From: Hufsiella arboris
GTDB taxonomy: Bacteria > Bacteroidota > Bacteroidia > Sphingobacteriales > Sphingobacteriaceae
Direction of reading: 5' to 3'
Length of the DNA: 64,000 nt
Assembly (NCBI RefSeq): GCF_009834875.1
Contig: NZ_WVHT01000006.1
Coordinates: forward strand, 62,001-126,000
The notes beneath the pieces were generated by a model. It saw nothing but the letters and a program-made list of their open reading frames with translations. It made no database searches and was not told where the DNA came from. Shown here one piece after another: positions 1 through 64,000 of the stretch. The first letter of the stretch is position 1; every line of letters starts with the position of its first letter. A program made the position numbers and the translations under genes.

Positions 1-2129
1 TCGGGCAATATGTCTGCCGCCGGACCTGCAATAACGATCCCGTCAAACACGTCAGCCGTTCCTTTAACTTCGGTAACAACACCGGCAACCTGTTTAGACA
101 GCTGATGTAGCCTGGCCTGGTCATTGCCGAAAATCTTGATCTCGATGGGCTGTGTAGAAGTCATTAAATCACCGAGCATGTCCCCGATTACCTGTCCGAA
201 GTCGACCCGTAAAGCAGGCTGAGTCTCCTCAATATGCGTTCGCAAATCACTGATCACCTCTTCTGAAGTTTTAGCATGGCTTTTTTTTAGCTGTATCAGG
301 TAGTCACCCGTATTCGGCTCGGTGATAAAAAACCCCATCTGCGTACCCGTGCGCCTCGAATAAGCCTCTACATCGGGTTCCCTGATAATCACCTTCTCAA
401 TCTGCCGTAACATATGGTCTGTCTCTTCCAGCGAAGTTCCGGGAGGAGATGTGTAATCCAGGACGATACTTCCTTCATCCATATCCGGTAAAAATCCAGT
501 TTGCAACCTAGGCGGGACAAGAACGATCACCAGGATAAGCAATACGATCAAAGCCATGCTGACTGCTGGCCGCAAAATAAAAAATGACACCCAGCTTTGT
601 CTTTTTACACCGTAAGCATCCTCTTTTTTCGGGATATTGCTTGCTTCTCCATTTTTAGTTAACAGCAGGTAAATAACGGGCAGCCCAATCCAGGTTACAA
701 AAAAGGAACATACCAGGGTGATAATCATCGTATCGGTCATCACCTTGAAATAGGCTCCCGCCACACCTGTCATGAGCAAAAAAGGGATAAATATCACGAC
801 CGTACTGACCGAAGAACCGACCATTGCCGGAAAAAGATAATTAACAGCTTTCTCAAGCAGCGTCAATGTCGGCTCTTCTGGATGTTCCTCATGCGTCCGG
901 TGGATTTGTTCGACGACAACGATTGCATCATCGATAATCAACCCGATAGCCGCAGCAATCGCACCAAGTGTCATAATATTGAAGGTATAACCTCCGGCGT
1001 ACAATACGACCATCGTCAGCCCGAGGGTTATAGGAATCGTGATCAGGATAGTGGCGCTCGCTTTAAAAGACCGTAAAAAGATAATGGCAACAATGATGGC
1101 CAGCGCCAGTCCAATCCATAAACTATCGCTCACGCTTTTTACCGATTCATTGACAAAGTCTGCCTGCACATAATACGGTTTGATAGAAACGCCTTTAGGC
1201 AATATTTTTCGCAGCTCGGCAACTTTGGCTGACATAGCGGCGGAGACGTCAACCAGGTTTGAATTAGGTTGTTTGATCACGGCAATCAGTACTCCCTCGT
1301 GCCCGTTAGCATTGATCTTCGTGTATTCAACACCGGGATTTATCTGTACCGTAGCAACGTCTTTTACCTGAACCACACGCTTACGGTTGTTACTGATTAC
1401 TAAGTCCCGGAGCTGTTCGCTGCTGTTCACGCTAGCATCGGTCACCGTTAAATACAGCATTTTGTAATCAGACAGGTAGCCGTTCGATTTGATAAACGCT
1501 GTCTGGAGGAGCGTGTTGGTGATCATATCAGGCGTCAGACCAAGCGCACTCATTTTCTGGCGATTTAAAATCAACCAGTATTCCTTCGTTTTACCGCCGA
1601 TTACCCGTATTTCCGAAACACCGTCCACCTGCGAAAGAAACGGCTTTACGGTATAGGTTGCCAACTGTTTAAGTTCGATTGGCGACAGATCATGACTTTC
1701 CAACGTGTAACCACTAACGGGTAATATCGACGGATTCATTTTTTCAACCGTGACGTTTGTTTCCGGCGGCAAATCATTCTTTATCTGTGCGATCTTCGAT
1801 TCTATTCGTTGCTGACTCAGGTCGATGTTAGCGTCCCAGTTCATAAAAGCCGAAATTTCGCAGCTTCCCCGGCTGGTCGTACTACGGACATAACTTAGAT
1901 CGGGAACCTGCTTAACGGCGTTTTCCAGCGGCTTTGTGACCGTCACCATCATTTTGTTGATCGGCTGTAAACCGGCGTCGGCGATGATCTTTATTTTGGG
2001 AAAGGTAATTTCCGGAAAAAGCGATGTCTTCAACTGCGAATAAGAAAACCCTCCGGCAAGCAGAATAACAAACATCACCAGGCTGATGGGTTTCCGGTGC
2101 GTGACAAAAAAATTATTGAGGTTATTCAT
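1..2129 (-). CDS. RND efflux permease, AcrB/CusA family (3' end cut by window edge)
   Basis: Inner-membrane proton-driven efflux pump subunit of the tripartite RND class. Translation from the ATG at 2127-2129 begins MNNLNNFFVTHRKPIS, followed by the first membrane helix and a long periplasmic porter region. A later helix cluster contains IGLIIDDAIVVVEQ, where the paired aspartates match the RND proton-relay position. About 709 codons are present and the C-terminal part lies outside the window. Its start overlaps the adaptor stop by 4 bp (ATGA), so the two are translationally coupled. Substrate cannot be read from the sequence: CusA-like metal or drug export are both possible. Confidence 0.93.
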   Translation of the reverse strand, partial: MNNLNNFFVTHRKPISLVMFVILLAGGFSYSQLKTSLFPEITFPKIKIIADAGLQPINKMMVTVTKPLENAVKQVPDLSYVRSTTSRGSCEISAFMNWDANIDLSQQRIESKIAQIKNDLPPETNVTVEKMNPSILPVSGYTLESHDLSPIELKQLATYTVKPFLSQVDGVSEIRVIGGKTKEYWLILNRQKMSALGLTPDMITNTLLQTAFIKSNGYLSDYKMLYLTVTDASVNSSEQLRDLVISNNRKRVVQVKDVATVQINPGVEYTKINANGHEGVLIAVIKQPNSNLVDVSAAMSAKVAELRKILPKGVSIKPYYVQADFVNESVKSVSDSLWIGLALAIIVAIIFLRSFKASATILITIPITLGLTMVVLYAGGYTFNIMTLGAIAAAIGLIIDDAIVVVEQIHRTHEEHPEEPTLTLLEKAVNYLFPAMVGSSVSTVVIFIPFLLMTGVAGAYFKVMTDTMIITLVCSFFVTWIGLPVIYLLLTKNGEASNIPKKEDAYGVKRQSWVSFFILRPAVSMALIVLLILVIVLVPPRLQTGFLPDMDEGSIVLDYTSPPGTSLEETDHMLRQIEKVIIREPDVEAYSRRTGTQMGFFITEPNTGDYLIQLKKSHAKTSEEVISDLRTHIEETQPALRVDFGQVIGDMLGDLMTSTQPIEIKIFGNDQARLHQLSKQVAGVVTEVKGTADVFDGIVIAGPAADILP

Positions 2130-3061
2130 GGCTGCACGATTTTCACTTTAGCAGTATCAGCCAAACCATAATTGCCCGTTAAGGCGATCCGGTCACCCGG
2201 TTGAAATAAAGGCGAAAGTATTTCTACACGTCCGCCGGATTCGATACCTTTTTTTACGATCGTTTTTACAGCCGTTGTATCATTGATCAGTTTCATCACC
2301 CAAAACTCATCCTGTGTTTCGTTGGATAATACAGCGGATTTCGGCAAGGAAGGCGTACGGGACTTTTCCGTTTTAATGATCAGCGCTTTAGCTACCAGAT
2401 TCTCCGGTATAGGGTGACTGCTGTGAACTTTAATAACGACACCCTGCGTTTGGGAGAGCGTGTCAACTGAAGGCATCAGAGATGATACATTACCGCTTAA
2501 CTTTTCTCCATCCGGCAAGGTAAGCTGCATCTGCTGGTTGCGGGCAATTACGCCGCGAAGTTCATACGGCAACTGAAGCACAAAGGCGAAGCTTTCCCGG
2601 TCGCTGATAATGGCCAGTTGTTCCCCATCCTGAACATAATCGCCAACTTGATGCAGCAACTGGGTAACGAAGCCGCAGCGCGAAGCACGTATGATATTTA
2701 TCCCCGAAAATTTAAAGGTCGTATCCAACACGTTAATCGTATTACCGATGCTTTCAGCCTCCTTGGTTTTGATTGTAAACAGTAGCTGCCCTTTTTCAAC
2801 GAAATGACCTGGTTGTACATTGACCCGTTGAATATATCCTACGGCATTCGCGTTCACGTAATTTTTTTGCAGAAACGAAGAAGTGGCATTCAATTCTATC
2901 GAATCAGACAGGGCCGCATTTTCTATCGCAGTAACCGTCACCGGAGCTTGTGACTCGACGGCCGTTTCTTCATCGGTTGCCTGGCTGCCTCCACATGAAT
3001 AAATTGCAACAAACATTAAAACGATTAACAAAACTTTTATTGACGGGCCATACTTTTCCAT
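2126..3061 (-). CDS. RND efflux periplasmic adaptor (HlyD/MFP family) lipoprotein
   Basis: Periplasmic membrane-fusion protein linking the RND permease to the TolC-like channel. The N-terminus carries a hydrophobic stretch ending in IYSCGGS, a lipobox, so it is probably a lipoprotein anchored by Cys23. A lipoyl/barrel-sandwich region follows (NAVGYIQRVNVQPGHFVEKG and the return strand CGFVTQLLHQVGDYVQDGEQL), then beta-barrel and membrane-proximal domains. At 311 residues it is short for the family, with little or no alpha-hairpin between the two lipoyl halves. It sits between the TolC gene (1-bp gap) and the permease (4-bp overlap). Confidence 0.9.
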   Translation of the reverse strand: MEKYGPSIKVLLIVLMFVAIYSCGGSQATDEETAVESQAPVTVTAIENAALSDSIELNATSSFLQKNYVNANAVGYIQRVNVQPGHFVEKGQLLFTIKTKEAESIGNTINVLDTTFKFSGINIIRASRCGFVTQLLHQVGDYVQDGEQLAIISDRESFAFVLQLPYELRGVIARNQQMQLTLPDGEKLSGNVSSLMPSVDTLSQTQGVVIKVHSSHPIPENLVAKALIIKTEKSRTPSLPKSAVLSNETQDEFWVMKLINDTTAVKTIVKKGIESGGRVEILSPLFQPGDRIALTGNYGLADTAKVKIVQP

Positions 3062-3062
3062 A

Positions 3063-4298
3063 TTATCTGCTCCAGTAGTTTAATTGATTGATCAATTGCA
3101 ACCTGCTTATAGTATTTTGAGTAAGCAGATTCCTGACGCTGAGGTAATTGTTAATTGCCAGGATCAGGTCTGCAATTTTCAAATCTCCGGTTTGCAGAAG
3201 CTTAGTGTCAACCTTGATCAGGCTTTCCGAATATTTAAACTGGTCGTTAATCTGGCCTATCAACTGATCGTAGTCGCTGATCTGCTGATTTAGCTGACTG
3301 ATCTGCTGGCTATACTGATTATTAAAAAACGCCTGGTAGGTTCGCCGCGTGTCCTGTTCGAGCGATAGCTTTTTGTACTGAAGCTTTCGGTAGCCACCAT
3401 CGTAGATAGGCAGACTCACTGCAAAACCCAAACTGGCTCCAAAATTTTTATAATACTGGCCTGTCAGGTCTGAATTGTACCCTCCGTCTCCGAAAACGCT
3501 CAACCGGGGCTTATAACTGTAGTCGATCAGCTTGCGAGTATTATCGAGCCGTAAACTATCAAGGCGATATTGTCGAAAAAAAATACTGTTATCAGGACGC
3601 TGAACGATCTTGCGCTGAAGATCAGGTTTGGCGATCGCTAAGACGGTTGTATCCGCTAACCCTGATAAATAATTAAGCGTCGCATAGTCAGTTTTGTATT
3701 GCAGCCGTGCCTGGGAAAGTTGCAACTGCGCCTGTTTAAGCGTCACTAAAAAGGTCAGATAATCGCTCTGCCGGTACACGTTGCTTCGCGTCAGGCGTTT
3801 AAGCAAATCTTCCTCTTTACTTAAAAGATCGACAATTTCCTGGTTGAACGCCTGTTGCTGCAAACTGCCATAAGCGGTGACATACTGAGCGATAATTGTT
3901 CTTCTCAGATCCTGCTCCGACAGTTTGATGTTGTTCCGTAATGAGTCCTGCTGAAAGCCAATGCCGGCAAATTGGGCGTTCAGATAATTCTTTCCTATAA
4001 ACGACTTGCTCACCGTAATCAGGCCATTGATCGACTGTCCGTTCGTGATTGCTTGTGAATAACCATAGCCGTTGACAACAGGCGCATACAAGCCGGCGCT
4101 GCTTGCTATTACCTGCGGCTTAAAACCAGCCCGAATCCGGACGCTGTCAAGCTGCGCCGATAGGATCTGGTTATTCAGATCTTTAAGCAACGGACTGTTC
4201 GTTATTGCCTGCTGAAGATATTCGTCCAGCGTTTTCTGTTGCGAAAAGCAAGTTAATGTCCCTAGGAACAGCAGTAAGAAATTGAGTATGTACTTCAT
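3063..4298 (-). CDS. TolC-family outer membrane efflux protein
   Basis: Outer-membrane channel of the tripartite pump. The ATG at 4298 gives a clear signal peptide (MKYILNFLLLFLGTLTCFSQ); a TTG 36 bp upstream would bury it, so the ATG start is preferred. The mature part has the long, Gln/Leu-rich helical repeats typical of OEP/TolC proteins (for example the QLNQQISDYDQLIGQINDQ stretch) in two similar halves. Its length of about 411 residues is normal for the family. The adaptor gene follows immediately. Confidence 0.88.
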   Translation of the reverse strand: MKYILNFLLLFLGTLTCFSQQKTLDEYLQQAITNSPLLKDLNNQILSAQLDSVRIRAGFKPQVIASSAGLYAPVVNGYGYSQAITNGQSINGLITVSKSFIGKNYLNAQFAGIGFQQDSLRNNIKLSEQDLRRTIIAQYVTAYGSLQQQAFNQEIVDLLSKEEDLLKRLTRSNVYRQSDYLTFLVTLKQAQLQLSQARLQYKTDYATLNYLSGLADTTVLAIAKPDLQRKIVQRPDNSIFFRQYRLDSLRLDNTRKLIDYSYKPRLSVFGDGGYNSDLTGQYYKNFGASLGFAVSLPIYDGGYRKLQYKKLSLEQDTRRTYQAFFNNQYSQQISQLNQQISDYDQLIGQINDQFKYSESLIKVDTKLLQTGDLKIADLILAINNYLSVRNLLTQNTISRLQLINQLNYWSR

Positions 4299-4362
4299 CC
4301 CTGGTCTTATTCGGGTAATCTCCTGTCCGATCAATTAAGAACAGGCATATGAAAACGAAATG

Positions 4363-4800
4363 CTAGTCTTTAACCGCGTTTATAAATTTACCGGAACTAT
4401 CGAATAATAAATCTCTTCCGTTAACTTCAGCCTCAAAATTAACCTCGCCGCCTGCCTTGGTGATTTTAGCGGCCTCTTTAATTGGATATCCTGAATAGTT
4501 CTGTTTAATGTAATCCAATATCGCGGCGGGCAATGCAGCCGTTTTTATTTCCAGTTCTGTTTCCAGTTGTCTCCCTTCCGCGGTAAACAACGCAGACATA
4601 TCGTTATTCGACTGCATAAAGCTTGCCTCATAATTTCCCTTCTCCTTTTCCCAGCGGACTGTCTTTACCAACGGATAAGCTGAAGCAAACGTTTTCCGAA
4701 CTGTTGCCGGAACTTCTTTCTGACTTACTTTCTGTGCCAAAGCTGTTAAGCCAGGGCATATGACAGCGACACTTACTGCCAAGGTTCTGAAAATATTCAT
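4363..4800 (-). CDS. PepSY-like periplasmic protein
   Basis: 145-residue exported protein with signal peptide MNIFRTLAVSVAVICPGLTALAQ. Two short repeats of the form VPATVRKTFASAYPLVKTVRWEKE and AAILDYIKQNYSGYPIKEA match the Bacteroidota PepSY-like (DUF2874-type) fold, in which the short helix is followed by a strand pair. It lies between the histidine kinase (69-bp gap) and the TolC gene in the same orientation, so it may modulate the sensor or the pump. That role is inference; the fold assignment rests on pattern recognition only. Confidence 0.65.
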   Translation of the reverse strand: MNIFRTLAVSVAVICPGLTALAQKVSQKEVPATVRKTFASAYPLVKTVRWEKEKGNYEASFMQSNNDMSALFTAEGRQLETELEIKTAALPAAILDYIKQNYSGYPIKEAAKITKAGGEVNFEAEVNGRDLLFDSSGKFINAVKD

Positions 4801-4869
4801 AATCTTACTTTTTGACTAAGCTCTTAAGTAAAACTGGATTTTTTTTGGATGGCAAAAATTGTAATCCCT

Positions 4870-6117
4870 TTAGAACGTGATTGTAAATACATGTATCCTG
4901 TCAGCCCGATTATAATCAAGTATGAACCCGTAATTATCACAGACCTGCTTGCATATTGTCAGACCTAAGCCGATGCCTTCAGATTCGTTTGATTTGCTGA
5001 ATCTTTTCAAAACCTGTTCAAAATCAATATCAGCATTACCGGTATTACTGATAATCAATTGACGGGAATTTAATTCAATGTTTATTGTGCCATTTCGGTG
5101 ATTATGTTTGATGGCGTTATTTATCAGGTTATTCAGTAACACATCCAGGAGCAATATGCTCGCCTCAACCTTTTTATCATTAAGCTGCGTTTCGAGAGTT
5201 ATATTCTTGTTTTTAAGAATCTCCTCATACAGATCAAGGCATTCGGTCAACACCTCTTTTATATTAACTTCCTGTTCGTCCTGAATCAGCCCGTTTTCAA
5301 TCTTGGCAAGCAATAACATATTTTTATTTAACCTGGTCAATCGCGACACGGTGCCGTATACATCATTCAGCAGCTTACTTTGTTTATCCGTAAATTTATC
5401 CGTTTGAAGCAAGGTATCCAGCTTGGAATTGATAACCGAGATCGGCGTCATTAACTCATGGGAGGCATTTTCCGTAAATGCCTTCAGGTTCTGGTAATCA
5501 TTTCTAACCCGACCCGCCATTGTGACAACCGCATTGTCCAACTCTTTAAACTCGTCAATTTCTGAAGGTGTATTGGCTACAGCCGTCTGGTTGGTTGGGC
5601 TGAAGTCCCGTAGCTGGGAAAGTACTTTGTAAAAAGGCTGCCAGATACTTTTCAGGATGAACCTGTTCAAAAGAATCAGGACAACAAGTAAAATAACGAT
5701 TACACCAATCGTTATCAGAAATATGATCTGGATCAGGTATTCTGTTTCGACTTTCGACTGAGTGACCAGGATGCGAAAGTTTTTGCCGGAAACTGTCACC
5801 GAACTGATCAGTGCACGGCCGGGTTCCAGATCATTTTCCGTTGTTTCACGATAAACGGTATCTAAAAATCTTCGCTCTAACCGATTGTTGCCAAGAGGTT
5901 CAAATACAATTTGCTGATGATTGGATTCGTAAACGTCGGGAAGCCTTTGATTCTTTCTAACGTAACTGAATACTTCGTTTTCTTCCAAAACCAGATCCTT
6001 ATCTATCTGGTTTGTTAATATGGCACTTATGGTATAATAATAAATGATGCCGGTAACAAGCATAATCCCAACAGTCACAGCAATATTGATACGATTGTAT
6101 TTATCGAGCAGTTTCAT
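4870..6117 (-). CDS. Two-component sensor histidine kinase
   Basis: Inner-membrane sensor. An N-terminal helix (about residues 10-32) and a second helix near residues 130-155 bracket a roughly 95-residue periplasmic sensor domain. A HAMP-like linker follows, then the H-box NASHELMTPIS with the phospho-accepting His, and an HATPase_c domain with N-box NNLINNAIKHN and G-box GIGLGLTICKQ. Start overlaps the regulator stop by 4 bp. With the downstream efflux genes it forms a same-strand cluster, suggesting it controls the pump in response to a periplasmic signal. Confidence 0.93.
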   Translation of the reverse strand: MKLLDKYNRINIAVTVGIMLVTGIIYYYTISAILTNQIDKDLVLEENEVFSYVRKNQRLPDVYESNHQQIVFEPLGNNRLERRFLDTVYRETTENDLEPGRALISSVTVSGKNFRILVTQSKVETEYLIQIIFLITIGVIVILLVVLILLNRFILKSIWQPFYKVLSQLRDFSPTNQTAVANTPSEIDEFKELDNAVVTMAGRVRNDYQNLKAFTENASHELMTPISVINSKLDTLLQTDKFTDKQSKLLNDVYGTVSRLTRLNKNMLLLAKIENGLIQDEQEVNIKEVLTECLDLYEEILKNKNITLETQLNDKKVEASILLLDVLLNNLINNAIKHNHRNGTINIELNSRQLIISNTGNADIDFEQVLKRFSKSNESEGIGLGLTICKQVCDNYGFILDYNRADRIHVFTITF

Positions 6118-6791
6118 TGTTCAATAAACTTATATCCCATACCATAGGCCGCCTGAATGTAGTCATTACCACCTGCCTCGAGGAGTTTCCTGCGGAGATT
6201 TTTTACATGCGAATAAATAAAATCGAAGTTATCGGCTGCATCGATACTATCTCCCCACAAATGTTCAGCAATCGCACTTTTTGAAACGACTTTTCCTTTG
6301 TTGGCAATAAAATAAAGTAAAAGAGAATATTCCTTAGGTGTGACCTTAATAGGCAGGGCGTTTACAAGCACCGTTTTAGCCGAAAGATCAATCGCGATCT
6401 CATTAAATTTCAAAAAATTATTACCGTCAAAGGATTTCCGCCTGACAATGGCAGCCACCCTGGATTTCAGTTCTGACAAATGAAACGGCTTGGTCAAATA
6501 ATCATCTGCACCAAGATCAAGGCCGGTTAAACGATCGTCGAGGGAATTTTTAGCCGATATGATCAGTAGCCCGTCATTGTATTGATTTTCTTTTAAATGT
6601 TTGATGATATCAAGGCCGTTGCCGTGCGGCAGAGTTAGATCCAGAATGATACAATCATACCGGTAAACACTCACCTTGGCAAGAGCCGAGGTAAAGTCAT
6701 TTGCTATCTCACATACATTGTCGCCTTCTGTAAAATAAGCTTCGATGCTCTCCCGGAGACCCGGCTCATCTTCAACTATAAGTATTTTCAC
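6114..6791 (-). CDS. OmpR/PhoB-family response regulator
   Basis: 225-residue DNA-binding response regulator. The receiver domain has the acidic pocket ILIVEDE near the N-terminus, the phospho-acceptor Asp51 in IILDLTLPHGNG, and the conserved Lys in YLTKPFH. The C-terminal winged helix has the Trans_reg_C pattern (VTPKEYSLLLYFIANKG ... NFDFIYSHVKNLRRKL). It is the first gene of the six-gene minus-strand cluster that ends in the RND pump, and its likely targets are that cluster and itself. Confidence 0.95.
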   Translation of the reverse strand: MKILIVEDEPGLRESIEAYFTEGDNVCEIANDFTSALAKVSVYRYDCIILDLTLPHGNGLDIIKHLKENQYNDGLLIISAKNSLDDRLTGLDLGADDYLTKPFHLSELKSRVAAIVRRKSFDGNNFLKFNEIAIDLSAKTVLVNALPIKVTPKEYSLLLYFIANKGKVVSKSAIAEHLWGDSIDAADNFDFIYSHVKNLRRKLLEAGGNDYIQAAYGMGYKFIEQ

Positions 6792-7014
6792 GTTCGAATA
6801 TTAGCACTAAAATCTGGAGGAAATCTGTTGCTTCATACTGGTGCAGACAGTTGCACAGATTTTCTCCAAAATCATTTGACATTTTAGTAAAAAGCATAGC
6901 CAATAACTAAATTATGTCCGTTCAAATTCACTTCGCTTTTTAACGAATTCGCAATCCGAAACGGTCTCGATCATTAAATATAACACCTTACAAACCTCAC
7001 TCACAACCATCAGC

Positions 7015-7524
7015 ATGAATCTCAGTAATTCATCAGTGTTACTCAGGTCTGCAAAATTACTCTACCGGTTAAGAACTCCAATATATTGGCCAGGCGAATT
7101 TGGAAAAAATGACCAGAAACAATTAAAGACAATACTTAAGCAAGGTGAAATTTCAGGCTATATGTACCTGCTTTTTTCGCTTCGCCTGGAGCGACATAAA
7201 GATTTGGTAGAAGAAATGAAGATTATGCTGAGAATTCTACAGGATAATGAACCGCCCTCAAATCCCTTGCAAAAGTATTTGACTTATGTTATAGATAAGG
7301 TTACCTTGATAAAAATTGCCTATCAAATCAATGCCAGGTATTATGAAAAAGTAAAACAAGGTCAAACATTAAGTACTAAGGAGACAGCAAGGTATTTTAA
7401 AAATATGGAATTATGTATCCTGGCCACGAATGACCGGATTTGCAGGGAAACAGAAATGTTATATCGCCAGGCTACCGGACGTGACTTACCATTAGAGCTG
7501 TTACAAAATCTATGTACTCGTTAA
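7015..7524 (+). CDS. Hypothetical protein, 169 aa
   Basis: I do not recognise this family. The protein is basic, predicted mostly helical, with no signal peptide or membrane helix. Motifs that can be seen include KLLYRLRTPIYWPGEFGKND near the N-terminus and a Lys/Glu-rich middle. It stands alone, transcribed away from the regulator gene and converging on the Fur-like gene with a 29-bp gap. It is probably a chromosomal lineage-specific gene. Confidence 0.6.
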   Translation: MNLSNSSVLLRSAKLLYRLRTPIYWPGEFGKNDQKQLKTILKQGEISGYMYLLFSLRLERHKDLVEEMKIMLRILQDNEPPSNPLQKYLTYVIDKVTLIKIAYQINARYYEKVKQGQTLSTKETARYFKNMELCILATNDRICRETEMLYRQATGRDLPLELLQNLCTR

Positions 7525-7553
7525 ATACTTTGTTTATAGGAATTGTGGCATAT

Positions 7554-7868
7554 TTATTTTACAGGAGTGTCCGCTTCGATAATCTCATTGGCAGCTGCTG
7601 TGGCCAGCCTGTAAACAGATTCTTTGTTTGATACCTTTATTTTTGTGACTAAAGCAACGGTAGATAAAGCCTTCAGACGCTTATAGACCGTGGTTATACT
7701 CATTGGAAATCCATTATTTCTTATTTCCAGAAATAACTTCTCGGCAGTAACTTCCTCTTTAAAGTTGAATAATATATTAATGATAACTTGGTCGATTTGC
7801 CGATCCTGCTGCTGTTTATTCAGTATCCGCCGATCATCGCCTCTGAACTGGTATTTGTGATATGTCAT
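7554..7868 (-). CDS. Fur-like winged-helix transcriptional regulator
   Basis: 104-residue protein resembling only the N-terminal DNA-binding domain of Fur. It has the recognition pattern TAEKLFLEIRNNGFPMSITTVYKRLKAL followed by the wing (ALVTKIKVSNKESVYRL). The C-terminal metal-binding/dimerisation domain of true Fur (HHxH and CxxC motifs) is absent, as in the short Fur-related proteins common in Sphingobacteriia. Its regulon cannot be deduced from its neighbours. Confidence 0.75.
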   Translation of the reverse strand: MTYHKYQFRGDDRRILNKQQQDRQIDQVIINILFNFKEEVTAEKLFLEIRNNGFPMSITTVYKRLKALSTVALVTKIKVSNKESVYRLATAAANEIIEADTPVK

Positions 7869-8002
7869 TAAAGTAACCTATTTTACAGGTACGCCAACGA
7901 AAGCATGCATTTATCTCGCTGTCTTGTTATTACGCAACGATGATTTTGAAAGATTCTTATTGCCGCCGGGTTTTAAACCTTCTGAGACGTATCGGCAAAC
8001 GG

Positions 8003-8614
8003 CTAATTCCAGAGCCTTTTTAATCTTACTATATTTTCAAGTTTATGTGATTGCATTACTTTTTGTCCGTAATCGGTAAAATACCGGTGTCGGGATAACA
8101 AGTGCAGGCTGGTTTCAAGCCATTCCCTATCTGTATATTCTTTATTTAACCTGCAACCCCATTCCTTTCTTAAACGATCCGACATATTAATAAAATCATC
8201 GTCCGACAAATGAAACATGTCTGCATCGCAGATTATTTGCTGTAACAGATTCTCCGGGGATTGAGGTATTTTGGTTGCTCTTACACAATTAACCACTTCT
8301 TCGATCAGGCTGTCATCGCAATTATGCTGAATCAAAAATGACGATGCAACCCCTATACTTCGCTCTTCGTGCCCGCTATATTCAAAACAGTAACCGGTGT
8401 CGTGAAACCAGGAAGCAATCCGCAGTATCAGCATATCTCGCCTGCTTACATTGGAATAAAACCCAATCTCCGTTACTGCATTTACAACATATTGTGTATG
8501 TGTTAGGTTGTGGAAATACATATCGTCAGGTAATTTTTCAAGAAAAAGCTCCCGCACAAATCTTTCAATCTCTCGTACAATTAGCAATGATTCCATTTCG
8601 CTAGTTACGCTCAT
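8003..8614 (-). CDS. HD-domain phosphohydrolase
   Basis: 203-residue cytosolic protein with the HD metal-binding series: His in YHFHNLTHTQYV-type context (FHNLTHTQYV), the HD pair in ASWFHDTGYC, a further His in SGHEERS, and the distal Asp in ICDADMFHL. These residues bind a divalent metal in phosphohydrolases acting on (cyclic) nucleotides. No partner domain is fused. Bacteroidota homologues are sometimes next to cyclases, but none is present here, so the substrate is unknown. Confidence 0.82.
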   Translation of the reverse strand: MSVTSEMESLLIVREIERFVRELFLEKLPDDMYFHNLTHTQYVVNAVTEIGFYSNVSRRDMLILRIASWFHDTGYCFEYSGHEERSIGVASSFLIQHNCDDSLIEEVVNCVRATKIPQSPENLLQQIICDADMFHLSDDDFINMSDRLRKEWGCRLNKEYTDREWLETSLHLLSRHRYFTDYGQKVMQSHKLENIVRLKRLWN

Positions 8615-8719
8615 ATTCTGGAGAAATTCTGAATTAAATTACTACCAATACTATTATTTTATGGTAAAACAATATTCTACAGAATCTCTAAGTATCTAGT
8701 ACGCAAATAGCATGTCAAA

Positions 8720-9742
8720 ATGAACTTATATCATTTTAACCGGAAATTCGCATTGGCCGGAATTCTGTTTGTTACCTTGTCCATAGCATGCTTTGCGCAG
8801 CAAACGGCAAACATGCGTATCCTGAAAACCTTTCCGATTGGAAGCGCCGGCGGATGGGATTACCTCACCGTTGATCATAGCAATCGCAAACTATATGTTT
8901 CTCACAGCACACAAGTCAATATTTTAGATTTAGGTACTGGAGACTCTGTCGGCGTGATTCCAAACACAAATGGTGTTCACGGCATCGCTCTTGTCGAAAC
9001 GATGGGTAAAGGTTATACCAGCAACGGCCGCGATAACAACTGTACTGTGTTTGATTTAAAAACTGACAAAGAAATCGGAGCAATAGCGGTCGGAACAAAC
9101 CCGGACGCAATATTCTTTGATGATTTTTCCAATAAAATTTTCGTATTTAACGGACGTAGCCAGGATGCTTCCGTGATCGATCCCGCAACCGATAAAGTTA
9201 TCGCAACGATTCCGCTGGGCGGAAAACCCGAAACTGGTGTTTCTGATGGCGAAGGTCGCGTATATGTCAACTCGGAAACTACTAACGAAGTAGTCGTGAT
9301 TAATGCCACTACCTATAAAGTTGAAAAGCGCTATAAAATAGAAAAAGGCAATGAACCCTCCGGACTTGCAATTGATCGGGAAAACGGACTTTTATCTGTT
9401 GGCTGCGGAGGAAATCAGACCTGCGTTGTGATGAATATCGCAAACGGCAAGAACCTGGCAGCGCTTCCGATCGGATCTTGTGATGGAGTAGCTTTTGATC
9501 CCGGCCTCAGGATAGCTTACACATCGAATGGCGAAGGAAACATTTCAGTAATAAAGGAACTGAGTCCTGCTAAATTTTCGTTAATGAAGCCAATTGAAAC
9601 AGAACCTGGCGCAAGAACTATTGCTATCGATACAAAAACTCACCGTCTCTATTTACCTACCGCAAAATTGGAACCCGCTAAAGCAGGAGAACGCCCTAAA
9701 ATGATTCCGGGAACATTTCATGTAATTGAAGTAGGATTGTAA
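8720..9742 (+). CDS. YVTN/YncE-family beta-propeller protein, secreted
   Basis: 340-residue exported protein. After the signal peptide (…LFVTLSIACFAQQ) come repeated blades of the YVTN type, for example DYLTVDHSNRKLYVSH, NPDAIFFDDFSNKIFVFN and PSGLAIDRENGLLSVGCGG, which predict a seven-bladed propeller. Such proteins are periplasmic binding or quinoprotein-related proteins, but no catalytic motif is evident. It is followed by the di-heme oxidoreductase remnant, so a former redox association is possible but unproven. Confidence 0.85.
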   Translation: MNLYHFNRKFALAGILFVTLSIACFAQQTANMRILKTFPIGSAGGWDYLTVDHSNRKLYVSHSTQVNILDLGTGDSVGVIPNTNGVHGIALVETMGKGYTSNGRDNNCTVFDLKTDKEIGAIAVGTNPDAIFFDDFSNKIFVFNGRSQDASVIDPATDKVIATIPLGGKPETGVSDGEGRVYVNSETTNEVVVINATTYKVEKRYKIEKGNEPSGLAIDRENGLLSVGCGGNQTCVVMNIANGKNLAALPIGSCDGVAFDPGLRIAYTSNGEGNISVIKELSPAKFSLMKPIETEPGARTIAIDTKTHRLYLPTAKLEPAKAGERPKMIPGTFHVIEVGL

Positions 9743-9827
9743 CCGTCGAATCTTAAAATCACGGCCATACCGGAAAATCCCTTCAATAGCGGAACTTAAA
9801 ATGGGATAAAGCTTCTTTAATACTAAC

Positions 9828-10292
9828 CGCATTTTCTCAAACTGTCACGTTCGAACACTCGCGGTTCCGGTTAGGCGAAATGCAGATGACGTCCAGGTTA
9901 TAAAAGGTAAAGCCTTGTTTCTATCAGTAGGTTGCGCTAAATGCCACATCCCGGATCAGAAAACGAAAGTAAACGTTTCGTTCCCGCAGTTAAGCAACCA
10001 GCTGATTCATTCTACACCGATTTTTTGCTTCACAATATGGGCGATGACCTTGCAGATAATCGTCCCGATTTCCTGGCGACCGGAAAAAGAGTGGCGGACG
10101 GCAACATTGTGGGGAATAGGCCTGACACAGAAAGTTAACGGTCACACGAATTTTCTGCATGACGGCAGGGCGCGAAACTTACTGGAAGCCATCATGTGGC
10201 ACGGTGGTGAAGCTGCACCGGCCAGAAACAGGGTAAAAAACAGCTCCAAAGCCGACCGCGATGCTTTAATATCATTTTTTAATTCTTTATAG
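9828..10292 (+). pseudogene. Remnant of di-heme oxidoreductase (DUF1111-type), truncated and frameshifted
   Basis: Reading across two frames recovers the C-terminal half of a c-type di-heme thiol oxidoreductase-like protein. Frame A gives FSNCHVRTLAVPVRRN and the heme motif GCAKCH. Frame B gives FYTDFLLHNMGDDLADNRPDF. Frame A resumes with EWRTATLWGIGLTQ and HTNFLHDGRARNLLEAI to the stop. The first switch is near 10010-10019 and the second in a short A-run near 10081-10086. The N-terminal half is not recognisable upstream, so the gene is 5'-truncated and broken. Sequencing indels could explain the frameshifts but not the missing half. Confidence 0.8.
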
Positions 10293-10326
10293 TCGGTGAG
10301 GCGCCATAAATCGGGACCGCTACTTA

Positions 10327-10746
10327 CTAACTGCCTAAAACAATAATGACGGACCCTATTACGATCAACGCAGCACCTAAGATTGTAGTTAGTTGCACCG
10401 GTTCTTTGAGAAAAACAAATGCCAGACAAATAGCAAATACGACGCTCAGTTTGTCCAAAGGTGCAACCCTGGAAACCGGCCCTGTCTCCAGCGCTTTGAA
10501 ATAAAATATCCACGAAAGCCCAGTAGCCAGACCTGATAAAACAAGGAACAGTAAATTAGCCTTGCTGACCGTTTTCACATCTTTCATTTGGCCGCTAAAG
10601 AATGTTAGTGCCCAGACGATCAGAAGAACAACCAGGGTACGAATTGCCGTAGCGGCATTACCGCCAATACCTTTCACACCGGTTTTAGCCAAAACCGCCG
10701 TTATACCGGCAAATAAAGCGGATAATAAGGCATAGTATTTCCACAT
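10327..10746 (-). CDS. EamA-like (DMT superfamily) membrane transporter
   Basis: 139-residue membrane protein with about five hydrophobic helices, equal to one EamA repeat rather than the usual ten-helix pair. The end of the protein (KLSVVFAICLAFVFLKEPVQ followed by TILGAALIVIGSVIIVLGS) is the typical EamA C-terminal pattern. Single-repeat members act as dimers in the small-DMT groups. Substrate unknown. The gene converges on the di-heme remnant. Confidence 0.82.
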   Translation of the reverse strand: MWKYYALLSALFAGITAVLAKTGVKGIGGNAATAIRTLVVLLIVWALTFFSGQMKDVKTVSKANLLFLVLSGLATGLSWIFYFKALETGPVSRVAPLDKLSVVFAICLAFVFLKEPVQLTTILGAALIVIGSVIIVLGS

Positions 10747-11047
10747 TCCTTGATATTTAATTTGCTGTCAAAAGATTGTTTACCTCTTTTGTTTTATAAA
10801 GATAGTACCTGATTTAGGATAAACGCTGGATAGATCACCTATAACAGTTGGGGTAACTTATTACAGGTAAAGCAGCTGAAAGATTAACAGCGGTCCGATA
10901 TATTTGTCTGAAAATCTGCCTATAGTATTTGTATCACAACCGATTAAGCCACTTTTATTTACCACCAATGTAAAAACTAAAACTGGTAACCGGATTGGCA
11001 ACCAGAACCTTGATTTTCTTTGTATTTGTTTGGGGTGTAAAAAGCAA
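10747..11047. other. Intergenic stretch without a gene
   Basis: About 300 bases between the EamA gene and the terminator beside the tRNA fragment. I see no open reading frame of note. A TATATTTG sequence near 10897 fits the Bacteroidota -7 consensus TAnnTTTG by chance or as a weak promoter, but no gene follows it. Confidence 0.5.
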
Positions 11048-11081
11048 AAAACCCTGTAAATGAGGCTATTTACAGGGTTTT
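11048..11081 (-). terminator. Intrinsic terminator downstream of the tRNA fragment
   Basis: Perfect 13-bp inverted repeat: AAAACCCTGTAAA at 11048-11060 pairs with TTTACAGGGTTTT at 11069-11081, with an 8-nt loop. It lies 24 bp past the 3' end of the minus-strand tRNA remnant and is probably the native terminator of that tRNA. Its presence marks this side as original chromosome. Confidence 0.8.
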
Positions 11082-11105
11082 AGTTCTCTTTAAGGGAGTA
11101 CTTCG

Positions 11106-11148
11106 TGCGCCCACCTGGGCTCGAACCAGGGACCAAAAGATTATGAGT
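11106..11148 (-). other. 3' half of a tRNA with CAT anticodon: attachment-site remnant
   Basis: On the minus strand the sequence reads as the anticodon loop CTCATAA, stem strand TCTTT, variable loop, T-stem/loop CCTGGTTCGAGCCCAGG and acceptor strand TGGGCGC plus discriminator A. CCA is not encoded. The anticodon is at 11144-11146. A matching 5' half (acceptor GCGCCCA, D-arm, AAAGA stem) is absent: the sequence to the right diverges at about 11149. A 3' tRNA piece with its own terminator is the footprint of tyrosine-recombinase integration, here with the element lying to the right. Confidence 0.78.
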
Positions 11149-11332
11149 GGTCGAGTTGGGGCTAATATCTTGAGCCAAAAACTGCGTTTTTGACTTGCTT
11201 AGGGCTAATTTACGACTATATTTTCTTTTTTGCAAGTAATTCAATGACGGAATGGTGACGGTTTTTCGATTAATTCAGCATAAAAAGCTGCTTTTAAAGT
11301 TATTTAATAATCATAAGATGACGCTTTTAGAA

Positions 11333-12178
11333 TTACTTTAACCGAAGTTTTCTGCTATCGTTTAACATTTCAAGATAATCTACTAAGTGTATTAGCATAT
11401 CGTTATGGTTATCTTCACCCATTAAACTTGCCTTGATAATAATTTTGAAATCAATATCTGAATTAATATCCCTCATTAAAACTTTAAGTCTAAACAAACT
11501 ATCTCGCTGCACAAGTATATCAAGTTCCCTTAATCTTGTATTTTCGTAAAGTAGGGTTATAACTGTCTCTTTCATTAGCCAATCAACGCCATGGCTAAGT
11601 TGTTCCTCAAATCTTCGGGTTCCCTGTACGTTAGCTTCCACATTAATCGTTAAGAGAATTGATTTGCGTTGTTTTTCATACCAATTAACAAGATCGATGC
11701 TCAGGAAAAACAAATCCTCGTCAATGCCCCAATTTATCGCATAGTCGGTGATTATATCATTATCCTTTTTGCGACCCATGTGCTCAGAAAACAACTTTGA
11801 CAATGGTCTTAAAAGGTTATTAAATCCAGTGTCGAAATCACTTCGAAAATCTGCATAAAGTTTATCCCTTAAAAAAAGGGGCACCTTACAATCATCAAGA
11901 ACAGCTGGAATAGCTATTACTTTTTTTTCTTCAAGTTCCCTCATTAATCCAGCGCTCAACTCTTTTTTGCACCATTCGCTATTTACGGAATTTTGAGACA
12001 AGACTACTATTAAAGCTTCAGCATTTTCTAAGCCATCCTGTATCTTTTCAATTAGTGAATCGCCGGGCTGCATTTCCCACTTATCGAGCCAAATTGGAAT
12101 TTTATTTTTGATCAGCTTTATTGATAGCTTATCAATAAAATCACTATCCTTAGTTGAATAACTTATAAAAACTGACAT
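11333..12178 (-). CDS. TIR-domain protein, candidate defence effector
   Basis: 281 residues. The N-terminal ~125 residues are a TIR domain: VFISYSTKDSDF box 1, IWLDKWEMQPGDS (the BB-loop region) and NSEWCKKEL, where Glu73 occupies the position of the catalytic glutamate of TIR NADases. The remaining ~150 residues (containing NWGIDEDLFFLSIDLVNWYE) are not a domain I recognise; they may be the sensor or oligomerisation part. It lies 41 bp downstream of hsdM in the same orientation and is probably the last gene of that operon. NADase activity is inferred from family knowledge. Confidence 0.82.
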   Translation of the reverse strand: MSVFISYSTKDSDFIDKLSIKLIKNKIPIWLDKWEMQPGDSLIEKIQDGLENAEALIVVLSQNSVNSEWCKKELSAGLMRELEEKKVIAIPAVLDDCKVPLFLRDKLYADFRSDFDTGFNNLLRPLSKLFSEHMGRKKDNDIITDYAINWGIDEDLFFLSIDLVNWYEKQRKSILLTINVEANVQGTRRFEEQLSHGVDWLMKETVITLLYENTRLRELDILVQRDSLFRLKVLMRDINSDIDFKIIIKASLMGEDNHNDMLIHLVDYLEMLNDSRKLRLK

Positions 12179-12218
12179 CTTTAGTTAATTGGTAATTTAA
12201 AGGTTGTAAAATGCATTA

Positions 12219-13664
12219 TTATAATAGTGATTCCTTCATTGTTTTTAAATTCATCAAGGCATTTTCCATGTTTACAATTATATCTCCAATCAAATCATCT
12301 GGATCGGGAAGATTATCATAATCAAGTAGATTCTCGTCTTTTAGCCAAGATATATCTAAATTAATTTTGTCCCTTTTTATAATATCATTATAGTGATATT
12401 TTCGCCATCTACCAGTAGGGTTCGAAGTACTCCAGGTTTCTCTTCGTTCCATTAATTTACCAAAGTTATAAGATTTGATAAAGTCCTTCAGATTGGCTGC
12501 ATTTAACGGATTTTTTTTAGGTGTATGTCTAATATTCGTTCGATAATCGTAATACCAAATCTCATTCGTAGCTGGTTTTGATAAATCCCTGACCTTGTCA
12601 AAAAATAACACGTTGGAATTTACACCTTGTGCATAAAAAATTCCGGTTGGTAGTCTTAAGATGGTATGAAGATTTACTTCCTTCAAAAGAGTACTTCTGA
12701 CTAATTCGCCTGCCCCGCCTTCAAAAAGTACGTTATCCGGCAGCACTACAGCCGCTCGGCCAGTTTCGTCCAGCATAGCGACAATATGTTGCAAAAATGC
12801 AAGCTGTTTATTGCTTGTGGTGACCCAAAAATCTTCTCTTAAATAATAACCTTCTTTATCCGATAATTTGACATCTGGAGTCGGAATGTCACTACTACTT
12901 TTTCCAAATGGTGGATTTGCTAATACAATTTTTGTTTTTTTTGCCGGTAAAACTTTTAGGCTATCTCTTACTTCTATTTCTGGAGTTTCTTTAAGATCGC
13001 CAACGCCGTGTAAAAATAAATTCATAAGACAAAGTCGGGCGGTTGAAGTTTCAATTTCCCATCCGTGGAAAGTTTCGAACTTCAAAAACTTATTTTGTTT
13101 GTCGTTTAATTTGTTTCTTAATATATGTTCTAACGCCCCAAGAAAAAAACCTCCAGTACCACAAGCTGGATCTGAGATAGTTTCGCCAGGTTCAGGATTA
13201 ATACATTCGACCATAGCTGAAATGACTGCCCGTGGGGTAAAATATTGGCCTGCACCACTATTTTCAGCATTTTTCTGTAATAGTGATTCATAAATTTCAC
13301 CCTTTATGTCAATCCCGGTAGAAGTCCAATTTTCCTCGTCTATTAGATTAATTAGCTTTTTAAGTTTTGCTGAATCATTTATTTTGTTTTGAGCTCCTGT
13401 GAAAATTTTTTCCAGCATTCCACCTGCTTCTGCCAGCGTTTTTAATACTTTTTCATATTGGTCGAGAAGTTCACCCCCTTTAATTTTCAGCAAATTTTGC
13501 CAGTTGCAATTACTTGGCAATTCATATTTGTTTGTGTTCTCATCGGCCATTTTTAGAAACAGCAAATACGTTAACTGTTCTAAATAATCATTGTAACCGA
13601 GTCCGTCATCTCTTAATGTATCACAAAATGACCAAATTTTTAAAACTAAATTTTTTGTTGTCAT
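12219..13664 (-). CDS. hsdM: Type I restriction-modification methyltransferase subunit HsdM
   Basis: 481-residue N6-adenine DNA methyltransferase. It has the N-terminal helical HsdM domain, then GAGQYFTPRAVI, the SAM-binding motif DPACGTGGFFLGA and the catalytic motif IV NPPFGKSS. With two HsdS TRDs it would methylate a bipartite site. The start overlaps the HNH gene stop by 4 bp, so it is co-translated with a nuclease gene rather than with HsdS or HsdR. No HsdR gene occurs in the window. Confidence 0.95.
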   Translation of the reverse strand: MTTKNLVLKIWSFCDTLRDDGLGYNDYLEQLTYLLFLKMADENTNKYELPSNCNWQNLLKIKGGELLDQYEKVLKTLAEAGGMLEKIFTGAQNKINDSAKLKKLINLIDEENWTSTGIDIKGEIYESLLQKNAENSGAGQYFTPRAVISAMVECINPEPGETISDPACGTGGFFLGALEHILRNKLNDKQNKFLKFETFHGWEIETSTARLCLMNLFLHGVGDLKETPEIEVRDSLKVLPAKKTKIVLANPPFGKSSSDIPTPDVKLSDKEGYYLREDFWVTTSNKQLAFLQHIVAMLDETGRAAVVLPDNVLFEGGAGELVRSTLLKEVNLHTILRLPTGIFYAQGVNSNVLFFDKVRDLSKPATNEIWYYDYRTNIRHTPKKNPLNAANLKDFIKSYNFGKLMERRETWSTSNPTGRWRKYHYNDIIKRDKINLDISWLKDENLLDYDNLPDPDDLIGDIIVNMENALMNLKTMKESLL

Positions 13665-14557
13665 ATTAAATTAGCACGTACAAATCGTTTTAACCAGGCA
13701 CTATAGCCATCCAATTCTGAATAAACCATTACGCAGGCTTTAGAAACAGCAGAATAAGGCCGCGCTGGATTTTTTATATAATCTTTTATGTTTCTCAACG
13801 AAATTCCCATAACGATTCTTCGCGCTCTTTCATCAGGCGCGTTGTCAATGGCATCTTTAGCAGTTTTAATTTCTCTTTCACAATCCTTCCACGCTATCAA
13901 TCTTTCTTTAGTAAGTTGTTCTAAATCCAAATGATAATAAAAAATTGATTGAAGAACCCTATTGTGTTCATAATCAGATTGCCCAGCGCTAATTACTTGA
14001 CCATTTTCGTCGAAAGTCAACAGGCCTACATCTTCTTCTACACATGGGTCTAACAGAATAGGAATTTCACAAGAAAGATTAGCGTTATCGGCGGCAAATG
14101 TTCCGACACCATCCAAATCAAGCGGGAAGTAATTTCCTTTTCCTTTGGTTCCCTCAGATGGATTTAGTCGGTCAGTCCTTCTTAAATTTGCATACGTTCC
14201 ACAAAGCCTATAATTATCATAGCAATATGCTTTCCACCAATATCCATTTGGTTTATAAGCAGTAGCGGCCCTGGTAGCATCTTTGTAATCTTCTGAGTAA
14301 ACAGCACGATTTTTGGGTCTAAAGTGTTCTACGCTAAAATCATTGTTACCTCCAGGTGCTTCTGAATACCAACATTTATTATTGGATAACGCCATCATCG
14401 CCGGCTGCAATAAGTTCCAGTCAGGATGGCTATTTATATATGTTTTTCTATTACGGGCGGTCATTCCAGCCATTGCCGCAAGATGCCCTTGACGAATACC
14501 ATCCCAACCAAGAGCCTGAGCTGCGGCCTCTAATTCGGTAAGTGGAATATATTTCAT
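13661..14557 (-). CDS. HNH endonuclease, PtuB-like (Septu family)
   Basis: 298-residue protein matching the TIGR02646/PtuB HNH layout: KCWYSEAPGGN, then FSVEHFRPKNR with the catalytic His, NGYWWKAYCYDNYRLCGTYAN and a terminal YFPLD. In canonical members the zinc knuckles are CxxC pairs; here the second cysteine of each is replaced (CWYS and CGTY), so metal binding may differ. It overlaps the ATPase upstream and hsdM downstream by 4 bp each. The likely role is the nuclease arm of a PtuAB pair, placed inside a type I modification operon. Confidence 0.75.
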   Translation of the reverse strand: MKYIPLTELEAAAQALGWDGIRQGHLAAMAGMTARNRKTYINSHPDWNLLQPAMMALSNNKCWYSEAPGGNNDFSVEHFRPKNRAVYSEDYKDATRAATAYKPNGYWWKAYCYDNYRLCGTYANLRRTDRLNPSEGTKGKGNYFPLDLDGVGTFAADNANLSCEIPILLDPCVEEDVGLLTFDENGQVISAGQSDYEHNRVLQSIFYYHLDLEQLTKERLIAWKDCEREIKTAKDAIDNAPDERARRIVMGISLRNIKDYIKNPARPYSAVSKACVMVYSELDGYSAWLKRFVRANLI

Positions 14558-16137
14558 TTTTTATTCGCTTCCTCTTCTTTCAAAATTTCATCTAAGACTT
14601 CGGCAGCAATTTTGTCTAAATTTTCTTCTTCATCTTTTGAATATTTGCGATTTACGAATTCCTCCTTTTCGCTTGTCAATTGAAGAAATCGATTATAACG
14701 GCTGTCCACCGTTTCGTCATTGAATCCAATTCTGTTAAAATAGCTTGTTAGGCGATCAAAAATTCGTCTATCACTTTCTTCTAAGCCACCCCTTGTGAGT
14801 TTTGCTTGTAAATACCTTTTTTCATTTAAAAGGTCTTCAAGCTTTTTGCTCATTAGAGAAGGAATTCCGAACAATTCACTTGTTAATATTTTGGAGACGC
14901 TCATTTCACGTGGGCTAACAAATGGGTTGCTCGCTTCTGTCTTACCTGTAGCGTCTTTTTTAAAAATTTGAACCTGGTTTCTTTTTAAATTTCCAATTAC
15001 GAGAGGATCATGTGAACAAAAAATAATTTGGGTGCTGGCTTGACGCTTAACTACTTTATCTAAATAATCTAAATATTTCCACTTCCACATCGGATTTAGA
15101 TGCGTATCAGGTTCATCAAGCAATATCAAAGATTCCTCATCTTTGGTAAATTTCAACAGCCCTAAAACTGTGAGTAGCTGTTTTTCGCCCTCACTTAGTT
15201 CACTCATTGCTAATTCTTCATCAACATATTTTTTACCCACTTTTATCTTTACATCATGAAGTAAATCGGAAATGTAAATACTTTCCAATGCATTGAAAAG
15301 TTCGATTTTGTTTTTATAATTGGATTCTACCAGTTTTTTAAAATCTGCTAAATCCTTGATGTAAAGGTATAATCTGTTTTGAGTTTCGGCTTGCTTATAA
15401 CTCACACTGATTCGGGCCTTATCCTCAATTGGAGCAAATGAATATTTAAGTAAGTCGTCCAGTAATTTCCTTACCAAACCTTTAGCGCCCCAAAACTTGT
15501 CCTGTGAAGTTTTTCCTTTCCCCCATACAGGCTGTTTTAACATAAATAGCGCCGAGCCGAATTCTGTTATGTTCAATTCCTGTTTAAGAAATTCCAAAGT
15601 TTCCTGTGATTGATCAGGGAATAAGAAAAATGCTATTAAAGCAAAATTGGCGTGAATATTTTGAACGAGAAAAATTCTACGAATGGAGTCAAATTGTGAT
15701 AACCTTGCGCCCTCTTTAATAATTTGCTCGTAGTAAAGCTTTTGATGGGGAATATATAAATCCCTTAGACGGTCGCTAATTCCTGAGTAATATATAAAGA
15801 CATGTTTGGGTAAATATTGCTCAACGCTTTTTGTAAACTCTGTGGTAACAATTATATCATTTACCTTAAATTGGTACCTTCCTTTATAAGTTACTTCGAT
15901 ATTTCTGCCCCTACACTCATATTTAATGTAAAAATGAAAGGGAGGAGTTTGTTTTCTGTTATAATTAAAGTTCAAATCCAAATCCCTAAAAATGATAACT
16001 AAAGCCTCGAGGAAATTTGATTTGCCGGTCGCATTTAATCCAAGTAAAACAGTTTCCATCGCAGCTTCTGCGATATCAATTTTAAAGTCCTCCAGATTTT
16101 TAAATCTTGTGACAATATGAACTTTATCTATTCTCAT
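14554..16137 (-). CDS. AAA/ABC-type ATPase, PtuA-like
   Basis: 527-residue SMC/OLD-like ATPase. Walker A is GLNATGKS at residues 33-40, the ABC signature is LSEGEKQLL, Walker B is LILLDEPDTHLNP and the H-loop is FCSHDPLV. There is no Toprim domain, which separates it from OLD nucleases and fits PtuA of Septu and retron-Ec78 systems. The C-terminal ~100 residues are charged and helical. The gene overlaps hsdS by 14 bp and the HNH gene by 4 bp. It could sense invading DNA and license the HNH partner. Confidence 0.78.
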   Translation of the reverse strand: MRIDKVHIVTRFKNLEDFKIDIAEAAMETVLLGLNATGKSNFLEALVIIFRDLDLNFNYNRKQTPPFHFYIKYECRGRNIEVTYKGRYQFKVNDIIVTTEFTKSVEQYLPKHVFIYYSGISDRLRDLYIPHQKLYYEQIIKEGARLSQFDSIRRIFLVQNIHANFALIAFFLFPDQSQETLEFLKQELNITEFGSALFMLKQPVWGKGKTSQDKFWGAKGLVRKLLDDLLKYSFAPIEDKARISVSYKQAETQNRLYLYIKDLADFKKLVESNYKNKIELFNALESIYISDLLHDVKIKVGKKYVDEELAMSELSEGEKQLLTVLGLLKFTKDEESLILLDEPDTHLNPMWKWKYLDYLDKVVKRQASTQIIFCSHDPLVIGNLKRNQVQIFKKDATGKTEASNPFVSPREMSVSKILTSELFGIPSLMSKKLEDLLNEKRYLQAKLTRGGLEESDRRIFDRLTSYFNRIGFNDETVDSRYNRFLQLTSEKEEFVNRKYSKDEEENLDKIAAEVLDEILKEEEANKK

Positions 16138-17869
16138 CTATTAATGATAACATCCCTTTTTCTACTTCAACTACTTGACTTTGAACCTTTTTCAATTCAG
16201 AATAAAAAGCTTCTATATCCTCGCTATATTTACTTTGCTCCCAAACCGATTTCGCAGAAATAGGCCCAGGTGATGCTTTTAAAACATCAATAATTGTTAA
16301 ATTCTTGGCACTCATTTGCTTTTTTTGTTGGTTGATAATCCTACGTTTCGCCGGTTTTACCTGGTAATTAATTTTATCTAAGTTAATTCTTTCTAATAGT
16401 AATTTTCCTGATTCTTCTTCGGGAATCGCCAATACCAGTTTACCGTTAAATGCAAACTTTAAAACACTTTGCCGCAAAGTATTTAATTCGGCAAGTGCTT
16501 TTTGTATTGAATTTTCTAAATAGTCAATCATTGAATTTTGAGTTTCGATATAATTCACAATCATATCTTGTTCAACTTTTGACATTATTGGAAAAGGTAA
16601 ATCAGAAAGTACTGATAAATTGATTGAAGCAAGGTTTGTAGTTTGTTTTGCTTTAGAAAAGAAATAATCCTTGGCGATTCTTGTACCTGAATATAGTGCG
16701 CAAAAGATTGGATTAATTTCATCGGTTTCAATACGAGCGCGAAAAATATGGTTTTGATGGATACAGGGTGATACTTCATTTTTCCAAATCGTACCTCGCC
16801 CTAATTTATCTTTATCCCCTCCTTCAGTATATAATATGTCGCCATATTTTAACTTATACTTTTCCAGTTCAAAATGGCTGACACTAATATTTCTTAAACC
16901 TATTAAATTTAAATAACCATCTTGAACGTTTGCTACTCCTAAATAAGGAACCTCAAAAGTTTCGATATTGTTATACTTCTTTCCTTTAGTCACTCCACTG
17001 GTAATTTCAGTAAAAGCGCTTAATTTAGTCCATGACCATTCTTTAGGAATTGAAGGCAAGACATCTACCTGAGCTTGTGATAAATTGGCAACAACCTTGG
17101 GCGTTTTTGGCTTGACCGGTTTGGTGGTAATCTTTTTTTCTATTTTCCATCGTTCTACCTGCTCCAACCAAATAACCATTTGGAGTTTATAATCTTCTTC
17201 ATTTTTGACAATTAACCGTTCAATTATATTTATGCCAGGCTCTGGGTTATTCGCAATTCGCCAACTACTTGAGAAATGCCCCTCGAACGCCAGTTTTAAA
17301 ACTACCTGTCTGTAAATAGATAATTGTGCTTGGATTAATTTAAATGAATCGACGCTTTTATCTAATTCACTGAACAGTTCATCAATTTTTTCAGTAATCC
17401 TTTCTTGTTCTTTAATTGGCGGTACAGGTACTGGAAAAGTTTCTAAACTTCCCTTTGTTAATTTTAAACGAGTTGTGCCATTAACGTATTTTTTATAATC
17501 AAATTGATTTAGATAATTAAGTAAAAATTTCTGAGAAAAAAACTCATGTGCTTTTATTATATGAGCATGATTATTCACCCATGATTTTCCACTTATAGGA
17601 TATGCTTTACTTTTAAATGGATCGAAAAATGGTGCTCCATCTTCACCAATTAAAATATAATCATCATCAGTAAGGTAATCGTCAATATATCCTACCTGGC
17701 CAGTGGCTCCATAATACGGAAATAGTTTGTGTTCTTCTTTACCGTCAATTCTTCTTTGTCGCTCTTTACTATTGACCGGCTCTCTTAAATGATCAAGGAT
17801 ATATGCAATATCAGTAATGTTTGCCCATACCCAGTTTGAAGGGATATTATATAATTCAACTTTCTCCAT
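16124..17869 (-). CDS. hsdS: Type I restriction-modification specificity subunit HsdS
   Basis: 581 residues with two target-recognition domains, the first starting at IPSNWVWANITDIAYI and the second at IPKEWSWTKLSAFTEITSG. Each is followed by a long helix with the conserved pattern of the spacer (PPIKEQERITEKIDELFSEL; MIVNYIETQNSMIDYLENSI). A C-terminal extension (GPISAKSVWEQSKYSEDIEAFY) resembles a small winged-helix tail. It recognises the two half-sites for HsdM. It is the first gene of the operon, an unusual order for type I systems. Confidence 0.92.
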   Translation of the reverse strand: MEKVELYNIPSNWVWANITDIAYILDHLREPVNSKERQRRIDGKEEHKLFPYYGATGQVGYIDDYLTDDDYILIGEDGAPFFDPFKSKAYPISGKSWVNNHAHIIKAHEFFSQKFLLNYLNQFDYKKYVNGTTRLKLTKGSLETFPVPVPPIKEQERITEKIDELFSELDKSVDSFKLIQAQLSIYRQVVLKLAFEGHFSSSWRIANNPEPGINIIERLIVKNEEDYKLQMVIWLEQVERWKIEKKITTKPVKPKTPKVVANLSQAQVDVLPSIPKEWSWTKLSAFTEITSGVTKGKKYNNIETFEVPYLGVANVQDGYLNLIGLRNISVSHFELEKYKLKYGDILYTEGGDKDKLGRGTIWKNEVSPCIHQNHIFRARIETDEINPIFCALYSGTRIAKDYFFSKAKQTTNLASINLSVLSDLPFPIMSKVEQDMIVNYIETQNSMIDYLENSIQKALAELNTLRQSVLKFAFNGKLVLAIPEEESGKLLLERINLDKINYQVKPAKRRIINQQKKQMSAKNLTIIDVLKASPGPISAKSVWEQSKYSEDIEAFYSELKKVQSQVVEVEKGMLSLIDENR

Positions 17870-18180
17870 TAAGGCTCTCCAAACAACAATATTTTAGGGA
17901 TTTAATTATGTTTTATAATGACCGATTGTGATTCAAACTGAATAAGTTCTCACCAATGGGTTGTTATAATTAGCTATTGAAGCTAAAGTAGTTCGAAAAT
18001 ACTAAATAAAATATGAGAAAGTGGTATTCTTAATTGCCTATGTGGCCATAATTTGGGGCTCCATTTTTAAAACCCTGATTACTAAAATGCTTTATTTGGG
18101 GGCACTATTATTGAAGCTCATTCCTTTAATAATGTCTGCGCTCCTCAATGATTGGGTTATGGAATTGGATATAAAAATTT
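17870..18180. other. Intergenic region upstream of the HsdS operon
   Basis: 311 AT-rich bases between the stop of the 322-residue unknown gene and the HsdS start. It should contain the promoter of the HsdS-to-TIR operon, but no clear TTTG/TAnnTTTG pair was found. A GTG-initiated reading frame on the plus strand here is not convincing as a gene. Confidence 0.4.
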
Positions 18181-19149
18181 CTATTTATAAAGAACGGTAC
18201 GCAGATGTTTACCTATGTAACCAATATAAATTTTGTTTTTCTTTGGGTCGGCAAAAAAATGAAATCTTAAATCGCCGGTCTTAATATGTAAATCGAAAAT
18301 TTCTTTTCCATTGCCTGGTATTGTAAACTTGCGCAACGTCCCGTATTTTTTTAAAGTTGCATCGGATTCAGAAGATATATTTAGGTTTGTTGAGCCATTA
18401 ACGCCATTAACATCAAAATTTCCCTTAGTCCAATTTTTTGCGAATTCGTTTAACGATTTTAACCTTTCTATAATTTGAAAGAGGAATTTTGAAAAACCTA
18501 ATTTTTTTATCTGATCTTCAACTTCAGGGCTAAATTCTAAATGCGGAAAAAATTCATTTCTCCTGTCCCAAAGTTCTTGACTTTTCGCCAAGTTGTCTAC
18601 TCTAAGTTTATTCCACCAATCAAGGTGAAAATCGAAGGATATGATATCAAAGAAATTTTTTGCCTCAACGTTGACTGTATCGTCTGTTCCATCACCTTTC
18701 ATGAAATAGTGACTAATTGGCACACCTGTATTACTCCAGCAATCATGTGAAATAAGGCTTATTGCAAGAGTATTGTATATGTACGCAGCTCCTAACCCAA
18801 AAATTATTTCTTCCTTACCCGCATAATTATATGCAAATTCAGACCGGGTAAATTGCTCATTAGCTATAAATTCTTCTTCCTTAAATAAAGGAAAAGTACC
18901 AATTATGACCCTAAACTTATCTTTGACATCATCATTTACAGAATTATCCCGTAGCCAATTATCAATGTTGTAATCGTCCCACAGTGGAATTTGGTAAAAA
19001 GTTTGAATAGCACCCTCATATAACCTAATTTCTGAAAACCCATGTACTGATGCATGGCTTGCAGCATTGACAAATTCAGACATAAGTGATTGAGCATTGG
19101 CTTTTGAATTAACTTTCCTTAGAGAAAGTTCGTTGAGCATGTAAATCAT
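18181..19149 (-). CDS. Unknown protein, third gene of DUF262/ATPase operon
   Basis: 322 residues, no family I can name. No signal peptide or membrane helix. The C-terminal region has a distinctive pattern (ISSESDATLKKYGTLRKFTIPGN, then LHIKTGDLRFHFFADPKKN and IYIGYIGKHL) that looks like a compact beta-rich domain. The N-terminal half contains FGLGAAYIYNTLAISL. It starts 7 bp after the ATPase stop. The position as the last gene of a DUF262-DUF3696 operon makes it a candidate effector or sensor of that system; it may correspond to one component of Menshen, which I recall as a three-gene system. Confidence 0.7.
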   Translation of the reverse strand: MIYMLNELSLRKVNSKANAQSLMSEFVNAASHASVHGFSEIRLYEGAIQTFYQIPLWDDYNIDNWLRDNSVNDDVKDKFRVIIGTFPLFKEEEFIANEQFTRSEFAYNYAGKEEIIFGLGAAYIYNTLAISLISHDCWSNTGVPISHYFMKGDGTDDTVNVEAKNFFDIISFDFHLDWWNKLRVDNLAKSQELWDRRNEFFPHLEFSPEVEDQIKKLGFSKFLFQIIERLKSLNEFAKNWTKGNFDVNGVNGSTNLNISSESDATLKKYGTLRKFTIPGNGKEIFDLHIKTGDLRFHFFADPKKNKIYIGYIGKHLRTVLYK

Positions 19150-19156
19150 TTGCTAC

Positions 19157-20275
19157 TTAAGGTTTTATTAAAACATCTAACTGTTTAGAATATTCGTCAA
19201 AAAATCCTTTAGGCTTATGACTTAATCTGCCATTAATGTCAATTGTAGGCTGGTCGATAGTGGTTATATGTTCATTGTTTTTTACATCCCTTTCAAAATA
19301 AAATATGGATACCTCCTCAAAATCAACGTCTTTATTTTTAACAGCAATTCTAATCCCGTTGAGCAAATGGTCAGAATGCGACTCGACTATTAATTGAACA
19401 CCATCATTTGCTGCTTTAGCAATTAACTCACCCATTTTGGCTTGCCCATGCGGGTGTAAATGGGATTCTGGATTTTCAATTATTATTAAATCGCCTTTTT
19501 TAGCAGAAAGTATTGCAGTTAATATCGGCAACGTATATGTAAAGCCAAACCCAACATTTACTGGGCTAAATTCAGGAGTAACATCTGATCCTGTTTCAAA
19601 TTGATAAGAAAGCTTTACAATATCGAGATCATTATAGTAGGTCGAAATAACATGAGTACCGGGCGTTATTTCGTTCATCCAAGCATCAATATTTGAAATT
19701 AAATTATTTGCTTTTGCCAAGGGATGTTTAACAGATTCAAGGGTAACAGGTTCCAGTTTATTTAATGCTATAAATAATCCAGCATTCTCTCCCTTATACC
19801 CTAAAAATCCATCCCTTTGTACTGCGGATAAATTTGCTTTATAGTTGTGTTCAGGTGCAATCCTTTCTGCTCTTAAATATTTGAAGTTATTTGTGAGCAA
19901 AGCCATGTTATCCCCTCTATGATCTAACATGATTTTTTCATTAATACCTGGTAATATATCTGTTTCTGCTATATATTTATAAGAGACATTGATCATATTT
20001 TCATAATCAATATCAACTTCAAATTTTATATAATCATCCGTTGCATTAACGCAATATGCATCTTTTCCCTTACCTATATCAATAAGATTACCTTTCAAAC
20101 GTAAGCCTCCTAATAAAGTAATCCCTTCAATTTCAGACTGTCTTAGTAATAAAAGTGATTGCAGGAAAGAAGATTTACCCATTCCGTTTAAGCCGGTAAA
20201 GAGATTTAAAGCTGTTAAATTAATTTCAGCTTCTTTAAAAGCTTTGAAATTTTGCATTAATACTCTTGTGATCAT
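19157..20275 (-). CDS. AAA-family ATPase with DUF3696-like C-terminus
   Basis: 372-residue SMC-like ATPase. Walker A is GLNGMGKS at residues 28-35, Walker B is DLIIIENPESHLHP, and the following VESHSDHLLNGIR is the typical sensor/H-loop region. The last ~50 residues (INGRLSHKPKGFFDEYSKQLDVLI) match the DUF3696 tail. The start codon overlaps the DUF262 stop by one base (TAATG). It is likely the energy-using component of a three-gene defence operon. Confidence 0.85.
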   Translation of the reverse strand: MITRVLMQNFKAFKEAEINLTALNLFTGLNGMGKSSFLQSLLLLRQSEIEGITLLGGLRLKGNLIDIGKGKDAYCVNATDDYIKFEVDIDYENMINVSYKYIAETDILPGINEKIMLDHRGDNMALLTNNFKYLRAERIAPEHNYKANLSAVQRDGFLGYKGENAGLFIALNKLEPVTLESVKHPLAKANNLISNIDAWMNEITPGTHVISTYYNDLDIVKLSYQFETGSDVTPEFSPVNVGFGFTYTLPILTAILSAKKGDLIIIENPESHLHPHGQAKMGELIAKAANDGVQLIVESHSDHLLNGIRIAVKNKDVDFEEVSIFYFERDVKNNEHITTIDQPTIDINGRLSHKPKGFFDEYSKQLDVLIKP

Positions 20276-21426
20276 TAGATGTAATTATTAATAAGTTCCT
20301 TTATTTTTTCAAAACGCATTTGTACTGATGAATAACCCGATGTGGAAGTTGAAACAACACGAGAGAAATCTGGATTTGCTATCAGTGCGATATATTTAGA
20401 GGTTAATTTTTCTTTATTTTTTATCAATTTTTTTTGTTGGCTATCGTTTAGTTTGTAGACCTCCGATACCCAAACTTCAAATAAGGCACTATTTAATTTC
20501 AAGTTACTTTTTTTGTCTATTGACCTACTGAATACATCGCGACCAAATAATTCATATTGAACTTTAATTGCCTTTATAATGCCATTTCTAATATCTAATA
20601 GTTCTGCGTCTGTTTTCCCATCAAGCGCTTCTAATGCCTTATCCAAAAATCCCGATAAAGGTGTTTTGTATTTTTGATAACTATCATTAATAAAGGCAAT
20701 TGCTCTCAAATACAATTCTCGATCCTCCATTCTCCGATCCTGAATTTTCAACAATCCTCTTAATTCTTGATCTTCGGAAAGATTTTTTAAAAAAATTGAC
20801 GGTTTGCCTTGATTTAGAGCGTTTCTTATTTCCATTGGATTTAAACCCAAACCGCCTGTATTGATTCTTCTGAAAATATTATATTTAACTTGTTTCGGTG
20901 TTCCAGGTTGAATTAAATATGTTGTAATAGTAGTTTCCAGTATTCTTCTCTGCATCGCGCGGTTTAAGTCCTTATAGGTAATTCCTTTAGCGTTATAATC
21001 AGTTAAAATATCTAAACCAACTAATTCGAGTGGCTTGTAATTGTCATCGTTCAGTTCGCTATTAATTACAAAGTTTTTTATCGTCCAAATTCTTTGCAAT
21101 CCGTCAACCACCAACCATTTATTATCATCTTCCGCATCAAAATAAAATGCTGGCAATGGAAAACGCAGCAAAATGGATTCAATAAGTCTACTTTGAGCAT
21201 CTGCTTTCCAAAGATTACCCTTTCTTTGAAATTCTGTGTTCAAATCAATTTCATCAAATCGTAGCCGTTGAACTAAATGGTCTATGGTTTTAGGCTCAAC
21301 TATGATTTTTATATCTTTGGGATCAAACGGGCTAACGATATCATCAACATCCTCTATACTATCTTCATCGGTCGCCTCAATTTCGATTAACTCTTTATTT
21401 TCTTCTTGTAATTCTTCTTGAGACAT
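20275..21426 (-). CDS. DUF262 (GmrSD N-terminal/ParB-like) protein
   Basis: 383 residues. An acidic N-terminal 40 residues precede the DUF262 core: SRLIESILLRFPLPAFYFD, then WLVVDGLQRIWTI with the DGxQR-type active motif, then FRRINTGGLGLNPMEIRNAL. DUF262 is the NTP-hydrolysing/nuclease-linked domain of GmrS and many phage-defence proteins. No DUF1524 HNH domain is fused, so any cleavage would depend on partners. It is the first gene of a tightly packed operon with the DUF3696 ATPase and the 322-residue protein. Confidence 0.88.
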   Translation of the reverse strand: MSQEELQEENKELIEIEATDEDSIEDVDDIVSPFDPKDIKIIVEPKTIDHLVQRLRFDEIDLNTEFQRKGNLWKADAQSRLIESILLRFPLPAFYFDAEDDNKWLVVDGLQRIWTIKNFVINSELNDDNYKPLELVGLDILTDYNAKGITYKDLNRAMQRRILETTITTYLIQPGTPKQVKYNIFRRINTGGLGLNPMEIRNALNQGKPSIFLKNLSEDQELRGLLKIQDRRMEDRELYLRAIAFINDSYQKYKTPLSGFLDKALEALDGKTDAELLDIRNGIIKAIKVQYELFGRDVFSRSIDKKSNLKLNSALFEVWVSEVYKLNDSQQKKLIKNKEKLTSKYIALIANPDFSRVVSTSTSGYSSVQMRFEKIKELINNYI

Positions 21427-21754
21427 TTCTTAAATTTAAACTTTTCAAAAATCGCTAAAATAATTGGTTTGCTATTTAGTAAATATCGCTATACTTTGCG
21501 TTATAATTCAAATCACGTTAATAATAACACGAACAGTAAAGTAACCGAGGAAGTTAATAAATTATCACAAAAGCAACAGTCGCCCAAATAATCGATACTG
21601 CCAACCCATTGCGGTGAGTAAATGCTAATTTAAAATATGATTACAAATAGAAAATTCCTTTTATTTTAGCCAGTAAATCTTTTAGTTCCCATCATTTCAA
21701 TATCAAAATAACGCCACTCCGTAATATTACTAATTTTGTTAGTATATTTGAATT
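21427..21754. promoter_or_regulatory. Divergent intergenic region between defence block and SRAP genes
   Basis: 328 AT-rich bases between two divergent transcription units. TATATTTG at 21743-21750 fits the Bacteroidota -7 box TAnnTTTG for the plus-strand 100-residue gene, but it lies only 4 bp before that ATG, which would imply a leaderless message. No matching -33 TTG element is obvious. Confidence 0.4.
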
Positions 21755-22057
21755 ATGAATGATCCAAAGACATTTGACGTGGAGTTAAACGGACAGTTAG
21801 TCCGGGTGAGCGGCCACACGATCAAGTCGGCTCGGGTTTACCATATTGTCTATCCCAATTCCAAACCGCCTTTAAATATTACCATAGCTGAAGATACTGA
21901 TGGGGTAAAATTTTGGACATCCCTTCCCGAAGGACGTCAAGAAGAAGCAGAATTTGCAGGCAAGATTATTGCTATGTATATTCGTGAATACAGGAGGAAC
22001 CAAGTATGTGTTACTACAACGGACAAAAAGTTACCCGCTCGGAATTTATTCGATTAA
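21755..22057 (+). CDS. Small hypothetical protein upstream of SRAP peptidase
   Basis: 100 residues, unknown family. It overlaps the SRAP gene by 52 bp in another frame, and an AGGAGG site for the SRAP gene lies inside its 3' end, so the pair is coupled. It shares a loose pattern with the small protein upstream of ImuA: a short FDVELNGQLV-like N-terminus and an IREY helix near the C-terminus. Both sit beside SOS-type genes, so a common regulatory or accessory role is conceivable. Confidence 0.6.
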   Translation: MNDPKTFDVELNGQLVRVSGHTIKSARVYHIVYPNSKPPLNITIAEDTDGVKFWTSLPEGRQEEAEFAGKIIAMYIREYRRNQVCVTTTDKKLPARNLFD

Positions 22058-22941
22058 AAGGCATAGAAAAAGCGATTAGGAATTATAACTTTCTAAATGT
22101 TGGCGTTCATAACGGCTTTAACTACGCCCCCTGTGCGATATTAATTCCGTCTGAAGATGGACGAAGCTTTGAGATTGTGCAGGCCGAATGGGGTTATGTG
22201 CCGGGTTTTGTAAAAACCCGCTCTGAAGCCAACATTTTCCGCGCCAAATACACTACCCTTAATTTTAAATCAGAAAATCTTTTTTTGAAAGAGGACGGCA
22301 AACGGTCTATGTGGTCATCCGCAGCTAAGAATCGTCGTTGCCTGGTGTTATCTACTGGCATTGTCGAAAGCCGACATGTACCGAAGATTGGCAAAAAAGG
22401 ACAGGAGTTAAAAGAGACGATCAAATATCCATATTATGTAACGGTAAAGAACCAGGAGTATTTTTTTATGCCAGGTTTATATAACGAATGGTTAGACCCG
22501 GAAACGAGCCAGTTTGTAAATACCGTCGCTATTGGAATTACAGAGGCCAATGCCCTTATGCGCCAAGTTCATAATACTAAATTGCGCATGCCGACGATAT
22601 TAACGGAAGACCTGGCGTATGAATGGTTACTCAAAAAGCCGGACGAGGAACGATTGAGCACCATTGCCCGCACACAAATACCGTCACGCTTATTAGAGTT
22701 TTGTACGATTGATCCAGATTATCGCACCGCTAAAGAAGCGACGCCGCGTGACTTTCAGGAATTAGCGCCGATAGACACGGCTTACCTTGACTTTGCTGAG
22801 GAACTAAAGTTTAATCATTGGCCCGACGATCTTGAGCCTGTACTGGCTGGTGCCGAGCGGCCATCAGGTACAGTAGTCGAAAGTACCGTCAGAACTTATT
22901 ATCCGCCAGGTATGAATCCCCAAGGCGACCTGTTCAACTAA
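22006..22941 (+). CDS. SOS response-associated peptidase (SRAP/HMCES/YedK family)
   Basis: 311 residues, starting MCYYNG so that Cys2 becomes N-terminal after Met removal. In this family Cys2 forms a thiazolidine cross-link with abasic sites in single-stranded DNA. Other landmarks are EANIFRAKY (the substituted NARxE region), GIVESRH, FFMPGLYNEW and VHNTKLRMPTIL with the conserved His. The start is fixed by AGGAGG 8 bp upstream. It is longer than YedK, with an extra C-terminal ~60 residues. It converges on dnaE2 with 3 bp between stops and likely protects ssDNA during mutagenic repair or conjugation. Confidence 0.93.
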   Translation: MCYYNGQKVTRSEFIRLKGIEKAIRNYNFLNVGVHNGFNYAPCAILIPSEDGRSFEIVQAEWGYVPGFVKTRSEANIFRAKYTTLNFKSENLFLKEDGKRSMWSSAAKNRRCLVLSTGIVESRHVPKIGKKGQELKETIKYPYYVTVKNQEYFFMPGLYNEWLDPETSQFVNTVAIGITEANALMRQVHNTKLRMPTILTEDLAYEWLLKKPDEERLSTIARTQIPSRLLEFCTIDPDYRTAKEATPRDFQELAPIDTAYLDFAEELKFNHWPDDLEPVLAGAERPSGTVVESTVRTYYPPGMNPQGDLFN

Positions 22942-22944
22942 TGT

Positions 22945-25900
22945 TTATTTAAAATTCCTGCCTTTGTGCAGGTAGTTGGCCGATTCGGTATCGAGAGACT
23001 TTAACGGTTTTTCCATCGGAATAAATGGGGAGGCTTTTTCATCAGCTCGTGACAACGTCAAAACGGGTTGTTTCTCGTTACGGATTGCGGTTAGATCACC
23101 CAAAAGTTTTGTGATATCGAAAACGCGGCGCACAATGATGTGCGTAACTTCAGTACGTTCTACCACTCCTTCAACCATCAGTAACCGTGCATGTAAAATT
23201 TCTTTGCGGTATTTATCGAACAGTTTTGGAAAAACAACCAGGTTGGTTGTGCCAGTTTCATCTTCCAATGTTATAAAGCAAACTCCTTTAGCTGTCCCTG
23301 GGCGCTGGCGGATCAAAATTAAGCCTGCGGTTTTAATGACCGTTTTATTTTCAGTGGTATTTGCTTCTTTAGCTGTTTTGATATGCAACAACTCAAGCGT
23401 ATGCCGAATAAAGCTGAGTGGATGGCCTTTGATAGAAAGCCCGGTTGTTGTATAGTCTTGCACGACGTGTTCGGACAAGCGTAGTTCAGGCAGGCTCACT
23501 TCCGGCTCGTGAACGCTTTCTGATGGTTGGCCTTGCATCAATTGCACGGGACGGTCATGTAGTGCAGATACCTCCCAAAGCGCGCGTCTGCGGTCAAGTC
23601 CCATAGAACGGAAAGCATCGGCATTGGCGAGTTTTTCCATCGTGGCTACGCTGACTCCGGCATCACAAAGTTGATGAGGAGCCGTATAGGGTTTAGTTCT
23701 GCCCGCCACCAGCTTTTCCATTTCCTCTTTTCGAATGCCATCAATTTCCCTTAACCCTAATCGATGTGCAAAATATTCACCTTGCTTGGCTTCAAGCGTA
23801 TTGTCCCATTGTGAAAGATTAACATCAATAGGCAGCATCTTAACACCATGCTCACGGGCATTCCTAACGATCTGCGCAGGTTGGTAAAAGCCCATGGGCT
23901 GACTATTAAGTAAAGCAGCGCAGAATACTTCGGGGTAATAAAATTTAAGCCAGCATGAAACGTAAACAAGCAAAGCAAAACTGGCGGCGTGGCTCTCAGG
24001 AAAACCATAACTCCCAAATCCCTCCAACTGTTTGAAGATACGGCGGGCATATTCTTCAGTATAACCTCGCGAGGTCATTCCAGTGATCAACTTATGCTCA
24101 AACTTACTGACCAAACCGTTGAATTTGAAGGTCGCCATAGTACGGCGCAGCAGATCAGCTTCTCCTGGTGTGAAACCTGCAGCTACGATGGCCAGTTCCA
24201 TCGCCTGTTCCTGGAACAACGGTACGCCGAGTGTGCGCTCCAATATAGATTTAATTTCTTCCGAAGGATAATCTACAGCTTCTTCACCATTCCGTCGCCT
24301 GATATAGGGATGCACCATATCGCCTTGTATCGGGCCTGGCCTTACAATCGCCACTTCGATCACCAGGTCATAAAAGCAGGTAGGCTTCATTCGCGGCAGC
24401 ATAGACATTTGGGCACGGCTCTCGATCTGAAACACGCCAACGGTATCTGCGGCAGTGATCATTTCATAAACTTTGGGATCATCCTGTTGGATATTGGCTA
24501 AAGTGAGTGTAATACCGTAATGGTTTTGCACCAAATCAAAAGCCTTACGAATACAGGTCAGCATTCCCAAAGACAAAATATCTACTTTCATAAAACCGAG
24601 GGCGTCTATGTCGTCCTTATTCCATTCGATATTCGTGCGGTTCTCCATGCGGGCATGGAAGATCGGGCACAGGTCGCTTAGCTTGCCATCAGTAATGACA
24701 AAGCCCCCCGTATGCTGGCCAAGCTGACGTGGAAAACCGATTAGCAAAGAGGTAAGTTCTATCACTTTCAACAAATGAGGGTCTTTGTGATTAAGCCCCA
24801 AAGCGCCGACTTGCGCCGCCGTAATTTCCTCATCGGACAGATCGCCGTAAGCATCCGATAGCTGCTTGATCACATCTACCGAAAGTCCCATGGCGCGTCC
24901 AACATCATTTACCGCACCTTTGTAATGGAGCATGAATACGGTTGGCAGGATAGCTGCACGGTCACGGCCAAAGCGATTGTAGACATACTGCATTACTTCT
25001 TCCCGCCGTTCATGCTCAAAGTCTACATCAATGTCAGGCGGTTCGTTACGCTCTTTGGAAAGGAAACGGGCGAAGAGCAAATTAGATTTATCAGGTGCGA
25101 CCGAAGTAATACCGAGTACAAAACAAACTGCGGAATTAGCGGCAGATCCCCGGCCCTGACAAAGGATACGCTGGTTTCTGGCCCAGGTCACATAGTCTTC
25201 TACAGTAAGGAAATAATCTGGAACATCCAATTCTGCAATGATCTCCAATTCATCTTCAATAGCTTTTTTGACTTTTGACGGTATGTTGTTATTATAAAAG
25301 CTATTCGCACCTTTCCAGGCGAGGTATTCCAATTGCTGCTGAGGTGTACGCCCGTCAGTGGTCAGTTCACTGGGATATTTGTATTTTAGTGATTTCAGGT
25401 CGAACCGGCAGGCATCGGCAATAGTTCGGGCATTAATGATCGCTTCCGGATAATTGCGGAATAAGCGCTCCATCTCAGCTTTTTCTTTAAGATGCCTTTC
25501 GGCATTTTGATGCAGTTTATAACCAGCATTAAAAATGGTGCATTTTTCCCGAATACAAGTCACAACGTCTTGCAGTTCCCTTCTGTTAGGGTGATGATAA
25601 TGAACGTCATTAGTGGCGACCAATGGGATATTTAATTCAGCTAACAGGAAAAGGCGCTTGGCATCATCGCCAGTATAATACTTGGTTGCAGCGAGATAAA
25701 GGTTGCGCAGGTTTTGCTTGTAATCTCTTACATGGTGCGTAAATACAAGTTCAAATTCAAAATCTTGGGTGATCTTGTCGGGTGGTATAATTATAAAATA
25801 AGACCCTTCGGAATGCTGGTAAACATCCCTTTTAGAAATATAACATTTTTCTTTTTCAGCACGTAAATTGCCCAATGTAAGCAAAGCGGAAAGCCGGGCA

Positions 25901-26154
25901 TAGGATTCTTTGTCCGTTGGATAGGCCAGCAAGCTTGGGCCATCGAGCAGGTCAAGGCGAACACCGGGAATCAGCCGGATATTGCGGTCTTTAGCAACTT
26001 GGTAAGCACGGACAACACCTGCAAAAGTGTTACGATCACTGATGCCAATCGCATCATACCCCAAATCGGCCGCCTGGTCGACGAGTTCTTCCGGGTGACT
26101 GCCGCCGCGCCGAAAGCTGAAATTGCTGGTCACCTGTAATTCGACGTAACTCAT
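22945..26154 (-). CDS. dnaE2: Error-prone DNA polymerase III alpha subunit DnaE2 (ImuC)
   Basis: 1069 residues, normal for DnaE2. It has an N-terminal PHP domain (VELQVTSNFSFRRGGSHPEE, GISDRNTFAGV), the polymerase palm with PPDIDVDFEHERREEV, the fingers/thumb and helix-hairpin-helix region, and a C-terminal OB fold (GLILIRQRPGTAKGVCFITL). It performs translesion synthesis together with ImuA and ImuB. Start overlaps imuB stop by 4 bp. Carriage on a conjugative element suggests a transferable SOS mutasome. Confidence 0.96.
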   Translation of the reverse strand: MSYVELQVTSNFSFRRGGSHPEELVDQAADLGYDAIGISDRNTFAGVVRAYQVAKDRNIRLIPGVRLDLLDGPSLLAYPTDKESYARLSALLTLGNLRAEKEKCYISKRDVYQHSEGSYFIIIPPDKITQDFEFELVFTHHVRDYKQNLRNLYLAATKYYTGDDAKRLFLLAELNIPLVATNDVHYHHPNRRELQDVVTCIREKCTIFNAGYKLHQNAERHLKEKAEMERLFRNYPEAIINARTIADACRFDLKSLKYKYPSELTTDGRTPQQQLEYLAWKGANSFYNNNIPSKVKKAIEDELEIIAELDVPDYFLTVEDYVTWARNQRILCQGRGSAANSAVCFVLGITSVAPDKSNLLFARFLSKERNEPPDIDVDFEHERREEVMQYVYNRFGRDRAAILPTVFMLHYKGAVNDVGRAMGLSVDVIKQLSDAYGDLSDEEITAAQVGALGLNHKDPHLLKVIELTSLLIGFPRQLGQHTGGFVITDGKLSDLCPIFHARMENRTNIEWNKDDIDALGFMKVDILSLGMLTCIRKAFDLVQNHYGITLTLANIQQDDPKVYEMITAADTVGVFQIESRAQMSMLPRMKPTCFYDLVIEVAIVRPGPIQGDMVHPYIRRRNGEEAVDYPSEEIKSILERTLGVPLFQEQAMELAIVAAGFTPGEADLLRRTMATFKFNGLVSKFEHKLITGMTSRGYTEEYARRIFKQLEGFGSYGFPESHAASFALLVYVSCWLKFYYPEVFCAALLNSQPMGFYQPAQIVRNAREHGVKMLPIDVNLSQWDNTLEAKQGEYFAHRLGLREIDGIRKEEMEKLVAGRTKPYTAPHQLCDAGVSVATMEKLANADAFRSMGLDRRRALWEVSALHDRPVQLMQGQPSESVHEPEVSLPELRLSEHVVQDYTTTGLSIKGHPLSFIRHTLELLHIKTAKEANTTENKTVIKTAGLILIRQRPGTAKGVCFITLEDETGTTNLVVFPKLFDKYRKEILHARLLMVEGVVERTEVTHIIVRRVFDITKLLGDLTAIRNEKQPVLTLSRADEKASPFIPMEKPLKSLDTESANYLHKGRNFK

Positions 26155-27653
26155 GCGAAAAAGCCATGTAGATACCAGTGTTGATTGTTTTCTGCATTAT
26201 AGTGGCCTGAGCGAAAAAGCCAATAACGACGCCCTGCTTCATCTTCGGCGATATAGTAGTCCCGGTGTTCGCCCGGTTCGAGCCACCATTCACGTTCGAT
26301 GCGCTCAGGGCCGTCGGCACCTACGATGATATGCTGTTCACCTTTCCAGATAAATAGCTTGGGTGGGTAATCCGGTGTTAGCGCCATCGCTTCAATACGT
26401 TCCGGATGATCCAGTATTTGCATAGGCCGTGGCTTATCTGTGCGCCAATCACTTTCGGGTTTCTTTTTTAAATTGCAGTTTGGTTCCGGTGTACGTTCAG
26501 GCCAATAATGTTCCGCAGGCAGGTAACGATTAATATGAGCTGTGCCGATCCGACCTGCTACCCGGTCAAGCAGTTCGGCTACTTCTTCACTATCCGCGCC
26601 GCCTCCGGCTGACCAAATTTCACTTTGCTTATCGTTGATAGGTTCCGTCTTCAGTGCATCCAACACAAATAATTCAATGCCAAGTCCCGGCGCGATGGTT
26701 TCCAGCTTAATAAAAAATAATTTGAATAAGTGCTGTGTTCGGTTACTGGGATGATTCGTGCCTATGCTAATGTTCCCGTTCTTGCCGTCTACCCGGTACC
26801 AGGTTAATATAGCGGATCGGACACCGAGACCTTCGCCATAAAGTCTTTTACAAAGCCTTTCAAGCAGATCATTCAAACCAATTTCTATAGCCGTTCGGGT
26901 GCGGACGGGTTCCAGGCAATCGAGGCGTACGCTGTATGGCACTGGCTCTTTAAGCGGAAATAAATATTCTACCTCCTGACCGAGTGCTTGTTGCAGCCGC
27001 AGTACCATATCTTTACCAAAGCGCCTGCGCAGGACGGCGTTTGGCATGTAAATAAAACTACTGATCTGATGCAAGCCCAAATTCCGCAGTTTCAACAATT
27101 GATTCATAGGCAAACGGAGCGCTGAAGGTGGTAAAGGCATTAGGGCATTCCGGTGTTCTCCCTTTGGTACGATGAGGCCGGTGGTCGCACAGCGGGCAAC
27201 GCCCCAGGCGGTTCCGATGGTATCGGCAATCGCCGGGCGAATGTCATAGCCAATTGCTTTTAAACGCGAAACAATCTCTTGCAAAAAAGCTTTTTCCCCG
27301 CCTTTCAAATGTGTGCAGCCGGTCACATCCAGTAATAAACCGTCAGGCGGATCAAGCTGTACGAGTGGCGTATATCGCAGGCACCATTCCGCGAGGCCGG
27401 TCAGTAATTTCAGGTTGCGGCCCGGTTTACCGTCGAAAACATGGAGATCCGGCGCAATCACCCGTGCATCGGCAACGGTCATACCTTCCGTTACTCCATA
27501 CTTACGGGCTTCATCCGTCAGCGCGGTAATGAGCATACGTCCATGGTCGGGTTCGGCGAAGACATAGGCTTTCCCTTTCAGCCCGGTCTGGCGGATTGCC
27601 TTCCAGTCTGTGAGTAAATGCCGGAACCATATGGACGCAAAACGCTTAGGCAT
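26151..27653 (-). CDS. imuB: ImuB-type Y-family polymerase-like protein
   Basis: 500 residues with the Y-family fold: FASIWFRHLLTDW at the N-terminus, then EARKYGVTEGMTVADARVIAPDL and the little-finger region. The catalytic acidic residues of active Y polymerases are not at the expected N-terminal position (IWFRHL), as is typical of ImuB, which acts as a hub linking ImuA and DnaE2 to the sliding clamp. It overlaps imuA by 8 bp and dnaE2 by 4 bp. Confidence 0.92.
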   Translation of the reverse strand: MPKRFASIWFRHLLTDWKAIRQTGLKGKAYVFAEPDHGRMLITALTDEARKYGVTEGMTVADARVIAPDLHVFDGKPGRNLKLLTGLAEWCLRYTPLVQLDPPDGLLLDVTGCTHLKGGEKAFLQEIVSRLKAIGYDIRPAIADTIGTAWGVARCATTGLIVPKGEHRNALMPLPPSALRLPMNQLLKLRNLGLHQISSFIYMPNAVLRRRFGKDMVLRLQQALGQEVEYLFPLKEPVPYSVRLDCLEPVRTRTAIEIGLNDLLERLCKRLYGEGLGVRSAILTWYRVDGKNGNISIGTNHPSNRTQHLFKLFFIKLETIAPGLGIELFVLDALKTEPINDKQSEIWSAGGGADSEEVAELLDRVAGRIGTAHINRYLPAEHYWPERTPEPNCNLKKKPESDWRTDKPRPMQILDHPERIEAMALTPDYPPKLFIWKGEQHIIVGADGPERIEREWWLEPGEHRDYYIAEDEAGRRYWLFRSGHYNAENNQHWYLHGFFA

Positions 27654-28371
27654 AACGGCGCGCTTCCTCCGTACGCTGCGGTGTGGTGATCGTTTGAAAA
27701 TCCTGTTTTTTCCATTCTACAGTCCAGTTGCCTGGCCTGCCGTTCCTCACTTTCAGCAATTCAACCTGCCAGCGCGGATGGCCGACGCCGGGCATTCCGG
27801 TTCTAAGCTGGCTGCGTACAGGTCGGATTTGCCAACGGGTTACGCAGGCAGTCGTATTGACTTTTTTGACATCTTTTCGTAATACAAATCCGGTTACATG
27901 GCTTTTTTCAACGGCTAATTGTAATCGCTGGGATTCTGTAAAACTGAGGTCTTTTGTTTCACAAATAACAGTAGCAACACCCTCACACTTCAGCGCTTCT
28001 TCGGTAACCCAAAGTACATCTTTCTGCAACGGAACGTCCACAAAAATAACACGGTCAGGATCGACGCCAAAAAGTTTTAGCGCTGGCGGGTAAATGCGGC
28101 GGGTATAACTGATCCACAGGCACGCCCCACCGTTGCCCAATAGTTTTTGAACAAGACCGGCAATAAATCCGCCACTGGCGGCGGTGTCTTCCGGACAGTT
28201 GCTTATAAATTCGTGGATCGCTCCGGTTGGAAATACCCCGTCTTGAAAAGCGGCGGCTACCGGGCCAAGGCCCAGGTCATTGTCCGTGCCGGGTTGTGGC
28301 GGACGGAAGCCCTCCCAGCGGATCATATCCTGCCTGAGTTTGCTGATGATTTCTTCTTTCGTAGCAGTCAT
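27646..28371 (-). CDS. imuA: ImuA-like RecA-fold mutasome protein
   Basis: 241 residues. The RecA/SulA-like core shows GAIHEFIS, ASGGFIAGLVQKLLGNGGACLWIS, then RVIFVDVPLQKDVLWVTEEAL and a C-terminal basic segment (TRWQIRPVRSQL) typical of Bacteroidota ImuA. In the family it binds ImuB and modulates RecA and polymerase access during induced mutagenesis. First large gene of the operon, 9 bp after a small upstream gene. Confidence 0.88.
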   Translation of the reverse strand: MTATKEEIISKLRQDMIRWEGFRPPQPGTDNDLGLGPVAAAFQDGVFPTGAIHEFISNCPEDTAASGGFIAGLVQKLLGNGGACLWISYTRRIYPPALKLFGVDPDRVIFVDVPLQKDVLWVTEEALKCEGVATVICETKDLSFTESQRLQLAVEKSHVTGFVLRKDVKKVNTTACVTRWQIRPVRSQLRTGMPGVGHPRWQVELLKVRNGRPGNWTVEWKKQDFQTITTPQRTEEARRYA

Positions 28372-28380
28372 GGTCGTCGT

Positions 28381-28677
28381 TTAAAAGTCAAAGTGCATTT
28401 GATCAAAATTCAGCTTACGGCTGCTGTTGTACTCCCTAATGGCGGCGGCAATGGTTCTCACTTCATCCAGCGAAAAAACCTCATCTTCGCTGAAACCGAT
28501 AATATCTTCAGGTTCCAACGGCTCATCCTCGATGTTCACATAAATCACCGAATGATGATTGAATGTCCTGATCTGATAGCGCATAAAACCAGCATTATCA
28601 GCAAGTTGATCAAGCTGTTCGGCAGAGAAAGTTACCAGCCGTGCATTGAGTTCGATTTGTAAATTGAATGGTACCAT
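28381..28677 (-). CDS. Small hypothetical protein, first gene of imuA-imuB-dnaE2 operon
   Basis: 98 residues from the ATG at 28677 (MVPFNLQIELN); a TTG nine bases upstream is less likely. Acidic, no recognised domain. The C-terminal helix TIAAAIREYNSSRK resembles the IREY helix of the 100-residue protein next to SRAP. It is 9 bp from imuA and downstream of a perfect dyad, so it is co-regulated with the mutasome. It may be a small accessory or regulatory protein. Confidence 0.65.
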   Translation of the reverse strand: MVPFNLQIELNARLVTFSAEQLDQLADNAGFMRYQIRTFNHHSVIYVNIEDEPLEPEDIIGFSEDEVFSLDEVRTIAAAIREYNSSRKLNFDQMHFDF

Positions 28678-28704
28678 GTTTGCCAAATTGAGGACTATAA
28701 AGTT

Positions 28705-28723
28705 ATGCTAATATTTTTAGCAT
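28705..28723. promoter_or_regulatory. Perfect dyad, candidate operator of the mutasome operon
   Basis: ATGCTAATATTTTTAGCAT: 7-bp arms ATGCTAA and TTAGCAT separated by 5 bp. It lies 28 bp before the operon's first ATG (28677) and 59 bp before the divergent gene at 28782. The size and position suit a LexA-like or XRE repressor operator. No local LexA gene is present, so the regulator is unknown. Confidence 0.6.
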
Positions 28724-28781
28724 TTTCTATTACTTTTTTACAATTTTTTATTCACATTTGTTTTATTAAAATTTACTGAAT

Positions 28782-29135
28782 ATGGATAAGGTATTTTTAA
28801 GCGGGCCTCAAACGATTACAATTGATCGTAAAGAGGGAGGGCAACTAACTCTGAAGGTAATCCCCGAATTTGATGATGCTACCGAAGCATTAATTTATGG
28901 CGGATTGGTCTTTCAATTATTGCGGGAAGATTATGGCATGTTTCAGTTATTTCATGTCGAATCGCCTGGCTACGAAGCGCCCAAAATGGAATTGTTAGGC
29001 AGGCTTTTATTTGACCGCGAGGAAAATTGGATTTACGACGGGGATAAATTAACAATTGATGAACAGGAAGAAGCTGCGGGATTCATTACTGGTCATCGTG
29101 GGGCAATGGATAGGCTGATCAAAGACATTCTTTAA
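28782..29135 (+). CDS. Hypothetical protein, 117 aa
   Basis: Acidic cytosolic protein, no recognised domain. It has a central FDDATEALIYGGLVFQLLRED helix and a C-terminal AAGFITGHRGAMDRLIKDIL helix. Divergent from the mutasome operon across the shared dyad, so it may be co-regulated. Followed 5 bp later by the 83-residue gene, with which it forms an operon. Confidence 0.65.
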   Translation: MDKVFLSGPQTITIDRKEGGQLTLKVIPEFDDATEALIYGGLVFQLLREDYGMFQLFHVESPGYEAPKMELLGRLLFDREENWIYDGDKLTIDEQEEAAGFITGHRGAMDRLIKDIL

Positions 29136-29140
29136 AATAT

Positions 29141-29392
29141 ATGCATACGGAATACTTAAAGCGAGTGGTCATATATCTACAGCAGGAATTGCCGGAATAC
29201 CAGGAAATGTTGACTGTGAAAGCTAATCAGATTGTGTTTACCGTACATCCTGGTGCCGTATTTGAACAGTTTTACCAAAAGCTATTCGCTTCTGTATCTA
29301 CATGTACCGCCCGCATCCGCAACAGGGAAATTGATTTGGAATTTAAGGTATGGTCACCTACGCAGGAACGTGATTTTAAGGTGCTTAAATAA
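29141..29392 (+). CDS. Hypothetical protein, 83 aa
   Basis: Small protein with an amphipathic N-terminal helix (LKRVVIYLQQELPEYQEML) and a C-terminal beta-rich part ending in a basic tail. No recognised family. It begins 5 bp after the 117-residue gene and is most likely cotranscribed with it. Confidence 0.55.
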   Translation: MHTEYLKRVVIYLQQELPEYQEMLTVKANQIVFTVHPGAVFEQFYQKLFASVSTCTARIRNREIDLEFKVWSPTQERDFKVLK

Positions 29393-29403
29393 AATTTCCA
29401 CTA

Positions 29404-29664
29404 CTAAACAAAATGCCAGTCAATCTCATTGCCGACAAGCTGTGCCAGCCAATTCAGATCCGGATCGGTTAGCCATTCCCACTCGTTGATATCGGCACAA
29501 ATAACGGTGCCAAGTTCTTTACCTGCCTGGAAAATATAAAAACAACAAAAGTCATCCCCGCTGTACCAATGGGGAATTATATCAAGTTCAGTCGTATCCC
29601 TATTGATTTCAATGGTAATCAAAAAAGGTGGTGCTTCCGTTAATATGGTTTCGACATCAAACAA
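29404..29664 (-). CDS. Hypothetical protein, 86 aa
   Basis: Acidic protein rich in Trp and Asp (for example DINEWEWLTDPDLNWLAQL). No ATG is available at the 5' end; the longest frame starts with TTG at 29664, so the start is uncertain. It converges on the 83-residue gene with an 11-bp gap. Unknown function. Confidence 0.45.
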   Translation of the reverse strand: MFDVETILTEAPPFLITIEINRDTTELDIIPHWYSGDDFCCFYIFQAGKELGTVICADINEWEWLTDPDLNWLAQLVGNEIDWHFV

Positions 29665-30060
29665 TGTTCAGGAGATTAGAAGTCAGGTATCCGATTAACA
29701 TTTGAATTTAAGATGCTGACCTGGATATTACCCTAAGCTACGAAATCATAATGTCATTTCAAACAACCCAACCTGACTTATCCACGTGCAAGATTTTGCA
29801 ATCGTACTGTTTTTGAGTTAAAGTTTTGGTATTTCCGGCCCGCAAAAAAGGGTTGAAATAACAAAATCGGTTGATCCCCATATGTATTTTTAAAAATAAT
29901 ACTTATAATTGTGTGTGCTTGTTGGCAAGCCTGCTCGTTCGTGCAAAGATTTCATCAGCCAATGGATAAATAATGCAAACCCACCGGGCTTATTGTCTGA
30001 ACAAAGCTTACGAACGTTAAATTCTCCGGATAATAAACTTGGTAACATAAGGTATGTATT
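29665..30060. other. Intergenic stretch without a gene
   Basis: 396 bases between the 86-residue gene and the plus-strand gene at 30061. I see no credible reading frame, tRNA or strong hairpin. It presumably carries the promoters of one or both flanking genes, but no clear Bacteroidota promoter pair was found. Confidence 0.4.
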
Positions 30061-30840
30061 ATGAAACCATTAGACTTCTTTAAACTCCAATCCAAAAATC
30101 TTTTCAAAGATTACAAAACCCAAAGGCCTGCTACTGAGGCTGACCCTTCCTATTTCGGATACGACCCAAAGTATTTCGACATCAATGGCCTATTCCTGGA
30201 CTACGATATCGATGAAGAGAAATTCAGCCTGATGAAGGCACAGCACTTGATCGCCAAGTTGGTCGGATTTCGCAAGTGGACCGATCTCATGCAAGCATCC
30301 GCCACCGAACTGGAACTTGCAAAGTTGCTGTTTGATAATCAGCATAAGCTAAGTGCTGAAGACTGGCAGATGTATATCCACGGCATTGAATCAGAAAACA
30401 AAACTACATTATCGCCTGAGTTTAAACTCGAAATTCTTGAACAGGCGTACATTAATGTTGAGGGCCATGAGAGTACGTTCCAAGATTACCGCCTGAAACA
30501 AAGTCAACCAAGCGAGATAAAAAGTCAAAAGGCCAATCGAGTAACTGCTAAGATTGGCAGGAAAATTACGGCCCTCCCCTTAAAAGGGAAAGATCGAGAC
30601 GCATTTATTGAAACTGCGAAAAGCGCTTTTGAAACTGTTATGTGGCGAATGGAACCCCTTCATCCTGAAGGTGTCCGCAAGCTTTGGAATCCTGAATTTT
30701 ATATTGATAAAGTTCTATTAAAAGACGGTATGCTACCTATCGACCGGGACTATGCACTTTCTCTGATTGATGCGGTTTTGGTTCACCATGTTCTTGAACT
30801 CGCAGTTGAGGCGGACGAATTGGCGGTAAAACTTAACTGA
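30061..30840 (+). CDS. Hypothetical protein, 259 aa
   Basis: Cytosolic protein, no family I can name. The segment SLMKAQHLIAKLVGFRKWTDLMQAS resembles a short helical module seen in several mobile-element proteins, in which a GFxxW motif is followed by a Leu. The middle is charged, and the C-terminal ~90 residues are helical (AFIETAKSAFETVMWRMEPLH). It is the only plus-strand gene between the mutasome and the right accessory region, and converges on the end of the dam/tra run. Confidence 0.6.
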   Translation: MKPLDFFKLQSKNLFKDYKTQRPATEADPSYFGYDPKYFDINGLFLDYDIDEEKFSLMKAQHLIAKLVGFRKWTDLMQASATELELAKLLFDNQHKLSAEDWQMYIHGIESENKTTLSPEFKLEILEQAYINVEGHESTFQDYRLKQSQPSEIKSQKANRVTAKIGRKITALPLKGKDRDAFIETAKSAFETVMWRMEPLHPEGVRKLWNPEFYIDKVLLKDGMLPIDRDYALSLIDAVLVHHVLELAVEADELAVKLN

Positions 30841-30898
30841 TAGCATCGAGCTATTTATTATTTAACCCTTAACTCGAAATGTAGATTTGTTAAAAAAT

Positions 30899-30931
30899 AA
30901 AAGTCCCCATGCGCTCGCCGCCGGGGACTTT
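30899..30931. terminator. Hairpin terminator between convergent genes
   Basis: AAAAGTCCCC at 30899-30908 pairs with GGGGACTTT at 30923-30931 around a GC-rich loop. On the minus strand it is followed by a T-rich tract (ATTTTTT), fitting termination of the minus-strand run that ends with the dam-type gene; it also follows the plus-strand gene ending at 30840. Confidence 0.65.
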
Positions 30932-31035
30932 CAACCTAAACCTTATCACAATAAACGAATGAGAATCATTCGCTTAAAATAGGCTGGCAATTTAAGCAAT
31001 AAAACAACTTATACGCAAGTAAAAGGCACAACAAA

Positions 31036-31062
31036 GCACCCCGCCTTATTAGGTCGGGGTGC
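31036..31062 (-). terminator. Hairpin downstream of dam-type gene
   Basis: GCACCCCG at 31036-31043 pairs with CGGGGTGC at 31055-31062 across an 11-nt loop. It lies 40 bp after the stop of the methylase gene on the minus strand. The T-run after it is weak, so it may work together with the second hairpin at 30899-30931. Confidence 0.5.
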
Positions 31063-31101
31063 AATAGGTTATGCTTTATAAGCATAAGCCTTTTAGAGGT
31101 T

Positions 31102-31935
31102 TTAAAATAATAGCTGACCGTAGTTCTGGGCCAAATGAAATGGGTAATTGGCAACCAGCATCTCCGTCTTTAACTTCTGCTTTCGGTTTTTTGAATTAAC
31201 AGCTATGGGCTGAATAATAGCAAGTTCTACCCACCCATACTGTTTAACATACTTCGCTAAAATGCTGGACGGGTAAGCGGACAATAAGAATTTACCTTTT
31301 ATTTTCGCCAGTAAAGAGAGCAAGTTCTCAAAATCCTGCTCAGAATAGCCATCATAATGCCCCATATCGGAATTGAAATACGGCGGGTCGCAGTAGAAAA
31401 AACTGTTTTCATGGTCACGGCTTTTGATAATTTTTAAAGCATCAGTACATTCCAACTGGCAGTTTTTTAACCTTTTGACCAGCCTTTTGGTGAAGTTGTC
31501 AATCTTGGTTTGAATCTTTCCGTTCATGGTATTACCTGTAATATCATACCCCCAGCCGCCATCTATCATAGAGGCAAAACTTTGGCAGCATAATACCCAG
31601 GTTGCCCAGGCTCGCTTAACTTCCGAAAACATATCGGTGTTATTATAAATTACCCATGCGTGGCGGTGCATCTCCCGGCTGTGGAGAGTAGATTTAATTT
31701 CCTCATATAAGGCATCATAACTTTGTTGTATGACCCGGTAAAGGTTAATCAGTTCACCGTTGGTATCGTTTAGCACTTCCACTTCTGAAGGATGTTTGGC
31801 AAAGAATATCGCGGCACCTCCAGTAAATGGTTCCGCATAAAGCAGATGCCTGGGGATCATGGCAACAATCTTTTCAGCCAGATTTTGCTTACCGCCATAA
31901 TAAGTGACCGGCGTTTTGATTTGGACATTGCTCAT
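31102..31935 (-). CDS. DNA N6-adenine methyltransferase, D12/Dam class
   Basis: 277 residues. Motif X/N-terminus YYGGKQNLAEKI, SAM-binding motif I AEPFTGGAAIFF and catalytic motif IV CDPPYFNSD identify a D12-class adenine methylase. No cognate endonuclease is adjacent, so it is an orphan. On conjugative elements such enzymes probably protect the incoming DNA from host restriction, which fits the ArdC gene nearby. Specificity (GATC or other) cannot be read here. Last gene of the minus-strand run. Confidence 0.92.
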   Translation of the reverse strand: MSNVQIKTPVTYYGGKQNLAEKIVAMIPRHLLYAEPFTGGAAIFFAKHPSEVEVLNDTNGELINLYRVIQQSYDALYEEIKSTLHSREMHRHAWVIYNNTDMFSEVKRAWATWVLCCQSFASMIDGGWGYDITGNTMNGKIQTKIDNFTKRLVKRLKNCQLECTDALKIIKSRDHENSFFYCDPPYFNSDMGHYDGYSEQDFENLLSLLAKIKGKFLLSAYPSSILAKYVKQYGWVELAIIQPIAVNSKNRKQKLKTEMLVANYPFHLAQNYGQLLF

Positions 31936-31952
31936 AGAAAAGATTGGGGTTT

Positions 31953-32153
31953 TTATAGTACGTCGGTTAAAGTGAGATCGACCACTTTGTCATTAATCAA
32001 CAGGGATACGCGGCACTTTACGCCCGGAGTTCCCATGCTTTGTACTTTGAAGATTTTGCCATTATGGATAGCATGCGGCGAATCTTCCGGCACCTGAACC
32101 AAAGCGGTGCCGCTCGCCCTAATCCGGTCGACCTTAGCAAGAATGTGTTTCAT
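31953..32153 (-). CDS. Small hypothetical protein, 66 aa
   Basis: Basic, beta-rich protein (KHILAKVDRIRASGTALVQV), no recognised family. It lies 17 bp upstream of the methylase gene in the same orientation and directly follows a GC-rich, structured noncoding stretch. Possible accessory factor of the element. Confidence 0.55.
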   Translation of the reverse strand: MKHILAKVDRIRASGTALVQVPEDSPHAIHNGKIFKVQSMGTPGVKCRVSLLINDKVVDLTLTDVL

Positions 32154-32190
32154 GGTTTAACAAAATTGCGGGTTGGAAAAAGCCAGGTCT

Positions 32191-32237
32191 AAGCCGCCCG
32201 GCCCGTTTGAGAAAACGGGGTTGGTGAAGGGCGGCTT
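32191..32237. other. GC-rich nested hairpin in noncoding stretch
   Basis: Outer stem AAGCCGCCC (32191-32199) pairs with GGGCGGCTT (32229-32237). Inside it, CCCGTTT pairs with AAACGGG around a GAGA tetraloop (32202-32219). Further GC-rich short repeats continue to about 32340. The 32154-32371 gap is far richer in G+C than its surroundings. It may be a structured RNA element, a processing site within the tra transcript, or a terminator-like stem. Confidence 0.45.
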
Positions 32238-32371
32238 TGTCCTGGCGTGGGTGCCTGAAGGTGTGCGGGCGTTCCCGGCGCAAGCGATCCCGGCTTTAGC
32301 GGGTACGCATGCGCAAAGGGTTAGCCCGCATTCCTGCAAGGCTTGGGAGAAAAAACATTTATTGAGTTTAC

Positions 32372-32872
32372 TTAACGGCCTATTTTGCGGCTATCATCCT
32401 GACGGTTTTGGATTTCATTTACCCTAAACTCATTGTATTTTTTTCCTGTGAGATAAGATAAAACCTCCAGTTCGTGCAGGTCTAAGCTTTGAGCAAGAAT
32501 ATGCCGTGTGAGATAGGTTTCCTTTTCGGCAAGTTGTTCAGGATTTTCGGCAGCATTTATGAATGCCCGAAGCAGGTCCGCCTGGGGTGACAAAGGTTGC
32601 TGCTGTAAACAAGTATAGGTATAGGTGCCGCGATCCTCATAAGGTACACGAAAGTCTATCTTATAGCTAACATCAAATTGCTCGGCTATTTCGCTCAGGC
32701 TCCTGATCGGGGGTATCCAGCGTGAATCAAAATGAAGGGCGTTATCATAAACCATGATCGAAAGAAAAGGCGGTGTATGTTCCTCCATTTGGTTGAAATG
32801 CGCTAAGATTGCTTGTTCGTTATCGCCAGCAAACACAACCGTGTTCATGCAATGGCCGGTAAGACTGCTCAT
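32372..32872 (-). CDS. Hypothetical conjugative-element protein, 166 aa
   Basis: Unknown family; acidic, no membrane helix. It contains ADLLRAFINAAENPEQLAEKE and a C-terminal helix HELEVLSYLTGKKYNEFRV. The ATG at 32872 overlaps the previous stop by 4 bp, implying coupled translation; an internal ATG eight codons on is an alternative. Confidence 0.65.
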   Translation of the reverse strand: MSSLTGHCMNTVVFAGDNEQAILAHFNQMEEHTPPFLSIMVYDNALHFDSRWIPPIRSLSEIAEQFDVSYKIDFRVPYEDRGTYTYTCLQQQPLSPQADLLRAFINAAENPEQLAEKETYLTRHILAQSLDLHELEVLSYLTGKKYNEFRVNEIQNRQDDSRKIGR

Positions 32873-33741
32873 CGACCTCGTGTTACGTTATTCGCCTCGC
32901 TTTCTGCGTGCTCAAATGAATTGGAGATATCATTTTCGGCAGCTTCCTGGCGTTTAACAGTTGTGGTTTTGGTTTGTTCCCCATTGTTACGCGCTGCTGC
33001 TTTTTCCGGCCAAATATCCTCATCCCTGATCTCCTTCATGTTTTTATCATAGATATCGATAGATTTCATAACCGGATTAGCTGCAACGATAACCGGAATA
33101 CTTTTTTTGCCTATCGACAGTTCTGTATGCCAATAATTTCCATTTCGCATAGCCTGCAGTCCTTCGGATTTGGCTGTTTCATTATCCAGCCCTTTCAAGG
33201 GGTACTTTGCGAGGCTATTTTCAAATTGATAGCCATATTCCGGCCTTAATACTTTCAATGGATGATTGCCATAAGCGTCTTTAACATCCACTTGCAACTT
33301 AAACCAGGCCTTTATCTTCTCTGATTTTTTCGCATCAGCCTCGGCGCCTTGTGGCCTTACGTAAATATCCTTTTCAAGTGATTGGCCGGATAATAACTTA
33401 TAAGCCTGTAAAGCCGTAATGCGATGATCCCTTTCGATGTCGAAGGTTTGCTCACGCGGTACCAATTCGCCGGTTTTATGCAGCGTGACATCAATCGTGT
33501 TTAAGAAATAGGCATCGCCATCTTTTTGCTTATTAAAGTTAAGGCCATATTGAATGTAATCGGTTTTTGGAGCGTTTACATCTTTACTTTCTAAGGGCCT
33601 TAGTATATTACTGATACCCAGCGTAAATTTGGGCAACTCGCGGCTGATCGCCGATTCCAGTACTGCATTTAGCTTTTCGCCAAAACCAAGGCTGGTTTGC
33701 AGTTTTTGAAGGTATTCCAGGTTTTTTTCATTCTTTACCAT
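32869..33741 (-). CDS. Hypothetical conjugative-element protein, 290 aa
   Basis: Soluble, charged protein. The central part (YIQYGLNFNKQKDGDAYFLNT, then ITALQAYKLLSGQSLEKDIYV) resembles proteins associated with DUF3945/DUF4099 genes in Bacteroidota conjugative transposons, though I cannot assign it firmly. The C-terminal 60 residues look disordered. It is part of the continuous minus-strand run. Confidence 0.6.
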   Translation of the reverse strand: MVKNEKNLEYLQKLQTSLGFGEKLNAVLESAISRELPKFTLGISNILRPLESKDVNAPKTDYIQYGLNFNKQKDGDAYFLNTIDVTLHKTGELVPREQTFDIERDHRITALQAYKLLSGQSLEKDIYVRPQGAEADAKKSEKIKAWFKLQVDVKDAYGNHPLKVLRPEYGYQFENSLAKYPLKGLDNETAKSEGLQAMRNGNYWHTELSIGKKSIPVIVAANPVMKSIDIYDKNMKEIRDEDIWPEKAAARNNGEQTKTTTVKRQEAAENDISNSFEHAESEANNVTRGR

Positions 33742-33759
33742 AATATTAAATGTTAGTGA

Positions 33760-34074
33760 TTAAAAAAGTTTGTATTGATGACCGATGGCCGGAGGTTCAT
33801 AGCCATTTTCCCTCGCGAAGTGTTCGCCGAATTCTGTAACCAGTTCTGCTATATCCCGGTAGGCCGTATCCTCCAATACTTCAGTATGAAAGAAATGTGA
33901 ACGATAGCCTGTTTCGCTGATAATTGGGCTTTCCGAGCGAAACTCCATGTGGCTAACCAATGGTTCATTTTCGGGATGCTTATCCAGCCAATAGTAGCGG
34001 TAAGCGACCTGTACATCCTGCCCGTAAACTTTGATTTCCAGGTCAACATTTTGTTTAAACTGTTCAGGTATCAT
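33760..34074 (-). CDS. Hypothetical protein, 104 aa
   Basis: Preferred start is the ATG at 34074 (MIPEQFKQNVDLEIKVYG), giving an 11-bp overlap with the upstream gene; a longer frame reaching 34113 would overlap it more. Beta-rich N-terminus, helical acidic C-terminus (DIAELVTEFGEHFARENG). Unknown function. Confidence 0.55.
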   Translation of the reverse strand: MIPEQFKQNVDLEIKVYGQDVQVAYRYYWLDKHPENEPLVSHMEFRSESPIISETGYRSHFFHTEVLEDTAYRDIAELVTEFGEHFARENGYEPPAIGHQYKLF

Positions 34075-34672
34075 AGTTGGCGAATTGTAATTCGATAAAT
34101 GAAGACAGGCCACGCAGCGGCTTATGCGTTCGCATGCCTGCGCGCAATCCGGTTAGCCGTTCAAATCGACTTAGTGAAAAAATTCCGCTGTCTACCACAA
34201 AAGACTTGTCGCAGTAGGTAATCATTACCTGCTCGTTCATGATCTGGAAAGAAACAGAACGGCCCATATACCAGGTAGCTATTGCCGCATCTGCAATGCG
34301 GCCAACGAGATTGGCATCAAAAATCAGGTGCCAGCGCGCTAAAGGAAAAGATGATTTTAAAGCCTCCACTTGCGCCGTTGATGGCAATAACCCTACTGCC
34401 GCAAAAGCATGTTGTTCAGGAAATTTTAATAAAAATGTGCGCTGCGAAATAAAGCAAAGCAGTTCAGCGGCTGAATAACTGATATATAGGTCGGCAATCA
34501 GATTTGGATGCTCGGCATTGGCCAGCCAAAATTCCGAGGTGGCCGGGACGCGATGCCATTCCGGTGCCCAACTTTCGACCACTTCATTGCCGTAACGAAA
34601 TATTAACCGGCCATCGGTATATTGAAAAAATGGAGTGAAAAGTTTTATCACCTCCGGCTTGAGGCCAAACAT
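34064..34672 (-). CDS. Hypothetical protein, 202 aa, possibly Toprim-related
   Basis: Not firmly recognised. A segment ARWHLIFDANLVGRIADAAIATW is reminiscent of the second conserved region of Toprim-like (DUF3991-type) proteins of conjugative transposons, where an aspartate precedes GR. Other primase domains are not visible. Located 5 bp after the DUF4099-like gene in the same operon. Confidence 0.5.
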   Translation of the reverse strand: MFGLKPEVIKLFTPFFQYTDGRLIFRYGNEVVESWAPEWHRVPATSEFWLANAEHPNLIADLYISYSAAELLCFISQRTFLLKFPEQHAFAAVGLLPSTAQVEALKSSFPLARWHLIFDANLVGRIADAAIATWYMGRSVSFQIMNEQVMITYCDKSFVVDSGIFSLSRFERLTGLRAGMRTHKPLRGLSSFIELQFANYDT

Positions 34673-34677
34673 GGAGC

Positions 34678-35460
34678 TTATCTTGCGCGGGTTTTGTTAT
34701 AACCCCTTGTTTCTTCAGTTTGCTGATCGGCAGCCTTAAATTTCTTAGCAAAGTGTTTTTCCATTTCAGCATATGCCTTTTTGAACGCTGGTGTCTGCTC
34801 GTCGGCTTGTTCCTTTTTATCGCTGTTTAATAGGTGCCTTAGTCCCCTGATCAACAAATAAGAAATTCCGCCGTCAAGTAATACGGATAATATCAAAGCT
34901 GCGCGGTCGGCGCGGATGCCTTTGGGGTCGGTTGCCCTGTGCTGCAACTCGGTTCCATCCGGCAATCGCACGTTAAAGCCTTTTTGAAAATCATCCTTTT
35001 GCCAGTCTTTCAGTTTGTAGCCATTAATTTTATCAGGGGCAATAACCAGCTTTGGATCAAAAGAGATGAATTCCCTCGTATCCGGGTCATATTCAAAAAC
35101 AACTTCTTTCTTCCCTGGCCCAGGAATGATCTTGTCAATACTTAGGGTTTCGCCAGTAATCAATGCCTGTGCTTCATCTTCGTCCAGTAGTGGTGGAATT
35201 ATTGGCTGTTTATAAATGGGGTGCAACCTAAAGCTTACCTGGCCATCCGGGTTCCTGTCCAGTGATAATTTAGCATCAAGCTGTTCAATGTGAACACCGC
35301 TTGCATCAAGGTTTTTCAGGCTCATTAAATTCGTTCGTCGACCGGCAAGCAAAGCTTCAACATCATCCGGGCTTAGGATATAATTCCCGGTCTTATCAAC
35401 CAGGCTGAGGCTTTCCATTTCCTGCTTGGGTAGTTCATTGACATAAAAAGGATTTTTCAT
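34678..35460 (-). CDS. DUF4099/DUF3945-like conjugative-element protein
   Basis: 260 residues. The pattern LSPDDVEALLAGRRTNLMSL, followed by DAKLSLDRNPDGQVSFRLHP and later DKINGYKLKDWQKDDFQKG, fits the DUF4099-DUF3945 architecture found next to topoisomerase or ArdC genes in Bacteroidota ICEs. The C-terminal part holds a hydrophobic stretch (AALILSVLLDGGISYLLIRGL) and a basic tail. Function unknown; the family is linked to DNA processing in conjugative elements only by context. Confidence 0.6.
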   Translation of the reverse strand: MKNPFYVNELPKQEMESLSLVDKTGNYILSPDDVEALLAGRRTNLMSLKNLDASGVHIEQLDAKLSLDRNPDGQVSFRLHPIYKQPIIPPLLDEDEAQALITGETLSIDKIIPGPGKKEVVFEYDPDTREFISFDPKLVIAPDKINGYKLKDWQKDDFQKGFNVRLPDGTELQHRATDPKGIRADRAALILSVLLDGGISYLLIRGLRHLLNSDKKEQADEQTPAFKKAYAEMEKHFAKKFKAADQQTEETRGYNKTRAR

Positions 35461-35470
35461 ATTTCTATTT

Positions 35471-36679
35471 TTAGCGTTTTAATTGATAGTTGTTATTGAC
35501 CTCTATTTCTGAAAATTGAGAATTCATTGTATTTAAAGATTCAATGGTTAATACTTCAGGTTTTTGCTGTTTGGCTTCCAACAAATTTTTGTACAACAGA
35601 TCCTCCCGGCTTAAAATAAATTGCTGGCCGCTTCCGAGGTCTTCCATTTTCAGCCGACCATTTTTTAGGTTTTCGTTCACCTTAAAAATCGTCCCGTTAT
35701 AGCTGATATGATCGTTTTCCGTTAAGAGGTGACTGGACACCTTTTTATCGTCGGCGAAAGCGGTTAGTTCCATGTTTCGTTTTCTTTCGAGGTCAAGGAG
35801 GTAGGTATAAATCTTCTCCGCATCGGCTGCGGCGCTGTGTATTTCAAAAGGATGATCAGTTAGAATACTGATCCAGCTATCCACATAAGCCGTGTGCTGG
35901 CTGGGGTCATGGCCGATTCGCAACTCATCACCGATTAGAAGGGACGCAATTTCTGCCCGTAATTCCTCCCGTGCGTAATCTTTAGTCCCAAACTTGTTTA
36001 ACAGGCTGCGGTCAAGGCGGCTTTCATGGCCGGTCCAATGGCCGAGTTCGTGAAGGGCGGTTGCATAATATTTGCCTGGCTCATCGAACTGTTGTTTAAG
36101 GGGTAAAGTGATATTATCCTTAAAGGGGCTGTAAAAAGCGCGATTTCCCGGAACATGCTGAATATCTGCACCGGAACTTTTGATGAGTTGTTCTGCTCTT
36201 TCCAGCGGTTCCCAACCAAGGGAAGAAATATCGGGGATGATCAGTTCGGGGATGCCGTTGACCTGCTCAGCGTTAAAAACAGCAAAACTGGTGATAATTG
36301 GCCTGTTCAGCTTTACGGTAATTTTTACAGTATCACCTTTATCATCCTTAACCACCTTTCCGTTCTCATCCCTTTTCGTTCTTTGCTCGAACAATTTAAT
36401 AAACTGAATAGGAGTTGATTTAGATCCTTTACTTACCTGCCAGCCGTTATCATCGGCTTGTTTATAGGTCATCCAACGGGGATCGTTCCTGCCGCTCATG
36501 ATAAGGGATAATGTGTTGATCCCCTGATAACGGTTACCGGTGACGGCATTGTAAGGCAATTGAAAAGCTGGCAAGCCCTTGCTGTTCCAGGGCTTTTGCC
36601 AGGGTGCTGTTCCGGCCTTTAAAGCTTCGATCAGTTTTTCAGCTACTTCCACATGAAGTGCCTTTTTTTCATCGGCCAT
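35471..36679 (-). CDS. ArdC-like antirestriction protein (ssDNA-binding zincin)
   Basis: 402 residues from the ATG at 36679, chosen because AGGAGG lies 7 bp upstream and the protein then begins MADEKKALHVEVAEKL. The N-terminal domain has TAPWQKPWN and NPYNAVTG-like features (LPYNAVTGNRYQGIN), typical of ArdC. The C-terminal peptidase domain has the zinc motif HELGHWTGH with a downstream Glu in EELRAEIAS. It likely protects the transferred single strand from restriction in the recipient. It overlaps a 58-residue gene by 11 bp. Confidence 0.9.
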   Translation of the reverse strand: MADEKKALHVEVAEKLIEALKAGTAPWQKPWNSKGLPAFQLPYNAVTGNRYQGINTLSLIMSGRNDPRWMTYKQADDNGWQVSKGSKSTPIQFIKLFEQRTKRDENGKVVKDDKGDTVKITVKLNRPIITSFAVFNAEQVNGIPELIIPDISSLGWEPLERAEQLIKSSGADIQHVPGNRAFYSPFKDNITLPLKQQFDEPGKYYATALHELGHWTGHESRLDRSLLNKFGTKDYAREELRAEIASLLIGDELRIGHDPSQHTAYVDSWISILTDHPFEIHSAAADAEKIYTYLLDLERKRNMELTAFADDKKVSSHLLTENDHISYNGTIFKVNENLKNGRLKMEDLGSGQQFILSREDLLYKNLLEAKQQKPEVLTIESLNTMNSQFSEIEVNNNYQLKR

Positions 36680-36845
36680 CTTCAGCCTCCTTTCTTTCGT
36701 CGGAGTTATTGGGAAACTCATCAACGTAGTCAACGCCGTAGATCAACGCTTCTTCGGGTGTCAGTTCCAGTTCCTGGCCCTCGGCAATCAGTTGTAATTT
36801 TCTTTCCAGCGATCCGAGGTGCCGATTATGATAATCATAGTTCAT
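36669..36845 (-). CDS. Small acidic protein coupled to ArdC, 58 aa
   Basis: Short gene from ATG 36843-36845 to TGA at 36669-36671; the product begins MNYDYHNRHLGSLERKL and contains LTPEEALIYGVDYVDEF. The ArdC Shine-Dalgarno and start lie within its 3' end (11-bp overlap), so translation is coupled. Family unknown. Confidence 0.6.
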   Translation of the reverse strand: MNYDYHNRHLGSLERKLQLIAEGQELELTPEEALIYGVDYVDEFPNNSDERKEAEDGR

Positions 36846-36862
36846 GGTGATTTATTTATGGG

Positions 36863-37351
36863 TTAAGGCGGCCTGGCAAACAAGCCGCATAAAAAAGCCA
36901 GCGGGGATAATTCCTGGCCATGATATTTAATGGAAAAATGAAGGTGTTCTCCGATTACCCTGCCTGTCGCGCCGGTGATCCCGATAGCCTGACCTGCCAC
37001 TATTTCTTCGTTCGGCAAAACGGAGATTACAGATAGATGCCCATAAATGCTCTCGACGTCGCCGCTATGTGTGATGATGATATAGTTTCCGATGTAGGCG
37101 TTGTAGCCAATAACCTTGACAATACCATTGAGTATGCAGAAAACGGTATCGTGGCGGGCGGCAAGGTCAACGCCTTGGTGAAATTGAACTTTGCCGGTTA
37201 TGGGATGTATCCGCCAGCCAAATCTGGAGGTCATACGCAAATTCTTTAGTGGGAAGCTAAAGTTCAATTGGTCGCTATCCATTTGGGGCCATGCTTTTGT
37301 TACTGTTAAAAGCAATAGAAAAGTCAGGCAGGTGTTTCTTTTTAAAACCAT
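36863..37351 (-). CDS. M23-family peptidoglycan endopeptidase
   Basis: 162 residues from the ATG at 37351, which gives signal peptide MVLKRNTCLTFLLLLTVTKAWPQ; longer in-frame starts would overlap the previous gene. The LytM/M23 core is visible: SRFGWRIHPITGK, the zinc ligands in FHQGVDLAA (HxxxD) and GEHLHFSIK (HxH). Exported; probably opens the cell wall for the mating channel, as M23 or lytic enzymes do in other T4SS loci. Confidence 0.9.
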   Translation of the reverse strand: MVLKRNTCLTFLLLLTVTKAWPQMDSDQLNFSFPLKNLRMTSRFGWRIHPITGKVQFHQGVDLAARHDTVFCILNGIVKVIGYNAYIGNYIIITHSGDVESIYGHLSVISVLPNEEIVAGQAIGITGATGRVIGEHLHFSIKYHGQELSPLAFLCGLFARPP

Positions 37352-37361
37352 AGCCCTATAA

Positions 37362-37787
37362 TTAGCGCCCCCGTCCAGGTTTATAGTCCGGATCAAGGTC
37401 GCGATGCACATCAATATAATCTTGTACACTGACCACGGTAGCAAACATCAAATTCGACCTGCTCATAGCTAAATCCAAGGCCTCTTTTCGGTAGTTCAGT
37501 TCACCGGTTGCATCCAAAAGATATAATCCTAAAATATCAATCACATCCTGTCCATCAATTTCCTCGTGTAGGTGGGCGCGCAACTTGTCAAGTATTTCTT
37601 CGCCTGGCACCAACATTAGCAGGGCATCGGTACTATACAGGCCAATCATCTGATTTTTAAATTTGACCAGCACCTCGTCTTTTTCTACATCCAAATTGTA
37701 TATGGTACCCATGTGGCCTTGCATGTGAACGGGGTCATGAGTTAGGGTTGGGTGAACCATGACCACTTTATCAAGTAGTTCATACAT
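37362..37787 (-). CDS. Hypothetical protein, 141 aa
   Basis: Two parts can be seen: an N-terminal KOW/SH3-like strand-rich segment (GTIYNLDVEKDEVLVKFKNQ) and a helical C-terminus (YLLDATGELNYRKEALDLAM). No family known to me. It sits between the coupling-protein and M23 peptidase genes, all in one orientation. Confidence 0.6.
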   Translation of the reverse strand: MYELLDKVVMVHPTLTHDPVHMQGHMGTIYNLDVEKDEVLVKFKNQMIGLYSTDALLMLVPGEEILDKLRAHLHEEIDGQDVIDILGLYLLDATGELNYRKEALDLAMSRSNLMFATVVSVQDYIDVHRDLDPDYKPGRGR

Positions 37788-37810
37788 AATCTTAGTTTTT
37801 TGTCAAGTAA

Positions 37811-39844
37811 TTAATGTTTGTGAGCGGGCTTCATGGTGCCTTTTGCCGTGCCTGCGGATTGCTGGGGTGGGATTTTCCGGAAGGTCATGGTCAAGGCTTG
37901 CACCTCGTTAGTGATCCGCAAGTAGTTGCTGCGCAGTATATCATCCTTTTTGCCCTTGAAATTATAGAATAGCGGTAAGTCTTGGTAGGCTTTTTCCTCC
38001 GCTTTTATGGCATCCAGATTGAGGTTGATGCGGCAATTGATAGCGGAGGTTTCATATTTCCCGGTATATTTTTCTACCGCATCCGATGCTAAAAGCCCTA
38101 CCATTTCCCCAGCTTTCAGTGAAGCTATTTTACCGGCTGGGATCAGCGGTTCGAGTTTCTCGTTTAAGGACAGCGATGTTTTATTACGGTCAATACTTAG
38201 GCTTTCGCCGGTTTGTTTAACCTTGCCGAATAACCGCTCCAGCCATTCCAATGTATCTTTATTCCGAACAGAGCCAGATAATACGTTACCCATCACTGAG
38301 GTAATGGTTTCGGCGGTTTCCTTACCATATTGCTGCCTGAGCATTGGTAACTCCTGCATTCCCAAAAGGACAGATACGCGATTACTTCGTGCCTGGGAAA
38401 CGCATACATCCACACGGTGGCAGTATAAACTTGGGCTTTCGTCGACCACAATCCCGACCGGGATATTACCTTTAGAATTGACTTCGCGCAAGATGCAATT
38501 CATCACTACAGAATAGCAGGCGGAGTTAATACTTTGGGTACTTGGGTCATTAGCCAGCACCAAAATTCCCGGATGTTTAGGGTCGCTGATCTTGAGGTCA
38601 AAATCATCACCGGAGAAAACCCAAAAGGTTTCTTTTGTCGCCATGCGGCTAATAAAGATTTTTAAGGTGCCGACCTGTCCTTCCAACTGCTCAAAGGCTT
38701 TTGCCCGGTAAGCAGTTACGAATGGCGATAATAATGAGGCCAGTTCCGGCTCTGAAAAGAGCGTGGTAAACACTTCCTCGTAAGGCAGGTTTAAAAAAGC
38801 CAGCACATGAGGTAAAGTGGAGTATTTGCCGTCCTCATATTTACTAAAGAAGTAAATGCAGGCTGCCAAAAAATTGACAGCACTTTGCGTAAAAAATTGA
38901 TCGCTGCCGCCGCTCTTATCGCCTTTTTTCAATGCTTCTACCAGCGCTTCGGCATTTTCGGAGGCATCAGCAAGAGTCTTGAGATACTTCTTGTTAAAAG
39001 GGTTAACCCGCCTGCTTTTCTCCGGGTCATTCAGGTTCACCACATGAAAGGTGTAGCCTTTGCATTTCTCGTTTTGTTTAGCAAGCAGGTAATGATAATA
39101 AACTATCTTACCCAAATCCGGGTACTTCAGATCGTAAACGCAAAGCGTGAACTCGTTGGCTATCATCTGCCGGATAACAGGCATCACAATTCCAAAGCTT
39201 TTCCCGCTTCCAGGCACTCCCAACAGCAAAATCCCTCGGTATAAATTCTCTAAAACGAGGTACCCTTTCCTGACTTTATTTTTGAAATAGAACAGGGTTG
39301 GAATGTTTACAGCGCTGGTTGCCAGGAGTGGCGTGGTTCGCTGCATAAAAGATTCTTCCTCAACGTTCCATCGGTCTTTGCCAAGCCTGGCGCTGATCAT
39401 TTTGGAAACGTTATCCATTGAAGTGTGGATCAGAACAGTTCCTGCAAACGCGAAGGCGATATACGCGATCTCATACCAGTTTAAGCCATAAAAAACGGGC
39501 AACCCCGGATGTCCGTAAAACCATAAGCCTCCAAAAAACAACAGTAAGCCTGAACTTAAAGGATAGGCGACCGAGTTTTTAGGATTAAAATCCTGTTGTT
39601 TTTTGCTGAGCGTGCCAACGGATACGAGGCAGATCAGGATCAAGGTAAAAAGCTTGCTGTATATTGGTTGCTGGTAAATCTTCAGGCGGTGTAGCCGGTC
39701 AATAAAAAAAGCCAGGCCTTTGTAGGCATGGCTTTGTAATAATGGGGGGCCGTAGATAAAGCAAAATATTTCGAGTGCTACGGACAAATAGATGGCGGCC
39801 TGCAAAAACCTATGCTGGCTTTGCTGCTCTTTGCTTTCTTCCAT
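37811..39844 (-). CDS. Type IV coupling protein (VirD4/TraG family, MobC-like)
   Basis: 677 residues. Four hydrophobic helices in the first ~150 residues anchor it. Walker A is LLGVPGSGKSFG and Walker B is VGIVVDESPSLY. It brings the relaxase-DNA complex to the mating channel. In CTnDOT-type elements the equivalent is MobC. Here it is separated from mobAB by the whole tra operon, the common order in Sphingobacteriaceae ICEs. Confidence 0.93.
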   Translation of the reverse strand: MEESKEQQSQHRFLQAAIYLSVALEIFCFIYGPPLLQSHAYKGLAFFIDRLHRLKIYQQPIYSKLFTLILICLVSVGTLSKKQQDFNPKNSVAYPLSSGLLLFFGGLWFYGHPGLPVFYGLNWYEIAYIAFAFAGTVLIHTSMDNVSKMISARLGKDRWNVEEESFMQRTTPLLATSAVNIPTLFYFKNKVRKGYLVLENLYRGILLLGVPGSGKSFGIVMPVIRQMIANEFTLCVYDLKYPDLGKIVYYHYLLAKQNEKCKGYTFHVVNLNDPEKSRRVNPFNKKYLKTLADASENAEALVEALKKGDKSGGSDQFFTQSAVNFLAACIYFFSKYEDGKYSTLPHVLAFLNLPYEEVFTTLFSEPELASLLSPFVTAYRAKAFEQLEGQVGTLKIFISRMATKETFWVFSGDDFDLKISDPKHPGILVLANDPSTQSINSACYSVVMNCILREVNSKGNIPVGIVVDESPSLYCHRVDVCVSQARSNRVSVLLGMQELPMLRQQYGKETAETITSVMGNVLSGSVRNKDTLEWLERLFGKVKQTGESLSIDRNKTSLSLNEKLEPLIPAGKIASLKAGEMVGLLASDAVEKYTGKYETSAINCRINLNLDAIKAEEKAYQDLPLFYNFKGKKDDILRSNYLRITNEVQALTMTFRKIPPQQSAGTAKGTMKPAHKH

Positions 39845-39848
39845 AGCC

Positions 39849-40691
39849 TCATAAATTATCGGCCTTTAAAAGATCTCCGTATTTGATTTGCAGCGTTAAT
39901 GTTCTGCCGGAAACCTGCTTTTCGGATAGTTCCACATTAAGGATTTTATTATCCGGGAACGTGACCTTTTTGAATACATAAATATTATGGTACTCCTTTT
40001 TAAAGGAGGGCTGCTGGTAAAGCTGCCATTCAGGTTTTATTTCCAAAGATTGTACGTTAGTCGCCTTAGTGATTTTTTTATCCTCGATCTTAAACCGCAG
40101 TTCGTCGATGTCATAAGCAAGGTTCGTTTTGTTCTGAAAAGCCACATCTAAAAAAACGTGGTCGCCAACCGTATATACATGATTAAGGATCACAGTCAGC
40201 CCGTACGCCTTTGCTTTCCGGATATCGGTTTTTTTACCCCTGTGTAAAATATCCATGGCATAGGATTTCATTTCAGGGGTGGTCAACGTTATGCCAGGAA
40301 AGTCAAGCGGCCGGCATTGCTCCGGCTGTATCGCAATAGCTGTGGGTAACTGCTGGCTGGTTGATTTGGTAAACACCAAATGATATTGCGCAATAAAGCT
40401 TTCGCCTACGATAGTGATCACGCCGAGGCTGGTGCAATCAGTTTGCAGGTGCCGCAAGGAATCCGGCACCAGTTTTATGCGCAGCAAGTTTTTAACAGGC
40501 ATATCGCCGACAATACTATGGCTGGAAATGTCTGCATACTGGATGGGTTCAGGCGATAAAAAATGAATGTCTGCCTGGCTACTGATCTCAATTTGCGGCA
40601 GCGAATCAATATAAGTTCTACCAAGGCTTTGAGCAAAAAGAATGTGTGCCGCGCCTAAAAGGGCGGTTAACAACAAGAATACTTTTTTCAT
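39849..40691 (-). CDS. traN: Conjugative transposon protein TraN (DUF4138)
   Basis: 280 residues with signal peptide (MKKVFLLLTALLGAAHILFAQ). The pattern ISSQADIHFLSPEPIQYADIS followed by LRIKLVP and a repeated beta-strand domain matches TraN of Bacteroidota conjugative transposons, a periplasmic/outer-membrane channel component often compared with VirB9. It starts 14 bp after traM. Confidence 0.88.
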   Translation of the reverse strand: MKKVFLLLTALLGAAHILFAQSLGRTYIDSLPQIEISSQADIHFLSPEPIQYADISSHSIVGDMPVKNLLRIKLVPDSLRHLQTDCTSLGVITIVGESFIAQYHLVFTKSTSQQLPTAIAIQPEQCRPLDFPGITLTTPEMKSYAMDILHRGKKTDIRKAKAYGLTVILNHVYTVGDHVFLDVAFQNKTNLAYDIDELRFKIEDKKITKATNVQSLEIKPEWQLYQQPSFKKEYHNIYVFKKVTFPDNKILNVELSEKQVSGRTLTLQIKYGDLLKADNL

Positions 40692-40705
40692 AAATTTTAT
40701 TGTTT

Positions 40706-41911
40706 TTACTGGTGGTTACGGAGGGTTTCGGGGTCAATCAGGTAAACGAGCGTATTGTATTTTAATTTAGCTTTATTCTGGCGTATTAGCTTGCTTACGG
40801 CGGTGGTGGTCGATTCGAACATGCGCGAAACTATGCTCATCACCATCTGGTTATTGTTATCCGCGGATTGCTGTAAGGTGAGGCCCTGGCTGGCATCGCT
40901 ACCGAGATCTTTTGTAAAATCCCGAAATGCGGACGCCGGAACATACAGGCCGGGTAAACCGTCATTATCATAAATAGATAATTTGACGGGCAACAACTGG
41001 TCGTCCTCCATAATGGATTTAATGGTTAGTAATACCCTTTGCCCGGTAAAGCCGGATATTTCGGCATAGAGATAAGTACCCTGTTTAATCAGAAAATGCC
41101 CGGCCATCATATCTTCCAATAGCCGGATGCGCAAACGTGATCCTGCATAACCGGTGATATTCTGGTCGACAATGGCGCGGATGAGTCCGTTATGCTGTTC
41201 GGGCATGATGGTATTAAAGGCAGCGGTTGAATTGCTGGCTTTAGTCACCGGCAGCGTTTTTTCCTGTGGTGTTGCCGCTGCCAGTTTTTCAGTTAAAGCT
41301 TTCCTCTGTTGCGCCTTATATTCCGGGTCATGTGATTTATCCATGCTATCTATGAGCGCCATTTGCTGGCGGAATAATTGCATAGGATTGGCATTCTGCG
41401 AGTTGCCGCTATTGGTGTTTTGCCTGGGCTGGCTGCGCATTCGGTTAAGTGCATCTGCCAAGGCTTGATCTGACTGGTTGTGTTTTGCGGGCTTAGTTGG
41501 AACCGCCGATGCATCGGGAAAACCTGAATAATTAGGAGGTAATGACCGCGACCTGTTGTTTTTATACTTGGCGGCAACTGCTTTTTTCAAGGAGTCAAGC
41601 TTCCTTTTCTCGGCATCGTTATAGAGATTTGGCGCTGCCGAGGCAGTCGTCGTATCATCCTGTAACTGGTTGATAGCGGTGTAGCCATCCGCTTTTTTGT
41701 ACTGGTCGCGGTAAGCATCCAGTTTGTCGGATAAGGTGCTTTTCTTAACCTGGTCGGAAACATCGGCCACGTTATCCTGTAGGGTTTCCTTTCCTTTGGC
41801 AACCGCTTTTGGCTTACCGAAGCTGCTTTTATAAGTATAAAAAAGTAGCAGGAAGAAAGGCAGCAGGATAAGCGGCAGGACGTACCTGGGGCTTTTAAAA
41901 TTTACTTTCAT
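40706..41911 (-). CDS. traM: Conjugative transposon protein TraM
   Basis: 401 residues. One membrane helix (VLPLILLPFFLLLFYTY) near the N-terminus, a long Gln/Asn/Pro-rich linker, and a C-terminal conserved domain with AIVDQNITGYAGSRLRIRLL and FLIKQGTYLYAEISGF. This is the VirB10-like layout expected for TraM, which spans the periplasm. Confidence 0.9.
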   Translation of the reverse strand: MKVNFKSPRYVLPLILLPFFLLLFYTYKSSFGKPKAVAKGKETLQDNVADVSDQVKKSTLSDKLDAYRDQYKKADGYTAINQLQDDTTTASAAPNLYNDAEKRKLDSLKKAVAAKYKNNRSRSLPPNYSGFPDASAVPTKPAKHNQSDQALADALNRMRSQPRQNTNSGNSQNANPMQLFRQQMALIDSMDKSHDPEYKAQQRKALTEKLAAATPQEKTLPVTKASNSTAAFNTIMPEQHNGLIRAIVDQNITGYAGSRLRIRLLEDMMAGHFLIKQGTYLYAEISGFTGQRVLLTIKSIMEDDQLLPVKLSIYDNDGLPGLYVPASAFRDFTKDLGSDASQGLTLQQSADNNNQMVMSIVSRMFESTTTAVSKLIRQNKAKLKYNTLVYLIDPETLRNHQ

Positions 41912-41929
41912 GAGTTAATGATTTAGTTA

Positions 41930-42361
41930 TTAATGGTTGGGCCGGGATTTTTTAAGCAAGGCGCGCAGATTTTCCATTTGTATTAGTGCTTGATTCAGGG
42001 TCAGGCTGTCGGCATGGGTAAGTGTATCTTTTTTCAACAGTAGGTCGACCTGTTGCTGGGTAGCCCATAAAGTTTGCAAAGCGTTCGCGGTGCTGATAAT
42101 TTGGCCAAATCCGGAAGCTGTATTTTGAACCGATGCATTTACCTGTACGATTGGCCTTTGCTTCTCCCGCATGACTGTAAAAGCCAATACGCCTGAAAAT
42201 AGAATGGCAATAACCATGGCGGTGAAAACCTGGCGGGGATATTTTTCCATTAGCTGGCGGCTTTTTGAACCAGCGCGCTCGAAATAAATACCAAATTCCT
42301 TTTTCAGTTCGCTCCCCAATGTTTTACCGGGGTCACGGTTGGAAGTTATTTTTCTGAACAT
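41930..42361 (-). CDS. Membrane protein at the TraL position
   Basis: 143 residues from ATG 42361; a start seven codons upstream is possible. One hydrophobic helix (VFTAMVIAILFSGVLAFTV) after a basic cytoplasmic N-terminus, then a helical periplasmic tail (LTHADSLTLNQALIQMENLRALL). Between traK and traM, where CTnDOT-type elements carry traL, but the sequence identity to TraL is not evident to me. It overlaps traK by about 29 bp. Confidence 0.7.
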   Translation of the reverse strand: MFRKITSNRDPGKTLGSELKKEFGIYFERAGSKSRQLMEKYPRQVFTAMVIAILFSGVLAFTVMREKQRPIVQVNASVQNTASGFGQIISTANALQTLWATQQQVDLLLKKDTLTHADSLTLNQALIQMENLRALLKKSRPNH

Positions 42362-42959
42362 TATTGAGGTCTTTGTTTTCAAGGGTTTTCCATTGGGTAA
42401 TCAGGACGGCGTTGGGATTATTGTCCGAACGCACGTCGAGGTCTTTGAGGTAGCCCTCCGTGACCAGCGAACGGGTCAGGGTGCTGCTTCTGCGATCAAT
42501 CTTCTGTTTCCCGTAATACCTGAAATATTTGTGCGGCATGTCCAAATACACCGAGTCCATTGTTATGGTGAGCACGGCACTGGAGGATAAAATGGAATTG
42601 AAAAATCCTTTTTCCTTAAGGTTATTATATTGCAAGGCACCGCTTTCATCGACGAGATACATCGCCTGCTTCATTTGGTATTCGATGTATTTATCATCGG
42701 GAGTCAGCGTAAAAAACAGGCTGTGAAACCGGATAATGTCGGAGCGATATTCAGCTGCGCGGTTCATCTGCACATCGGTTTGCCTGGCCAGTACCGGGGT
42801 GCTGTTGGCATCCAGTACATAGATACTTTTACGGGCTATCGCAACCTGTTTGTAGGCAAAAAAACTAACTATACCCACCATTGCCAGGGCGCATAAAAAG
42901 CTTCCTACGGATAAAAAAGTAGCCAGCCTGATCTTTGATTCAATGTTTTTTATAATCAT
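42333..42959 (-). CDS. traK: Conjugative transposon protein TraK
   Basis: 208 residues. N-terminal membrane helix (FLSVGSFLCALAMVGIVSFFAY) followed by a periplasmic domain with SIYVLDANSTPVLARQTDVQ and EYRSDIIRFHSLFFTLTPDD, the characteristic TraK signature. VirB8-like inner-membrane component of the mating apparatus. A terminator-like hairpin separates it from traJ upstream. Confidence 0.92.
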   Translation of the reverse strand: MIIKNIESKIRLATFLSVGSFLCALAMVGIVSFFAYKQVAIARKSIYVLDANSTPVLARQTDVQMNRAAEYRSDIIRFHSLFFTLTPDDKYIEYQMKQAMYLVDESGALQYNNLKEKGFFNSILSSSAVLTITMDSVYLDMPHKYFRYYGKQKIDRRSSTLTRSLVTEGYLKDLDVRSDNNPNAVLITQWKTLENKDLNNVQKNNFQP

Positions 42960-42976
42960 AATGGGCTTGGAAATAA

Positions 42977-43005
42977 AAAAAGCCGCCTTGTCGGGGCAGC
43001 TTTTT
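42977..43005 (-). terminator. Terminator-like hairpin between traJ and traK
   Basis: On the minus strand GCTGCC and GGCGGC form a 6-bp stem (one G-U pair) around a 7-nt loop, extended by an A/T stretch and followed by seven T residues. It lies in the 66-bp traJ-traK gap, so it could reduce expression of downstream tra genes. Confidence 0.55.
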
Positions 43006-43025
43006 AGTGGTTATTAAAGAGGTTA

Positions 43026-44144
43026 TTAAATCTTGGCGATCATACGGGTAACTGTCGCTCCGAGGCTGGAAGCGCCGCGTCCCATAGTAGAGGCTGCCGA
43101 GGTAATACCTGATGTCGACACTATCCAGGTGGATATGCTTGGTACTGTCAACATAGTTAAGCCGCCTATCAAAAAGGTTACTATGACCATTCCAAAGGAT
43201 AAAATGCCATTGGAGGCGAACCAGCCTAACTTCTCCATTGAGTTTCCCGCCGAAGTATCCAGTAATTGCTGGAAACGGGTAATTTCAGCTTCCATTGCAA
43301 ACTGCTGAAATTGAGTGGCGATATAGAGTACGAGGAAAGCTATTCCGCTGTACAGGTTGACTGATATAAACCGGGCGACCCAGGTCGTAAACGAATCCCG
43401 AAAAGCGGGCATAATACTGACTGCGACGGAAAACGGCCCGAGTATAATCAGTATCGTTGAAAATATGATCTGTATAAAGAATATGATGTAAACACATATT
43501 CGTAATATCCAGATGGCACAAGTTTCCAACAAGGACGTGACCAGTAGCTGAAGCCCGACCTGCAGCCGGTTTCTTAATTCAATAATCGGGTTCCATATTT
43601 GTGCAAAGCCATCTTTGACGGCGGAGGTGACAGATTCCCATGCTTTCCCGTACCACGTGGTGGCCTCATTGCTGGCAACTTCGGTTTGTGCCTGCATACT
43701 CATCAGCGAGTCGGCGACCGTTACCATTAACTGCGCCCGTTGCACCCGCAGGTCGTTTAGCTGGGTTTCGCTGCCGTTAAACAGGGCGTTGGTTTTGCTT
43801 TCGATGACGTCTGTTGGAAAGGCCACTACTTTCGTGAAAGTTCCCCACCAAAGTATTACCATGACCAATCCGAAAGGCCGAAGCAGTGGCATGACTTCCA
43901 ATTGCTTATCTCCTGACATCATTTCGTATGCCTTTAGTGAAAAAAAGATGATCATAAAAATGGCGGCAAGCGCCTGGGCATCGGCAATGAACGTATCGTA
44001 TTGTCCCCAAATGCTGGCTTTCATAGCCTGCAAAAAGTGCATGATACCGTCTTCATAAACGCCGTTGCCTTGCAAAAAATTAAAGGTGTCCTTAAACGAA
44101 TCAGATACGCTGACCGGCTGGACTTGTAATAACATACCGAGCAT
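43026..44144 (-). CDS. traJ: Conjugative transposon protein TraJ (VirB6-like)
   Basis: 372-residue polytopic inner-membrane protein with about seven hydrophobic helices (for example DAQALAAIFMIIFFSLKAYEM and ICVYIIFFIQIIFSTILIILG). The conserved central GPFSVAVSIMPAFRDSFTTW and C-terminal serine-rich tail fit TraJ. Likely forms the inner-membrane pore of the T4SS. Confidence 0.9.
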   Translation of the reverse strand: MLGMLLQVQPVSVSDSFKDTFNFLQGNGVYEDGIMHFLQAMKASIWGQYDTFIADAQALAAIFMIIFFSLKAYEMMSGDKQLEVMPLLRPFGLVMVILWWGTFTKVVAFPTDVIESKTNALFNGSETQLNDLRVQRAQLMVTVADSLMSMQAQTEVASNEATTWYGKAWESVTSAVKDGFAQIWNPIIELRNRLQVGLQLLVTSLLETCAIWILRICVYIIFFIQIIFSTILIILGPFSVAVSIMPAFRDSFTTWVARFISVNLYSGIAFLVLYIATQFQQFAMEAEITRFQQLLDTSAGNSMEKLGWFASNGILSFGMVIVTFLIGGLTMLTVPSISTWIVSTSGITSAASTMGRGASSLGATVTRMIAKI

Positions 44145-44154
44145 AAATGATTAG

Positions 44155-44943
44155 TTAAAGTTTGTAATTGGCTAATATTTCATCCGCGATCTGTTGGTCT
44201 GACTTGTAACCAGCCGGGATGGTGACAGGAGTTGTGGCAGGCGATTTCAGGCTTTTAGCCTTTTCGCTCAACGCGAGGAAGGTACCAGCTTGCTGCTTTT
44301 TAGTTGCCCAAGCCGAATTTAGCCTGCGGTATTCGGCCAGCAAACGATAATAGGTTAAAATGCGCGAACCCCGGTCAAGTGTCGTCGTTCTCGCCGTGTT
44401 GAGGCGTTCGGAAAGGCTGTGCGATTGTTCAAGGTACCAGTTGTAAGTACCGCTGCTAACGAGATAATTTTGCACTTTGGATGATACGCCGCTTAACAAT
44501 TGGCTATCTTGCTGGTTAAGCAAATCCTTAAATTCCTTACTATAGTATAATAACCACAAAGGGTCGGCGGAGGATACCAGACCAGAATAATTGACGGCTT
44601 CAGATACAGCGGTATTACGCAGCGTATCGGCTTGTAATTTATAAGCATTGTCAGTATTCTGCATGGCGGCCACAAGTGCCAGCCTTTGGGTCTGCGGGCC
44701 GGACGGACCGAGCGGACGGAGATCGGTTTTATGATAGTTCGGGAACCACGCCCAGGTCAACCAATATAGCGGATTGAGCCAAAGAAAACCATGGGTCGGG
44801 GTAAAATCATTTTGATTCCATTGCTTAAAAACCATGCGCTCCTGCTGGTAACGGACTGATTGGTCGTTGACATACATTTGGGCAAAGGTGTATTTGCCCA
44901 GGCATAGCAATAGTATTGCTATGATTGCTGTTTTTTTAATCAT
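44155..44943 (-). CDS. Secreted T4SS protein at the TraI position, 262 aa
   Basis: Signal peptide MIKKTAIIAILLLCLGKYTFAQ, then a Trp-rich segment (HGFLWLNPLYWLTWAWFPNY) and long helices. It lies between traJ and three paralogous exported proteins. It may be a TraI/VirB5-type periplasmic factor, but it is not clearly homologous to those three. 4 bp from its upstream neighbour. Confidence 0.65.
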   Translation of the reverse strand: MIKKTAIIAILLLCLGKYTFAQMYVNDQSVRYQQERMVFKQWNQNDFTPTHGFLWLNPLYWLTWAWFPNYHKTDLRPLGPSGPQTQRLALVAAMQNTDNAYKLQADTLRNTAVSEAVNYSGLVSSADPLWLLYYSKEFKDLLNQQDSQLLSGVSSKVQNYLVSSGTYNWYLEQSHSLSERLNTARTTTLDRGSRILTYYRLLAEYRRLNSAWATKKQQAGTFLALSEKAKSLKSPATTPVTIPAGYKSDQQIADEILANYKL

Positions 44944-44947
44944 AAAC

Positions 44948-45619
44948 TTATTGTTTTAGTAATTGATACTGGAGTAATAGCTGGTCGGCCAGGTGGGTGT
45001 CCTGATTGATAAATCCCTGGAAAGGATCGGCTGATTTGATTACGCCGTTCAGCTTCGCAAAATACATGGTTTTGTAAATGCTGTAAGAAAGCGCCCGCAT
45101 AACCTGCAAGTCAAGGATTACCTTGCGCAATAAAAAATCGCGCTTTTCATAATCCATCAATACGTTGTCGCCCTCCTTTAAAATAAAGGATGATACTTCG
45201 GATACCAGGTTGATGCCCCGCGTTTTCATTTGCTCGGCATTCTGCTGGGCGAATAATAAGAGTAAAGGATCGGCTTTGGCGAGGTTTGTGATCTGGCTAC
45301 ATTGCGTCGTGATATCGCCGATAATTTCCGCGACCTGCTTAACGGCCAGCCCGTCTTTGAGTGTGCCGTCAACAGTAGCGAGAGACTGGTGGATCATATC
45401 CTGTACCAGTACAACTGAACTTACGTTAAGATTAATATTGTCCAAGTCCTGCTTAATCTTATTCAAAGAATTTTGGTGCGTGTTTTCTGCGGCTTCCCTC
45501 GTCAAGCCGTTTTCGTTAACGATGGCAAAATGCTGAGCATCGAAAATGATAGTTTGGGCATAGGTCTTCAGGCCGCCTGTTACGAACAGGAATAGGCCGA
45601 TCAATAATTGTTTTTTCAT
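44948..45619 (-). CDS. VirB5/TraI-like exported protein, paralog 3 of 3
   Basis: 223 residues with signal peptide (MKKQLLIGLFLFVTGGLKTYAQ). The helical mature part shares with the two upstream genes the core ADPLLLLFAQQNAEQ, the helix VILDLQVMRALSYSIYKTM and the terminal GFINQDTHLADQLL. Probably a periplasmic minor-pilus or adhesion factor of the mating channel; that role is inferred from position. Confidence 0.72.
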   Translation of the reverse strand: MKKQLLIGLFLFVTGGLKTYAQTIIFDAQHFAIVNENGLTREAAENTHQNSLNKIKQDLDNINLNVSSVVLVQDMIHQSLATVDGTLKDGLAVKQVAEIIGDITTQCSQITNLAKADPLLLLFAQQNAEQMKTRGINLVSEVSSFILKEGDNVLMDYEKRDFLLRKVILDLQVMRALSYSIYKTMYFAKLNGVIKSADPFQGFINQDTHLADQLLLQYQLLKQ

Positions 45620-45625
45620 GGTTTT

Positions 45626-46282
45626 TCATTTAAGGGCCTTGGCGTTCCGCATAATGTCATCTACCAAACTTTTGTCCTGGTTGATGAAACTGCCAAACGG
45701 GTTGCCCGATTTGGAATGGAGTTGATTGTTAAAATTGATGATAGAGTTTAGCAGGCCGCGCGATGCGCCATCGATGCGGCGCAATTCGCTAATCACGTAA
45801 CTGAAAAGCATCTTGCGGTCACTGGCCTTCATTTGGTTTACGTCGCCAATACTTAAAATCAGTCCGGCGCAATATTCAGTTAATAAGGTTGCCTGGTCGG
45901 CGAGGTCGGCCTCGGAGTTCACAGCCAGCAGGATCAAAATGGGATTGCCCTCGCATTGCGCTATAATTAGTTTTTGCTGGCTGACAATTTCGTTGACCAA
46001 CGGAGCGGCTTCCAGCCCGATCTCACCTGCATCAATCACCAAGCCGAGCGTATGAAGGCGGCTTTGGATATTGCGGTAGGTCGTTTTCAGGGTGGTCATT
46101 TGTGATTTGTTCACATCCTCGTTGGCTGTTACCGTTGCCTGATTCGTTCGCGCGGTTGTTTGACGGTCGTGTTCAGACTGGCTTTCGGTAACCAGCTGGT
46201 CAATCAGTTCCACGTTGGTTTGTGCATAACCCATTTTTACCAGCAGCATTAGGCCGAGGCTTAAATAAATCAGCTTTTTCAT
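45626..46282 (-). CDS. VirB5/TraI-like exported protein, paralog 2 of 3
   Basis: 218 residues, signal peptide MKKLIYLSLGLMLLVKMGYAQ. Shared core GNPILILLAVNSEADLAD, helix VISELRRIDGASRGLLNSI and terminal GSFINQDKSLVDDI. It diverges more from paralogs 1 and 3 than they do from each other in the middle region. 4-bp overlap with paralog 1 and 6-bp gap to paralog 3. Confidence 0.72.
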   Translation of the reverse strand: MKKLIYLSLGLMLLVKMGYAQTNVELIDQLVTESQSEHDRQTTARTNQATVTANEDVNKSQMTTLKTTYRNIQSRLHTLGLVIDAGEIGLEAAPLVNEIVSQQKLIIAQCEGNPILILLAVNSEADLADQATLLTEYCAGLILSIGDVNQMKASDRKMLFSYVISELRRIDGASRGLLNSIINFNNQLHSKSGNPFGSFINQDKSLVDDIMRNAKALK

Positions 46283-46947
46283 GGCTTCAGGGTTTTGGAG
46301 TTTTGGATGATGTTATCGCCGATCTGCCGGTCTATATTGATAAACCCGGAGTATGGATTCAGCGATTTCAGGATACCGCGCATTTTGGCATAATACATCG
46401 TCCGGTACATCCCATAAGCAACGCCCCTGATAATTGATAATTCATTGACTATGTGGTTTAGGAGCTTGGCTCTTTCACCGCTATCCATTAAATTGCTCTG
46501 CCCGCCTTGTAATATGAAGGTGCTTACCTCGGCTGAAAGTGCGGTCGCCCTGGTCTTAAATTCCGTAGCCCCTTGTTGGGCAAACAGCAATAACACCGGA
46601 TCACTTTGGGCAAGGGTGGCCGCTTTATTGACGTCGGTTACAATGTCGCTGCTGATCTCGGCAATATCCTTAATGGCCAAAAGGTTCGACATGATGGAGG
46701 ACACCTGACTTAATCCTTTGTAAATATCCTTTTGCAAGGAATTAACAGCGGTTAACTGGCCGGTTACGGCAAGCTGGCCGGTTTGGATGAGCGTTAATTT
46801 ATTGTTAGTAGAATTCAACTGCCCGTTGATGATGCCCGAATGCACCGCCATTGCCGCCGCTGTTGTTGGATCGACGTAGACTGCCTGGGCTGAAACTTTC
46901 GCGGCGCTTATTGCCGCAAGGATGATTACGAAAAATAAAGATTTCAT
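46279..46947 (-). CDS. VirB5/TraI-like exported protein, paralog 1 of 3
   Basis: 222 residues, signal peptide MKSLFFVIILAAISAAKVSAQ. Core SDPVLLLFAQQGATEF, helix IVNELSIIRGVAYGMYRTM and terminal SGFINIDRQIGDNI. First of the tandem triplet, 17 bp downstream of traG. Most similar to paralog 3. Confidence 0.72.
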   Translation of the reverse strand: MKSLFFVIILAAISAAKVSAQAVYVDPTTAAAMAVHSGIINGQLNSTNNKLTLIQTGQLAVTGQLTAVNSLQKDIYKGLSQVSSIMSNLLAIKDIAEISSDIVTDVNKAATLAQSDPVLLLFAQQGATEFKTRATALSAEVSTFILQGGQSNLMDSGERAKLLNHIVNELSIIRGVAYGMYRTMYYAKMRGILKSLNPYSGFINIDRQIGDNIIQNSKTLKP

Positions 46948-46964
46948 AGTTTTGAGTTTAATGG

Positions 46965-49424
46965 TTAAGCCGCATTTTGAGATAGCGGCCCGTGCTTATT
47001 CACTTGTTTCACAAAAGCTTCCAGCTTCAGACCTGATGTTTGCAGGTCATTTACAAAGGCGGTTAATGCTGCGGGATAATCATGGAAAATGGCTACGTAT
47101 TTTTCTACCGCACTTTTCTCCGGCTTTTCGGTTGTATAGGTCAAATACTGGAAGATGGATACCTCTACACCATAAACCTCGCCTGTATTTCCCCTGCGGA
47201 TATAAACCTCTTTGAATTTTCCCCGGCCGTCCTTGTTATCCAGCTGGTTGATGGTAAAGATTTTCTTTTGTTCTGTTTCAGACATGGATAACAGTTTGGC
47301 GATCTCCTGGTAGTTGTCCTTAAACCGGGATTGGTCAAGCAACATGATGGTATCCGAATTACTCAGTATACTATCCTTTACTACCGCGTTCCCTAAAATG
47401 TCACCGAGTTCCTGGGTAACCACTATTGCTTCGCCCCAAAACTTACGAACGGTCTTGTACAAGTACAATAGATAACCTGCCATCAATGGCGACGCAATGG
47501 CTTTCCATGCTTCCTCTACGATCAGGCACTTGCGGTGATCAGAACGGTATCGCATTTTCTGGATGAACACATCCATAATAATGAGCGTGACAATGGGGAA
47601 TAAAATGCGGTTTTCTTTTATGGAATCTATTTCAAAGACAATAAACCGCTCGGTAAACAGGGACTGGTCTGCCGCTTCATTAAGTATGCTTTGGAATTCG
47701 CCACCTTTGGAAAATTTTTTGAGTACATAACGAAACTCGTCCACATCAAACGGAATGCGTTCTTCCTGCTTGATCTGAGGTATTTTGGTTAGGGCAAAAT
47801 CATAAAAGGTATTAAAACAAAACGGGTAATCTGCTTCTCCAAAACCATAGCTGTAATAAGCACTGATCACATTGGAAATCACATCCCTTTCTACTGAGGA
47901 AATACTACCCTCGGCACCTTTCCATAACAGGCTGATAAGGGTAACCAAAAAGTCCTTTTTCTCGATATTGTATTCCGCTTCCGTGATCTGGAAGGGATTC
48001 ATCGTAATGGGCTTCTTGTCGGTATAGGTGATGTACTTGCCGTTGTAATAACTGCACAGGCCTGAATAAGAATGCCCGGTGTCCACGATCACCACGTCCA
48101 TGTTATACAGTAGGTATTGCTCGGTCAGGGAATTGATAAAGTACGATTTACCCGAACCGCTCGGACCTAAACAAAAGCGGTTTCTTGCGCTTATCCTGTT
48201 TTGTCGCATCGGCAGATCTGATGGGTCAATGGCTACTGGAATGCCCTGCCGGTCAGTGAACCTTACCAAAAAATCGGACGGGTCATCGGTCAGCAGGGCT
48301 TCCTTGAAAAAAAAGCAAAGGGCTGCATCAGAGGTGGTCAGGAACCAGTCGTATTTCTGTAATTCGACTGCATTACCCGGTAAAACAGACCGGTAAAGTT
48401 CCATTTGGTTGTAGGCGTTTTTGGAGGGGATAATTCCTTGCTGAAACAGGGCGGCCTCAATATAATTTGCTGCCCGGCTTATCCGGTCATCCTGGGCGCA
48501 GACCATAATATTAAAATGGGCATTCACCAGTAGCTGGTTATCCCTGGCTACATCGGCCAATAACTGATCGATGTCTTCGACGCATAGATTATTAGCTGGG
48601 TCGGGTACACCGGCGTGTCGTTTGCGTTTCAATTCCAGTTTATTCAGCGTTACCCTTTGATGCGGAATCTCCAGAACCTGATTAAAGATGATGCAGTCAT
48701 AGCTGGGCACCGTGTGCAGGAAACTAAAATTATCTACCGGAAGCGTACTTTTGGTTTGGCCTTCCTGCTTTTCAGTATAGGTAGCGACTTGCTCCGGCAG
48801 TTCTATTAGGTCGGTATCGATCAGGCTGATACTTCGAATTGTGCGGCCACCCATTTTGAGTTCCTGGTCAAGTGAAAGCAAATTATCGAGCGTGATCAGG
48901 TCACTGGAAAACGACATACCCAATATCCGTTTGACATATTGCTGAATGTCTTTTTCTTCTAATAGGGTCGGCTGCAGACCTGCGCCAGATAACAGGTCGT
49001 TTGTTTTAAGCACCGACTGTTTGAATTCATTAAGTGCTTTTAGATCGAAAACATAAAAAGCATTTCGCTTAATCTGCCGGGTAATAATGAGGTAAGTATA
49101 AATAGCGGTGTATTCGCGTCCCTCGAAGTGCTCGTGATATTTCTCCTGCAAAAATTCGGCAGCGGGCTTCCCTTTGTATTGTTTCCGGCAAAAAACGTCC
49201 TGCTTTTGGATGATATAACCTTCGCCTAAGATTTTAACGAGATTAAGCAGCAGGCCGTGATAACTGTTATAGCCGTCCGGGTCGGCTGCATATTGCAGTA
49301 CGGGATTTTGAATTTTAAAAATAACTGAGTAATCGCCGCGCAGGCCATATAACAAGCTTAACCCGTTATGTTGGTCTATACCCGCATACGGCAGTTCAAA
49401 GGAGTTTTTCTGATGGGATGCCAT
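46965..49424 (-). CDS. traG: TraG, VirB4-family conjugation ATPase
   Basis: About 819 residues from ATG 49424 (MASHQKNSFELPYAGID); the frame is open further upstream but would run through traF. Walker A is LGPSGSGKSYFIN and Walker B is KCLIVEEAWKAI. It powers pilus assembly and substrate transfer at the inner membrane. The start overlaps traF by 29 bp. Confidence 0.95.
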   Translation of the reverse strand: MASHQKNSFELPYAGIDQHNGLSLLYGLRGDYSVIFKIQNPVLQYAADPDGYNSYHGLLLNLVKILGEGYIIQKQDVFCRKQYKGKPAAEFLQEKYHEHFEGREYTAIYTYLIITRQIKRNAFYVFDLKALNEFKQSVLKTNDLLSGAGLQPTLLEEKDIQQYVKRILGMSFSSDLITLDNLLSLDQELKMGGRTIRSISLIDTDLIELPEQVATYTEKQEGQTKSTLPVDNFSFLHTVPSYDCIIFNQVLEIPHQRVTLNKLELKRKRHAGVPDPANNLCVEDIDQLLADVARDNQLLVNAHFNIMVCAQDDRISRAANYIEAALFQQGIIPSKNAYNQMELYRSVLPGNAVELQKYDWFLTTSDAALCFFFKEALLTDDPSDFLVRFTDRQGIPVAIDPSDLPMRQNRISARNRFCLGPSGSGKSYFINSLTEQYLLYNMDVVIVDTGHSYSGLCSYYNGKYITYTDKKPITMNPFQITEAEYNIEKKDFLVTLISLLWKGAEGSISSVERDVISNVISAYYSYGFGEADYPFCFNTFYDFALTKIPQIKQEERIPFDVDEFRYVLKKFSKGGEFQSILNEAADQSLFTERFIVFEIDSIKENRILFPIVTLIIMDVFIQKMRYRSDHRKCLIVEEAWKAIASPLMAGYLLYLYKTVRKFWGEAIVVTQELGDILGNAVVKDSILSNSDTIMLLDQSRFKDNYQEIAKLLSMSETEQKKIFTINQLDNKDGRGKFKEVYIRRGNTGEVYGVEVSIFQYLTYTTEKPEKSAVEKYVAIFHDYPAALTAFVNDLQTSGLKLEAFVKQVNKHGPLSQNAA

Positions 49425-49701
49425 GGGATTGAAAATTGACGGGGTGAACAAAAACGCCTTTGTGGCGTGACTTGGAGTGGAGGCCCCCTTTCTGTTTTTG
49501 GAAAGTGTAAAAGAGTCCGCCTGCAATGGTGATGATGGTAACGGCACCGCCTAAATACATGCTGGTTAGTGCGCCAGTTAAGCCACCTGAAACCAATCCA
49601 ATAACCAGTGAGCTGATTCCCCAGGCGATGAATTTGCCTTTGAAGCCTCGATAAATAAGGGGCTTTTGAAGCCCCTTATAAATTGCGTACTTGCGCATCA
49701 T
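49396..49701 (-). CDS. traF: TraF (DUF4133), VirB3-like membrane protein
   Basis: 101 residues. ATG at 49701 overlaps the traE stop by 4 bp (ATGA) and is immediately followed by a second ATG. The product has the typical YKGLQKPLIYRGFKGKFIAWG N-terminus, two membrane helices and a basic tail. VirB3-like partner of the VirB4 ATPase, with which it is coupled. Confidence 0.88.
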   Translation of the reverse strand: MMRKYAIYKGLQKPLIYRGFKGKFIAWGISSLVIGLVSGGLTGALTSMYLGGAVTIITIAGGLFYTFQKQKGGLHSKSRHKGVFVHPVNFQSHGIPSEKLL

Positions 49702-50012
49702 ACCCCGAAAAAGGCCTTGATGACTACAGAAACCAACACCAGGAAAAGGCAAGATCCGCCCCAGCCCATGATCTCCTTGTTGATATCCTGATCCCCTGAG
49801 TTCCACTTGATGTAAACCCGGACGCCGCCGATAATACCGACCACGGCACCGATGGCGAGACAAAGTGTCGAAACAGGGTCTACATAACTGGTAAGGGATG
49901 AAGTGGCGGCATTGATGCCTGTTGTACCACCTCCGGTTTGCGCGAATGCGCCTTGTGCTGCAAAAGTTACGGACGCAGCTACTGCTAACAGTTTCTTGTT
50001 TTTTACTGTCAT
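49698..50012 (-). CDS. traE: TraE (DUF4134), VirB2-like pilin candidate, copy 2
   Basis: 104 residues with signal peptide (LLAVAASVTFAAQGAFAQ) and two hydrophobic helices around VSTLCLAIGAVVGIIGGVRVYIKW and MGWGGSCLFLVLVSVVIKAFFG. This layout fits DUF4134/TraE, proposed to be the major pilin-like subunit. A second related gene lies just upstream. Confidence 0.88.
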   Translation of the reverse strand: MTVKNKKLLAVAASVTFAAQGAFAQTGGGTTGINAATSSLTSYVDPVSTLCLAIGAVVGIIGGVRVYIKWNSGDQDINKEIMGWGGSCLFLVLVSVVIKAFFGV

Positions 50013-50055
50013 AAAACTTAAAAAATAAAAGGGTGAATAAAAAAATGATGGATTG

Positions 50056-50385
50056 TTAAATCCCGTAAAGGGCTTTGATGAAGATGCCTGCGAGTATCAA
50101 AAACAGGCAGGAACCGAACCAGCCGATAACCTGGGCATCAATCGGGTGATGGTGCCGATGGCCTCTAATCTGCCAGTTGGTGTAGACCCGCAAACCGCCG
50201 AGGATGCCAGTTAGCGCGCCGATAACCAGCACGAGATCTGAAAGGCTGAAATACACACTATGGAGTTGCTGTGTAGCCTGGTTAAAATCATCGATGCCGG
50301 GCGGGTTTTGGGCGTACGCCTTAAATGTGAAGGCAAAAAAAAAGACAGCGGATGCTGTCTTTAAAATCAATGATTGATTTCTCAT
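50056..50385 (-). CDS. TraE-like (DUF4134) protein, copy 1
   Basis: 109 residues from ATG 50385 (MRNQSLILKTASAV). It shares the layout of the next gene: signal peptide, helix LSDLVLVIGALTGILGGLRVYTNW and helix GWFGSCLFLILAGIFIKALYG. Its inter-helix loop is His-rich (RGHRHHHP), unlike the paralog. A terminator-like hairpin followed by nine T residues lies within its signal-peptide codons. Confidence 0.82.
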   Translation of the reverse strand: MRNQSLILKTASAVFFFAFTFKAYAQNPPGIDDFNQATQQLHSVYFSLSDLVLVIGALTGILGGLRVYTNWQIRGHRHHHPIDAQVIGWFGSCLFLILAGIFIKALYGI

Positions 50386-50386
50386 T

Positions 50387-50734
50387 TCAATATGGTATTG
50401 CCTTGGTGTATTGCAGCAGACCTGCCTGTGCAACTTTGATCAGCTCTTTTAAGCTGACCGCACCTGTTGATTCTAATACAGGTGATGGATAGGCGGGCGC
50501 AGTTTCCTGGGCAAAAGATTCCTGCTGAGGTGCCGTCGCACTGTTTACCGCCTGCTCAGGCTCGTCATCGTAGACAATAATTTCGGGCTGGGAATCCTCG
50601 GAGAAAAAAAGGATATCCTGATCAGCTTCTCTGCCGTGGGTTTTCTGTTTAAGGTATAGGTCGGCCAAAATATTGATGGCGTAATAGCCCAGGTAAATGC
50701 CAATGAGCAATAGTATAAAATGGTTCCAGTTCAT
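50387..50734 (-). CDS. Membrane-anchored hypothetical tra protein, 115 aa
   Basis: One N-terminal helix (FILLLIGIYLGYYAINILADLYL), then an acidic linker and a C-terminal helix (SLKELIKVAQAGLLQYTKA). It occupies the traC/traD position in the operon. Family not firmly known to me. It overlaps its upstream neighbour by 4 bp and ends 1 bp before copy 1 of TraE. Confidence 0.68.
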   Translation of the reverse strand: MNWNHFILLLIGIYLGYYAINILADLYLKQKTHGREADQDILFFSEDSQPEIIVYDDEPEQAVNSATAPQQESFAQETAPAYPSPVLESTGAVSLKELIKVAQAGLLQYTKAIPY

Positions 50735-51120
50735 AATTCAATGGTTTGCAGGGATGCTTTGATGTAATTAATTAATTCGGGACGCTCTTTAAAAAAGCTG
50801 TCGAGGCTGTAGGCGATCAACTTGTTCATGTCGATACTCTTGGTCACTTTAAGTTGCTTGAGCATAAAGACTGTGCGGCCATCCAACCGGATCAATAGTT
50901 TTTCATTTCCGGTTAATTCGTAGGCGGTCAGTTCTGCAAATAAGATTTCCAGCTCTACTGATGGTTTTTCGGGGGGCGGTTTACCAGCTTTCTTCCTGAC
51001 GGGTTTATCCTGATTGTTAGCATTTGGTTGACTTTGTTTCGCCGTTTCGGGTTCTTCGATACCGGGTTGCTGGCGCATTTTTTCCCTCAGTTCGTCGGCT
51101 AATGATCGTATTTTAGTCAT
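50731..51120 (-). CDS. TraB-like (DUF3408-type) protein
   Basis: 129 residues: disordered, Lys/Pro-rich N-terminal half, then a C-terminal ribbon-helix-helix-like segment (VFMLKQLKVTKSIDMNKLIAYSLDSFF). Directly downstream of the ParA gene with a 4-bp overlap, the usual position of DUF3408 in Bacteroidota conjugative transposons. Likely DNA-binding partner of the ATPase. Confidence 0.65.
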   Translation of the reverse strand: MTKIRSLADELREKMRQQPGIEEPETAKQSQPNANNQDKPVRKKAGKPPPEKPSVELEILFAELTAYELTGNEKLLIRLDGRTVFMLKQLKVTKSIDMNKLIAYSLDSFFKERPELINYIKASLQTIEL

Positions 51121-51752
51121 AGGGCCTCCTTTTTAAACAGGTATTGTTCATAGATACAATTGAGCGTAGGCAACACGACCGGATACAGGATCAATGGGGT
51201 TTGAAAAGTGCTGATGCGCTGAAAGTCGATCCGGTCAGGAAGGCTTGGAATGATGGGGCCAAATTGACGTATCACTTTTTCCACCTCGGCCTGGGTTTCA
51301 TATTTAACTGTTTGTTTAATACGGTTAGGAATAAATATCGTTGGAGCGCGGTTATTGATTCGACGCACCACCATGGCAAAAAGGATAGTTGAGTCCACCG
51401 TAAACTCGTCATAGGCAAAAGGACATATGATAAAGTCAGCTGCCGCGATTGCAGGGATCAGGCCGTCGTCATCCATTTTGCCCGGCATGTCTAAAATGGC
51501 TATATCCTTTTTCTTTTTGCTGATAACCTGTAGCAGATCCGGGAATTGTTTCAGGTCGGTTGGCACCACGTCATAAAGTGGTTCGTTCTCCAGTATTTTT
51601 GCTTTTTCTGCTTTGGCCGCGATAGATTGCTGGTAATCCATGTCCAGTATGGTAACCGGGTGCTGATGAACAGTGGTGAGGTAGTTGGCCAGGAGCAGCG
51701 TGAGCGTACTTTTTCCTGCGCCACCTTTTTGGTTGCCTATAAGAATGATCAT
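51117..51752 (-). CDS. traA: TraA, ParA-family ATPase
   Basis: 211 residues, deviant Walker A GNQKGGAGKST at residues 6-16, then DMDYQQS and DMPGKMDDDGL. MinD/ParA-type ATPases in these elements partition or position the element or relaxosome. First gene of the tra operon after the mob pair. Confidence 0.92.
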   Translation of the reverse strand: MIILIGNQKGGAGKSTLTLLLANYLTTVHQHPVTILDMDYQQSIAAKAEKAKILENEPLYDVVPTDLKQFPDLLQVISKKKKDIAILDMPGKMDDDGLIPAIAAADFIICPFAYDEFTVDSTILFAMVVRRINNRAPTIFIPNRIKQTVKYETQAEVEKVIRQFGPIIPSLPDRIDFQRISTFQTPLILYPVVLPTLNCIYEQYLFKKEAL

Positions 51753-51769
51753 AAAATAAGTTTTAAGGG

Positions 51770-52981
51770 TTATCGTGTATTGGTTCTTGCCTTGCGTTTT
51801 CTTTTGCGGTTCCTGCCATTGATCTGCTCGTCATCGATATCATCGGATATATCAATTCGCAATGGCGGGAGGTATATGCCTGGGGCTTGAAATCCTGTAA
51901 ATTCGGTGTGATAATTTTCTATGTCATCAGCATACCAATTCTCCGATTCGTCGCCGTTAATTTGAGGGGATTCAAAATCTTCGGATTCAGGGAATTCGGC
52001 TATCTCCACAGGTTTATTGATGGTGACATGATTGGCTTGTTCAGGTGCCGGTTTGATAAACTCGGCTAATGGCATCAGGTCGCCGCCTTTATACACGGCT
52101 TTTTTTGCATGGTCAATTACTGTATATCCATAAGGTTGTTTACCGTCTTTTGCATGAAAGAAGATTTGAAGGCCAAAATTTCTTTGCAGCATTCCGGCCA
52201 GTTCGGAATTATAGCCGGTCGTTTTTCCTTCGCCGCCTCCTGCCAGTTTACTTGTTTCAGGAAAAAGTTCAGGGTTAAAATCAGGCCGGTATTTTTCAAT
52301 GATGGCTCGCAATTGCTCTAATCGCTTTTTATTTTGCTGGTAATCCGCAATGCGTTCATCAACTTTTTCAACGGGCAGGCTATCCAGTTTTTTACCGAAC
52401 TTGAAGATTTGATAAATACCATCTTTTAGATTTAGGGTATATCCTTTTATTTCAAGCAACATCATGAACTGCGCTCTTGAACTGAAGTTGTACGTTAAAG
52501 CATTGTTCTTATCTTTTTGGGCCTGCAAATTTTCGTCCAGGCCTATAACTTGATTTAATACCTGATAGCCCTTAATTCTTTCGTAACTATCCTTAACCTT
52601 TTTGCCGTCCCTGCCGATGCGGGTGGATACGAGATGTACGTGGTTATTTTGAGTGTCCTTATGAAAAATTATCAAATAAGGGTTGCTGCCATAACCCATT
52701 CCCTCTAACCATTTTTCGGCAATACCAGTTAACTCCGATTTGCTGTGATCCCTGCTTTTCGTTGAAATGGTAACATGCAGCTGTGGGTAAACAATGCGTT
52801 TATTCTTATCGGTTACAGCCTCCAGGTAATTGACATAATCCTCTGCGCGTGGGTTAGAAAGTCCGGATAATGCGCCGAAATTCTTTACCTCCATCAATTC
52901 ACCTTTGTCCAGCAGTATTTTGGCAAAACTGTAGCCGACACCCTTAAACGAAGATGCAGGCCTTAAAAATTTTACTATCAT
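51770..52981 (-). CDS. MobB-type relaxase (MOBP, MobA/VirD2 family)
   Basis: 403 residues. N-terminal relaxase domain with SFKGVGYSFAKILLDKG and the histidine triad QNNHVHLVSTRIG. It nicks oriT and carries the single strand to the recipient. C-terminal ~120 residues are acidic and disordered. 1-bp gap to the accessory mobA gene. Confidence 0.93.
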   Translation of the reverse strand: MIVKFLRPASSFKGVGYSFAKILLDKGELMEVKNFGALSGLSNPRAEDYVNYLEAVTDKNKRIVYPQLHVTISTKSRDHSKSELTGIAEKWLEGMGYGSNPYLIIFHKDTQNNHVHLVSTRIGRDGKKVKDSYERIKGYQVLNQVIGLDENLQAQKDKNNALTYNFSSRAQFMMLLEIKGYTLNLKDGIYQIFKFGKKLDSLPVEKVDERIADYQQNKKRLEQLRAIIEKYRPDFNPELFPETSKLAGGGEGKTTGYNSELAGMLQRNFGLQIFFHAKDGKQPYGYTVIDHAKKAVYKGGDLMPLAEFIKPAPEQANHVTINKPVEIAEFPESEDFESPQINGDESENWYADDIENYHTEFTGFQAPGIYLPPLRIDISDDIDDEQINGRNRKRKRKARTNTR

Positions 52982-52982
52982 A

Positions 52983-53402
52983 TCAGCCCCGGATTAGACG
53001 TATAATTTGCCGGAGCGATTTTTCGGTATCGTTACGGATTCGGGCATATTCCCGGAAAAGCAGGTTAAACTCCTTTACCACCATCTCATCAAGCCGCCCC
53101 CGCTTGTTAAGGATATTTGCATGCCTGGCCAGCTGGTTAATGTTATTTCCCGCCCGGCCTAATTCTGCGCCCATTACATCCAGCCGATTTAAAACTTCGC
53201 GGGCGTTAACCAGTTGTTTATGCTGGCTGCCTAACAGGCGGTGCCGGATCAGGTCGGTATGGTTCATACCGAGTTCCTTTTCCAAAGCAACAAGCTTGTT
53301 GTATTCATCCTCGGTCAGCCTCGCCCGGATAAAGCGTTCCTTTTTTCCCTGCTGTAATTCGGGTCGTCCCGATTTCTTAAAAGGCTTGCGGGGTTGATCC
53401 AT
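52983..53402 (-). CDS. MobA-type mobilization accessory protein
   Basis: 139 residues: basic N-terminus, ribbon-helix-helix segment RFIRARLTEDEYNKLVALEKEL, then a helical domain with GRAGNNINQLARHAN, the MobC/relaxosome-accessory signature. Binds oriT to assist nicking. First gene of the mob-tra run. Confidence 0.9.
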   Translation of the reverse strand: MDQPRKPFKKSGRPELQQGKKERFIRARLTEDEYNKLVALEKELGMNHTDLIRHRLLGSQHKQLVNAREVLNRLDVMGAELGRAGNNINQLARHANILNKRGRLDEMVVKEFNLLFREYARIRNDTEKSLRQIIRLIRG

Positions 53403-53427
53403 CGGCTTATTTTTTTAAAAGGAAAAC

Positions 53428-53508
53428 CAAGTTGCGCAGGTTTTCCCATCCCATGCCGCTTTGCGGCAATGGGCAAGTAAGTTTTTGTGACACAAAAACA
53501 CAACTTGC
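53428..53508. other. Inverted-repeat cluster upstream of mob genes, candidate oriT
   Basis: In the 189-bp gap before mobA are a hairpin at 53450-53473 (CCCAT-GCCGC stem with GCGGC-ATGGG, TTT loop), an imperfect longer repeat at 53473-53508 (GCAAGT...GTTTTTG against CAAAAAC...ACTTGC), and CAAGTTG at 53428-53434 matched by CAACTTG at 53501-53507. Relaxase and accessory genes are adjacent, as for oriT in related elements. No nic consensus was recognised. Confidence 0.55.
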
Positions 53509-53585
53509 CGCTTGTAAAACAAACGGGGGGCTGTATAAAGGGCTATATGTATATGCGGCTATATTCAGGCGCTGGCAAAAAAAAA

Positions 53586-53603
53586 GCCCTGTTAAAACAG
53601 GGC
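53586..53603 (-). terminator. Intrinsic terminator overlapping the stop codon of the 199-aa gene
   Basis: GCCCTGTT at 53586-53593 pairs with AACAGGGC at 53596-53603. On the minus strand it is followed by nine T residues (53577-53585). The TAA stop (53592-53594) lies inside the stem-loop. It insulates the mob-tra run from the gene upstream. Confidence 0.85.
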
Positions 53604-54191
53604 CAATTGTACTGAATTTATTTGTGCTTGTTTAATCGCATTCAGGGTTAGCAGGATAACACTTTGCTTAAAATTGGTGGTGTCGGTATGGCCGATGACG
53701 GCGGTCATTTTAGCCTTTAGGTCATTTAAGCCTGCTGTTAAGGCCTCCTGACGGCTGTTGAATTGTTTATCGTAAACGGAGATACGCGACCCGCCGCCAG
53801 CCATCCCATAATTATAATCCAGGGTATAAGTCCATATAGGGTTTTGTCCCCGGCCTAAATAAAGAATACTGTGTTCGCTGAACCTGTCGGGATTCCCTAA
53901 TATAATATCCTCCCGTTCCAGGAATTTTGGTTGAATAAACCAGCCGTTTTTATCAAAACCTATTTCCGTAAAGCCAAATTCCAGTCCTTTACGATAGGCA
54001 TAAACATTCATGGTCATGTGCCTCAAATCATTTCCAAAGCTATTAAACCAGTCCAGTTTAGCTTGGTTATTTTGTTCTACCGCTTCGAGCATCTCGTTTA
54101 AAAGATGTTTTTCATAAGGCACAAGGCAGCTTTTGTTGATATAATCCGTAATTACGTTTTGCGATTGTGGGCTTAAAATCAGATTTTCCAT
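53592..54191 (-). CDS. Hypothetical protein, 199 aa
   Basis: Start at ATG 54191 (MENLILSPQSQNVITDYINK). Unknown family. Helical N-terminus, then an aromatic-rich middle (FDKNGWFIQPKFLERED, WTYTLDYNYGMAGGGSR). Its leader is one arm of a long inverted repeat, and its 3' end is an intrinsic terminator, so it is a single-gene unit. It may belong to the element's control region. Confidence 0.65.
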   Translation of the reverse strand: MENLILSPQSQNVITDYINKSCLVPYEKHLLNEMLEAVEQNNQAKLDWFNSFGNDLRHMTMNVYAYRKGLEFGFTEIGFDKNGWFIQPKFLEREDIILGNPDRFSEHSILYLGRGQNPIWTYTLDYNYGMAGGGSRISVYDKQFNSRQEALTAGLNDLKAKMTAVIGHTDTTNFKQSVILLTLNAIKQAQINSVQLALF

Positions 54192-54198
54192 AACATAC

Positions 54199-54330
54199 AT
54201 TTAGTTTTTTTATGCAGGTATGAAAAGCGTTTGCCTGACCTGTCAAGGGCCGTGATGCAATCACGGTTTATATACCCTTGACGGGTCAAAAAGGCAAAAC
54301 GCAATACCTTTGCATACTAAAAAACTAAAT
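54199..54330. repeat. Long imperfect inverted repeat with central hairpin
   Basis: Two ~55-bp arms: the left starts ATTTAGTTTTTTTATGCA at 54199 and the right ends at 54330 in AAAAAACTAAAT. Inside are GTCAAGGG (54242-54249) and CCCTTGAC (54275-54282), and a central perfect hairpin CCGTGAT-GCA-ATCACGG (54250-54266). Each arm reads TTGAC, then about 23-24 bp, then TACCT, then ACTAAAT, so it is a diverging duplicated promoter-leader. TACCTTTG at 54305-54312 matches the Bacteroidota -7 box. Confidence 0.75.
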
Positions 54331-54373
54331 GGTTAAGGAAAGCTGGCCAGCAAAAAGAAAAGTATTAAGGACA

Positions 54374-54670
54374 TCAATCAAGCAATTTGTCCTCTAAGGA
54401 TTTGACCTTTATATCTGAGATTCTATGCTTCTCCTTCAGTTCCGCAATTTGCCTGCGGTATTTTTCGCATTTGATCCGCAATTTGTGACTACCGTGCAGA
54501 TGTCCCATCTTCCAGCCTTCCGAATAAGAGGACGTTTCATAAAATTCTGTTGGGTCAAAGGGCGCATAACTGCCTGAATACCATTTAAGGAAAGAATAAT
54601 AAAGGTATCGGCCGGAAAAATAAGTGAGTGTAACGACAATGATTTTTGTCCAGGTGATGGTGATTTCCAT
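54374..54670 (-). CDS. Small membrane-anchored hypothetical protein, 98 aa
   Basis: N-terminal helix (IIVVTLTYFSGRYLYYSFL), a short linker (EGWKMGHLHGSHK) and a C-terminal charged coiled-coil (KYRRQIAELKEKHRISD). Unknown family. Located between the inverted repeat and the AT-rich repeat tract. Confidence 0.6.
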   Translation of the reverse strand: MEITITWTKIIVVTLTYFSGRYLYYSFLKWYSGSYAPFDPTEFYETSSYSEGWKMGHLHGSHKLRIKCEKYRRQIAELKEKHRISDIKVKSLEDKLLD

Positions 54671-54689
54671 AAGTGTTAATGTTTAAATA

Positions 54690-54960
54690 TGAATAGGTAA
54701 CTATGCAGATAGCGGTATAGGTAGCTATGCCAATAAAGGTCTATCGGACGATATAAATAAGCACATAGCTGTTTAGCTATTTATACCGATAGCTGATTAG
54801 CTGAATAGTTATTTATATAAATATTCGGATAGTTGAATATATAATTAAGTGGATATATAACTAAAGAGATATTCCTATAGCTGTATAAACAGCTAAGCGT
54901 TTATATAACTTACTGTCTATCCAGTTAGCTGTATATTGGTATATCCGTATATATAGCTAA
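54690..54960. repeat. AT-rich tract with repeated TAGCT, candidate replication origin
   Basis: Very AT-rich. TAGCT occurs at 54722, 54766, 54774, 54790, 54798, 54878, 54926 and 54954, with related AGCTA and GATAG words between. There is no reading frame. The tract sits directly downstream of the primase gene on the minus strand. Iterated AT-rich words next to a replication gene suggest an oriV or a protein-binding array; spacing is irregular, so classical iterons are not proven. Confidence 0.45.
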
Positions 54961-54965
54961 AGGAA

Positions 54966-55937
54966 TTACCTGCGCAGGCCGGTCTTTACCAGGTTACTGG
55001 TATCAGCAGAAGGTAGGCGGTAGAGGTTATCCAGTTCGGATACCAGCCTTTGATTATAATCCTTGAAACCGGCATAATTTGAGGCGCTGTTATGGGTCAG
55101 CGGATAGGCATTTAGAAAAGTCCGGCTTGCATCTTCACCGGCATCATCATTATCAAAAAATATGGTTCTATCATTAAAATCTGAAGCCCGTTTGATGGCC
55201 GCTTCGATAAATGTTACCCCATTTAATAAAATGACTGTTTCACCGTCATCCCGTTGTTCAAACTTCCAGCTGAGGTAATCGATCATTCCTTCAAACAAGG
55301 CCAGCCGAGCAGAGTCACCGGGAATTATGGTTAATCCCTTCGGGCCGAGGCATCCTTTAAAGTAAGGATTGTTGACTTCCCAACCACCATTCTCATTTTT
55401 CCAGCCTGCCGAAAAAAAGTATTTGCGGAGTTTTTTCTCATCCTCGATGTAATAATAAACCTCCTTTAAGTGCTGATGAGCAACCGGCCATATGGCCCTG
55501 GATTGCAGGTAGTTTGTAATGGCTGGATTATTACCAAGATCCCTTACTTCTGAAATCTTATAATTAGGTATTTTGGTTGCTTTTCTTGGCCTAAAGTTTT
55601 CGCGGCTTATAGAGGGTGCTGCTCCTGGTTCTATATTACAGGTTTCATTTATTCTCTCTAATACGTCTCTGAAACCGAGTGGGTACCAATAGGCCAGCGC
55701 AAGGTCAATCACGTTGCCGCCTTTAATGCCCGATGGATTAGCGCCACCCCAATCGTACCAAACACCGAGTTTGTCATCAACACAAAAAGAGGGTGTGCGT
55801 TCTTCACGCAGCATACTCAAATAAAAAAGTTCTTTGCCGGATTTGTAGGCCGGGTGATAGCCCAACCGGGCCAAAAAGTCAACCGGGGACACCTGTTCCC
55901 TGATTTCCTGCGCATTGTAGTTAATTAATGTATTCAT
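54966..55937 (-). CDS. CHC2 zinc-finger/Toprim DNA primase
   Basis: 323 residues. The N-terminal CHC2-like domain has VSPVDFLARLGYHP, FYLSMLREERTPSFCVDD and GGNVIDLALAYW. The Toprim part has LALFEGMIDYLSW and TIFFDNDDAGEDASRTF with the DxD acids. It likely primes synthesis of the complementary strand after transfer or during element replication. An inactivated paralog lies 0.3 kb upstream. Confidence 0.88.
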   Translation of the reverse strand: MNTLINYNAQEIREQVSPVDFLARLGYHPAYKSGKELFYLSMLREERTPSFCVDDKLGVWYDWGGANPSGIKGGNVIDLALAYWYPLGFRDVLERINETCNIEPGAAPSISRENFRPRKATKIPNYKISEVRDLGNNPAITNYLQSRAIWPVAHQHLKEVYYYIEDEKKLRKYFFSAGWKNENGGWEVNNPYFKGCLGPKGLTIIPGDSARLALFEGMIDYLSWKFEQRDDGETVILLNGVTFIEAAIKRASDFNDRTIFFDNDDAGEDASRTFLNAYPLTHNSASNYAGFKDYNQRLVSELDNLYRLPSADTSNLVKTGLRR

Positions 55938-55967
55938 TTGTTTTGCAATTTGTAAATGGATCTAATC

Positions 55968-56243
55968 TTACAGATAGCGTAAAAGTTCGATTGATTTGGC
56001 TATCGCCGCTACTTCCAGCCTATCAATGCGCCAAACGGCGGAATGATCCCCGTCTTTGCGTATAGTTAGTATTCCTTTTTCAGCCCAATTTTCGATATTG
56101 GCCCGCCCGTATTTTCGGAATGCTTCCGACTTTTTGAGGTAGGGTTTCAGTTTACCTACTTTGGTTAGCGCCTGGATCGCGCCCATTTCGGCAGCTTCCC
56201 GGATTATAAGTTTAAGCTGCTGCGTTGATAGGGTCAAATCCAT
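55968..56243 (-). CDS. Small HTH-like DNA-binding protein, 91 aa
   Basis: Has the pattern KKSEAFRKYGRANIENWAEKGILTIRKDG, resembling the excisionase/MerR-type winged helix used in element control. It is related to the protein at 57026-57307. It lies 30 bp upstream of the primase start, so the two may be cotranscribed. It could be a regulator or a recombination directionality factor. Confidence 0.65.
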   Translation of the reverse strand: MDLTLSTQQLKLIIREAAEMGAIQALTKVGKLKPYLKKSEAFRKYGRANIENWAEKGILTIRKDGDHSAVWRIDRLEVAAIAKSIELLRYL

Positions 56244-56751
56244 CGCCAGAAGATTTAATGAGCGTTATTTGTTCCTGGTTGAAGCATACCGTTACTGAGT
56301 TGAACTTGAGCGCTCTTATTTTTGCTGCGCTTAAAAATTCAGGATAATTCAGGATCAGGATGTTGGGGTAATACTGCTTATTAAAATATCGCCAGTAGAG
56401 GTAAGCGGTAAAGTCCTCGAAAATAACGAGGTGGCCAGCTTCACCAGAAATAAAGGTCATTCCTTTGGGGCCAAGACAACCTGTGAAATTGGGATGCCTG
56501 ATTTCCCATCCACCATTTTCGTTTGGCCAGCCAACTGCGCAAAAGTCCTTACGCTTTTTATTTTGGTCTACTTTATAATAGTAAACCTCCCGAAGGTCAG
56601 CGGTTACCAATTCCAATAGTCCCTCAGTTCGCAGACTTGCGCGAACAGCTGGTGTTTCGCCCAATGGAAGCGTTTGTTGAACATGATAATAAGGCAGTTT
56701 AGTCGGCTTTCTTTTCCGACAATTACGGTTTTGCTTGTTCGTTGTATTCAT
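56212..56751 (-). CDS. Degenerate Toprim-primase paralog lacking CHC2 and catalytic acids
   Basis: 179 residues from ATG 56751. It aligns by eye with the middle of the primase gene: REVYYYKVDQNKKRKDFCAVGW, NENGGWEIRHPNFTGCLGPKG and LVIFEDFTAYLYW match EVYYY, NENGGWEV, GCLGPKG and LALFEGMIDYLSW. The CHC2 domain is missing, and the DNDDAGED region is replaced by CFNQEQI, so catalysis is unlikely. It overlaps the 91-residue gene by 32 bp. Confidence 0.7.
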   Translation of the reverse strand: MNTTNKQNRNCRKRKPTKLPYYHVQQTLPLGETPAVRASLRTEGLLELVTADLREVYYYKVDQNKKRKDFCAVGWPNENGGWEIRHPNFTGCLGPKGMTFISGEAGHLVIFEDFTAYLYWRYFNKQYYPNILILNYPEFLSAAKIRALKFNSVTVCFNQEQITLIKSSGDGFDPINAAA

Positions 56752-56945
56752 CGTATTATTATCTAAATGGGAACCGGCAATGGGTAACGAACCCAAATAA
56801 TTCACTTTTACCGGTTGATGAAAAATCCGGGATTACGTGCGTTGGCCTGTACAGACCATGCCCAAACGGGCTGCCCAGGGTTCGCTGTTGTCCAGTCCCG
56901 CCTGTGCTTTTGCATAGCACGGGTTGCTGTAGCTGCTTCCTGATT

Positions 56946-57019
56946 CCCGGCACAATGCCGGGTAATGCTTCATCCCATGATGTCAAAAAACGTTCGTTAA
57001 CCTGCCCGCCGAAGCGGGC
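56946..57019. other. GC-rich noncoding stretch with two perfect hairpins
   Basis: CCCGGCA-CAA-TGCCGGG at 56946-56962 and GCCCGC-CGAA-GCGGGC at 57004-57019. They lie in the 56752-57025 gap, which has no credible gene and is richer in G+C than its flanks, just after the stop of the HTH-like gene on the minus strand. The second hairpin may help terminate that gene; the remainder could be a structured RNA. Confidence 0.5.
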
Positions 57020-57025
57020 GAAAGT

Positions 57026-57307
57026 TTATCTGTCCGAAACTGGCAGATAGGTTCCGCGATTACTGGCCGCTGCAATAGATTCCAGTTTTTCGCGGTCAAT
57101 CCCCGATTTTGAGATATAGATTTGGCCTTTTAAAGGTTTGAATAAGCCTTCGGAAATCCAGCGGTCAACCTGTGAGCGGCCATACAGCCGGTAGGCTTCC
57201 GCTTTACTGACCATCGCATTTTGAGAGCTTGTTTCTGATAGCGCTTTAGCGGTGCCACCAGTAACAGATTCGAGAAAAATACGTGTCAATTCAGCCTGTT
57301 TTATCAT
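57026..57307 (-). CDS. Small HTH-like DNA-binding protein, 93 aa
   Basis: ATG at 57307 (MIKQAELTRIFLESV) with AAAGGGAT a few bases upstream; longer frames are less likely. It contains SKAEAYRLYGRSQVDRWISEGLF, the same module as the 91-residue protein at 55968. Candidate regulator or excisionase-like protein of the element. Confidence 0.65.
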   Translation of the reverse strand: MIKQAELTRIFLESVTGGTAKALSETSSQNAMVSKAEAYRLYGRSQVDRWISEGLFKPLKGQIYISKSGIDREKLESIAAASNRGTYLPVSDR

Positions 57308-57463
57308 TATCCCTTTGGTGATTATGGGAGCAAATAACTCGGTATTTTGAACGCTCAAAAAGCGCAAAATTTTGTTGCGCCCAGAATTGCGCCCTTGCAC
57401 CCAGTTGATTATCAGTAAATTATACCAATTGGGTTTTTAAGATATATTGAACAGACAAAAAAA

Positions 57464-57485
57464 AGCCTCCCAGGGATGGGAGGCT
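57464..57485 (-). terminator. Intrinsic terminator after the 229-aa gene
   Basis: AGCCTCCC pairs with GGGAGGCT around a 6-nt loop. On the minus strand eight T residues follow. It is 22 bp past the stop of the 57508-58197 gene. Confidence 0.85.
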
Positions 57486-57507
57486 TTAAAATGAAAATAG
57501 GAGACGG

Positions 57508-58197
57508 TCAGTAATTTCTAATTTGTATGATGAGTTTTTCAAGGGTCGCTATTGCGGCATCCTTATCGGTTTGCTCGATACGATAAGTGCTTTTGCGCAT
57601 ACTGTCCCAAGAAATATTTTTTATTTTGTCAGTGGACAGATATGGAACTATGGTTCGGAAAACCAAACTTAGCGAACTGGCTATAACCACTTTGGTATCG
57701 TCGGCAGCTTTAAGTATAATACCGATCTGGTCTGCGCTGAGCTTGCATAATATTTTAGAAATCAATCCAGGCCGTGGAGGTGTATTATTGGGAGCGTTAG
57801 TTGTTTCCACTATATATTTGCCATAGCGCTTTTTAAAGGCCAACCCCATGTCCCTAATGTATAGAACTATATTTTCGCCGGTTGCAGCCAATGGGTGATC
57901 ATCCGGGTAGGCTGACAGGTTTTGCACAGCCTGGTGTTCCAGTAGCATCAATGAGTCATAATATTGTGTTACCACGGCTTTTATCTTTTTGAAAGAAAAA
58001 AGGTAAAAGGTATTCGTTTTTAAATCCTTTAGTACCTCCTGCAGTTCCTGGTCAAATTTACTTTCAATTATTTCAAGCTGCTGGGATTGCAGATCAGCCA
58101 CTTTTGTTTTTTCCGGATTTAATGTTATTTCAATTACTTCGTCCAGCCATGCATATGGATAGACATTAAAACTCTTGTTTCGCATATTCCATTCCAC
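57508..58197 (-). CDS. Hypothetical protein, possibly RteC-like
   Basis: 229 residues, soluble and helical. The C-terminal ~85 residues (CKLSADQIGIILKAADD, YLSTDKIKNISWDSMRKSTY) resemble a motif common to regulatory proteins of Bacteroidota conjugative transposons, including the RteC region that controls excision. The match is by pattern only. A single-gene unit with its own terminator. Confidence 0.55.
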   Translation of the reverse strand: MEWNMRNKSFNVYPYAWLDEVIEITLNPEKTKVADLQSQQLEIIESKFDQELQEVLKDLKTNTFYLFSFKKIKAVVTQYYDSLMLLEHQAVQNLSAYPDDHPLAATGENIVLYIRDMGLAFKKRYGKYIVETTNAPNNTPPRPGLISKILCKLSADQIGIILKAADDTKVVIASSLSLVFRTIVPYLSTDKIKNISWDSMRKSTYRIEQTDKDAAIATLEKLIIQIRNY

Positions 58198-58311
58198 TAA
58201 TTTTTATTGTCACACATCTGAACCTTCAAATATCCGTGACCCTAAAAATCAATTCAATAGGTAATTTCCCTCATTTTTAAACAATAGGTGAAAACCACTA
58301 CCTTGTGATTT

Positions 58312-59229
58312 TTAGTTAAATAACTTATGCAATAGCGAAACCTTGTTTTTTACATTCGTTTTTTCGTAAATATTTTGAATATGGTTTTCGACAGTTTTAC
58401 TTGCAATAAACAGTTTTTCAGAAATTTGACGATATGTACAGCCTTGCCGGATTAGCAGCACAATTTCGATTTCACGGTTAGTCAGTTTGTAAAACCTACA
58501 CAATTCCTCAAACAATTCGTTTTTAGGCTTAAAACTTTCAATTGAAACAAGTCGCTCGTACTCTGCCCTGGCATTCTTTATAGACCGAAAAATAAAAAGT
58601 ACGGTTATGCATATTATCCCTGTGTTTGTACATAGTACCTCGACTAATTGATTGGTTTCAACTATGCCAAATAATGCTAAAGAAATCCATGGAGTTATAG
58701 CGCAATACATCGAAATCTCTTCAAAATACTTGTGATTGGTTCGGTCAGAGATATGCTTTCTCCTGATTGCCTGATACATTACGTAAAGTAAGACGATTGC
58801 ATAAATTAACGGCGCAATCATTCCGTATTTAATATCAAAATTTAAATTTCCGTTGATGGCATAAACCAATACAAAAAATATTATATAAGGACCTATTAAA
58901 AATAGGGGTACGCCAAAAAGTGCATGCCATCGTAAAGTTTGTAAATCGAAAGCTTTATAAAAATAAAACGGAAAGTACGAAGCCATAAGAAATCCACTTC
59001 CGTATGCCACCATTTCCTGAACTGAAATAGGTATTTTGATTTTAGGATCGGGGAAAAGTCCGCCAGTAATATTATAAAAAAGTAAAAGTATTAGCAAAAT
59101 TAGATAAAGCAATCTATTCTTGTCCTGAGGTCGAAATAAATAGTAAAAAAGCTGAAATAAGAACATTCCGGCTTCCAACAGTATGAAGATGAACGTGACT
59201 ATATGAATTTGAGTGCCAAAGACTAACAT
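58312..59229 (-). CDS. Membrane-anchored LuxR-type regulator
   Basis: 305 residues: about seven membrane helices (HIVTFIFILLEAGMFLFQLF, LLYLILLILLLFYNITGG and others), then a cytoplasmic LuxR HTH (TNREIEIVLLIRQGCTYRQI, TVENHIQNIYEKTNV). A direct membrane sensor-regulator with no kinase. Cotranscribed with the GNAT gene (11-bp gap). Confidence 0.88.
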   Translation of the reverse strand: MLVFGTQIHIVTFIFILLEAGMFLFQLFYYLFRPQDKNRLLYLILLILLLFYNITGGLFPDPKIKIPISVQEMVAYGSGFLMASYFPFYFYKAFDLQTLRWHALFGVPLFLIGPYIIFFVLVYAINGNLNFDIKYGMIAPLIYAIVLLYVMYQAIRRKHISDRTNHKYFEEISMYCAITPWISLALFGIVETNQLVEVLCTNTGIICITVLFIFRSIKNARAEYERLVSIESFKPKNELFEELCRFYKLTNREIEIVLLIRQGCTYRQISEKLFIASKTVENHIQNIYEKTNVKNKVSLLHKLFN

Positions 59230-59240
59230 ACATTTATATA

Positions 59241-59807
59241 TTAGTCTACTTTTAGAAAATAGAGTTTATATCCTAATTCTAATTCAGCGTAAACTTCGAA
59301 TCCAAATTTTTTGTACCATGGAATATTATTGATGGTTGACGTTTCCAAAAATATTGGCAAATTCTCGGTTGATTTTACTTCAATCAAGTCAGAAAGCAAC
59401 TTACTTCCGATTCCTTTGTGCTGCCAGCCAGGTAAAACTCCTATAAACCAAAGATATGCCATGTCTATTTTGGGGTGAAGTTTTTTTATGGCACTTTCCC
59501 TATTTAAAGCTTTTAAAACCTTTAATATTCCAATAGCTTTAAAAATTAATTTAATATCTAACCAAACCGCTTTTATACTGAAGTGCTTCTTTTGAGGATA
59601 TAAAATTAAAGCGCAGGCTTTTTGATCATCCGATAGAAAAACATCTCCAAATAAGTAACATTGCTCGAAGGAGTATTCCATCAAGGCGGCTATTTCATTT
59701 TTATTTCTCTGATGGTTTATTATATAATTTACGCTTTGATTGTCGTAAAATGATTGTGATAAAATTTCAATAACGATTGTCTTGTCTGAATAATCTGCTC
59801 TCTTCAT
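59241..59807 (-). CDS. GNAT-family N-acetyltransferase
   Basis: 188 residues. The acetyl-CoA binding motif is GVLPGWQHKGIGSKLLSDLI; a C-terminal FLETSTINNIPWYKKFGFEVY completes the fold. Substrate unknown (amine, antibiotic or protein). It precedes the membrane LuxR gene, which may respond to its product. Confidence 0.88.
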   Translation of the reverse strand: MKRADYSDKTIVIEILSQSFYDNQSVNYIINHQRNKNEIAALMEYSFEQCYLFGDVFLSDDQKACALILYPQKKHFSIKAVWLDIKLIFKAIGILKVLKALNRESAIKKLHPKIDMAYLWFIGVLPGWQHKGIGSKLLSDLIEVKSTENLPIFLETSTINNIPWYKKFGFEVYAELELGYKLYFLKVD

Positions 59808-59892
59808 ATTATGATAACGATTATGGGTAAATTAATAGGCGTAATATATATTAACTCAACGTAAAAAATAATACGTGATTAAATACCATTAC

Positions 59893-59916
59893 GCAACATT
59901 AGACTGATAATGTTGC
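59893..59916. promoter_or_regulatory. Perfect 9-bp inverted repeat upstream of the GNAT gene
   Basis: GCAACATTA-GACTGA-TAATGTTGC, 86 bp before the GNAT start, in a 251-bp AT-rich gap. It may be an operator or a terminator of the XRE-containing unit ending at 60059; there is no clear T-run, so an operator is favoured. Confidence 0.45.
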
Positions 59917-60058
59917 TTATTAATTAATATAGTTAAGGATATTACGTTATTATGACGATTCGCTAAAGAGTGCGATTTTTAAATGCCCTGGGCGGGCCTT
60001 AAGATAATAGGTATTCAAGCTATGTTGAATTATCTTGAATTAGTTGCAGAAACGAAGA

Positions 60059-60328
60059 TTATTCGTTTTCAAAATGTTTATTGTAAAGAGCAATGATATC
60101 CTTTTTCAAATCTAATGGAAGATCATAGTTAGATTTCCAAATTAATTTTCCTGTAACAGCCTCGCCTGGCGACGACTGAATAATATCACATCCCTCAAGA
60201 ACATCTTCCATTTCGTGTATTTCGAGGTAAGGTTCATACTTGTCTTCCATTTTTTTAATTTCTGGATCAGTAACAAATTCCTGCATTCTATCGCTGTAGG
60301 ATTTCGGTTGTACAAATAATGTTTCCAT
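60059..60328 (-). CDS. Small acidic hypothetical protein, 89 aa
   Basis: Helical protein, acidic in the middle (DPEIKKMEDKYEPYLEIHEM). Starts 3 bp after the XRE gene stop, so the pair is an operon. With its HTH partner it could form a toxin-antitoxin-like unit, but no toxin fold is recognised. Confidence 0.6.
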   Translation of the reverse strand: METLFVQPKSYSDRMQEFVTDPEIKKMEDKYEPYLEIHEMEDVLEGCDIIQSSPGEAVTGKLIWKSNYDLPLDLKKDIIALYNKHFENE

Positions 60329-60331
60329 GTT

Positions 60332-60757
60332 TTAAAGTTTACTTTTTAACATATCTATCTTTTCTCTTTCACTTGCTAATAGTCTTTCGTAAAGCTTTTT
60401 ATTTTCCTCGATAACTTCCAACCATTTTTCAATCGGATTGAATGAGCAATGGTAATTTTGCGATCCTACTGCGCCTTGATTAACACTATTATCATTAAAT
60501 GTATTAAAGTAGGTGACGGCTGCTTGTTCGTCAAAATTTTTGATTGCTTCTACAGGTACTTTGAGGATTTTTGCGACTTGTTGAAGAATATCATCTTCAA
60601 TTACTTCTTTCTGTTCCAATAATGATACTCTTTTCTGACTCCATTCTTCGCCCAATTCAAAAGCCAACGCCTCTTGCTTTATACCGAGCATTTCGCGGAA
60701 ACGTTTCACGTTTCTGCCTTGGTGAATTTGATTGGGCTTCTCGGCTGATGAATTCAT
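60332..60757 (-). CDS. XRE-family transcriptional regulator
   Basis: 141 residues. HTH: VKRFREMLGIKQEALAFELG, SQKRVSLLEQKEVIEDD. The C-terminal tail is a coiled coil (EKWLEVIEENKKLYERLLAS) that may mediate dimerisation or bind a ligand. Divergent from the duplicated HEPN gene; it may repress that gene and itself. Confidence 0.88.
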   Translation of the reverse strand: MNSSAEKPNQIHQGRNVKRFREMLGIKQEALAFELGEEWSQKRVSLLEQKEVIEDDILQQVAKILKVPVEAIKNFDEQAAVTYFNTFNDNSVNQGAVGSQNYHCSFNPIEKWLEVIEENKKLYERLLASEREKIDMLKSKL

Positions 60758-60776
60758 TTCTATAAGTCTTTTTTAA

Positions 60777-60784
60777 CAAAGGTA
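60777..60784 (-). promoter_or_regulatory. Candidate -7 promoter box of the XRE gene
   Basis: TACCTTTG on the minus strand, 20 bp before the ATG, fits the Bacteroidota consensus TAnnTTTG. A -33 element is not clear. Confidence 0.4.
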
Positions 60785-60910
60785 AAAAAAATAGCATTGT
60801 AAGCTAAAAGCACTTACCAGTGGAGTCAGAATAAAATAGTCGTTTTTTTTTCTAAAGTAATCATTTTCAGAATAGGATAGAAACTCGTTGTAGACGTCTT
60901 TTGAACCATT

Positions 60911-62683
60911 ATGGGAACGATAGACTTAAAAACAATTGGAAATGATATCGCCGAAAATATATCGGTCGAAAAAATTTACTGCATTCAAAACCTAAGTAAT
61001 GACAGTTATTATCTTATTATAATAATAAATCCTGCTTGTGATAAAAAATTTACGGAGCTGGAGCCATTTGTAAAAATGGCTACCGGTGATAGTGATAAGT
61101 TTTCTTACAATTTCGTTCATTTTGAGGAATTTTTAAATCAACTAAAAAATGGCAACTTACTATTCCATTTTTTTTGTAACGATGTTAATCTTATCTATAA
61201 TCGATCAGGATGTGTCAATAAGCCTACATTTTCTTCTGAAGATTTCGTAAAATGGAAAACGGCAGCTAAGTCAAATTTTGAGGAAGGAGTTAGAAAGACG
61301 AAAGGCTTTATTGATGGAGCCAATTTTTTCAGCGAGAGAAAAAATGATGGCTTAACAGTTTATATGCTTCACCAATTTATTGAATTAACATTTCGCACAC
61401 TTGAGTTAGCTTTGCTTGCTAAAGAAAAGAAAACACATAATTTAAGAACACATCAAGAGTTAATCGCTCCGTTTCATCCGCACCTTCATTTATTATTTCC
61501 AGAAAATTCAGACGAGGAAAGAGATATTCTTAAAACTCTAAATGAGTCATATTCTTCCGTTCGATACAAACATAATTACCAGGTAAATGAGTCCTACATC
61601 CCGTTATTATTTCATCGAGCATACCTTCTACAAAAACGAGCGGAACAAATTTTTGATCATTTCAATCTGCTACTTGATGAAACAATTGTTTTTTTAAATC
61701 AATCAGTCCATGAGGCATTGCCTGATAATACCATTTGTAACGACGATGAAACATCTAAAAATGAGATTTCACAATTTGAAATTTTAGGAGATGAAGCAAC
61801 TTCAAATTATTCAAAAACATTGGATTACTTTTTAGCCGAATTTATTAAAAAATACGCGCCTCAAGTGATTTACAACTTTGGTAATATTCACCACAGTAAA
61901 TCAACAACTGGCTGCTTTTTAAGACCGTCCAAAAAAGAGTCCGTCCATATGTTTTTGGTGGTGATTTTACCAAACGCCGGAATTCAACTAATGAATGAAA
62001 TGCAAGAATATGCAAATGCAAATTTTTCCGGGGGGCAGATAACAATTGTCGCTCAAAGTTGGGAGTACATTTTTGCCGCAATGAACAGTGGCAAAACATT
62101 TTACAATAATATTCTCCGCAAGGGAATATTATTATACAAAAAAGGAGAATCAGAGTATGACAAACTTGTTATTCCCGAAATTGATCATATAGCTGTTTTA
62201 AATTCAGCTGAAAAGGTTTACAAAGTTCGAAAAGAAACGGCAGAAGGTTTTTTATTAGCTGCAAAAAACTGCTTAGAGGCTGGTTACTTCAACAATGCCT
62301 TGTTTTTTTTACATCAAGCCACAGAGCAGGCTTGTTTACAATCAATTCGATTACACATCGATTATCGATGTGAGGTACATAATATTGGCCGGTTACTCGA
62401 TTTGGTAGAATGTTTTAAACCAGGGTTGAAAATCCTACTAAAATGTTCTGTCAATGAAGATAACCGTCTATTCAAGCTATTAAAGGACAGTTACTCATCA
62501 AGCCGTTATAGAACTGATTTTAAAGTCGATAAACAAGACGTTATTGATCTTTATGATCAAGTCAATTCTTTTGTTACTGAGGCCGACGTTATAAGTTTTA
62601 GTAAGCTTGGACACTTAATAAATTCCGCACACGAATTTGCCCAAGTTCAAAATGATTTGAGACCGGCGCTAACGACGACATAA
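60911..62683 (+). CDS. Protein with two tandem NTase-like/HEPN units
   Basis: 590 residues made of two similar halves (about 1-275 and 300-590). Each has an N-terminal strand-rich part like a degenerate nucleotidyltransferase (YYLIIIINP and HMFLVVILP), then a HEPN helical domain with LHQFIELTF or LHQATEQAC and the closing SYSSVRYKHNY or SYSSSRYRTDF. The Rx4-6H RNase motif of toxic HEPNs and the GSxxxGxxxxxD motif of active NTases are not seen. It may be an inactive binding or antitoxin-like protein. Confidence 0.75.
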   Translation: MGTIDLKTIGNDIAENISVEKIYCIQNLSNDSYYLIIIINPACDKKFTELEPFVKMATGDSDKFSYNFVHFEEFLNQLKNGNLLFHFFCNDVNLIYNRSGCVNKPTFSSEDFVKWKTAAKSNFEEGVRKTKGFIDGANFFSERKNDGLTVYMLHQFIELTFRTLELALLAKEKKTHNLRTHQELIAPFHPHLHLLFPENSDEERDILKTLNESYSSVRYKHNYQVNESYIPLLFHRAYLLQKRAEQIFDHFNLLLDETIVFLNQSVHEALPDNTICNDDETSKNEISQFEILGDEATSNYSKTLDYFLAEFIKKYAPQVIYNFGNIHHSKSTTGCFLRPSKKESVHMFLVVILPNAGIQLMNEMQEYANANFSGGQITIVAQSWEYIFAAMNSGKTFYNNILRKGILLYKKGESEYDKLVIPEIDHIAVLNSAEKVYKVRKETAEGFLLAAKNCLEAGYFNNALFFLHQATEQACLQSIRLHIDYRCEVHNIGRLLDLVECFKPGLKILLKCSVNEDNRLFKLLKDSYSSSRYRTDFKVDKQDVIDLYDQVNSFVTEADVISFSKLGHLINSAHEFAQVQNDLRPALTTT

Positions 62684-62877
62684 GCGGGTCTTTACACTCA
62701 ACTGCTCTCCCCAAAGCCTTTTGAAACATCCGCTATTATTATTGGAGCCTGCCTCCGGTCAGATTGGAATCCCCACTAAAAAACAAATTAGTCATTTCAA
62801 TGGGTAAAAAGGATGAATATGAATTGAATTATGGGAGTGCATTATAGATAATTGAATCATTCCGAAATCTGTACACC
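62684..62877. other. Intergenic stretch without a gene
   Basis: 194 bases between the HEPN gene and the SWIM gene. A 15-codon frame at 62800-62847 is too short to support. No strong hairpin was found. Confidence 0.4.
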
Positions 62878-64000
62878 ATGGCAAATAAAAATAAATCAAA
62901 AACAACTCTTCGTGACTCATCAAGTCCATATCGTCTATCCCTCGATGAAAAAACGCACTTACCACCATTAAGTGAGATTACTTCGTCTGATGATGAAGAC
63001 GCAAATAAATCCAGATATCTACACTATCGCCCCTCTGACTTTAAACGAGGAACGCTATTCGTTGATGTCCATCTTTCGCAGGAAACTCAACAAATAAAAA
63101 TTTCGATCAATCCTGATTTTTTGATGGTTTCTTGTGATTGTAATTCGAAAGTACAAAAGCTTTGCCGACACTTATTTAGAGTTTTCTCTGACCTGCTCAA
63201 AGAAGAAAAATATAACTTTTTCAAGAGATATACTGAATTCCCTTATTCCGATTACGATTTTTTCGATAAATACTTAAAGCTTGACCATAAATATTGGCGA
63301 CATACAGAAGCGATACCAAAAACTGAGTTCGGGAAGATATATAAATTTGAAGATTCAATTAAGTCCGAGAATATATTGCCATTATCGGTTTCTATTCCGC
63401 CCCCGTACAGAGAAGAAAGCGCTGAAGCAAATTCAATAATCTTTGTGATGTCAGGAATAAGATATGTGGCGGAGATCCCATTTTTAATACCTTGTATTTC
63501 AAAATTCAACGTAAGAACTGGTAAGGTTTTGAATTTTATTGAATTCAAACATCCTGGTGACTTATCAACAGGTAAAAATCTTGTACAAAAAGCGCTGAAT
63601 GCGTTTAGCGAGGATTTCAATCAGCTACTCGGATTTAATAAAAAGCCAAGTGAACACAGAGAAACCGAAAACATATCACAAACGAGGTTAATAGCATTCA
63701 ATTATTGGAAGTGCTTAGTTCCAATACTCGCGGAGACCGGAGATGTATTTTATTATAGCGGGTTCGAGAGGAAGGTTGATCTAAAAGGAAAACCTAAAAA
63801 ATCCTACATGGAAAAAATTGATTTTTCTATCGAAAGAACAAAAATCTCATTCACATTAGAACAACACGACGGTTATTTTAAATTGCTCTGTCATGCCCAA
63901 ATATTAGATAGAAATGTTAAAATAAATTCTGTTTACCCTTATTCATCACCGTTTTTCTTCACGCTTCATGATAATACAAATCTTTACTATCAGTTCAGGT
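62878..64000 (+). CDS. SWIM zinc-finger protein, possible SNF2-helicase N-terminus (cut by window edge)
   Basis: Open from ATG 62878 to the right edge (374 codons). It has a SWIM zinc motif CDC…CRH (SCDCNSKVQKLCRHLF) at about residues 85-100. SWIM fingers precede SNF2 helicases in many bacteria; the ATPase part, if present, lies outside the window. The middle (RGTLFVDVHLSQETQQIKIS) is beta-rich. Likely accessory defence or DNA-handling gene. Confidence 0.75.
   Translation, partial: MANKNKSKTTLRDSSSPYRLSLDEKTHLPPLSEITSSDDEDANKSRYLHYRPSDFKRGTLFVDVHLSQETQQIKISINPDFLMVSCDCNSKVQKLCRHLFRVFSDLLKEEKYNFFKRYTEFPYSDYDFFDKYLKLDHKYWRHTEAIPKTEFGKIYKFEDSIKSENILPLSVSIPPPYREESAEANSIIFVMSGIRYVAEIPFLIPCISKFNVRTGKVLNFIEFKHPGDLSTGKNLVQKALNAFSEDFNQLLGFNKKPSEHRETENISQTRLIAFNYWKCLVPILAETGDVFYYSGFERKVDLKGKPKKSYMEKIDFSIERTKISFTLEQHDGYFKLLCHAQILDRNVKINSVYPYSSPFFFTLHDNTNLYYQFR

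Follow-up and report, generated by a model that had tools for sequence, protein, structure and literature searches.

A putative single-stranded DNA promoter in the presumed leading region of a Sphingobacteriaceae integrative conjugative element

Organization of the locus

The window, i.e., the whole stretch of 64,000 nucleotides of Hufsiella arboris DNA analyzed here, holds an integrative conjugative element (ICE) with T4SS, coupling-protein, relaxase and NikA-like genes. The element is chromosomal, in a genome of the Sphingobacteriaceae type, and the closest named relatives of the locus are Mucilaginibacter sp. L196 and FT3.2. The same window also codes for a HEPN-domain protein (60911-62683), a UmuC-like polymerase (26151-27653), a SRAP protein (22006-22941) and a HsdM-type methylase (12219-13664). 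The genes of interest are arranged in the order relaxase, NikA, a gene of 199 codons (199-aa gene) and a large hairpin, the 199-aa gene thus lying between the relaxase and NikA genes and the hairpin. The features are as follows.

51770-52981, - strand: relaxase (PF03432)
52983-53402, - strand: NikA/MobC-like mobilisation protein (PF21983, PF05713)
53418-53510, no strand assigned: candidate oriT between nikA and the 199-aa gene, with conserved inverted repeats GGAAAACC..GGTTTTCC and GGCAAGT..ACTTGCC
53592-54191, - strand: 199-aa gene, presumed leading-region gene, likely start at the ATG of MENLIL, C-terminus VQLALF
54189-54211, - strand: predicted leader; transcription begun in the hairpin would use the + strand as template from about 54211 on, giving some 19 nt of RNA before the ATG (54191-54189)
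54198-54331, + strand: near-palindrome, the proposed promoter hairpin on the proposed transferred strand (from predicted fold and arm comparison)
54198-54241, + strand: left, gene-proximal arm, which would be the template strand of the folded promoter
54242-54282, + strand: most conserved core, made of GTCAAGGG, the tip hairpin (54250-54266), unpaired TTTATATA (54267-54274) and CCCTTGAC
54278-54280, + strand: putative -33 TTG, within CCCTTGAC of the core
54305-54312, + strand: putative -7 box TACCTTTG (consensus TANNTTTG, PMC6847099), partly unpaired in the predicted fold
54329-54397, + strand: 22-codon frame, not conserved, probably no gene
54374-54670, - strand: 98-aa gene, outward of the hairpin and co-oriented with the 199-aa gene
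54966-55937, - strand: Toprim/DnaG-like primase gene, presumed leading region

An earlier note made from the sequence had described an inverted repeat of 132 bp (54199-54330) around a perfect hairpin, with its left arm adjoining a 199-residue gene. Repeat, inner hairpin and neighboring gene are all borne out, the true extent of the repeat being 54198-54331, i.e., 134 bp or two bases more. Its outer arms are identical over 13 nt (54198-54210 and 54319-54331), the inner perfect hairpin CCGTGAT-GCA-ATCACGG occupies 54250-54266, and the whole folds into a single imperfect hairpin. The predicted single-strand DNA fold reaches -42 kcal/mol, against a mean of -14.7 for shuffled sequences (z = -9.7, none of 200 shuffles as good), and the RNA fold is similarly extreme (z = -10.4, none of 200 shuffles equal). 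In blastn searches of its own genome, the hairpin sequence matches this locus alone, with one direct match and one match between its own inverted arms. A GGAAAGC-like motif lies just past the distal base (about 54337-54345) and recurs in several families of both hairpin classes described below.

The last residues of the 199-aa family, Q[LM]xLF, are almost invariant and match the sliding-clamp-binding consensus Q-L-x-L-F (PMC4549789). The motif is kept in plasmid homologues at 26-32% identity, as QLSFF and QLSIF. Because its own C-terminus is QLALF, the 199-aa protein probably works on the replication clamp of the host. Its AlphaFold model has a mean pLDDT of 93, with less confident last residues. 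The protein belongs to no family in Pfam, NCBIfam or PHROGs, and its model matches no solved fold in the PDB. One predicted phage protein, A0A6J5KXA6, has the same fold, and phage records and viral contigs yielded no sequence relatives.

The hairpin family and its promoter boxes

Of 301 genomes of the order, 33 have homologues of the 199-aa gene, and the same hairpin stands immediately upstream of nearly all homologues inspected. The fold is retained in 28 distinct elements of this kind (class 1) despite diverged stem sequences, and the hairpin is no isolated oddity. On the + strand, the common plan runs from an A/T-rich base through GTCAAGGG, a short GC hairpin, unpaired GTTTATATA and CCCTTGAC into a variable stem, which places TTG 18 to 24 nt from the -7 box, and ends with TANNTTTGC and an A/T-rich base. 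The spacing in the window's own hairpin, 24 nt, is at the long end of this range. Because stem length varies, MAFFT and RNAalifold applied to the full element yield the core helix only, and the pairing of own versus swapped arms was used instead. Across the 28 elements, arms pair with their own partner at a mean of -16.2 kcal/mol, versus -7.9 when arms are swapped between elements. The core also covaries, with 41 cells changed on both sides versus 14.4 in shuffles, above both shuffled and slid controls.

The two arms are not equivalent. Bacteroidota housekeeping promoters read TTTG / TANNTTTG (PMC6847099), and a perfect TANNTTTG stands 18-24 nt from the core TTG in 20 of the 28 distal arms, where it reads away from the gene, versus none of 28 at the mirror position of the proximal arm. 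At least five of the six letters are present in 27 of 28 distal arms. In the window, the left-arm equivalent of the -7 box is the degenerate TACCTGCAT (54220 to 54212), so that the notion of a promoter-leader duplicated in opposite directions does not hold: the distal arm alone keeps the promoter. The -7 box is more unpaired than the spacer in 20 of 28 predicted folds, and fully paired in L007, L008, L009 and L012. The unpaired TTTATATA just upstream of the -33 box is invariant, a conservation beyond promoter needs that a -33/-7 promoter alone leaves unexplained; an UP-element-like contact is one guess.

Such an asymmetry makes little sense on double-stranded DNA. Gene-strand promoters upstream of the hairpin are not above chance (2 of 28, against 2.7 expected), and neither a reading frame nor any other feature is conserved among relatives on the outward side. 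With the box confined to the distal arm, the only good promoter on the duplex therefore points away from the only conserved gene. The 22-codon frame singled out by the earlier note does exist in the window, yet as a short outward ORF without conservation among relatives it was rejected. On a single strand, the same boxes would acquire a target. By prediction, the strand folds into a stem that rebuilds the boxes of the host sigma factor, and these would send RNA polymerase onto the 5' flank and into the adjacent gene. The predicted distance from start site to ATG in the 199-aa family is short (median 19 nt, range 7-38), and the predicted leader between hairpin and start codon is A-rich.

Class 1 hairpins also precede unrelated genes in the same antiparallel orientation. 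These code for an ART-PolyVal ADP-ribosyltransferase-like protein (PF18760, E = 4e-13; L127 and L133), proteins of 101 and 72 aa, and an unrelated 105-aa protein that ends in QYSLF (L110 and L120 for the clamp-motif ends). The clamp-binding ends of two unrelated, presumably early proteins suggest that seizing the recipient's replication machinery could be among the first acts of these elements. A second architecture, class 2, shares this core; each of 24 distal arms carries a perfect TANNTTTG at a spacing of exactly 18 nt, and none of the 24 proximal arms has one. Beyond class 2 hairpins, conserved structured sequence continues for about 170 nt, and mobilisation/relaxase or accessory operons come next; the left flank of these hairpins is not conserved and holds no consistently close gene on the 5' side. 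The class is represented by L097 (G000:C56:66674-66744) and about 24 further loci. A covariance model of the core (R1) found elements in 83 of the 301 genomes of the order, and they are rare elsewhere in the phylum. In the genome of the window, this model detected one divergent second element, of class 2, in another contig.

Proposed mode of action in the recipient

We consider it likely, on the strength of sequence comparisons, that the hairpin is a single-stranded DNA promoter of the ICE leading region, akin to the Frpo hairpins of plasmid F. Relaxase genes typically lie on the lagging side (PMC11541004); starting from an oriT at about 53.4-53.5 kb, the + strand would therefore pass into the recipient with its 5' end leading, bringing in the 199-aa gene and then the hairpin. 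Once inside, 54198-54331 would fold into a duplex carrying TTG (-33) and TACCTTTG (-7), to which host RNA polymerase with the housekeeping sigma factor would bind, starting transcription near the stem base. The polymerase would travel from the stem tip to the base and run off onto the 5' single-stranded flank. As this flank serves as template for the 199-aa gene, the encoded protein would be made before the second strand exists. The hairpin RNA could also prime complementary-strand synthesis. After conversion to double-stranded DNA, the arms would pair again with their complements, the promoter would point away from the gene, and the gene would fall silent.

The surroundings agree with this polarity. 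ORFs from 53592 to 60757 are all on the - strand, small overlapping frames excepted, consistent with a role of the + strand as early template. Among elements with a relaxase gene within 50 kb, the nearest one lies opposite to the strand that bears the promoter in 24 of 25 elements of class 1 and 19 of 21 of class 2, as would follow from transfer of the promoter-bearing strand; since many genes of such elements are co-oriented, this polarity is supporting evidence rather than independent proof. Gene order and relaxase polarity thus fit a leading-region position on the transferred strand, and the candidate oriT, compared among relatives, has two conserved inverted repeats in which nic can be read either way.

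Frpo hairpins drive leading genes that are templated by the transferred strand, and are off in double-stranded DNA (PMC9849209, PMC11541004). Like the present element in the proposed reading, Frpo1 and Frpo2 of plasmid F and the homologous ssi of ColIb-P9 are stem-loops in the transferred strand that rebuild a promoter, with the transferred strand as template of the leading genes and the relaxase on the lagging side (PMC9849209, PMC11541004). The boxes differ: TTG/TANNTTTG, typical of Bacteroidota and with a TTGAC core, is found here, versus TTGACA/TATAAT in Frpo. Furthermore, the element studied here is chromosomal, and a conserved unpaired TTTATATA flanks its -33 box. A blastn search of the hairpin against 72,556 plasmid records returned no match, Frpo included. 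Because similarity is lacking and the promoter boxes differ, the hairpin does not belong to the Frpo sequence family, although by analogy it would work like Frpo. Samuel et al. (2024) reported Frpo-like candidates in leading regions, likewise predicted hairpin promoters before early genes, some of which have anti-defence roles; their survey used the E. coli -35/-10 consensus, and its text does not contain 'Bacteroid*' (PMC11541004).

Among distant relatives of the 199-aa gene, the homologue of Flavobacterium pGSB-24 lacks a hairpin promoter of this kind and has TANNTTTG sites of the ordinary type on the gene strand. Sphingobacterium faecium pWB8 (L138, 4960-5460) carries a large, sequence-unrelated hairpin with an outward TAATTTTG, upstream of the gene that precedes a distant 199-aa homologue in the same operon; the resemblance is suggestive only.

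Competing explanations and wider meaning

Several other readings have to be weighed. The first is that the hairpin serves priming only, letting RNA polymerase or primase make a primer for the complementary strand, with expression of the adjacent gene being incidental. Class 2 would suit such a role, as it shares the core and the -7 box yet has no consistently close 5' gene, and Frpo itself makes transcripts and primers, to judge from the title of Masai and Arai (1997) as cited in PMC11541004. However, class 1 sits within a few tens of nucleotides of the 199-aa family ATG and directly before several unrelated genes as well, always antiparallel, which priming does not require. We consider this explanation unlikely. 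The earlier note had come close to the best-supported reading in proposing a cruciform-forming single-strand initiation site; a single-stranded DNA promoter for the neighboring gene is the stronger case.

Alternatively, the hairpin could act in mRNA, as a structured 5' leader (attenuator or riboregulator) of the 199-aa gene. A very stable RNA fold, covariation and the position directly before the gene would all suit a leader, but the required gene-strand promoter is not found above chance, G-U pairs show no excess on the gene strand (40, versus 48 on the other strand, p = 0.46), and an Rfam search of 10 loci, this one included, matched only tRNAs at the gathering score. A consensus promoter in the distal arm would be left unexplained, and an RNA leader is accordingly very unlikely.

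Double-stranded DNA has its own candidate activity. The distal-arm promoter is complete in the duplex and might fire outward there, and transcription of co-oriented upstream genes could continue into the 199-aa gene and so express it. Outward firing could yield a rightward antisense RNA, antisense RNA being one suggestion of the earlier note, or a short RNA, but nothing is conserved downstream on that side. As the main function, an outward promoter that yields antisense or small RNA, or a promoter active in both directions, is highly improbable: no conserved product or ORF lies outward, and neither the conservation of the other arm nor its missing -7 box would be accounted for. If a protein of the element (an integrase, a Rep or a component of the relaxosome) recognized the hairpin in place of RNA polymerase, this would explain why the core GTCAAGGG / GTTTATATACCCTTGAC is conserved beyond promoter needs. 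However, a TANNTTTG in one arm, at narrow distances and across a diverged stem, fits RNA polymerase better, and the elements neighbor differing relaxase and accessory genes, which makes this explanation exceedingly improbable. Finally, an invertible, phase-variable promoter or its remnant, suggested by a promoter box within an inverted repeat as in the invertible promoters of Bacteroidales (PMC8748976), has a negligible probability and was rejected, since the arms diverge freely and the box never changes arm, being perfect in 44 of 52 distal arms and in 0 of 52 proximal arms (0 of 28 in class 1, 0 of 24 in class 2).

Reading genes from incoming DNA that is still single-stranded is a known trick of Escherichia coli plasmids, and to our knowledge single-stranded DNA promoters have been experimentally established mainly in enterobacterial plasmids. 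We found no description of one from Bacteroidota in the open-access literature, and a single-stranded promoter in a mobile element of this phylum, here of a soil bacterium, is apparently previously undescribed. A broader proposal, to which we give about an even chance, is that conjugative and mobilisable elements of Sphingobacteriaceae have their own, independently evolved class of such promoters, with two architectures and present in about a quarter of the sampled genomes of the order, making proteins that would dock on the recipient's sliding clamp before second-strand copying. If the single-stranded promoter reading is true, the use of so different a promoter as that of Bacteroidota would mean that the strategy has arisen at least twice and is a general one. 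The hairpin would also offer a sequence signature by which to locate leading regions in Bacteroidota elements, along with early genes that may serve anti-defence, and would open early gene expression during Bacteroidota conjugation to direct tests.

Two observations lie at the margins of the family. A core hairpin with no clear -7 box stands near a phosphofructokinase-like gene in distant genomes of the phylum (L091, L092 and L093). A class 2-like element (L135, G287) lies 49 nt from the end of an IS110-type transposase-like ORF and is present in three copies, with identical model score, in one genome.
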